36,281 nt of DNA from Candidatus Tenebribacter davisii (GTDB lineage: Bacteria; Cloacimonadota; Cloacimonadia; Cloacimonadales; TCS61), in contig JAVCCH010000071.1 in the NCBI GenBank assembly GCA_030765535.1, forward strand, positions 1 through 36,281. The letters are read 5' to 3'. Positions within the stretch are counted from its first letter, which is position 1, and the number at the start of each line of letters is the position of its first letter. Below the pieces are notes generated by a model. The model did no database searches. It was not told where the DNA came from and saw only the letters and a program-made list of their open reading frames with translations. Below are positions 1-36,281 of this stretch, piece after piece. A program made the position numbers and the translations under genes.

Positions 1-2
1 AA

Positions 3-1631
3 CTCATACTTGGTTTTGACAAAGAAATTGTGCAAGTACCGGTAATGATAAGCTGCAATCAGAATGGGGCTAAAGTTTATGTTGATAATCAGCAAATTGG
101 ATTGACTCAGAATAAAATGCTAACATCAAACATTGGTTCTGGCCCTCGCGAAATCCGCATTGAAAAAGATGGTTTTGCTACTCAAACATTACAAGAAGAA
201 ATCTCTATGCAGAATAACTCATTTGACTTCAAACTTGTTCCCGCCATGCCAGCTGCAGTCACGATCAATTCTAACCCGGAAGGTGCGACTGTTTACATCG
301 ATAATTTGAAATTTGGTGAAACCCCTACTCAGAGTTTCTTCGATGCTGGAACTTATCCGATAAGAATAGAAAAGGAAAATTATGAAACTATAAATGAACA
401 AATAACAATCACTGAACTGGAAACAACAAAATCTTACATTTTGAATGATATAAGAGCTATTCTGACAATCAAGACACACCCCAATGCAACGGTGAAATTT
501 AATAGTGAAAGTTACAAAGGCAGTGTAATAAATCTGAAAATTGCTCCTCAAGTATTACAAATAACTGTGGAAATGCCCAAAGCAGAAACAATAAACCGCG
601 TGATTACCTTGAAACCCAAAACCAACGAAATTCTGGAAATTTATCCCGAAGTGCAGACTGGGACAGTGCAGGTAATGATAATTCCCAATTCTGCCGATAT
701 CGAACTGAACGGCGACGGCGGAGAACATTATACAGCCACTGGCAGAAAAACTTTTATAGATGTTCCGATTGGAACTTATGAGTTAATTGTAAAAGCAGAC
801 GACTATAAAACCCACACCGAAAGCTTCCAATTGCAGTTAGATGATACAGCTGCAAAACAGATAAAATTGGAAGAGGGCCGCGATGTGCCGAACAACATGA
901 TCTTCGTGGAGGGTGGCACCTTCCAGATGGGCAGCAATGAGGAAAGCAACGAGAAACCAATCCATTCAGTTTCGGTTAGCGATTTTTTCATTGGCAAGTA
1001 TGAAGTTACCCAGAAAGAGTGGAAAGAGGTGATGGGTAGTAATCCTTCCAATTGGAAAGGTGATAGCTTGCCTGTTGAAGAAGTTAGCTGGTATGATGCT
1101 GTTGAGTTTTGCAACAAGAAGAGCGAGATGGAAGGTTTGCAGAAATGTTATACCGGTAGCGGTAAGAATACAAAGTGCAACTTTTCTGCCAACGGATACA
1201 GATTACCCACCGAAGCTGAGTGGGAATATGCTGCACGGGGCGGCAGCAAATCCCGCAACTACAAATATTCAGGTTCGAATACTATTGGTGATGTAGCCTG
1301 GTACGCTGGTAATTCAGGCAGTTTATTTATAAGTAAGAAAACACATCCAGTTGGACAAAAACAAGCAAACGAACTGGGAATTTATGACATGGCAGGCAAC
1401 GTGTGGGAATGGTGCAGCGATTGGTATAGCAACAGCTACTACGAGAACAGCCCTCAGCGCAATCCACAGGGGCCTACAAGGAGCTTTCGCCGTATGAATC
1501 GTGGCGGCGGCTGGATCGGCAAAGCCGACTACTGTCGGGTTGCGTATCGCTATTTCTCCTATAGCGGCGCCCACGGTCCCCTCATCAGCTCTAGCTTCGT
1601 GGGCTTCCGTTTGCTTCGCAGTTCTAAATAG
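3..1631 (+). CDS. PEGA-repeat protein with C-terminal FGE/SUMF1-like domain (5' partial)
   Basis: The frame is open from the first complete codon (base 3) with no stop, and PEGA-like sequence is already under way, so the true start lies outside the window; the GTG at 30 is unlikely to be it. Four PEGA-like units are visible at roughly 40-235, 255-420, 460-640 and 665-860, with motifs such as NPEGATVYIDN and GTYPIRIEK. From about 891 to the end runs an FGE-sulfatase/C-type-lectin-fold domain: MIFVEGGTFQMGS, YEVTQKEW, YRLPTEAEWEYAARGG, GIYDMAGNVWEWCSDWY, and a terminal GFRLLRS. The catalytic cysteine pair of true formylglycine-generating enzymes is not complete: the first position (after RGGGW) is not Cys and only one Cys (YCRVAYR) is present, so enzymatic FGE activity is doubtful and a binding or display role is more likely. 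PEGA domains are generally surface-associated. The C-terminal segment looks hypervariable (see the separate entry). The next gene is a paralogue of the PEGA part. Confidence 0.88.
   Translation, partial: LILGFDKEIVQVPVMISCNQNGAKVYVDNQQIGLTQNKMLTSNIGSGPREIRIEKDGFATQTLQEEISMQNNSFDFKLVPAMPAAVTINSNPEGATVYIDNLKFGETPTQSFFDAGTYPIRIEKENYETINEQITITELETTKSYILNDIRAILTIKTHPNATVKFNSESYKGSVINLKIAPQVLQITVEMPKAETINRVITLKPKTNEILEIYPEVQTGTVQVMIIPNSADIELNGDGGEHYTATGRKTFIDVPIGTYELIVKADDYKTHTESFQLQLDDTAAKQIKLEEGRDVPNNMIFVEGGTFQMGSNEESNEKPIHSVSVSDFFIGKYEVTQKEWKEVMGSNPSNWKGDSLPVEEVSWYDAVEFCNKKSEMEGLQKCYTGSGKNTKCNFSANGYRLPTEAEWEYAARGGSKSRNYKYSGSNTIGDVAWYAGNSGSLFISKKTHPVGQKQANELGIYDMAGNVWEWCSDWYSNSYYENSPQRNPQGPTRSFRRMNRGGGWIGKADYCRVAYRYFSYSGAHGPLISSSFVGFRLLRSSK
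1488..1612 (+). other. Candidate DGR-type variable region in the FGE-like C-terminus
   Basis: The last 40 or so codons have the layout of variable regions targeted by diversity-generating retroelements: an RGG.W anchor, then Cys-Arg-x-Ala-x-Arg, then a run of dissimilar residues, then the conserved GFRL end. Nearly all variable positions use NNC codons (ATC, GGC, GCC, GAC, TAC, TTC, TCC, AGC, CAC, CTC), as expected if AAC codons of a template repeat had their adenines randomised. The usual Ser of RGGSW is Gly here (GGC for AGC), also an A-position change. The segment is GC-richer than the rest of the gene. No reverse transcriptase or template repeat is present in this window, so this is inference from pattern. 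Confidence 0.45.
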
Positions 1632-1775
1632 GAATTCATCTTATTTTGAGCTTAGAAATATATCTATGTAATGAAGAGGATAAATGAGGGACGAATTTAT
1701 TTACGGAATGGAATTGATAGATTTCTTACGGAGTATTTGTGAACGAGAAAATATTATCAGATTGAGGATAATTAA

Positions 1776-3515
1776 ATGAAGAAACTTTTACTCACAGTTT
1801 TTATCATAACACTAACATTGTCATTAAACGCACTCGGTACACTCCGCGTAGAATCGATCAGAGAACTGCCGGCTACTTACACAAGCTTGAAAGAACGAGA
1901 TGCTGATGGAAAATGGGCACCTGTACTTATTATCAAAACGGAGCTTAAAGGACTAGGTTTTGTCAATGTAAGTCGTCCTACATTGCATTCAGCAGTCTAC
2001 GATGAAGGGAAACACGAGTATACCTTCTATATAAATGATAGTCAACGTGTTATAGAAATCACTCATGCTGATTATGAACCTCTGGAAGTGAGATTATTAA
2101 CTGATTTCAGTATTAACGTTAAAACGCAACGTGTCTATGAATTAGTATTAACAAATGAGCCTGAGAAAGAATACATTTCGGTTAATATCAAAGTTCGTCC
2201 AGAAAAAGCTATCGTAAAAATTGATGGGGATGTTATTGATTGCGGTAGAGCTAATAGCATTACTACTGGAAACCATCAAATCGAAATTGAGTTGGCTGGC
2301 TATCAAACCATTTGGGAAGAGATTAATGTGACGAATGAAAAGACTCTCTTTGAATACCAGTTAAAAGAATTAGAAAATGTTACTATCGAAATTAATAGTG
2401 AACCTGAAGACGCCTTAGTTTCTATAGATGATACAAGACTGGGAGAGACTCCTGTTGCAAAAAACTTCTTACAGGGAATTTACTCAATCAGAATCGAAAA
2501 GAAAGATTACGAAACAATATACGACACCATCAATATTCAACCACCAAAATTCACAAAGTTATACAACCTAACACCAAATATAGGATCATTTATAGTAAAT
2601 TCAAACCCTAAAAAGGATTTAGACATTTATATCAATGGAGAGAATACTTTTAACAGAACACCTTATACATTTACGAAACAAGAACCGGGAGAATACAAAA
2701 TCTCTGCTAAATCTGGCATGTGCGAAACTGAAGAGAAGATTATTCTCCTGACCAAAGGTGAGCAAAGGATAGTGTCTTTGTTTCCAAACCCGATATTCGC
2801 AACACTTACTATACATACTGATAACGATGCTGAAATCAAAATAAATGATGAGATCCAGAAGCAATTATTAAATATCCAGCTTGAACCTGCTGTGTACAAA
2901 ATTACGGCTTCTCTGCCCAAGGCAGACACAGTAGAGAAAACACTCCTTTTAAAGAAAAATCAGGTAGAAACTTTGGATCTTTTTCCTCAGGTTAATACTG
3001 GCTCAATACATATAGCAGTGTCACCTTTTGATGCACAAGTTGAGCTTACTGGAGATGCAGGAGAATATTTCACTGCAAATGGTTCAAAGAAATTTGAAGA
3101 AATCCCCATTGGCAAATATCAGATTGATATAAGTAGATCCGATTTCATGCCAGACCAAAGAACTGTGATTCTTAAAAAGAATGATACTTTTCAGGAAGAA
3201 TTCAAACTGCTTTCCTACGATAAAACTATGCTCAGCAGAGCTCATAAATACAAAGTTCACAGGAATTATTCGCTTATTGCTTCAGGAGCCTTTATTGCCT
3301 TTGGACTACTAAGTAATGTTGTAGCGGATGGCTATTACGATGATTACCAGAAGGCGGAGACAAACGCTTCTGCTGTATCTAATAGAGACAATCTTGAGAA
3401 GTGGGACAATTATCGTGATTATTCTTATTACATATCTGTAGGTTCAATCTTGTATTCTGCTTATAGCTGGATCAAACAGATCCATTATACTAAGCTAGCC
3501 AGAACAAAGAGGTAA
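1776..3515 (+). CDS. Secreted/membrane PEGA-repeat protein
   Basis: This 579-residue protein begins with a signal peptide (MKKLLLTVFIITLTLSLNAL). The ATG is preceded by GAGG eight bases upstream. After an N-terminal region come about five PEGA-like units at roughly 2170-2370, 2380-2560, 2585-2780, 2800-2990 and 3000-3200, e.g. SEPEDALVSIDD and GIYSIRIEKKDYETI. The C-terminus has two hydrophobic segments (about 3264-3325 and 3426-3470) separated by a charged Tyr/Asp-rich stretch, resembling the membrane-anchored tails of DUF5683-type proteins. It is clearly paralogous to the upstream PEGA-FGE protein (shared GETP, IRIEK, MPKAET/LPKADT and PIGxYxI positions) but has this two-TM tail where the other has the FGE-like domain. 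PEGA domains probably mediate envelope interactions; no enzymatic residues are visible. It ends two bases before the next ATG, so it is probably cotranscribed with it. Confidence 0.85.
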   Translation: MKKLLLTVFIITLTLSLNALGTLRVESIRELPATYTSLKERDADGKWAPVLIIKTELKGLGFVNVSRPTLHSAVYDEGKHEYTFYINDSQRVIEITHADYEPLEVRLLTDFSINVKTQRVYELVLTNEPEKEYISVNIKVRPEKAIVKIDGDVIDCGRANSITTGNHQIEIELAGYQTIWEEINVTNEKTLFEYQLKELENVTIEINSEPEDALVSIDDTRLGETPVAKNFLQGIYSIRIEKKDYETIYDTINIQPPKFTKLYNLTPNIGSFIVNSNPKKDLDIYINGENTFNRTPYTFTKQEPGEYKISAKSGMCETEEKIILLTKGEQRIVSLFPNPIFATLTIHTDNDAEIKINDEIQKQLLNIQLEPAVYKITASLPKADTVEKTLLLKKNQVETLDLFPQVNTGSIHIAVSPFDAQVELTGDAGEYFTANGSKKFEEIPIGKYQIDISRSDFMPDQRTVILKKNDTFQEEFKLLSYDKTMLSRAHKYKVHRNYSLIASGAFIAFGLLSNVVADGYYDDYQKAETNASAVSNRDNLEKWDNYRDYSYYISVGSILYSAYSWIKQIHYTKLARTKR

Positions 3516-3517
3516 AG

Positions 3518-6178
3518 ATGAGAAATATTAATAGAATTCTCTTTTATTCATGTCTTCTGTTCTCATTTTTCTTCTCCTCCTGCACCGACAGAAATCTAGA
3601 AAACCCGTTCGACCCAGAAGTAAATATACAATTCCCTGCTCCAACCATGATCTCTGTATCCAATTTTGGTCTGACCAAGATCGAAGTGAAGTTCTCCTCA
3701 GATTACGAATACTTCACAAAGTATCAGTTGGAACGATCTGCTGAAGCAACCAGTGGATATACACAGATCGCGGAAATCCCAGCTGAGACAATTGCGTATC
3801 AAACGTACATCGATTCACTGATCAATGCCAGCATTCATTATACATATCGCATTCGCGGAGTAGTGGATACTCTTCCAGGACCGTATTCCGCAACAATGAG
3901 TCATACATTATCTATCAATCCCCCGGTTAACATTCTAGCCTGGTCTTTCAATGATCATGAAATAGGTATGAGTTGGCATATGTCGGGAGCTATCACTAAG
4001 AACAAAACCAACAGCAGAGATGGTTATGAATTTGGAACATCGGTAGAAAGAAAGATAAACACAGGCAGCTTCGAAGAAATTGCTAGACTGGAATCGAGTA
4101 TTACCAGTTTTACAGATTCCACACTATCAGTAAATACCGACTACACATATCGTCTGAGAACATACCTCAATCAATCCTACTCTTCTTACAGCGTAGAATC
4201 TACTCTTCAAACCCAGCTTGTAAATGTACCAACTCAATTAACGGCAACACCAATTTCTGATCAGCAGATCGAGCTTTCCTGGCAGGATAACTGTTCTTTT
4301 GAAACAGGATACAGGATCGAAAGAAAAGAAGGAAGCGAAGATTACGTTCAAGTAGGACAGGTGGAAGAAAATATTGTTGAATTTGTTGATGAAGGATTAT
4401 TGTTATTGATAAGCTACACTTATCGCATTCAAGCCTTCACCGATTACAATGTTTCCGGATATTCCAATGAAGCAGGATCGAGTACATTCTTCCCAGCTCC
4501 CTTCAATTTAACCGCAGAAGCTATCTCAGATCAGAATATTGTGCTGGAATGGGAATACGAGATTCCAATAGATACAAACGTTATTTGGGTAAAGGATAAA
4601 GATAATAATTACAAGAAAGTAGCTTGGAATAACTCCAGGTTCCAACAGGGATTCTCCATATCAAGACGAGAAGAAGCAGGACCTTTCGAAGAGATAGGCA
4701 CAACTGAGGCTGATGTGCTAACATTTACTGACCAGGATTTGTTGCTTGGCGTAAATTACGAGTACATCGTTCGTGCCTTCACAGATCTGAACTACTCGAA
4801 TGGTTCCAATACAGTTGAAGAACAAACCTTCTTTCCTGCCCCTGATGATCTTATTGGAACATCTTCTAATGATGATACTATTGAACTTACCTGGAGTGAC
4901 AACTGTACTTTTGAGGATACATATCATATAGAAAGATCAATTGATTGGTCAATGTATGAAGAGATAGCTGTACTGGATGCAAATACAACATATTTCACTG
5001 ACACTGGCTTGGAATACGGCCCACAACATTTCTATCGGGTCAGGGCAGGGACTTCTTTAAATTATTCTGAATATTCCATTATCGATACTACTGTTACATA
5101 CTTCCCTTCACCAACTGGCTTGACTGCAGAACCTACCAGTTACGAATCTGTTGAGTTGAACTGGATTGATAACTGTGACTTCGAGGATGGATACAGTGTA
5201 GAAATGTATGCTCCTAATGGATATTATGAGATTGCCTTTACTACCAGTAACACATGCAATATTATTGGGCTGGATTATGGCTCAATTTATACTTTCCGTG
5301 TTCGCGCTAAACATGGGGCAAATTACTCCTACTACTCATCTGAAATTGATTGTGATATCGTATTACCTGCACCAACCGACTTAGATGTAACCCCAATAAA
5401 TGACCAGACTATGTATCTAACCTGGATAGCAATAAGTTCTTTTGAAGAAGGCTTCTCTTTGGAGCGAGGAATAAACAGCAGTAACTTTGAAGAAGTTGCT
5501 ATCATATCTCCAGAGGAAAATGAGTATTACGATTATGAATTAAATTATGGAACTACATATACCTATAGAATTAGAACTTTTGCTGGTTCAAACTATTCTC
5601 AATACTCAAACTATGCTACTTCCAGCACTACATTCCCGCCACCAAGCAACCTGGAATCAATTTTGATATCTGATACCCGGGTTGACCTTTACTGGGAAGA
5701 CAACTGTAGTTTTGAGGATGGTTTTTCTATTGAAAGGCGTGATGCTGGCTCTAGTTTTGAAGAGATAGCAACTGTTTCCGAGAATGTTCTTTCTTATTCT
5801 GATGAAACGGTTGCTTATGGACTGGAATATACATACAGGGTTAGAGTGTTCACAAATATGAACTTCTCAGGTGTTACCAATGAAACAAGTCAGTTAGTAG
5901 AAATAGCTGCTCCTACGGACTTGACAGCAAATGCGTTAACAAGTACAATTATCATAGGCTGGAACGATAACAGTGAAATAGAAGAAAACTTCGAGATCGA
6001 ACGGATGTCCGCTGGCAATGATTTCGAATTAATTGCTACAATTGCAGCTAATACTGAAACATACATAGATGCTGATGTGATAAATCTGGAGACCTATTTT
6101 TATCGGGTTCGGGCTGTAACTACCAACAACCAGTCCGAATACTCCAACATTGCCAATGCAACAGTAGTTGGTGAGTGA
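3518..6178 (+). CDS. Lipoprotein with nine fibronectin type III repeats
   Basis: This 886-residue protein starts with a hydrophobic leader ending in a lipobox-like FFFSSC (Cys22), indicating a lipidated exported protein. The rest is a tandem array of nine FnIII domains of about 90-115 residues. Each has a Pro-rich entry (PAPTDL, PSPTGL), a central W.DN.....Y.IER, a T.Y.D turn, and a YTYR[IV]R.....YS.YS strand; the second and fourth carry longer internal loops. There is no catalytic signature, so an adhesive or spacer role at the cell surface is inferred. It lies two bases after the PEGA gene and its stop is eight bases before the chosen start of the giant gene downstream, consistent with one operon encoding surface-structure proteins. 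Unlike the next protein it has no YPNPFNP-type C-terminal sorting signal, fitting lipid anchoring rather than type-IX-like secretion. Confidence 0.9.
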   Translation: MRNINRILFYSCLLFSFFFSSCTDRNLENPFDPEVNIQFPAPTMISVSNFGLTKIEVKFSSDYEYFTKYQLERSAEATSGYTQIAEIPAETIAYQTYIDSLINASIHYTYRIRGVVDTLPGPYSATMSHTLSINPPVNILAWSFNDHEIGMSWHMSGAITKNKTNSRDGYEFGTSVERKINTGSFEEIARLESSITSFTDSTLSVNTDYTYRLRTYLNQSYSSYSVESTLQTQLVNVPTQLTATPISDQQIELSWQDNCSFETGYRIERKEGSEDYVQVGQVEENIVEFVDEGLLLLISYTYRIQAFTDYNVSGYSNEAGSSTFFPAPFNLTAEAISDQNIVLEWEYEIPIDTNVIWVKDKDNNYKKVAWNNSRFQQGFSISRREEAGPFEEIGTTEADVLTFTDQDLLLGVNYEYIVRAFTDLNYSNGSNTVEEQTFFPAPDDLIGTSSNDDTIELTWSDNCTFEDTYHIERSIDWSMYEEIAVLDANTTYFTDTGLEYGPQHFYRVRAGTSLNYSEYSIIDTTVTYFPSPTGLTAEPTSYESVELNWIDNCDFEDGYSVEMYAPNGYYEIAFTTSNTCNIIGLDYGSIYTFRVRAKHGANYSYYSSEIDCDIVLPAPTDLDVTPINDQTMYLTWIAISSFEEGFSLERGINSSNFEEVAIISPEENEYYDYELNYGTTYTYRIRTFAGSNYSQYSNYATSSTTFPPPSNLESILISDTRVDLYWEDNCSFEDGFSIERRDAGSSFEEIATVSENVLSYSDETVAYGLEYTYRVRVFTNMNFSGVTNETSQLVEIAAPTDLTANALTSTIIIGWNDNSEIEENFEIERMSAGNDFELIATIAANTETYIDADVINLETYFYRVRAVTTNNQSEYSNIANATVVGE
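3628..6175 (+). repeat. Tandem array of nine FnIII domains (protein level)
   Basis: Nine consecutive FnIII units, about 270-340 bases each, fill the gene from its Pro-rich first unit to the stop codon. Conserved positions across units are the W at strand B, DNC.FE.G/EDGF, IERR or similar, EEIA, and YTYRVR. Units 5, 7, 8 and 9 are most alike, suggesting expansion by tandem duplication toward the 3' end. Confidence 0.85.
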
Positions 6179-6186
6179 GGTGGATG

Positions 6187-9100
6187 ATGAAGAAGTTATT
6201 TATTATAATTATTATATTTCTTCCAATAATGTTAAATGCACAAACTCCACCCGATACATTATGGACCAGAACTTACGGAGGAAATGGAGAGGATCATGGA
6301 GAATCGGTACTGCAATCATTCGATGGAAACTACATAATTTGCGGAGGAACATCATCTTATGGTGCAGGAGCCACCGATATTTATCTAATTAAAACGAATG
6401 AAATTGGTGATACTCTTTGGACAAAAGCCTATGGTGGGAACAACAATGATGACGGCTATTCGCTACAACAAACAACAGATGGCGGTTTCATCATTACAGG
6501 AGCGACTGAAAGTTATGGGACAGGAGCCACTGATGTTTATCTAATTAAAACTGATTTAAATGGTAATTCTCTTTGGACTAAAACTTATGGAGGAAGTGAT
6601 AGTGATCTTGGACGTTCAGTTCAACAAACTAATGATGATGGTTATATTATTGTAGGTGATACTTATTCCTCTGGTGCAGGGCTTGGAGATGTTTATTTGA
6701 TTAAAACAGATGCAAATGGAGACACGCTCTGGACACAAACTTTTGGTGGTGACTCAGCTGATGGTGGTTTATCAGTTAAACAAACATCAAGTGGAGGTTA
6801 TATTATTTCCGGATGGACACAATCCTTTGGTGTAGGAGGAACGGATGTCTATATAATAAAGACTGATGCAAATGGTGATTCACTTTGGACACGAACTTTT
6901 GGGGGAAGTACTGGAGAATGGGGTGAATCAGTTCTTGAAACAGAAGATAATGGCTATATTGTAGCTGGCTGGACTAACTCTTTTGGGGCTGGACAAGCAG
7001 ATGCATATTTAATTAAAATAGATGTTAATGGAGATTCGTTATGGACAAAGTTTCTTGGAGGGCCTAATACTGAAATTTGCACATCTATCTCTCATACTTT
7101 TGATGGTGGATATATTCTTACTGGAAATACTAACGACAATGATGTGGGGGATGTTTATTTGCTCAAAACAGATATGTATGGCAATGAACTATGGTCGAAA
7201 ATTATAGGTGGTAGTTTAGCAGATAATGGAAAATCAGTTGTGCAAACATTTGATGGAGAATATATAATTGCTGGAACTACACAATCTTTTGGAGCTGGTC
7301 TTTATGATTGTTGGCTTTTAAAAATCAAGAAACCAGATCACTTAATAAATATTCCATATGAATATCCTACAATCCAGGAAGGTATAAATGCAGCAGCAAA
7401 TGGAGATACCGTGCTTGTGCAACCGGGTACATATGTTGAGAATATCAACTATAACGGGAAAAATATAACGGTTGCTTCATTATTCTTAACAACACAAGAT
7501 ACATCATACATTTCTCAAACTATTATTGATGGAAATCAGAATGGAAGTGTAGTTACATTTGATAGTGGTGAGGATTCAACGTCTGTATTATGCGGCTTCA
7601 CAATTACTAATGGGAATAGTGCTGGGAATGGTGGAGGTATTTATTGCACTTTGTTATCAGCACCTCAAATTATTAATCTTATAATTAAAAACAACGATTC
7701 TTCAGTTTATGGCGGTGGTATTTGCTGTGATGATGGCTCTAATGCAATAATTGAAGATTGTGTGATTAAACAGAATAATTCTTCTCATGGAGGTGGAATA
7801 TTTTGTGAAATTAACGCTGACATAATAGTAAAAAACTCGACGATATACAATAACTCAGCCATTTATGGTGGAGGATTCTATTGTACTGAAGCTAATCCAG
7901 TTCTTTCTAATGTTCTAATCTATAATAATTATGCTTCATATTACGGTGGTGGAATTGTTTTTCACGGTACAATTACTCAACTTAGCAATTTAACAGTTTA
8001 TGGTAATTCAGCAGAAAGTTTTGGTGGGGGTATTTATACTACCGCGGGATCTGGAGTATTATTTTTAGATATCCTGAATAGTGTTTTTCATAATAATTCT
8101 CCAGAACAAATTAATGAATCATCTGGCACATTATTAGTTACATATTCAGACATTCAAAATGGATGGCCCGGAATAGGAAACATAGATAATGATCCCTTAT
8201 TTGCTGATAGTCTTAATAGTGATTTTAATCTATCAGAAAACTCACCTTGCATAGATGCTGGTGATCCAGATCCTCAATATGATGATCCTGATGGAACAAG
8301 AAATGATATGGGAGCGTTTTATTTCCAACAACCAATTGCAGATTTCTCGGCATCACCAACATCCGGTCACATACCTTTAACAGTAAATTTCTCAGATCAA
8401 TCGCAACCTGGACAAGAACCAATTATATCCTGGGAATGGGATTTTGATAACGATGGTACAATAGACTCAAATGATCAAAATCCAACATGGGTATATACTA
8501 CACCTGGTATTTATTCAGTTTCCCTAACTGTGTCTGATGGCAATAACACTGACGCAGAGATTAAGGAAGATCTGATAACTGTAGTCGATTCTCCAACTAT
8601 TATTGAAATACCTTTTGACTATCTTACTATTCAAGAAGGGATTAATGCGGCAGTTGAGGGTGATACTGTACTTGTACAACCCGGAACATATTTTGAGAAT
8701 ATCAATTACAATGGAAAGAACATCACTATTGGCTCTTTATTTCTAGTTATACAAGATACATCTTATATAGAAACTACTATCATTGATGGTAATAATAATG
8801 GAACTGTAGTTACATTTAATAATGCAGAGAGCGATTTAGCGCAGTTAATCGGATTTACAATTACTAATGGCAATAATAGTGGTATTAGATGCTGGACAAA
8901 CTGCAATCCTACATTATCGAATCTTAAAATTATTGGTAATAGTAGCCCTATTGGTGGTGGTATGTGGTTAGTTGGTGCAAGCCCTACAGTATCAGATTGT
9001 ATTATTTCCGGAAACAATTCAACGAGTGGAGGTTCTTCCGGTGGTGGAGGTGTTTTTTGTGGAGACTACTCTAATCCGGTTTTTGATTTTGTCGAGATTA

Positions 9101-12100
9101 GCTTTAATAGTTCCGCAGCTCAAGGTGGAGGATTTTATTGTAGTCATTGGAGCCAACCTGTTCTTAATAATGTCTTGATTATTAGTAACACAGCTGGAAC
9201 AGTTGGTGGGGGAATTACTTGTCAAGCTGAGAGTGTTCTCAATATACGAAATGCTACAATATGTAATAATATTGCTAATCAACAGGGAGGAGCATTAGCA
9301 AAGTTTAATTCAAACATAAATATGAATTCATCGATTATTTGGTATAATATACCATATACTTTCTATGAAAATGCTGGTGGCTCTGGTGGTATAGGAGCTT
9401 CTTATTCAAATATAGAAGGAGGTTATGGCGGCAGTATGAATATAGATCCATTATTTGTTAATTATACAAATGGTGACTATTATCTTACCGAAGATTCACC
9501 CTGCATTGATACTGGAGACCCTAATCCAATTTTTAATGACCCCGATGGAACAAGAAATGATATGGGAGCATTTTACTTTTATCAATTTGATGCAGATTTC
9601 ACAGCAACGCCTTTGTATGGCTTTACACCTTTGGAAGTGAATTTCTCAGATCTATCAATAGGTATTCCTAATAGCTGGGAATGGGACTTTGAAAATGATG
9701 GTAATATTGATTCTTACGAGCAGAATCCGAGTTGGACTTATAATGATCCAGGAAATTACACAGTCTCATTAACAATCAGTGATGGTAATAACTCTAATAC
9801 TGAATTAAAGCAATCGTGTGTTTCAGTGTTTCCGCAAAATATGGTTGTACCTGATACATTATGGACTAGAACTTACGGAGGTGCATCAGATGAAGCACCA
9901 TATTCAATGGAAATGACTACTGATGGTGGTTATGTTATTGCTGGATATACTCGTTCTTTTGGTGCTGGTAATAGAGACGTTTGGGTTGTGAAAACGGATT
10001 CTTTTGGATACGTAGAATGGAGTAACACTTTTGGAGGAATTAATGATGACGTTGCATATAGCATTAAACAAACATCTGATGGCGGCTATATTATCGCTGG
10101 AAGTACAAATTCTTTTGGTTATGGGTCTATAGATGCATATTTATTAAAAATTAACTCAAATGGATATGAAAGTTGGTCACAATCATTTGGTTCAGTTGAA
10201 GATGATATAGCAAAATCAGTAATTGCAACAATTGATGGAGGATATATAATTGCCGGATATAGTGATCCAGATGGTAGTGGATTAACTGATTGCCTATTAG
10301 TTAAAGCTGATAGCTTGGGAAATGAAATATGGAACTACACATATGGCGGTGCATTTTTGGAAAAAGCCCAAGTTATTTGTGAAGCTATTGATGGGGGTTA
10401 CATTATTGCTGCTCATAGATATAATAACTCAGGTGAAAGTGATGATATATATGTTTTCAAAATTAATAATGAAGGGTATGAAGTTTGGCAAGAAACATAT
10501 TACTTGTTTGGTGATCAAAATATTTCTGATATTATTATAACAAATGATAATTGCTATTTAATTTCTGGAGTTTCGTATACACAAGGTGCAAATACTTATG
10601 ATGGTTTACTTATAAAGATTAATGCAGATGGTAATGAAATCTGGTTTCAATATTATGGAAATGATTCTGGCGATGATATGATTTATTCAATACAGAATTC
10701 ACATGATAATGGTTACTATTTTGCAGGTGAGACTGAATCTTTTGGGGCAGGTAATAACGATTTCTGGTTATCAAAGACTGACTCCCAAGGAAATCTTTTG
10801 TGGAATCAGACTTTTGGTGGTGCCTTGAACGAAAGTGGACATACTATTAGGAATGCTCCTGATGGAGGATGTTTAATTACTGGATACACAGAATCAATTG
10901 GTAATGGAAGTTATGATTTTTGGTTGATCAAGATGGAACCTGAGTTATCTGCGGAATATTTTGCTGAACCCATTTCAGGACATATTCCATTATTAGTATC
11001 TTTTTATGATGAATCTATACAAGGTGTTGGACCAATTACATCATGGGAATGGGATTTTAACAATGATGGGACAATAGATTCAAATAATCAAAATCCAACA
11101 TATGTGTATTCTATACCTGGAACATATTCAGTATCATTGACTGTATCAGATGGTATTAATTCAGACTCTGAAATCAAAACTGACTTGATAACAGTTGTTG
11201 ATTCACCCACAATCATTGAAATACCTTTAGATTATCCTACAATCCAACAGGGAATCATTGCAGCTGTTGAAGGTGATACAGTGCTTGTGCAACCAGGAAC
11301 GTATGTAGAGAATATTGATTTCATTGGAAAGAACATCACTGTGGCTTCTTTGTTTTTAACAACACAGGATACAACATATATATCTCAAACAATAATTGAT
11401 GGAAATCAGAATGGAAGTGTAGTTACTTTTGAGAATGGAGAGGATTCGACGGCAGTATTATCTGGTTTCACTATTACAAATGGAAATGCTACTTATGGTG
11501 GTGGTATTTTTTGCAACGATTCAAGTCCACTCTTGTATAATCTTAAAATCACAAATAACACTGGTGGATGGGGTGGTGGTTTAGGTTGCTTAGAAGCAAA
11601 TATGTTTATGGAAAATGTTGAAGTAACTAACAATTCAGGAAATCAAGGGGGTGGAGTATATATTGGTATCAATACGATCCTTGTTATGCACAATTTTTTA
11701 ATTTCAGGTAACTATGGAGAAAATCATGCTGGCGGTGTTTATTCTCATGAAAATTCAGTTCTAGATTTATTCTCAGGTAAGATATTTAATAACTCAGCTT
11801 ATCAGGGAGGAGGAATTTATTGTGGTGGGTATTCAGATGTTAATCTTAATAGTGTAACAATCTTTAATAATCAATCTACTGATAAAGGTGGTGGTATTTG
11901 CAGTGTAGGTAGTGCAAATTTAAATGTATATAAATGCTCAATTACCGGAAATTATGGATTACTAGGTGGTGGTATATATGGTGAGTTGATTAATATTAAT
12001 AATTCAATCATTTCTTACAATTCTGGTGGTTATGGTGTATATGTCTCATCTGGTGTTCAATCAATTGAATATTCAAATTTCTTCAGCAATTCAACCGGGA

Positions 12101-14169
12101 ATTTATTTAATTGCAATGCTGGGATTGGTTGTATCGAATTAGATCCGTTATTCATAAATATAGTAAATGATGACTATCATCTTTCAGAAAACTCTCCTTG
12201 TATTGATACAGGTAACCCAGATCCTATATATAATGATCCTGATAATTCCAGAGCAGATATGGGTGCTTACTATTTCTATCAATTTAATTGTGATTTTGCA
12301 TCAGATGTCATATCAGGTCAACATCCACTGGAAGTAAATTTCTCTGATGCGTCTTATGGAATTCTGACGGATTGGGAGTGGGACTTTGATAATGATGGAA
12401 CCATAGATTCCTACGAGCAGAATCCTGTCTGTGTATACGAAGTTCCAGGAGTATATTCAGTTTCTCTCACCATTAATGATGCCGACAGTAGCGATACAGA
12501 AACGAAGATAGATTATGTCACAGTTATTAATACAGATCCTGTTGTACAGACTCCTTTGGGAAGCATAACCATTTTAGAGGATGAGCCAGATTCTCTATCT
12601 ATCAACCTGAATGATCATTTTGTTGACCCAGATGGGGATGATCTTTCATTCACATACACTGGTAATGACAGCATAGCAGTTGAAATATTATCTGATGGCA
12701 GAGTTGTTTTTACTCCTAATGATGATTGGTTTGGAGAGGAAACTATTCTCTTCACAGCAGATGATCTTTGGGATGCGGATTCACCACGTTCTAGAAGTGA
12801 GAGTAATATCTTTTCGGATAAAGTGTCTCTCAGCGAGTCAAAGAGCTCCCGGATTTCCGAGGAAAATTCTCAGACAGAATTGAGCTCAAGTAAGATAAGT
12901 GAAGCAAAAATGGATAATAGATCAATAGTCTTGGATTCGTTAGTCGTAACAGTCGAATCTGTGAATGATGCTCCGTGGTTCTCTTCAGTACCCGACACAC
13001 TGGTAATGGAAGATGATGTTTATCAATATACCGCAATAGCTGAAGATATTGAGAATGATATGCTTACGTATGCTGCTCCAGTTCTTCCCAGTTGGCTTAC
13101 GTTCACCCCTGCTATTGGCTTACTGGTCGGCATTCCTACTAATGAGCATGTTGGAGATCATCCTGTTACAATAACGGTAACAGATGGCTTAATTCCCACT
13201 CCTATCGAGCAGAGTTTTGTTATTCATGTACAGAATTTTAACAACCCACCGGAAATAACTTTCCCAGCCAGTTTCTCTTTCCCTGAGGATGGATCTGCCA
13301 CCTTCGATTTCACATCATACGTAACTGATGTAGATAATACCTATGATCAACTTACTCTAACCTGGGAAGGCAACACAAATATTGATATTGTTGATGATAA
13401 CTGGGATATTACTTTCAGCTCTAATGTTCCAGAATGGAGCGGAGACGAAGTAATAACATTTACTGTCGATGACGGAGTCACACGTACAAGAAGATCAACT
13501 GCTCCAGTTGTATCTCTAACGGATGCTAATTCGAAGAAAACCAGACACCCAAGATCAGCAGAAAAAGATGGTATTCGTGATATAGTCTCGGAATCGATAA
13601 CAGTATATTGTACTTCTGTAAATGATCTGCCGGTACTTACCGGTTGGCAACCGCAGGAACTGGAGTTCTCAGTTTACCAGGATAGCTCTGTCACGTTCAT
13701 GGTTAGTGCTTATGATGTTGATAGTGATCTGAATTATAATTGGTTCCTGAATGAAGTACTATTGGCGGATGAGCTTGATAGCATATTTGTTCACACCTTT
13801 ACCGATGTGGGAGATTTCGATATCGAGTCTGTCATTTCTGACGAAGATAATGAAGTTGGTCAGGAGTGGCTGGTACATGTAAATCAAGTTAATGCAGATG
13901 ATACTATTGTACCTTTAGCAACTACACTCTACCAGAATTATCCTAACCCGTTCAATCCATCAACCACGATCAGTTTCGACATAAAGGAAGGCGAAAGTGG
14001 AAGGCTAACTATATTCAACCTAAGAGGGCAAATAATCGTTTCTGAAGAGTTTGTAGCTGGTCAGTACTCATATTCATGGGATGGTGAAAATAGCAGCACA
14101 GGTCTTTACTTTTATCAGTTAAGAACAGATAGTAATGTGATAATAAAGAAGATGATTATGTTGAAATAG
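6187..14169 (+). CDS. Giant secreted multidomain protein (propellers, beta-helices, PKD, cadherin-like) with C-terminal sorting signal
   Basis: About 2660 residues. The frame opens at a GTG at 6175, but the ATG at 6187 gives a clean signal peptide (MKKLFIIIIIFLPIMLNAQ) with GAGG six bases upstream; the ATG at 6184 is the alternative. Order of modules: a seven-repeat propeller-like domain (about 6259-7330), a right-handed beta-helix (7345-8330), PKD (8335-8590), beta-helix (8600-9590), PKD (9590-9830), a second seven-repeat propeller (9859-10940), PKD (10950-11200), beta-helix (11215-12285), PKD (12290-12530), three cadherin-like or Ig-like units (12535-13635), a PKD-like unit, and a terminal YQNYPNPFNPSTTISF domain (13915-14169) of the type IX secretion/FlgD-like class. 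PKD units carry WEWDFDNDGTIDS. The beta-helices begin with PTIQEGINAA..GDTVLVQPGTY. No catalytic residues are obvious; an extracellular polysaccharide-binding or adhesive role is inferred. Two odd Ser/Arg/Lys-rich inserts sit in the cadherin-like units. Confidence 0.9.
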   Translation: MKKLFIIIIIFLPIMLNAQTPPDTLWTRTYGGNGEDHGESVLQSFDGNYIICGGTSSYGAGATDIYLIKTNEIGDTLWTKAYGGNNNDDGYSLQQTTDGGFIITGATESYGTGATDVYLIKTDLNGNSLWTKTYGGSDSDLGRSVQQTNDDGYIIVGDTYSSGAGLGDVYLIKTDANGDTLWTQTFGGDSADGGLSVKQTSSGGYIISGWTQSFGVGGTDVYIIKTDANGDSLWTRTFGGSTGEWGESVLETEDNGYIVAGWTNSFGAGQADAYLIKIDVNGDSLWTKFLGGPNTEICTSISHTFDGGYILTGNTNDNDVGDVYLLKTDMYGNELWSKIIGGSLADNGKSVVQTFDGEYIIAGTTQSFGAGLYDCWLLKIKKPDHLINIPYEYPTIQEGINAAANGDTVLVQPGTYVENINYNGKNITVASLFLTTQDTSYISQTIIDGNQNGSVVTFDSGEDSTSVLCGFTITNGNSAGNGGGIYCTLLSAPQIINLIIKNNDSSVYGGGICCDDGSNAIIEDCVIKQNNSSHGGGIFCEINADIIVKNSTIYNNSAIYGGGFYCTEANPVLSNVLIYNNYASYYGGGIVFHGTITQLSNLTVYGNSAESFGGGIYTTAGSGVLFLDILNSVFHNNSPEQINESSGTLLVTYSDIQNGWPGIGNIDNDPLFADSLNSDFNLSENSPCIDAGDPDPQYDDPDGTRNDMGAFYFQQPIADFSASPTSGHIPLTVNFSDQSQPGQEPIISWEWDFDNDGTIDSNDQNPTWVYTTPGIYSVSLTVSDGNNTDAEIKEDLITVVDSPTIIEIPFDYLTIQEGINAAVEGDTVLVQPGTYFENINYNGKNITIGSLFLVIQDTSYIETTIIDGNNNGTVVTFNNAESDLAQLIGFTITNGNNSGIRCWTNCNPTLSNLKIIGNSSPIGGGMWLVGASPTVSDCIISGNNSTSGGSSGGGGVFCGDYSNPVFDFVEISFNSSAAQGGGFYCSHWSQPVLNNVLIISNTAGTVGGGITCQAESVLNIRNATICNNIANQQGGALAKFNSNINMNSSIIWYNIPYTFYENAGGSGGIGASYSNIEGGYGGSMNIDPLFVNYTNGDYYLTEDSPCIDTGDPNPIFNDPDGTRNDMGAFYFYQFDADFTATPLYGFTPLEVNFSDLSIGIPNSWEWDFENDGNIDSYEQNPSWTYNDPGNYTVSLTISDGNNSNTELKQSCVSVFPQNMVVPDTLWTRTYGGASDEAPYSMEMTTDGGYVIAGYTRSFGAGNRDVWVVKTDSFGYVEWSNTFGGINDDVAYSIKQTSDGGYIIAGSTNSFGYGSIDAYLLKINSNGYESWSQSFGSVEDDIAKSVIATIDGGYIIAGYSDPDGSGLTDCLLVKADSLGNEIWNYTYGGAFLEKAQVICEAIDGGYIIAAHRYNNSGESDDIYVFKINNEGYEVWQETYYLFGDQNISDIIITNDNCYLISGVSYTQGANTYDGLLIKINADGNEIWFQYYGNDSGDDMIYSIQNSHDNGYYFAGETESFGAGNNDFWLSKTDSQGNLLWNQTFGGALNESGHTIRNAPDGGCLITGYTESIGNGSYDFWLIKMEPELSAEYFAEPISGHIPLLVSFYDESIQGVGPITSWEWDFNNDGTIDSNNQNPTYVYSIPGTYSVSLTVSDGINSDSEIKTDLITVVDSPTIIEIPLDYPTIQQGIIAAVEGDTVLVQPGTYVENIDFIGKNITVASLFLTTQDTTYISQTIIDGNQNGSVVTFENGEDSTAVLSGFTITNGNATYGGGIFCNDSSPLLYNLKITNNTGGWGGGLGCLEANMFMENVEVTNNSGNQGGGVYIGINTILVMHNFLISGNYGENHAGGVYSHENSVLDLFSGKIFNNSAYQGGGIYCGGYSDVNLNSVTIFNNQSTDKGGGICSVGSANLNVYKCSITGNYGLLGGGIYGELININNSIISYNSGGYGVYVSSGVQSIEYSNFFSNSTGNLFNCNAGIGCIELDPLFINIVNDDYHLSENSPCIDTGNPDPIYNDPDNSRADMGAYYFYQFNCDFASDVISGQHPLEVNFSDASYGILTDWEWDFDNDGTIDSYEQNPVCVYEVPGVYSVSLTINDADSSDTETKIDYVTVINTDPVVQTPLGSITILEDEPDSLSINLNDHFVDPDGDDLSFTYTGNDSIAVEILSDGRVVFTPNDDWFGEETILFTADDLWDADSPRSRSESNIFSDKVSLSESKSSRISEENSQTELSSSKISEAKMDNRSIVLDSLVVTVESVNDAPWFSSVPDTLVMEDDVYQYTAIAEDIENDMLTYAAPVLPSWLTFTPAIGLLVGIPTNEHVGDHPVTITVTDGLIPTPIEQSFVIHVQNFNNPPEITFPASFSFPEDGSATFDFTSYVTDVDNTYDQLTLTWEGNTNIDIVDDNWDITFSSNVPEWSGDEVITFTVDDGVTRTRRSTAPVVSLTDANSKKTRHPRSAEKDGIRDIVSESITVYCTSVNDLPVLTGWQPQELEFSVYQDSSVTFMVSAYDVDSDLNYNWFLNEVLLADELDSIFVHTFTDVGDFDIESVISDEDNEVGQEWLVHVNQVNADDTIVPLATTLYQNYPNPFNPSTTISFDIKEGESGRLTIFNLRGQIIVSEEFVAGQYSYSWDGENSSTGLYFYQLRTDSNVIIKKMIMLK
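6259..7330 (+). repeat. Seven 52-residue repeats, probable seven-bladed propeller
   Basis: Seven consecutive units of about 52 residues, each starting LW[TS]+..GG, then DGGYII.G.T.SFGAG..D.YLIKTD.NGD. The count of exactly seven suggests one complete propeller. Several units share long stretches of identical residues, consistent with fairly recent tandem duplication. Confidence 0.8.
9859..10940 (+). repeat. Second set of seven propeller repeats
   Basis: Seven more units of the same type (TDGGYVIAGYTRSFGAG, SDGGYIIAGSTNSFGYG and so on), located between the second and third PKD units. The units are more diverged than in the first propeller, especially units 4 and 5. The first unit begins PDTLWTRTYGG, identical to the opening of propeller 1, pointing to duplication of a whole propeller module. 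Confidence 0.8.
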
Positions 14170-14183
14170 GAAATCATATTATA

Positions 14184-14318
14184 ATGATTGAAATTGTAAA
14201 CTTATTGATGAAAATAATCGAAAGAGAAGAGCGTGTGAATAAACAAGTAAATAAGGATATTATCACGCTTATTGAAGGGAAGTACAGAAAGGAGACATTA
14301 TGGCGACAAGAACAATAG
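14184..14318 (+). CDS. Possible small ORF overlapping the CD-NTase start
   Basis: A 44-codon frame begins MIEIVNLLMKIIEREERV, starts 15 bases after the giant gene's stop, and ends at 14318, overlapping the nucleotidyltransferase ATG in another frame. AGGA lies about twelve bases upstream. It is AT-rich, unlike the following genes, rich in charged and hydrophobic residues and probably helical. It could be a short leader giving translational coupling, the truncated end of a host gene broken by island insertion, or chance. No family is recognised. Confidence 0.25.
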   Translation: MIEIVNLLMKIIEREERVNKQVNKDIITLIEGKYRKETLWRQEQ

Positions 14319-15175
14319 CAAACGGTTTTGACACCTTCCACAGGCGCATCACTCCGGGTGGTTACGAATCCGGGAGTGCCGCTTCTCACAAAGCTTCAAT
14401 TACCAGTCGACTGAAAACTTGTTATGACCTAAAGCGGCTGTTCTACTCAGGCTCAGCGAACAATGGGACAAGTATCTTCCACCACAGTGACGTGGACTTC
14501 TTCGCGCGGATTCCGACCAACAATCTTAAGAATAACTCGGCCACTTCGCTACGACAGATTAAGGAATGCCTGCAGGGAAGGTTCCCCAAAACAACTATCT
14601 ATGTTGACTCCCCGGCAGTTGTCCTAGACTTCGGCAGCTCGGACTGGGATATAGCTGAAGTCATCCCCGCTGACTATGTGAAAGAGAAAGAGGGCAAAAA
14701 CGTCTACGACATTCCAGATGGGACAACAGGATGGATGCGATCAAGCCCCTCGATGCATACCTCATACGTTCAAGACGAGAACACTCGGCTCAACAAGAAA
14801 CTCAAGCCACTCATCCGATTCCTCAAGGCGTGGAAGTACTACTGCAATGTGCCGATATCATCGTTCTACCTTGAGTTGAGGGCAACCAAGTGGATGGAAG
14901 CAGAAAACTCTATCGTTTATGATATTGATCTCTGCTCTCTCTTCAAGAAACTCGCCGCCAGTGGCCTTGCATCCATGCAGGACCCTAAAGGAATTTCTGG
15001 TTACGTTTGTGCCTGCGCAACTGAAGCTAAGAAGAGCGACGCCCTCTCGAAGCTTTCCACGGCCAAGACAAGAGCTGAAAAGGCGCGTGTTGCTGAAAGT
15101 ACGGGCAAGACCAACGAAGCAATTGATTGGTGGGATAGAGTGTTCGCGGGTAATTTCCCAAGTTACTACTATTAA
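14300..15175 (+). CDS. CBASS cGAS/DncV-like nucleotidyltransferase (CD-NTase, SMODS family)
   Basis: This 291-residue protein has the polymerase-beta-like nucleotidyltransferase active site: YSGS (Gly51-Ser52) with Thr57 following, then SDVDFF supplying Asp64 and Asp66, and a third acidic residue in VVLDF (Asp110). A helical C-terminal half (LIRFLKAWKYYCN... and a W..VF.G.FPSYYY ending) matches the OAS1_C/SMODS layout and normal family length. In CBASS such enzymes make cyclic di- or trinucleotides in response to phage infection; the product cannot be told from sequence alone. The ATG has an excellent AAAGGAG six bases upstream. The next gene encodes a four-TM protein, the expected effector. 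No Cap2/Cap3, HORMA or TRIP13 gene is nearby, so this looks like a minimal (type I-like) operon. Base composition is visibly GC-richer than flanking genes, indicating transfer. Confidence 0.85.
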   Translation: MATRTIANGFDTFHRRITPGGYESGSAASHKASITSRLKTCYDLKRLFYSGSANNGTSIFHHSDVDFFARIPTNNLKNNSATSLRQIKECLQGRFPKTTIYVDSPAVVLDFGSSDWDIAEVIPADYVKEKEGKNVYDIPDGTTGWMRSSPSMHTSYVQDENTRLNKKLKPLIRFLKAWKYYCNVPISSFYLELRATKWMEAENSIVYDIDLCSLFKKLAASGLASMQDPKGISGYVCACATEAKKSDALSKLSTAKTRAEKARVAESTGKTNEAIDWWDRVFAGNFPSYYY

Positions 15176-15215
15176 AACGATGTGCCATTACATACAGGCC
15201 GAAACAAGGATGAAT

Positions 15216-16043
15216 ATGACTAAACTAGAAACAATGCGGATCGATGATATCGATCGTTACTACAGACCAATTGAACGCATTGAGAGAATATCCTCAGCAT
15301 TATTCTGGGCATCCGCCGCTCTCTCTATTGTGGTTCTCTATTCCCAGTGCATACCGCAGGAATCATTGCGAGATGTTCCCACGCTTCTGTTCGCCACCAG
15401 CGTGATGTTAAATCTAATTCTTACGCTATATCTCAAATTCCATCTCATCCCCAAAGCTGAGGGAAAGCGAAGGAAGCAACTGCTATCAGACTCCTTTGAT
15501 GTGCCATTGACTCCGGAACAGACTCAGGGTTACTACAACAATCCTCTCTCACCTTCTATTCAGAAACTGGGAGCAAACGTGCTTGAGAACTCGTTCTTCT
15601 CGAAAGCAGTCTGTGGAAGAATGGCAATTCGAGAACGAGTAAAGGTGCTGATCTACTTTACGGTGTGGATTATTGCAGCCTACTGTCGCTATACTCCCCT
15701 TGAGCTTCTGGTTATAGTTACGCAAACATTGTTCTCGGGTGAGATCATTACTCGTTTGGTTCGGCTTGAAGTTCTACGTCACAGGAGCGAGGATCTCTTT
15801 GAGGAACTCTACCATGAGTTTCTTCACAAGGTCGACTTCACGAGTTCTACGGGCACAGCCTGTATACTCGACTCGTTCGCCACCTACGAAGCCGTAAAGG
15901 CCTCTGCGGCACTCAGACAATCGACAAGGATTTTTGAAGCAATGAACCCCCAACTTACGCGTGAATGGGGCGAGATCTGCAAAAGGTTAGGGTTGAAGGA
16001 AGAGAGCTTCAACAAGCCGAATGCATACGACGTCGGGAAGTAA
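15216..16043 (+). CDS. Four-transmembrane CBASS effector (S-4TM-like)
   Basis: The protein has four predicted membrane segments in two hairpins, residues about 25-43, 54-75, 142-158 and 162-179. They flank a roughly 65-residue soluble loop containing SFDVPLTPEQTQGYYNN and LGANVLENSFFSK; a soluble C-terminal region of about 95 residues follows. This layout matches the S-4TM class of putative pore-forming effectors found next to SMODS nucleotidyltransferases, which are thought to permeabilise the inner membrane on cyclic-nucleotide binding. Family assignment is from topology and context, not from a recognised signature. The frame is open further upstream inside the previous gene; the ATG at 15216 is preferred because AAGGA lies five bases before it. 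In-frame ATGs at 15210 and 15180 (the latter four bases after the CD-NTase stop) are alternatives. It shares the GC-rich composition of its partner, so the pair moved together. Confidence 0.72.
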   Translation: MTKLETMRIDDIDRYYRPIERIERISSALFWASAALSIVVLYSQCIPQESLRDVPTLLFATSVMLNLILTLYLKFHLIPKAEGKRRKQLLSDSFDVPLTPEQTQGYYNNPLSPSIQKLGANVLENSFFSKAVCGRMAIRERVKVLIYFTVWIIAAYCRYTPLELLVIVTQTLFSGEIITRLVRLEVLRHRSEDLFEELYHEFLHKVDFTSSTGTACILDSFATYEAVKASAALRQSTRIFEAMNPQLTREWGEICKRLGLKEESFNKPNAYDVGK

Positions 16044-16482
16044 GATACAAGATGAACGTTATCTGTCTTTTTCCTAAGAATTCACCGGTCGAATCATGAT
16101 TATTGCCATCGCCCGTTTCTTAGTTTTCTCTGGTCCCGCCGATGGTATCTTAAGGCAAATGAATATAATCTGTGACAAACGCGCAAGATTTCCCAACCAA
16201 GATCTTCACTCTATCGTTGGAGGCAACCGAAGCGTGGAATCAAGTTTCATACATAATAATCAAGTAGCCTAACAAATCTACTCCACTTAAAACGCAAACC
16301 GTTAAAAGAATTTTTCTAGTTCAATAAACGACCGTTACTTATACTATTATCAAAGGTTCCACAAAAGGTTCTTATTCTAATGTATTATAGTATATAATTT
16401 CATATAATAAACAAAGTGCAAAAACTAAACATCAGTAGTGGCTTTTTATACCGTATGTATTCTTAGCGATAAAAGAGAACTT
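16044..16482 (+). other. 439-base non-coding gap downstream of the CBASS pair
   Basis: The first 190 or so bases keep the richer G+C of the CBASS genes, then composition drops sharply to AT-rich near 16240, marking a seam. A 58-codon open frame (16096-16272) is present but has no ribosome-binding site or recognisable content. A weak AGATA/TATCT hairpin followed by a T run (16043-16072) could end the CBASS transcript. No RNA gene or convincing terminal inverted repeat was seen. Confidence 0.4.
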
Positions 16483-16545
16483 ATGTTGATAGGATACACA
16501 GGGGTATCTACTACAGATCAAAGCTTAGACATGCAGATCGAAATT
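16483..16545 (+). pseudogene. Truncated N-terminus of a small serine resolvase/invertase
   Basis: From ATG 16483 the frame reads MLIGYTGVSTTDQSLDMQIE, which matches the opening of Tn3/Pin-type resolvases (usually MLIGYARVST.DQ.L..QI.AL). The similarity stops after MQIE near 16542 and the frame hits a stop at 16572, so only about 20 of some 190 residues remain. The conserved Arg before VST is Gly. The catalytic Ser of the motif is still present, but the fragment cannot be functional. It overlaps, in antisense, the 3' end of the reverse-strand gene that follows, so that gene or its carrier was joined here after the resolvase was cut. Confidence 0.7.
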
Positions 16546-17634
16546 CTTTGGATTCTGTCCATGTCCAATTAAGTAATTAGTATAGAAATTTTTAATTTCT
16601 TCATTTGACAAACAGAAAAGATCCATCGGTGTTTTAATTTCATCAGGTAAATATCTAAAGTTAGCTTTAATGAATTTGTCTATGGTTGAGAACTCGCAAC
16701 CAATTTCATTACTTACATCTTTCATGATTTGCGTTTGACTAAATTTTGGTTTATTTTTATGTAGATCTGAACATTTAAATAATACTTCTAATTTAACAAC
16801 ATCGCTAATTCTTTTCTTCTGTAGACATGGAGGTGGAGTATAAAGATAGAAGAATTTTAGATTCTTAGAGTATGAATATGATGTTACAAACTGGATAATC
16901 AATTTATATAGAAATCTATCATTATCTTTTAATATAATGTTATTTTTTATTACAATTTTGTCTATCACGTCTTTATAAGAAGGAATAATATATTCATTCT
17001 CGATATAAGGCTGAATAACATCCAAAAAAAAATCTTCAACTTTCTCCTGATTCCAAATAGGTTTTTTTTGCATACTGCAATATCTTTGATGTTTCAAAGG
17101 ATCAAATTTTCTGCTTGTTGGTATATTCATTTCCTTTAAGTCATTATATGTTGGTAGATTATGTAAAAAAGTCTTATTTTTACTCCCATGATATTGTCTA
17201 ACATCATCATATAATAAGTAAGTTAGAACTATGAATTTTTCAGCATCTTCTTTGGTAAATGAGAAATGATCCATTATTAGTTTCCTCATTCTAAAGATAG
17301 GTCTTTCGACTACACAATCATGATGGTCAAGTTCTTGAAACTTTAACCATAATAGTTTAATATGAATATGATTAAGTTCTGATTTCTTTAAATTTGATGT
17401 AACTTCTGGTAAAGTTAATCCTTGGTTGATACGACCAGAACAAAAAAATAAGTAGAATTCTGCTCCTTCAGCAGCAACGATAGCAGTCATATTTTTATCA
17501 AATTTACTCTTAGTATATCTTCGTGAATATCTACTAGTTCTGACTATTTGCATGTTCTGTTTCAGGATATCTACAAACCATTGTTCTAACCAGGTGTCGA
17601 ATTTAGGTTTCAGGCATAGAAAATAATTCTTCAT
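16525..17634 (-). CDS. Hypothetical protein, island cargo
   Basis: This 369-residue protein is not recognised. It is Lys/Ile/Asn-rich, AT-rich at the DNA level, and has no signal peptide or membrane segment. A region near residues 300-330 (IMKDVSNEIGCEFSTIDKF) looks helix-turn-helix-like, so a DNA-binding role is possible but unproven. The N-terminal third has a hydrophobic patch (MTAIVAAEGAEFYLFFCSG). The start is supported by GGAG six bases upstream. It is transcribed divergently from the large serine recombinase with 170 bases between, a common arrangement for mobile-element regulators or cargo. Its last eight or so codons are antisense to the resolvase relic, so the native C-terminus has probably been replaced by readthrough across a junction. 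It could be an undescribed defence or maintenance gene. Confidence 0.65.
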   Translation of the reverse strand: MKNYFLCLKPKFDTWLEQWFVDILKQNMQIVRTSRYSRRYTKSKFDKNMTAIVAAEGAEFYLFFCSGRINQGLTLPEVTSNLKKSELNHIHIKLLWLKFQELDHHDCVVERPIFRMRKLIMDHFSFTKEDAEKFIVLTYLLYDDVRQYHGSKNKTFLHNLPTYNDLKEMNIPTSRKFDPLKHQRYCSMQKKPIWNQEKVEDFFLDVIQPYIENEYIIPSYKDVIDKIVIKNNIILKDNDRFLYKLIIQFVTSYSYSKNLKFFYLYTPPPCLQKKRISDVVKLEVLFKCSDLHKNKPKFSQTQIMKDVSNEIGCEFSTIDKFIKANFRYLPDEIKTPMDLFCLSNEEIKNFYTNYLIGHGQNPKNFDLHV

Positions 17635-17753
17635 AAATTACTCCAGCTTAATTTATTATAAAAATATATGTTCTATTTGATTACTTCATGTGATTTTTGG
17701 TCAAATACTTTATTATGTGTGATAAAAAATTTGAACCTAAGTTTAGGATATTC

Positions 17754-17783
17754 TGGACAAGATATTAATATGAATTATATTAT
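17754..17783 (+). promoter_or_regulatory. Candidate sigma-70 promoter for the serine recombinase
   Basis: TGGACA (17754-17759, 5/6 to TTGACA) and TATTAT (17778-17783, 5/6 to TATAAT) are separated by 18 bases. Transcription would start near 17790, immediately before the AAGGGG ribosome-binding site, giving a very short leader. The region is AT-rich, so a chance match is possible. Confidence 0.35.
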
Positions 17784-17804
17784 AAATAATTCAAGGGGCG
17801 TCAT

Positions 17805-19373
17805 ATGAAGGGACAAAAAAAGAACAAACCGCATGCAGTTATTTATGCACGTGTATCAACAAAAGAGCAAGAGCGGGAAGGTTATTCAATACCTGCTCAG
17901 TTAAAAATACTTAGGGAATATGCTCAACAAAATCACATTATAGTGCTCGATGAGTTTACAGATTCTGAGACAGGTGGCAAAGCTGGGAGAACAAATTTCA
18001 CGAAAATGATAGAGTATTTGTCAAAGGCAAGTTCAGGTAATTCTCAATGCTATGCTATCTTAGTTGAAAAAACTGATAGACTTTATCGGAATTTCAAGGA
18101 TTATGTACTTTTGGACGAATTAGATTTGGAGATTCACCTAGTGAAAGAAAATCAGATATTGTCTAAAGATTCCAGATCCAATGAGAAATTTATCCATGGA
18201 ATTAAAGTACTAATGGCTAAAAATTATATCGATAACTTATCTGAAGAAGTCAAGAAAGGAATGAGAGAAAAAGCTGAGCAAGGTATGTATCCTTCCAGGG
18301 CTCCTTTTGGATATATTAATGTCCGAGAAAATGATAAAAGTATAATAGTGCCCGATCCTGAGAATGCTCGTTATGTTCTGGAAATGTTTAAGATGTATTC
18401 AAGTGGAAATTACTCACTAAATGATCTTAAAACATACCTACAAAAGCAAAATGTCAGGCTCTTTAAATCTTCTACTAATGTAAATACAAGTGCGATCCAT
18501 AAGATTCTAAAGAACGACTTCTACATCGGAAAATTTGTATGGAATAATAAAGTATATATTGGTACATATGAACCAATAATTTCTAAGCACTTATTTGATG
18601 AAACCCAAAAAGCATTAAAAATGCGGGGTAGATCAAGTTCTAGGAAGAGCAAAAGAACTTATGTGTTCCAAGGCTTTGTGAAATGTGGAGAATGTGGCAG
18701 GTTGATGGTACCTGATTTTAAAAAGGACAAATATGTATATTACTTTTGTAAGGGTGGAACTTCAAAACAGGAGAGTTGTAGTAACAATGATTATGTAAGA
18801 GAAGAGGTCTTTGATGGATTGTTTAAAAAAATATTAAATAATCTATCTTTTAACGACGCCATTATCAGCTTAATTGTTAAAGCACTTAAAGAAAGCCATG
18901 TTGATGAAGAGAAATTTCACAAAGCAAGGCTAGAAAAACTGCACACAGAACTATCAAAAATCGATAAAAGATTATCCTTATTATATGAAGACAAGTTGGA
19001 CGGAGTTATATCTTTTGAGATGTATATGCAGAAACGTGAAGAATATACAAACAAAAAATTAGAGTTAAAGGCTCAAATCGATGAATCAGAACTGGCAAAC
19101 AATAATTATATAGATCAAGGCGTTCATTTGGTCGAACTTCTTGGAACTACTGCTGAATTGTACTCTTTGGGAAATGTTGAGCAAAAAAGAAAGATTATCA
19201 ATTTAATTGGGTCGAACTTTTCTTACGAAAATAGAAAGTTGGGCGTTCAGTATAGGCAACCTTTTGATCTTATTGCAAATATGAATGTTGACATTAAGAC
19301 AAAAAACGTCGCTAACTGCAATATTAGCGACGCTTTTCCACTTTGGTGGGCCCAAGAGGAATCGAACCTCTGA
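17805..19373 (+). CDS. Large serine recombinase (site-specific integrase)
   Basis: This 522-residue protein has the resolvase catalytic domain first (IYARVSTKEQ with Arg16 and Ser18; EKTDRLYR), then the Recombinase domain (about residues 165-275, ending YIGTYEPIISKHLFDE), a zinc-ribbon (CGECG ... YYFCKGG ... SC) and a coiled-coil region with many Lys/Glu. This is the architecture of phage/ICE-type integrases that insert or excise elements at specific att sites without needing long homology. The start has AAGGGG six bases upstream. The reading frame crosses the tRNA terminator hairpin and ends inside the antisense strand of tRNA-Met, so roughly the last 25 residues (ending WWAQEESNL) are host-derived. 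This suggests that the element end, and hence the attachment site, lies just before the terminator near 19290-19305. Whether it is still active is unknown; the catalytic core is intact. Confidence 0.9.
   Translation: MKGQKKNKPHAVIYARVSTKEQEREGYSIPAQLKILREYAQQNHIIVLDEFTDSETGGKAGRTNFTKMIEYLSKASSGNSQCYAILVEKTDRLYRNFKDYVLLDELDLEIHLVKENQILSKDSRSNEKFIHGIKVLMAKNYIDNLSEEVKKGMREKAEQGMYPSRAPFGYINVRENDKSIIVPDPENARYVLEMFKMYSSGNYSLNDLKTYLQKQNVRLFKSSTNVNTSAIHKILKNDFYIGKFVWNNKVYIGTYEPIISKHLFDETQKALKMRGRSSSRKSKRTYVFQGFVKCGECGRLMVPDFKKDKYVYYFCKGGTSKQESCSNNDYVREEVFDGLFKKILNNLSFNDAIISLIVKALKESHVDEEKFHKARLEKLHTELSKIDKRLSLLYEDKLDGVISFEMYMQKREEYTNKKLELKAQIDESELANNNYIDQGVHLVELLGTTAELYSLGNVEQKRKIINLIGSNFSYENRKLGVQYRQPFDLIANMNVDIKTKNVANCNISDAFPLWWAQEESNL
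19301..19332 (-). terminator. Rho-independent terminator of tRNA-Met
   Basis: A perfect 9-bp stem (CGTCGCTAA with TTAGCGACG) and 8-base loop, followed on the minus strand by six U. It lies 11 bases past the tRNA CCA end and within the recombinase reading frame. Confidence 0.85.
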
Positions 19374-19419
19374 CCGTCCGGTTATGAGCCGGAAGCTCTA
19401 CCAACTGAGCTATAGGCCC
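19344..19419 (-). tRNA. tRNA-Met (anticodon CAT; elongator Met or Ile2)
   Basis: The minus strand folds into a 76-nt cloverleaf: acceptor GGGCCTA/TGGGCCC (one G-U pair), D stem GCTC/GAGC, anticodon stem TCCGG/CCGGA with loop CTCATAA, T stem AGAGG/CCTCT with loop TTCGATT, discriminator A and an encoded CCA. CAT could be elongator methionine or lysidine-modified isoleucine; the first G-C pair is against initiator tRNA. Its 3' half is overlapped in antisense by the serine recombinase frame. Confidence 0.93.
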
Positions 19420-19489
19420 CACTTATTAAATTTAAGACTGTAAAAACAAATTTACCCGAATTTATGTCAAGAATTTCCTAAATCTCAAA

Positions 19490-21232
19490 TTATTTCACAT
19501 TAAAGTTCTCTATGAATTTCTCTAATACATGACTTCTGGTTGGATGACGTAGTTTTTTAAGAGCTTTATCCTCGATCTGACGAATCCTTTCACGTGTAAC
19601 ACTAAAAATATTCCCGACCTCTTCCAGTGTCCTGTGATATCCGTCATCTATACCAAAACGAAGTCTGATAACTCTCTCTTCACGTGATGTTAAAGTTCTT
19701 AAAACATCATCTACCTGTTTTTTTAGAAGAGTACGCTCAGCCATTCTTTCGGGAGATATAGTTGATTTATCTTCAATAAAATCACCAAGTAGGCTATCTT
19801 CATCTTCATGACCAATTGGATTATCTAATGATACCGGTTCTTTAGTTATTGCCAGAATGCTTTTGATCTTTTCTACAGGGAGATCAAGTTCAACTGCTAT
19901 TTCTTCTGGATGTGGCTCTCTACCCAGTTTCTGCAATAACTTTCTGCTAGCTCTTTTAACTTTGTTAATAGATTCTATCATGTGTACTGGAATTCTTATT
20001 GTCCTAGCCTGGTCTGCAATAGCCCGTGTTATCGCTTGTCGTATCCACCAGGTTGCATAAGTACTGAATTTGAATCCTTTGCGATAATCGTATTTTTCAA
20101 CTGCACGCATTAATCCGGTATTACCTTCCTGGATAAGATCTAGGAAATCCAAACCGCGATTGTTATAGCGTTTAGCAATACTAACTACCAGGCGTACATT
20201 GGCTTCGATCATATCGTTCTTGGATCTCTCTTTCATCTTTTCGCCACGTTCGATCTCATCTAAAAGATCAACCATTTCGTCAGCTGTCATACGAGTTTCA
20301 AGTTCCACGCGACGAATTTTTCTTCTGGCATTTTTTATCTTACGCAATGTTTCAATAAATACATCAGGTTCAATTTTTGTTTCTACAAAAACAAGATTGT
20401 AATCCTCTTCGGATTTATTGGCTTTTCTTCCGAATGTACATATTTCGTCTAAAGAATATTTTCTGATCTTAGATAGGTGTGTAATGCTTTTCTGGCTGTC
20501 TTTTATCCTGTCTACAAGACTACGAATACGATAAACCATTCTTTTCAGGAGTTTCTCATTATACTTTAATATACCAAAAATCTCTATAAGTTTAATTCTT
20601 TGCTTATCGATCATCTCCTGATCTAAAAGATGTTCATCTTCATCAATATCACTGCTATCTATCATCTCGCCAATTTTTTCAAATATTGCTTTTGTATCTC
20701 TTATAACCTGCTCAAATTCATTTACAAGATTTGCTTCCTGAGATTTATCCATCCAGGTTCCATACTCGATCTTAAATATCTGGTCTATCTTAACTCTTTT
20801 CTCCCGATAGCGATGTATAAAATTCTCCATTTCACGAAGAGTACTGCCGCTCTTAAAAATGTTTTTATTAATATGCTGTTGTCCACTTTCTATCTTCTTA
20901 GCTATTCTAACTTCACCTTCTCTATCCAGAAGTGGAACCCGACCCATTTCCCCCAGATACATTCGTACTGGATCGTCATAATATTTCCGATTTTGAAATT
21001 TCTTTGTTGCTCTTGTCTGTTTAAGTGAGATCTTCTTTTTTGTTACCTTTTTTTGTGTCTCATCAATAAGTTCAATTCCTTCTCCTACAAGATCGGAAAT
21101 GATTTGTTCGATCTTATCAAGAAAAATCGGATTATTCGGCAGAACTGCATTGATCTGCTTGAAAGTAAGTAAACTATTATTTTTCTTGCCGATTTGAATC
21201 AACTTTTTAATACACTCATTATAGCTAAGCAT
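19490..21232 (-). CDS. rpoD: RNA polymerase primary sigma factor
   Basis: This 580-residue sigma-70 has a short region 1.1-like N-terminus, region 1.2 ([16 protein letters not shown]), a non-conserved region, region 2 ([51 protein letters not shown]), region 3 ([13 protein letters not shown]) and region 4 with the C-terminal helix-turn-helix ([19 protein letters not shown]). It directs housekeeping promoter recognition. ATG 21232 has AGGAG five bases upstream and lies nine bases after the dnaG stop. Its place at the end of rpsU-yqeY-cvpA-mutS2-dnaG-rpoD is a version of the classical macromolecular-synthesis operon linking translation, primase and transcription initiation. Confidence 0.97.
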
Positions 21233-21241
21233 CTAGACTCC

Positions 21242-22951
21242 TTAGTACAAAGTTCTTCTTACCACTTTTTTATTTATTTTTAATATTTCTTTTTTTAATT
21301 CTTGCTTTTTGTTGAAAAGATCCATATTTTTGGGATCATTAAGAATTTTGGCATTTAACGCTGCCAGGTCAGAATGTAATTTTCTTGTCTTGAGGGCAAT
21401 TATAGCATCATCAATTGTTTGTACAGGAGGTTCCAGCATAGAAAGTTCTGTGAGTATATTCCTGATATTTTCTTTATCTATCTTGCTTATTAAAGCAGGA
21501 ATATTATCCATATTTTCTTTATGCTCCAATATAATTTTATAAATTTCCTTATACTTTTCAGTTAAAAAGTAACTCAAATCTATCTCTTGCGCAACTTTTT
21601 TGTAGAGTGATAGATTATTAAGAATTAATAATATAATATTTCTCTCTTCTCTAAATTGTTCCATTTGGGGAATTTCTGTAGTTTCGATCTCTTGTTTTCT
21701 TGATCTTCTTTTTTTTCTTATCTTGGAAGCAACTGCATGTCCTGATAATCCAAATGTTTCAGCAATATCCTGGCTCAGGAGCTCCTGAGCAACTTCATCT
21801 TCCATGTCATTAAGAATATCAAACAGAACCGAAAGCTTACCTTTTTTATCTACATCGATAACATTATCATCAAGTAAAAATTGAGCTATGGGCTTTGCAT
21901 TTTCAATAAGTTCCTGCATTTTTTCTACGCCATTATTTCTAATGAAACTATCAGGATCATCTGTTTTGGGAAATCCAACGATCTTAACGTTACATCCCTT
22001 TCCGAGAATTTTCCCTGCTGCACGAACTGCCGCTTTTCTTCCGGAACTGTCTCCATCATAAAGCATGTAAATATTTTCAGAGAACCTGCTTAACAAACTA
22101 ATTTGAGAGTCAGTAAGAGAAGTGCCCAGAGAAGCCACACTATTTGTAAAACCATTTTCATAAAGTCGTAAGAAATCGGTATAACCTTCACAAATTAGAG
22201 CATTATCTTTTTTTGAAATTGTATATTTCGTCTCAAAAAGCCCGTATAATTCATTCCCTTTGGTGTAAATATCCGTTGTTGGAGAGTTTACGTATTTCCC
22301 GCCAGATTGCTCATCATGTAGTTTTCTCCCGCCAAAAGCGACAACCTTCCCAGCAGATGAATGTATCGGGAACATTATCCTCTCACGGAAAAGGTCATTA
22401 TTATTTGATGTGAATAATCCTGTTGATGCTAAGATCTTTTCATTTATATTATTTTTCAGCAGATAGTTGTGTAATCCTCCAAAGGAGTTTAGAGCAAAAC
22501 CTAACCTGAATTTTTTTATTGTGTTATCTGAAATACTTCTTTCTGCCAAGTACTCCAATGCACTGCTTCCATGTTCTATCAGATTTTTATGAAAAAACAG
22601 TGCTGTAAGCTCATTGATCTTGTAGATTAAGTCACGTTTGGAATCCTTACCTTTATTTTGCAGCGTTTGTTTAATGGTGATCCCTGCACGTGAAGCAAGT
22701 TTCCGCAATGCTTCAGGGAATGATATTTTTTCGAATTCCTGTACAAATGTTATTACATTTCCGCCCTTTCCACAACCAAAACATTTATAGATCTGTTTTT
22801 TAGGACTGACAACAAAAGAAGCTGTTTTTTCATCATGGAACGGACAGCGTGCCTTGAAGTTACTACCCGTTTTTTTTAGAGGAATATAGCTGCTGATGAC
22901 ATCAATAATATCATTTCTTTCAATAATTTCATCGATAGAATATTGATCCAT
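21242..22951 (-). CDS. dnaG: DNA primase
   Basis: This 569-residue protein starts with the CHC2 zinc-binding domain (Cys36, His39, Cys57, Cys60 in RCPFHD and KCFGCGKGG), followed by the primase core (GLFTSNNNDLFRERIMFPIH) and the TOPRIM domain with the EGYTD glutamate and the YDGDSSGRKA acidic motif, then a helical DnaB-interacting-type C-terminus. It makes RNA primers at the replication fork. The start has AGGAG upstream and lies nine bases from the mutS2 stop; the stop lies nine bases before rpoD. Confidence 0.97.
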   Translation of the reverse strand: MDQYSIDEIIERNDIIDVISSYIPLKKTGSNFKARCPFHDEKTASFVVSPKKQIYKCFGCGKGGNVITFVQEFEKISFPEALRKLASRAGITIKQTLQNKGKDSKRDLIYKINELTALFFHKNLIEHGSSALEYLAERSISDNTIKKFRLGFALNSFGGLHNYLLKNNINEKILASTGLFTSNNNDLFRERIMFPIHSSAGKVVAFGGRKLHDEQSGGKYVNSPTTDIYTKGNELYGLFETKYTISKKDNALICEGYTDFLRLYENGFTNSVASLGTSLTDSQISLLSRFSENIYMLYDGDSSGRKAAVRAAGKILGKGCNVKIVGFPKTDDPDSFIRNNGVEKMQELIENAKPIAQFLLDDNVIDVDKKGKLSVLFDILNDMEDEVAQELLSQDIAETFGLSGHAVASKIRKKRRSRKQEIETTEIPQMEQFREERNIILLILNNLSLYKKVAQEIDLSYFLTEKYKEIYKIILEHKENMDNIPALISKIDKENIRNILTELSMLEPPVQTIDDAIIALKTRKLHSDLAALNAKILNDPKNMDLFNKKQELKKEILKINKKVVRRTLY

Positions 22952-22960
22952 ATTTCTCCT

Positions 22961-25306
22961 CTAATCCTTGAGCTTCACGACTGTAACGCCACTTCCACCT
23001 GCTTCTGGCGGTGGTGAGTAAAATTCTTCAGTATCTTTGTTTGAGCGCAGATAATTCCTGATTTTTGCCCTTAAGGCTCCAGTGCCTTTTCCATGAACAA
23101 TGCGTATCATTGGAAGTCCACTAACAACTGCATTATCAATGAATATCTCAATTTGCGGTAAAGCCTCTTCGAAACGATATCCTAGAAGTTTCAATTCAAA
23201 TTTAGCATCATTTTTGGTAACATTAATGTGTTTACTGATTTTTGATTTTTTTACTTTTTTTTCAGTTACCAGATAAAGTCGGTCTGAAGTTGTATTGAGT
23301 ATTATCCCGTCCATATCAACTTTGATGTTTTTCCCGGAGATCTCAGTAATTTCCCCTTCTATTTCCATCTCTTTCAGCCAGACTTTCATTCCTATCTCAG
23401 GTTTATTAACTGGATTAGACGAAATTTCTGATAATTTCTCCTCTTCTTCACTCAGATCACGATTGAGCTTAGTAATTTTTTTTAGTGATCTTTCAAATTT
23501 ATCTTTTTTCTCTTTTTTATTAGATGTCTTTATATCTTTAATTTCCATGTTTAACTCTTTTTGCATGGAAGTAAGAAATTCTCTGGCATCGTGCAGGGAT
23601 TTCTTCTTTATCTCTTTTTTGTCTTTCTTCAAAGATTCTATCTGTTCCTGTCGTTCAGATATCTTCTGATTTAAAAGAGCAGTTTTCAATTCAAATTGGT
23701 ATAGTTGTCTTGAAAGAGACTTTTTCTCTTCAGACATTTTCTTTATCAATTCAGTTAATTCTACATTCTGTTTTCCGGTTAAGTCTTTTGCTCTTTCAAT
23801 GAGATCTTCCTGTAATCCTAACCTGGAAGCAACTTCAATAGCAAAACTATTTCCCGGTAATCCAAGTTTAAAATGATATGTTGGAATATGTTTTTCCGGA
23901 TCAAATTGCATTGCTGCATTTATACATTTTTCATGTTTCTCTGCGAAGATCTTGAGTGATGTATAATGTGTACTGATAAGGCCTACCGCATTATTTTCTG
24001 CTAAAGTTTCTAAAATTGCCTGAGCTAAGGCTGATCCCTGTTCAGGATCTGTTGCTGCACCAATTTCATCTATGAGAACCAGTATTTTTGAATCGGTATT
24101 TTCTATCATTTCTCTGATATTTTTAATATGGGAAGAGAACGTACTCAAGGAATTTTCCAACGACTGGCTATCACCAATATCAGCATAAACAGAAGCAAAT
24201 GAGCCGATTACACTATGAGGATCAGCTGGTATTGGTAAACCGGATTTTGCCATTAACGTTAATAATCCCACAGTTTTTAGAGTAACTGTTTTCCCGCCTG
24301 TATTAGGTCCTGATACTAGCAAAAGATTAAAATCATACCCAAGTTCCAGATCAAACGGAATAACATCTTCATACTTGTCAAAAGTTAGGATTAGAAGCGG
24401 ATGTCGGGCATTCTTTAAATTAATTTGAGGATCTTCAGAGAAAATTGGTTTTGCTGCTTTCAGCCTATTTGCTAAACGAGCAGAAGCAAAGAAAAAATCC
24501 AATTCCTGTAGATATGTTATTTCTTTTATTAATACATCTTTATGTTCCAGGATCATCTCCGTATATTCTTTAAATATACGAAATATTTCCTGTTTTTCTT
24601 CGCTGGATACAAGTTCGAGATCATTATTCAATCCAACTATTTCTTGCGGTTCCATATAAATTGAAGATTTACTGGATGACCTACCATGAACTATACCTGG
24701 AACAAATGTTACTGCTCCATCTTTTATAGGAATCACATATCTTCCGTCTCTTTGTGTAACTATATTATCGTGCATAAATTTGCTGGTTGAAAGAGATTCG
24801 ACTTTTTTATTAAGAGTAGATACCAGATTCTTTCTAACTCGTTTCTTTTTCCTTCTTATTGATGCTAAAGCATTAGATGCATTATCTTTAACTTCACCAT
24901 CATTTTCAAATATCTGGTTAAATCTGATCTCTATATCATCAAGTGAAATAATTCTATTAATGAATTTCAAATACTGAGGATGATCTTGCAATTCCTCTCT
25001 ATATTTTGAGATAAGGTTGGCAGAAATAACATTGAAAAATATTTTCTGAAATTCTTCGAAGTTATAAGTTTGATGTTTTTGTTTTGTCACAAGCTCTGTA
25101 ATATCGGAAATATTTTCAAAATTATATGAAATACCTTTTCTAATTAATATCTGAATTTCCGAAGTAAGATCAAGACTATGCGTGATATCTGCAATTTTCT
25201 GCTTTGGTTGCAGATCTAATGCCATTTTACTACCAAGCAGGGAATGACATTCTTGCGCCAGATAGTCTTTTATCTTATTGTATTCAAGTTGATTATGTGA
25301 ATTCAT
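22961..25306 (-). CDS. mutS2: MutS2 ATPase with Smr-like C-terminal domain
   Basis: This 781-residue protein has the MutS core and clamp, a Walker A (SGPNTGGKTVT, about residue 335), a Walker B (LVLIDEIGAATDP, about residue 410), a long Lys/Glu-rich coiled coil, and a C-terminal Smr domain (about residues 705-779) with HGKGTGALR. MutS2 proteins act on branched DNA or on collided ribosomes; the Smr domain is the nuclease-like part. The usual LDLRG motif opening the Smr domain reads LKLLG here, so the Asp and Arg linked to nuclease activity are missing. The start codon directly follows the cvpA stop (TAA-ATG), indicating tight translational coupling. Confidence 0.94.
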   Translation of the reverse strand: MNSHNQLEYNKIKDYLAQECHSLLGSKMALDLQPKQKIADITHSLDLTSEIQILIRKGISYNFENISDITELVTKQKHQTYNFEEFQKIFFNVISANLISKYREELQDHPQYLKFINRIISLDDIEIRFNQIFENDGEVKDNASNALASIRRKKKRVRKNLVSTLNKKVESLSTSKFMHDNIVTQRDGRYVIPIKDGAVTFVPGIVHGRSSSKSSIYMEPQEIVGLNNDLELVSSEEKQEIFRIFKEYTEMILEHKDVLIKEITYLQELDFFFASARLANRLKAAKPIFSEDPQINLKNARHPLLILTFDKYEDVIPFDLELGYDFNLLLVSGPNTGGKTVTLKTVGLLTLMAKSGLPIPADPHSVIGSFASVYADIGDSQSLENSLSTFSSHIKNIREMIENTDSKILVLIDEIGAATDPEQGSALAQAILETLAENNAVGLISTHYTSLKIFAEKHEKCINAAMQFDPEKHIPTYHFKLGLPGNSFAIEVASRLGLQEDLIERAKDLTGKQNVELTELIKKMSEEKKSLSRQLYQFELKTALLNQKISERQEQIESLKKDKKEIKKKSLHDAREFLTSMQKELNMEIKDIKTSNKKEKKDKFERSLKKITKLNRDLSEEEEKLSEISSNPVNKPEIGMKVWLKEMEIEGEITEISGKNIKVDMDGIILNTTSDRLYLVTEKKVKKSKISKHINVTKNDAKFELKLLGYRFEEALPQIEIFIDNAVVSGLPMIRIVHGKGTGALRAKIRNYLRSNKDTEEFYSPPPEAGGSGVTVVKLKD

Positions 25307-25867
25307 TTATTCTGTTATCTTGTCCTTAACCTGTTTTTCGAGCTCATCTGTTTTTTCATTAATATCCTTTCCCACACTTTGAATTCTTTCCTTTATGCCA
25401 GGATATTTCAACTCAACTTTATCTGTTATACTGCGAACATTATCCGCAATCACTGAGGAAGAAGTAAACTTAGTGATCTGTTTTTCAAACGGCAATAAAT
25501 TCAATAGTAATAATATTATGGCAATTATTAAAGTCCCATTGAATACACCGAAAAGTGCACCCAATACTCTATCTAACCATTTCAGGCGAAGGAATTCAAT
25601 TATCATGTGCAAAATTTTAATAGTTATTTTTGCGATCAGTGTTATTGCCAGAGCTATAAGTATGTAAGAACATAAAATCGCCAGAAATTCACTGAAGCCA
25701 AGTTTGACAATAAGTAAACCCTTTACGATATGACCTGATTTAGCAATAAATAAAACGATCACAATTAAACTTAATAGACTGATAATACTGTTAATAAATC
25801 CTTTTTTGAGCCCATAGAATAATAAAACTAAAAGAAAAATTCCGAGAATAATATCTAAGACATTCAT
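25307..25867 (-). CDS. cvpA: CvpA family membrane protein
   Basis: This 186-residue protein has four hydrophobic segments in the first 130 residues (starting MNVLDIILGIFLLVLLFYGLK) and a charged C-terminal tail (DKVELKYPGIKERI), the CvpA layout. The role is poorly defined in general, with links to envelope stress and colicin V export. The frame opens at GTG 25873, but the ATG at 25867 is preferred because GAGG lies six bases before it. Its stop abuts the mutS2 ATG. A terminator-like hairpin sits just upstream, between it and yqeY. Confidence 0.85.
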   Translation of the reverse strand: MNVLDIILGIFLLVLLFYGLKKGFINSIISLLSLIVIVLFIAKSGHIVKGLLIVKLGFSEFLAILCSYILIALAITLIAKITIKILHMIIEFLRLKWLDRVLGALFGVFNGTLIIAIILLLLNLLPFEKQITKFTSSSVIADNVRSITDKVELKYPGIKERIQSVGKDINEKTDELEKQVKDKITE

Positions 25868-25898
25868 TATCACCTCATTAAAATATCAATTTTCAGAT

Positions 25899-25925
25899 AA
25901 AAAAGGGGAGATAAGTTATCTCCCC
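25899..25925 (-). terminator. Terminator or attenuator between yqeY and cvpA
   Basis: An 8-bp stem (GGGGAGAT with ATCTCCCC) and 5-base loop, followed on the minus strand by six U. It would separate rpsU-yqeY from cvpA-mutS2-dnaG-rpoD, or attenuate readthrough into them. Confidence 0.75.
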
Positions 25926-25956
25926 CACAAATAATTCTAACTTTTATGATTACTTA

Positions 25957-26397
25957 TCAGCTTTGCAATTTTTGTCTAACAATTGCACTTAGACTTTTCC
26001 CATCTACATTGCTACCGAGTTTTTCCTTGAGATATTTCATGACAATTCCCATATCCCTCATCGATTCAGCATTAAGATGTACAATAGTTTCGCTGACTTC
26101 TATTTCTAATTCAGCTTCAGAGAGCTCTTCAGGTAAATATGATTTAATGATCTTGATCTCTCTGTTTTCGATCTCTGCAAGTTCAGGACGTTCTCCCTGT
26201 ATATAAAGCTCAGATGACTGCTTCCGCTGCTTTACCTGACCATTAAATATAGAAATAACCTCAGCTTCAGTAAGTTCTTCCTTTAATTCCAACTTCCGAT
26301 ATTGAACTGCAGATTTCAAAGCACGAAGAACTTTTAATTTATCTTTGTCCTTCGCTTTCATTGCTTTTTTTAGATCAATATTAATTTGTGTGAGCAT
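25957..26397 (-). CDS. yqeY: GatB/YqeY domain protein
   Basis: This 146-residue protein (MLTQINIDLKKAMKAKDKDK at the start) is full-length for YqeY and carries the YLPEELSEAE and MRDMGIVMKYLKEKL motifs. The domain is related to the tRNA-binding tail of the GatB amidotransferase subunit; its cellular role is unclear. It lies four bases after rpsU, a near-universal pairing that supports the assignment. A U-tailed hairpin follows it. Confidence 0.93.
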   Translation of the reverse strand: MLTQINIDLKKAMKAKDKDKLKVLRALKSAVQYRKLELKEELTEAEVISIFNGQVKQRKQSSELYIQGERPELAEIENREIKIIKSYLPEELSEAELEIEVSETIVHLNAESMRDMGIVMKYLKEKLGSNVDGKSLSAIVRQKLQS

Positions 26398-26401
26398 ATC
26401 T

Positions 26402-26605
26402 TTATGAGAAACGTTTTTGTTTTCTAAGACGTTTCATAGCCTTTCTTACTTGATCGTTCTTTTCTTTTTTGCGAATTACACTTGGCTTTTCATAGTACTT
26501 ATTCTTTTTCACATCTGATAGAAGACCAGCTCTTTCACAAGACTTTTTAAATCTTCTTAGAAGCACCTGAAAAGATTCACCATTTTTAGCAACAACTTTT
26601 GGCAA
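26402..26605 (-). CDS. rpsU: 30S ribosomal protein S21
   Basis: A basic 67-residue protein reading PKVVAKNGESFQVLLRRF after the start, with YYEKPSVIRKK and a Lys/Arg-rich tail, typical of bS21. S21 assists initiation and sits near the anti-Shine-Dalgarno region. The frame opens at GTG 26614, but the TTG at 26605 aligns with the normal MPKVV start and has GGGGGG at proper spacing (about seven bases), while the GTG would overlap that ribosome-binding site; TTG is therefore chosen. A TTGACA hexamer (minus strand, 26662-26667) lies upstream as a possible -35. Confidence 0.95.
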   Translation of the reverse strand: MPKVVAKNGESFQVLLRRFKKSCERAGLLSDVKKNKYYEKPSVIRKKEKNDQVRKAMKRLRKQKRFS

Positions 26606-26863
26606 AGAAATCACCCCCCTTTTCTTTATGTGAAATTCAAAATTCTGAGTATCACTTATCCTGTCAAGCCTAAATATAATGATAATAATATTTTATAAAT
26701 ATATTCCAAGAAATATATTCATCACCCGCTTTTCAGACCTTTTTGAAAGACATTTATTCTACTTAATTTATTGATTCATAAAAAAAAACTTGAATAATTA
26801 TCAAGGTTTTTAGTTATTGCACAAACCTAGTATAAAATATGAAATATATTTGGAGGAAGTAGG

Positions 26864-28639
26864 ATGTTAGAAGAACTCAGAAGACACGGTTCATGGATAG
26901 TTTTAGTAATTGCAGCTGTTTTTATTCTCTCAATGGCAATAGGTGGTATTAGTAGTATTTTCATTAAAAAACCTTTTATTGGTTCAATAGCAGGGAAAAA
27001 AATATATCCAAGTGATTATAGTGATTTTTTACAAAATGCATATAATAATTATGCTCAGCAAAATCCAGATGCAGAGATAGATGACAAAATATCTAAACAA
27101 ATAAATGATCAAACCTGGAATCAGCTGGTACAGCAAACATTATTTGATAATGACCTTAAAAAACGTCATATTAAAATAACTGAAGATGATGTGATAATTG
27201 AATTGAAAAACCCAACAGAAGATATCACTACAATTCCACAACTGCAAACTGATGGAAAATTTGATTATTCTAAGTACGAAGCTCTGCTTATGGATAATGT
27301 AGACTTTGCAAATTGGATTGAAAGCCGTATTAGAGGAACTCTCCCATATCAAAGACTTTATGCTGATGTAAAAGCTGAAGTTTCTATTACCATGGAAGAG
27401 ACAAAACAGCAATTTATTGCAGACAATGATCTTGCTGATGCTGATATAATTTTCTTTAATCCAAATTCGTTAAAAGATGTTGAGGCTTCTGAGGAAGAAA
27501 TACAAAAATATTATGATGAGCATAAAGAAGATTACAAAAAAGATCCTGCTAGAAAGCTAAAATATGTTGCAATTAATCTTGAACCCAGTGAAGCTGATAA
27601 ACAGATCGCAAAAGCAAAAGCTGATTCGATCTATGCACTCACTTTTGATGACAATGATTTTGCTGAACTTGCAAAACAATATTCAGAAGGACCTTCTGCA
27701 CCCAAAGGAGGAGATCTGGGCTATTTTACAAAGGGAAGAATGGTTCCTGAATTTGAAGAAGCAGCATTTATGTTAAAGAAAAATGAGATCAGTAAACCTG
27801 TTCATACTAGATTCGGCTGGCATATCATCAAACTAATTGATAAAAGAATGAAAGATGGAAAAGAAGAAATCCAGGCAAGTCATATCCTTATAAAAGAAGA
27901 AGCTTCCGAAGCTACGAAAGAGAATCTGGAAGTAATTGCAAATGATTTGTATGAAACTGCACAAGAAACTGGCTTGGAAGAAGCTGCAGAGGAATTGGCT
28001 TATAGCATTGAAGAGTCAAAAGAGTTTTATGAAACTTCAAAATATATCAATGGTATTGGTCAGAATGAAGAACTTGTTAAATACGCTTTTAAAAATAAAG
28101 TTGGAAAACTTCATGAGCCTATTAAAAAAGCTGATGGAAACTATTATGTCAGTGAAGTATCATATATTGTTGGTGAACATTATCAAGAACTTGAAGAAAT
28201 AAAGAAGCAGATCGAGAATAAAGTGTTGAGTGAAAAGAAAAAAGAAATCACTCAGACAAACGCTCTTGAATTCGCCGTAAAATATGATGAAAAAAGTTAT
28301 CTTGCAAAAGCTAAAGCAGAAGGAATTGATGTAGTTGAAGCACTTAACGTTAAAATAGATAATTCATTAAAACAAATTGGTAAAGACACAGCTCTTAATG
28401 AAGCGATCCTCGCTAAAAATGTTGATGAATATACCAGCGTAATTAAAGGTGAAAGAGCTTCATATCTTGCTTTTGTTAAAACTCGCACTCAACCGGATAT
28501 GGAAAAATTTGAAAACACTAAGGAAAAATTATTAGAAGACGCTCAGACTAAAGCAGAAGAAGAACATTTGAATGAGTGGTTTACAAATTTGAAAGAGGAA
28601 GCGAATATTATAGATAATAGAACTGAATTCTATAATTAG
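26864..28639 (+). CDS. PpiD/SurA-type peptidyl-prolyl isomerase, membrane-anchored
   Basis: This 591-residue protein has a single N-terminal membrane anchor (about residues 13-34), a SurA_N-like chaperone region, a parvulin-type rotamase domain (about 225-325: FAELAKQYSEGPSAPKGGDLGYF and FGWHIIKLIDKR), then a second, degenerate parvulin-like unit opening with QASHILIK but lacking a clear FGWH end. It is expected to fold proteins emerging into the periplasm, apt for a cell making giant secreted proteins. ATG 26864 has GGAGG seven bases upstream. It is transcribed divergently from rpsU and closed by a strong terminator. The PpiD assignment rests on the N-terminal anchor and length. Confidence 0.88.
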   Translation: MLEELRRHGSWIVLVIAAVFILSMAIGGISSIFIKKPFIGSIAGKKIYPSDYSDFLQNAYNNYAQQNPDAEIDDKISKQINDQTWNQLVQQTLFDNDLKKRHIKITEDDVIIELKNPTEDITTIPQLQTDGKFDYSKYEALLMDNVDFANWIESRIRGTLPYQRLYADVKAEVSITMEETKQQFIADNDLADADIIFFNPNSLKDVEASEEEIQKYYDEHKEDYKKDPARKLKYVAINLEPSEADKQIAKAKADSIYALTFDDNDFAELAKQYSEGPSAPKGGDLGYFTKGRMVPEFEEAAFMLKKNEISKPVHTRFGWHIIKLIDKRMKDGKEEIQASHILIKEEASEATKENLEVIANDLYETAQETGLEEAAEELAYSIEESKEFYETSKYINGIGQNEELVKYAFKNKVGKLHEPIKKADGNYYVSEVSYIVGEHYQELEEIKKQIENKVLSEKKKEITQTNALEFAVKYDEKSYLAKAKAEGIDVVEALNVKIDNSLKQIGKDTALNEAILAKNVDEYTSVIKGERASYLAFVKTRTQPDMEKFENTKEKLLEDAQTKAEEEHLNEWFTNLKEEANIIDNRTEFYN

Positions 28640-28667
28640 AATTTTTCTGTTTTATTGATAGATATAA

Positions 28668-28694
28668 AAGCGGGTATACAACCCGCTTTTTTTT
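28668..28694 (+). terminator. Bidirectional rho-independent terminator (ppiD-like / cdd)
   Basis: An 8-bp stem (AAGCGGGT with ACCCGCTT) and 5-base loop followed by eight T on the plus strand. It overlaps the cdd stop codon on the minus strand, where four U follow, so it may serve both convergent genes. Confidence 0.9.
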
Positions 28695-29073
28695 ATTTGT
28701 CTAAATTAAATCCATGTGGAAGTAGTGTTGCTATATCAGTTTCTAATTCATCAGTTAAAGAAATTATTGTGATCTTCAAATCAGATGAAAATTCTGAAAT
28801 AACCTGACGACAAGCACCACAGGGATAAAAAAGCTTATCAGTATCTGAATAAATAACAAGTTCTGTAAATTCTGTTTCTCCTTCAGAAACAGCCTTGAAT
28901 ATAGCTGTTCTCTCTGCGCAGTTAGTTAAACCATAAGAAGCATTTTCTACATTACAACCTGTGAAAATTTTCCCGGATTTTGTTAGTAATGCTGCACCAA
29001 GATGAAATCCTGAATAAGGGACATAAGCATTCTTTGATACTTTTTTTGCAGCTTCAATTAATTTTTGTTTCAT
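28693..29073 (-). CDS. cdd: Cytidine deaminase
   Basis: This 126-residue enzyme converts cytidine/deoxycytidine to uridine/deoxyuridine in pyrimidine salvage. It has the zinc site Cys52-Ala-Glu54 (NCAERTA) and PCGACRQ (Cys85, Cys88), plus AYVPYSGFHLGAAL. The frame opens at ATG 29091, but AAGGAG lies six bases before the ATG at 29073, and that start gives the usual homotetrameric-type length. It converges with the PpiD-like gene and diverges from the trpF-like gene. Confidence 0.95.
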   Translation of the reverse strand: MKQKLIEAAKKVSKNAYVPYSGFHLGAALLTKSGKIFTGCNVENASYGLTNCAERTAIFKAVSEGETEFTELVIYSDTDKLFYPCGACRQVISEFSSDLKITIISLTDELETDIATLLPHGFNLDK

Positions 29074-29221
29074 GATCTTCTCCTTGTTCATATATCAAAA
29101 TCAATTTTTTACAGAAGTATTGTAAAGTGATTTTTCTATAAGAAAAAGATATTATTAATAAATATTTTGACAATTATGATATAAATTTCATTTAGATTAA
29201 TAATTGAAACGGAGGGTTTCT

Positions 29222-29890
29222 TTGAAAAAAATAATTAATCCTAGAATAAAAATCTGCTGCATAAGCAGCATAGAAGAAGCAAAAACTGCAATTGAGTTAG
29301 GAGCTTCTGCTCTGGGTCTTGTTTCTGAAATGCCTAGTGGTCCGGGCGTGATTACAATGGAAAACATAAAACATATAGCAGCATATGTTCCGCCACCTAT
29401 TGCCACATTTTTATTAACATCCAAACAGGATATAAATGAAATTATTAAGCAGCATAGATTTTGCAGAACAAATACGATCCAGATCTGTGACAATTTAAAA
29501 ATCGGAACACATAATGAACTCAAAAATGCCTTACCTGGAATTGCAATTGTTCAGGTTATTCATGTAACAGGTAGAGAAAGCATAGCTAAGGCACTTGCAA
29601 TACAAAATGATGTTGATGCAATTCTTCTGGATTCAGGTGATCAATCGAAACAAATTAAAGAATTGGGCGGAACAGGAAGAACACATAACTGGGAAATAAG
29701 CTGTGAGATCAGGGAAAAACTTGATATTCCAATCTTTTTGGCCGGCGGAATAAAACCGGACAACATAACGCTGGCAATAGAGCAGGTTCATCCTTTTGGG
29801 ATAGATCTGTGCAGCGGTGTGCGGACTGATGATAAACTTGATAAGATAAAATTAACTGAATTATTCTATAATGTAAACAAAGGAATATAA
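29222..29890 (+). CDS. trpF: Phosphoribosylanthranilate isomerase-like protein
   Basis: This 222-residue TIM-barrel protein has the TrpF signatures RIKIC (catalytic Cys), ILLDS (catalytic Asp), [18 protein letters not shown] and DLCSGVR. TrpF catalyses the third step of tryptophan synthesis, but no other trp gene is nearby and the N-terminal motif is KICC rather than KICG, so function outside that pathway is possible. The TTG at 29222 is chosen because GGAGGG lies five bases before it; an upstream in-frame TTG (29204) would place the ribosome-binding site inside the gene. Endonuclease IV follows with a one-base gap, so the two are cotranscribed. Confidence 0.8.
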
Positions 29891-29891
29891 T

Positions 29892-30734
29892 ATGAAATTT
29901 ATTGGAGCTCATGTAAGTGCTGCAGGCGGTGCAGAAAATGCACCCTTAAATGCAAAAGAGATCGGGGCAAAAGCATTTGCCCTCTTTACAAAAAATCAAA
30001 GACAATGGTACTCCAAACCATTAACTGAAGAGAACATAAATCTGTTCAAACAAAATTGTAAGAAAGAAGGATTTTTACCCGAACATATTTTACCTCATGA
30101 TAGCTACCTTATTAATCTGGGTCATCCTGAAAGTGAGAAACTTATCAAGTCTCAAAAAGCATTTCTTGATGAACTTAAGCGTTGTGAACAGCTGGGATTA
30201 AAATATTTGAACTTTCACCCCGGTTCTCACCTGGGACAATATTCGGAATCCGAATGTTTGCAAACTATCTCAGATTCCATCAATTGGGCACTTTCGGAAA
30301 CTGATTTTGTAACAGCAGTTATCGAAAACACTGCCGGACAGGGTAACAATGTCGGCTATAAATTTGAGCATTTAGCCCAGATCATTGATAAAGTTAACGA
30401 TAAATCTCGCATAGGTATTTGTCTTGATACCTGTCATGCTTTTACTTCTGGATATGATCTCAGAACTGAAGAAGCATTTACAAATACTTTCCAGCAGTTT
30501 GAAAAACTGGTAGGATTCCAGTATTTAAAGGGAATGCATCTCAATGACAGCAAGAAAGAATTAGCTACAAGAGTTGACAGACATGAAAGTATTGGAAAAG
30601 GATTTATTGGATTAGATGCATTTAAATTCCTGATGAATGATAACAGATTCGATGATATTCCGTTAATTCTGGAAACACCAAATTCAGAGATCTGGAAGGA
30701 TGAGATAACGTTGCTTTATAGTTTGGAGAAGTAG
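29892..30734 (+). CDS. nfo: Endonuclease IV (AP endonuclease)
   Basis: This 280-residue TIM-barrel metalloenzyme cleaves DNA 5' of abasic sites in base-excision repair. All nine zinc ligands are present at the positions expected from E. coli Nfo: His69, His109, Glu145, Asp179, His182, His216, Asp229, His231 and Glu261, within [37 protein letters not shown] and [11 protein letters not shown]. Length and start ([13 protein letters not shown]) are normal. It is coupled to the trpF-like gene. Confidence 0.97.
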
Positions 30735-30802
30735 TCGATTAATGTCCCGTCAATCAATGCGCTTTCATGTTGATAAGTTGAACTTATAAACACAATTACT
30801 TT

Positions 30803-30827
30803 CGCTATCCGGCGGTTACCGGATGCG
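30803..30827. repeat. GC-rich palindrome (REP-like)
   Basis: CGC-T-ATCCGG, loop CGGTTA, CCGGAT-GCG: nine pairs with one bulged T, in an AT-rich gap after nfo. There is no T run, so it is not a standard terminator. It may be a dispersed palindrome. Confidence 0.4.
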
Positions 30828-30866
30828 AACAAGTTTAAGATTTTTAACACAAATTTGAAAGAAAAA

Positions 30867-31193
30867 TTAATTTATAAATGTTGATTCTTTCTTCTCTTCC
30901 TTACCTTTACTAATAACCTTAACCTTCTTAGGAATAAGAATATAAACTATTATTCCTACTACAACACTTATAACAAATGCAATATATGAAGGTTCAAAAA
31001 AATCCTTTAGTAAGAAATAGCCACCCATCATTATAATTCCAAAAACTAACCCGTGAAGTCTAATTATTGGATGCCATTTTATTCTTGTTCCACAGTTTGA
31101 ACAAGTATGAGCCATATTTGGCATCCAAAAGTAAAACCAGAAATTTGAAACTTTCTGACCACAATTTGGACATGCTATTTTTTTGAAACACAT
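30867..31193 (-). CDS. Small zinc-ribbon membrane protein
   Basis: This 108-residue protein carries two CxxC pairs (Cys8/Cys11 in ACPNCG and Cys31/Cys34 in CSNCG) forming a probable zinc ribbon, followed by two membrane helices (about 48-65 and 70-89) and a Lys/Glu-rich tail. It resembles CXXC-type zinc-ribbon proteins of unknown function. The start is very well supported by AAGGAGGT five bases upstream. It stands alone, with 132 and 175 bases of non-coding sequence on either side. Confidence 0.8.
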   Translation of the reverse strand: MCFKKIACPNCGQKVSNFWFYFWMPNMAHTCSNCGTRIKWHPIIRLHGLVFGIIMMGGYFLLKDFFEPSYIAFVISVVVGIIVYILIPKKVKVISKGKEEKKESTFIN

Positions 31194-31368
31194 TTATTAC
31201 CTCCTTTCTCTAGTAATAATAAATAATAAAATCTAAATTTGTTAACGATCATATTGTATTAATATACATAGATTTTAATGAACAATTCGATGCGTCACTC
31301 CGCTACTACTCAGTGTGACAATAACATTTTGTATATCTTGCTTTTAGACAGTGTTGGTCAGTGGCAAT

Positions 31369-32397
31369 TTACTCAAATATAGCTTCTACAAACTCATTTA
31401 TATCAAAATCACGCAAATCGTTATAGCTCTCTCCCACTCCGATAAGTTTTACTGGAATATCAAGTTGATGTTTAATTCCTATCACGATTCCACCTTTGGC
31501 AGTGCCATCTAATTTAGTAAGAACCAAACCGGAAAGATCTGTAGCTTTATTAAAATATTCTGCCTGGGTAATGGCATTTTGTCCGGTAGTTGCATCAACC
31601 ACCAATAAAGTTTCATGAGGAGCATCAGGAACGATCTTCTGAATAGTTCTTTTTATCTTGGAAAGCTCATTCATTAAGTTCACTTTTGTGTGCTGTCTAC
31701 CGGCTGTATCTATCAGTACAACATCATATTTCTTATTCACAGCTTTCATCATACCATCATAAACCACAGATGAGGGATCACTTCCTTCCTGCTGTTTCAT
31801 AATATCAGAACCTGTTCTTTCTGCCCAGATAGCCAGTTGATCTATTGCTGCAGCCCGGAATGTATCACCGGCTACCATCAATACGCTCTTCCCGCTTTCT
31901 GTAAAACGTCTTGCCAGTTTGGCGATCGTTGTGGTTTTCCCCACTCCATTCACACCGGTAAAAAGAGCTACAAATGGTTTCACCTTTTCAAACTGTAGAA
32001 TACTTGTTTCCGGGCCGTAATCCTTCAGGAGCAGATCACGAATTATAGCTTCAATATTTTTTTGGATCTCATCGGCAGATGTGATCTTCTCTACTTTGAT
32101 CTTCTCTTTTAAATTTTCAATTATATCACTACTTGTCCGAACTCCAACATCAGCCTGAAGTAGCATTTCTTCCAGGTCATCCATAAGATCTTCATCTACT
32201 TTCCCACGCAGATTGATTATCTCTGCTAATTTTCCCAGCAGACTATTCTTTGTTTTGGCAAGTTTATCTTTTAAATTTGCAGAACTTGAACTTATTTGAG
32301 TTTTTGATCTTTTTTTCTTTTTTACAAAAATTATAATGACAGAGCATATTACTATAAGAAGTGCAAATGCAATATATATGATCAAGTTTGTATCCAT
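31369..32397 (-). CDS. ftsY: Signal recognition particle receptor FtsY
   Basis: This 342-residue GTPase has an N-terminal membrane helix (about residues 5-25) followed by a basic stretch, the four-helix N domain, and the SRP GTPase G domain with G1 GVNGVGKTT (148-155), DTFRAAA, DTAGR, TKLDGTAKGG and the GVGE end. It docks ribosome-SRP complexes at the membrane. GAGG precedes the ATG. It lies downstream of rpsT with a terminator between them. Confidence 0.96.
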   Translation of the reverse strand: MDTNLIIYIAFALLIVICSVIIIFVKKKKRSKTQISSSSANLKDKLAKTKNSLLGKLAEIINLRGKVDEDLMDDLEEMLLQADVGVRTSSDIIENLKEKIKVEKITSADEIQKNIEAIIRDLLLKDYGPETSILQFEKVKPFVALFTGVNGVGKTTTIAKLARRFTESGKSVLMVAGDTFRAAAIDQLAIWAERTGSDIMKQQEGSDPSSVVYDGMMKAVNKKYDVVLIDTAGRQHTKVNLMNELSKIKRTIQKIVPDAPHETLLVVDATTGQNAITQAEYFNKATDLSGLVLTKLDGTAKGGIVIGIKHQLDIPVKLIGVGESYNDLRDFDINEFVEAIFE

Positions 32398-32430
32398 TAA
32401 TTTCCTCTAATTTATATTTAGCCAGATACT

Positions 32431-32459
32431 AAAAAAGGCAGACACAATTCATGTCTGCC
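32431..32459 (-). terminator. Rho-independent terminator of rpsT
   Basis: An 8-bp stem (GGCAGACA with TGTCTGCC), 7-base loop, and six U on the minus strand, 20 bases past the rpsT stop and before ftsY. Confidence 0.88.
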
Positions 32460-32478
32460 AATTTTATATTATAAGTTT

Positions 32479-32754
32479 TTATTTTTTTTCTTTTTGATCT
32501 GCTTTTTCTGAATTGAAATATGCAGATATTCTAGCTTTTCTTCTGGAAGCAGTTCTTTTATGAATGATATGACTCTTAGCAGCTTTATCCAGTTGTGAAT
32601 ATGCTTCCGCCAAGAGTTTTTCTTTTTCTTCAAGTGAGATAGCACTTTTCATTCTTTTGGCTAATGTATTGATCGTCATTCTCACATAGTGATTTCGAGC
32701 TGAACGTTTCTTCTCTTGTCTAAGCCTTTTTTCGCAAGATACATGATTCGGCAT
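32479..32754 (-). CDS. rpsT: 30S ribosomal protein S20
   Basis: A basic 91-residue protein with the bS20 pattern: RLRQEKKRSARN near the start, the helical KLLAEAYSQLDKAAK, and HKRTASRRKARI. It binds 16S rRNA early in 30S assembly. GGAGG lies five bases before the ATG, and a strong terminator follows. The last dozen residues (KADQKEKK) extend slightly past the usual end. Confidence 0.96.
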   Translation of the reverse strand: MPNHVSCEKRLRQEKKRSARNHYVRMTINTLAKRMKSAISLEEKEKLLAEAYSQLDKAAKSHIIHKRTASRRKARISAYFNSEKADQKEKK

Positions 32755-32844
32755 TTATTCCTCCATCTTTATAATTTCAGAAGTCAGAAAAAGTTAGAGG
32801 TATTTTCTGTCAAAATATTTATTATTATTTTTTGTTACCGGCTT

Positions 32845-33954
32845 TTATTGCATTTGGTCATACTTCATTTTGAAATCTTTAATGCCTTTAAATATTGAAT
32901 CAATGAGCTTTGCCTGATATGAATTTGTTATTAATTTTTTCTCTTCTTCTTTATTGGAGAGAAATCCGCATTCTATAAGAACCGACGGCATAAAAGCCCC
33001 CCGCAATACATAAAAGTTTGCCTGTTTCACACCGCGATCATATGCTTCAGTGTTATGCACCAGTGAAGACTGAAGATTTGCTCCCAGATCATAACTTTCT
33101 TCCAAATGCTCATTTTGTGCCATGTCAGCTAAAATAAAGGCAAGATTATCATATTTTTTTACAGCTTCCTTCCCGCCTTCATATTCATACACAACCTGAT
33201 TCTCCATAGCCTCTACTGCCCTGGCTTCATCAGTTTTAGCGGTGGAAAGATAATAAACTTCTATTCCATTAACTTTAGAATTCCGATGCGCATTACAATG
33301 AATTGAGATAAAAAGATCGGCATTGTTTTCATTAGCCATTTTGGTCCTCTGCTGTAGAGACACAAATTCATCCTTATCACGTGATAAAAGTACTATAACA
33401 TCGAGTTGCTGCTCTAATTTTTTCTTTAATTTTAAGGCCAGTTCAAGAACAACTTCCTTTTCTAAATGCTTCCTGGAATATCCTATAGCACCCGGATCTT
33501 TGCCGCCATGCCCGGGATCCAATACGATCCTTTTAATAGAATTATCCATTGGAGCAGTAGCAACAAGTTTCCCAGCCTTCCATGACATCCTGTTATCAAA
33601 TATTCTCGGTAGAATAACGGTTAGGAACCTGGCCGGCAGATAATATTTCCCATCCTGCTGAATTATTTCATGGGTCATATTATAGTAATCTGATCTATAT
33701 TGCAGATATGATGAATCAATTAAAAAAATTAACTGTTCGCCATAGATATTAATATTCAATCTTTGATCCAGAAGATCATCAGAGATAGCGGCTTTAAAAG
33801 CTTTATTCAATTCAAATACATTGAAATATTCAATACTGTCGATCTCAGTGGTCGTAATAATTTCCGGAGCCATAGAAGAATTATAATCTACTGTAATATC
33901 AGCCTGAATTAAGCTAAAAACAAATAAAGAAATTAAGATGAATATTTTTTTCAA
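32845..33954 (-). CDS. N-acetylmuramoyl-L-alanine amidase (Amidase_3)
   Basis: This 369-residue exported enzyme cleaves the amide bond between muramic acid and the stem peptide. It has a signal peptide (KKIFILISLFVFSLIQA), an N-terminal domain resembling the copper-amine-oxidase-like/AMIN region, and the AmiC-type catalytic domain from about residue 140: VLDPGHGGKDPGAIG, the KEVVLELALKLK glutamate, FISIHCNAH, and SVLIECGFLSN with the catalytic Glu. The start is TTG 33954, with GGGAGG just upstream; no ATG fits. It follows the MFS gene by 14 bases, so the two may be cotranscribed. Confidence 0.92.
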   Translation of the reverse strand: MKKIFILISLFVFSLIQADITVDYNSSMAPEIITTTEIDSIEYFNVFELNKAFKAAISDDLLDQRLNINIYGEQLIFLIDSSYLQYRSDYYNMTHEIIQQDGKYYLPARFLTVILPRIFDNRMSWKAGKLVATAPMDNSIKRIVLDPGHGGKDPGAIGYSRKHLEKEVVLELALKLKKKLEQQLDVIVLLSRDKDEFVSLQQRTKMANENNADLFISIHCNAHRNSKVNGIEVYYLSTAKTDEARAVEAMENQVVYEYEGGKEAVKKYDNLAFILADMAQNEHLEESYDLGANLQSSLVHNTEAYDRGVKQANFYVLRGAFMPSVLIECGFLSNKEEEKKLITNSYQAKLIDSIFKGIKDFKMKYDQMQ

Positions 33955-33968
33955 TTCTCCTCCCTGAA

Positions 33969-35261
33969 TTATCCCCTGGGTGTGATCCTAAAAAAATAAT
34001 TCAGTATTCTGTCAAATTGATTTCTATAACTGAAATCTGATTTTGACATTCGCAAATAATTTTTAAAACTTAATATCGAAGCTAACCAGAACATACTTAC
34101 TGAAATAATAAAAACAATTTTTACACCATAATATTTTAAGAGGAGATATCCCAGGAAAGGTACTATTAACGCCCTTAAACCTGTAAGAGTTACATGCACG
34201 CTTTGATACATAGAGACATCATCATCACCGGCAAAACAGATCGAACTTATGTTCCAGGAGATCACAATGCCGGACATACCAATACCGTAAATGAGATAAC
34301 CGAAATAAACAACATAATTCTCTATTCCGGATCCTATCAAATAATTCGAGATCAGTAAGATCAACGGAAACCACCCTAGAATGAAAAAAGCTATAAATGT
34401 AAAGAACGCCGGATTCTTCTTATCATGAATTTTACCTGCAATCGGGGCAAGAAACAATATACCCAGTTGTGAAATTACTCCCTTGGCAATAAAGGTCTGG
34501 GAATAATCCATATTAAGATACTCTACCAGGAATTTGGGAATTGACGGCAGTAATATCATAAAGCCAATACCATAAATAAAATAATTCCTTTGGAAGATCG
34601 CAAAATCCTTGTTCTTCTTTAGAATGGATATGGTACTTTTTATTGGTGTTACAATTAACTTCCTTATTTTTATCTTGGCTGCATTATATTTCCTATGCTC
34701 AATTTTTATCATTGCCATCAGCAGCGAACTTATACATCCCATTAATCCGGCAAAAGAAAATATATAACGGAACCAGTCCTCATTTATATCCATCAACTTG
34801 CCGGCAGAATAACTGAATATGATCGCAATTAAGGTAAGCAGACTTGCCGTATATCCAAATAAACTTCCCCTGTTCTTTACAGAAATATTATTCTGATAGA
34901 TTGCATTTTGGGCTGGACTGAGAAGTGAATTGAAAGAAAAAACAAAGATCATTATAATCAGGTATGAATAATAACTATGCGTCCATAACATAAAAAGCAG
35001 GACAAGTCTGCCGATAAACGCTGTGAGAATAAAAAATTTTGAAAGACTCTTAGAATGCTTAAGTGCCTGTCCCCACCAGATCGAGAACAAGTTGGATAAC
35101 GGCCATAACATCACCAGTATCGTGATCTGCCAGTCTAAAGCTAACAACGCCTTTTTAGCAACAACATCCTGAATGTTGAAGATACCATTCACAAAGCCGT
35201 TGAAGAAAGATGCCAGCATCAAAAGCCAGAATGTTCTCTTCTCAATAATTCCCAATTTCAT
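33969..35261 (-). CDS. MFS transporter
   Basis: A hydrophobic protein of about 430 residues with roughly twelve membrane segments, a central basic loop (KYNAAKIKIRKL) between the two halves, and PAQNAIYQN and IYGIGMSG loop motifs typical of the major facilitator superfamily. The substrate is unknown. The frame opens at TTG 35273, but the ATG at 35261 (MKLGIIEKRTF) has GGA about seven bases upstream and is preferred. It lies directly upstream of the amidase, which suggests but does not prove a cell-wall-related substrate. Confidence 0.85.
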   Translation of the reverse strand: MKLGIIEKRTFWLLMLASFFNGFVNGIFNIQDVVAKKALLALDWQITILVMLWPLSNLFSIWWGQALKHSKSLSKFFILTAFIGRLVLLFMLWTHSYYSYLIIMIFVFSFNSLLSPAQNAIYQNNISVKNRGSLFGYTASLLTLIAIIFSYSAGKLMDINEDWFRYIFSFAGLMGCISSLLMAMIKIEHRKYNAAKIKIRKLIVTPIKSTISILKKNKDFAIFQRNYFIYGIGFMILLPSIPKFLVEYLNMDYSQTFIAKGVISQLGILFLAPIAGKIHDKKNPAFFTFIAFFILGWFPLILLISNYLIGSGIENYVVYFGYLIYGIGMSGIVISWNISSICFAGDDDVSMYQSVHVTLTGLRALIVPFLGYLLLKYYGVKIVFIISVSMFWLASILSFKNYLRMSKSDFSYRNQFDRILNYFFRITPRG

Positions 35262-35575
35262 TTCTAATTCCAATTATAATAATTGTTTGCAAATTCAAGA
35301 ATGTAAGAATATTTGTCCACTTTAAATAATAACAATCTATTTGACACTTTAGTTATGTTTCATAAATTTCGGGTTAGTTTTATTTAATTTTTTTTATTAT
35401 TAAAATTTGAGAAAACATAAAATCATTTAGGAAATTGAGATGTATACAATAACCACAAGAAAAAAGTTATTATATACATTTTGATTATAACTATAGGTTA
35501 ATTATGTATACATTTTTAATTGGCGCAGCGTACATATGTTAGGCGAATAAGAATTATAAAAAAAGGAGAAGAAAA
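35262..35575 (+). promoter_or_regulatory. 314-base gap with TGTATACA palindromes and an inverted repeat
   Basis: The gap holds a 13-bp inverted repeat with one mismatch (35441-35453 and 35466-35478, 12-base loop). TGTATACA palindromes occur at 35441-35448 and 35505-35512, and ACATATGT at 35532-35539. The inverted repeat is followed by TTTT and could be a weak AT-rich terminator or a regulator-binding region. TTGACA at 35341 with TAAATT 16 bases on is a weak promoter candidate for the downstream lipoprotein gene. Confidence 0.4.
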
Positions 35576-36281
35576 ATGAAAGAATTAAAAGTATTATTAG
35601 TATTAGTTTCTGTTTTGATTTATTTAGGATGTGATAAATCACTTACAGAAAACTCCGAAGATCCATTCGATATTAATATAGAATTACGTCAGCTTGTAGA
35701 CACCTTGTATCATGATTTAGGTGAATTTGAGTTTAACATAAATAACACAATCAACCTGCAAGAGACAGCGAATAAAGATCTCTTTTACAATTCACCATCA
35801 ATCACAATTCATACAGTAACCGAAAATCCTGTTAGTTTGTCTCCAATAATATTTATTATATTTGAAAATAATTTGGATAGTACATTTACATCACTGTCAT
35901 TAGATTTATACCAATATGCATCAATTTATACTCAGAATCCATCTATTGAATATTTTGATGGTTCAATTTACGCTTTTTTAGTAAACGGCATTGAAGATCA
36001 GATAGAAGACCCTATTGAAGTGATAATTGAGGTAGAAGAACTTATTGACACCCTTACTATCCTGCCAAATCAACATACGTTCGATTTAGATGAGTCACTA
36101 TCAATTCATAGTAGTTCGCTGGATTTAGTTGTTACAGATCAGTTGAGTATTAATCTTGATAATAACACCGATAGAATGTGTGGTGTAATTATGAACACTC
36201 ATCATACTGCACTTAATGGTGCACAATGGCGTATTAGAACAATGGCTGCGCAGAGGGGTTGTACCGCAGGTTCTAATGGGG
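35576..36281 (+). CDS. Putative lipoprotein (3' partial)
   Basis: An open frame from ATG 35576, with AAGGAG about seven bases upstream, to the window edge; 235 residues are visible with no stop. It begins with a lipoprotein-type leader (MKELKVLLVLVSVLIYLGC, Cys19), followed by an acidic region and an extracellular-looking, Asn/Ser/Thr-rich beta-type sequence. A short motif CGVIMNTHHTALNG lies near the visible end. No family is recognised. The leader's -3 residue (Tyr) is unusual, but Cys19 after a hydrophobic run is a good lipidation candidate. Confidence 0.75.
   Translation, partial: MKELKVLLVLVSVLIYLGCDKSLTENSEDPFDINIELRQLVDTLYHDLGEFEFNINNTINLQETANKDLFYNSPSITIHTVTENPVSLSPIIFIIFENNLDSTFTSLSLDLYQYASIYTQNPSIEYFDGSIYAFLVNGIEDQIEDPIEVIIEVEELIDTLTILPNQHTFDLDESLSIHSSSLDLVVTDQLSINLDNNTDRMCGVIMNTHHTALNGAQWRIRTMAAQRGCTAGSNG

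Follow-up and report, generated by a model that had tools for sequence, protein, structure and literature searches.

FGE-type targets of diversity-generating retroelements (DGRs), targets lying remote from their cassette and leftover targets are all known already, and the accessory protein Avd occurs in many DGR systems. The DGR of Treponema denticola serves multiple targets, and strains of that species without the reverse transcriptase (RT) and the template repeat (TR) retain leftover targets with their variable regions (VRs) (PMC4891356). A large RT-centred survey, which counted Cloacimonetes within an FCB group, states that remote or leftover targets are invisible to it (PMC8144416). The locus described here, at the edge of a contig of Candidatus Tenebribacter davisii, very probably belongs to the class that such a survey would pass over.

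The gene at the contig edge and its C-terminal segment

The window, by which we mean the whole stretch of 36,281 nucleotides analysed, is contig C37 of a metagenome-assembled genome (MAG) of 3.0 Mb in 218 contigs, 95.3% complete and 1.8% contaminated. Its first gene (Table 1) lacks the 5' end and the start, the contig edge cutting inside the gene. Pfam places PEGA sequence (PF08308) at the N-terminal side of the product, followed by the FGE-sulfatase fold (PF03781, E=1.5e-55), and the closest named protein relatives include proteins of Cloacimonadota MAGs. The top PDB match by sequence is the DGR variable protein TvpA of T. denticola (2Y3C, E=8.7e-45), which is also the best fold match when the AlphaFold model is searched with Foldseek (E=2.1e-20, TMq 0.81); the mean pLDDT of the model is 79, and it is reduced within the VR. 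The original prediction, made from the DNA letters, had named the FGE/C-type-lectin fold as a known kind of DGR target, and these matches bear it out: the gene encodes such a fold with the VR at its C-terminus. Directly 3' of the gene lies a second PEGA gene, at 1776, with no DGR cassette and no RT.

When aligned with FGEs (SYLC..SYC), the protein lacks the first of their pair of active-site cysteines (GWIG..DYC). We therefore reject a catalytic formylglycine-generating function and, judging from this sequence change, suggest a role in binding. The insertion LFISK in the FGE domain accompanies the longer VR, and the two may be linked structurally.

Table 1. Features of the first gene of the window, with the template expected for its VR
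Feature	Position	Strand	Basis
PEGA and FGE-sulfatase-fold gene, DGR-target-type protein	3..1631	+	Pfam PF08308 and PF03781; 76% identity to the G002 DGR target
FGE/C-type-lectin-fold domain	894..1619	+	PF03781; best PDB match TvpA 2Y3C by sequence and fold
Second insertion in the FGE domain, LFISK (five residues)	1323..1337	+	Alignment; missing from the three closest homologues
Variable region (VR)	1485..1622	+	Alignable to the G008 template, S-N-R-V-N-RGGSW...GFRLLRS; mismatches cluster at template adenines
Hypervariable core, 29 codons, 18 NNC	1515..1601	+	Codon count
Five additional NNY codons, S G A H G	1563..1577	+	Comparison with the common 32-residue segment; placement is an alignment choice
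3' anchor GFRLLRSSK, candidate IMH side	1602..1628	+	Equals the G008 template 3' flank in translation and the G006 gene end
Template expected for the window VR			Would carry TGYCGGGTTGCG-AAT-CGC and five additional codons of AAY type

The codons from RGGGW to GFR set the segment apart. Between conserved anchors, 25 of the 29 are of the form NNY and 18 (62%) are NNC, while in 9,076 other 29-codon windows, taken from the rest of the gene and from 12 other genes of the same contig, the mean number of NNC codons is 4.2 (SD 2.4) with a maximum of 14, and just one window reaches 25 NNY. GC content is 62% at 1500-1610; the whole window has 36% and the gene outside this stretch 41%, and no second 111-base stretch in the window matches that value. 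The predicted richness in NNC codons is thus confirmed, but the extent proposed for the segment, 1488-1612, requires adjustment: a real variable segment occupies it, while homology to templates runs from near 1485 to about 1622, and one inner codon, AAA (Lys), departs from the NNY form. The R..GFR segment exceeds its usual length of 32 residues by five codons. The substitution of Gly for Ser in the RGGSW motif, also predicted, is real; the codon is GGC, as a template AGC would be expected to yield, and the same change is found in VRs of relatives whose templates have been identified (for example, TR AGC to VR GGC at locus L053).

Elsewhere in the window, a CBASS-like pair at 14300-16043 comprises a SMODS cyclase (PADLOC Cyclase, E=2.6e-117) and a 4TM effector (E=3.5e-92). 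This stretch looks GC-richer by eye, and a serine recombinase comes after it, at 17805-19373.

DGR cassettes in relatives and the search of the MAG

In RT searches across 60 relatives, roughly a dozen genomes of the order, the congeners G002 and G008 among them, yielded RTs of the DGR type (GNLTSQ/GNLSSQ, YMDD). At the G002 locus (L044, on contig C35), the order is target, Avd, RT and adenine-rich template, with Avd backed by NCBIfam NF033474 and PHROG 3206. This target and the window gene share 76% identity over residues 2-540, and the VR of the target is exactly the same segment. In G008, the RT and template lie on a contig of 3,010 bp that starts at the RT and is without a target. A third congener, G006, is 98% complete and gave no RT; it retains a VR-like gene with the same ending as that of the window, GFRLLRSSK. 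Several loci of relatives contain template/VR pairs whose mismatches fall mostly at template adenines and whose VR occupies the same C-terminal FGE segment; database homologues from further phyla likewise have such pairs, several of them with zero non-adenine mismatches. The DGR templates of this clade carry the same C-ending codons as the window segment.

Other loci among the relatives show related arrangements. At L105, all 14 mismatches of a template/VR pair fall at adenines, and a motif search of the 17-kb locus gave no RT. The one-contig genome G044 (L051) has a minus-strand VR near 8139 in which a template AAA is read as TGA, which ends the target gene immediately ahead of its RGGSW; this stop codon is probably DGR-made. 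G002 also carries, on contig C40 (L045), a second, different DGR-like array, with one AAT-rich template-like repeat, two VR-like copies (RVLF...GRFVG) and an RT.

The window VR was compared with the G008 template (SNRVNRGGSWNNNAKNCRVANRNNNNPDNSNNNLGFRLLRSSK), which is a congener's and not the window's own. At codon positions 1 and 2 in the gap-free half of the VR, its first 20 codons, changes are present at 12 of 19 adenines and at none of 21 other bases (Fisher P=9e-6). Over the full length, with the five-codon gap placed by hand, 22/36 adenines and 5/46 other bases are changed. Third codon positions differ in 9 of 20 cases, indicating that the G008 template is a cousin of the template behind the window VR rather than identical to it. 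Judged by non-adenine mismatches, the window VR fits the G008-type template (0/21, versus 2/21 with the G002-type), whereas a VR-like paralog on contig C36 of the same MAG fits the G002-type (0/21, versus 2/21 with the other type).

The original prediction placed an RT and a near-identical template repeat elsewhere in the genome; a search of the 218-contig MAG did not find them. No DGR-type RT (GxxxSQ, YMDD) was recovered from this 95%-complete assembly, in which a gap is possible; the RTs that it does contain number three, two of them group II intron RTs that pass the NCBIfam cut-off and the third DRT4-like. No Avd in the MAG exceeds the NF033474 cut-off, which only G002 passes. The template is absent from the assembly by BLAST, by adenine-degenerate pattern and by a generic FGE-template pattern, again with the possibility of a gap; as a positive control, the generic pattern recovers the G002 and G008 templates at 0 mismatches. 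BLAST of the VR within its own genome returned itself and short chance matches only, adenine-degenerate VR patterns matched only the VR itself in its own genome, the genus and 107 genomes of the order, and an exact template-like pattern had no match in viral contigs. What stands of the proposed DGR variable region is therefore its position, as in the VRs of homologues from the same genus and order, and its adenine-template signature; a DGR may or may not act on it now, the assembly having yielded no DGR RT, Avd or template.

Two more VR-like FGE genes are present in the MAG, on C36 (L011/L138) and C15 (L012/L141), with no adjacent RT in the loci seen. The first 127 bases of the window are identical to the start of C36, and this shared sequence suggests that the window probably begins at an assembly fork, 127 being a common choice of k for de Bruijn graphs.

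Origin and present state of the segment

We consider it improbable that the segment is an FGE-fold loop that diverged in the ordinary way without ever having been a DGR target, its NNC richness reflecting chance or selection for particular residues. Such an origin would agree with a genome in which neither a DGR-type RT nor a template was found, and the FGE family is generally variable at this segment. Adenine bias is not fully diagnostic, because the family varies at those very sites: a conserved, non-DGR paralog on contig C22 also departs from the template mostly at its adenines (14/21, versus 6/21). Nevertheless, that paralog has 0/24 NNC codons and is held constant across two species, 37 of 39 residues being identical in its G006 counterpart, whereas the window segment is an outlier in both NNC and GC content and shows no change at the 21 non-adenine bases at codon positions 1 and 2 of its gap-free half. 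Moreover, its nearest homologue outside its own genome is the G002 DGR target, which has a template. Acquisition of the 3' end from a GC-richer homologue, by horizontal transfer or gene conversion, would produce a local jump in GC, yet this jump falls on the VR borders seen in relatives and the C-ending codons are shared by the DGR templates of the clade, so that we find this origin scarcely credible. We conclude that a DGR very probably wrote the segment, whether the gene is now a leftover or is still diversified in trans.

Between these two states the evidence is nearly even. We lean, without strong conviction, to the former, in which the segment is the VR of a leftover target whose DGR has been lost or replaced. 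Adenine-mutagenic retrohoming, with an AAY-rich template as its source, would have rewritten the codons of a surface-exposed, ligand-binding loop in a TvpA-like protein. A cassette of the kind that stands beside the homologous gene in G002 (target, Avd, RT and template) would later have been lost or replaced in the window lineage, and the gene would then keep the final written binding surface. Homology, position, the adenine signature and the lack of a cassette in cis are shown here; that the segment is surface-exposed and binds a ligand, and that the cassette was lost, we infer. The grounds for our preference are that searches of three kinds came up empty in an assembly that is 95% complete, that G006 is likewise orphan, and that T. 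denticola strains devoid of RT and template have leftover targets (PMC4891356).

A working DGR elsewhere in the genome, missing from the MAG and still diversifying the window VR, is a serious possibility, though one we hold to be less than probable. The C-ending codons of the VR have not drifted to the T/A preference of the genome, a counterpoint to the leftover reading that could mean recent writing and hence a trans cassette that is still active. The MAG is only 95% complete, and the window probably begins at a fork, the shared start looking k-mer-sized. DGR loci break assemblies, as in the cassette contig of G008 with its missing target, and in T. denticola targets in trans are normal (PMC4891356). 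Against an active cassette, the RT, Avd and template searches are mutually independent and all negative in the 95%-complete assembly, and the VR-like genes of this genome differ in template type. This last observation admits a further reading, possible but rather doubtful, in which the genome keeps VRs from two DGR lineages, of G008-type on C37 and G002-type on C36, and has lost both cassettes. If so, repeated gain and loss of DGRs would leave a stock of frozen binding surfaces.

Comparison with known systems

The window protein shares a fold family with the catalytic formylglycine-generating enzyme (PF03781), although without the first active-site cysteine it is not expected to be catalytic. 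It resembles the TvpA family of T. denticola (2Y3C) in having an FGE/C-type-lectin fold and, at the very C-terminal end, a VR in the same frame, RGGSW..C.V..R....GFR; it differs in its N-terminal PEGA domains, in a VR five residues longer and in that no template was found. Both conditions considered for the window gene, a target remote from its cassette and a leftover target without one, have precedents in the T. denticola DGR family. In the G002 system, the target is alike over nearly its whole length and has its VR at the equal place, but Avd, RT and template follow directly downstream, where the window has a second PEGA gene instead. The locus shows that codon composition by itself can reveal a DGR target, which relatives can then confirm even in a genome that lacks RT and template, and the window VR adds a case to the remote or leftover DGR targets already described.
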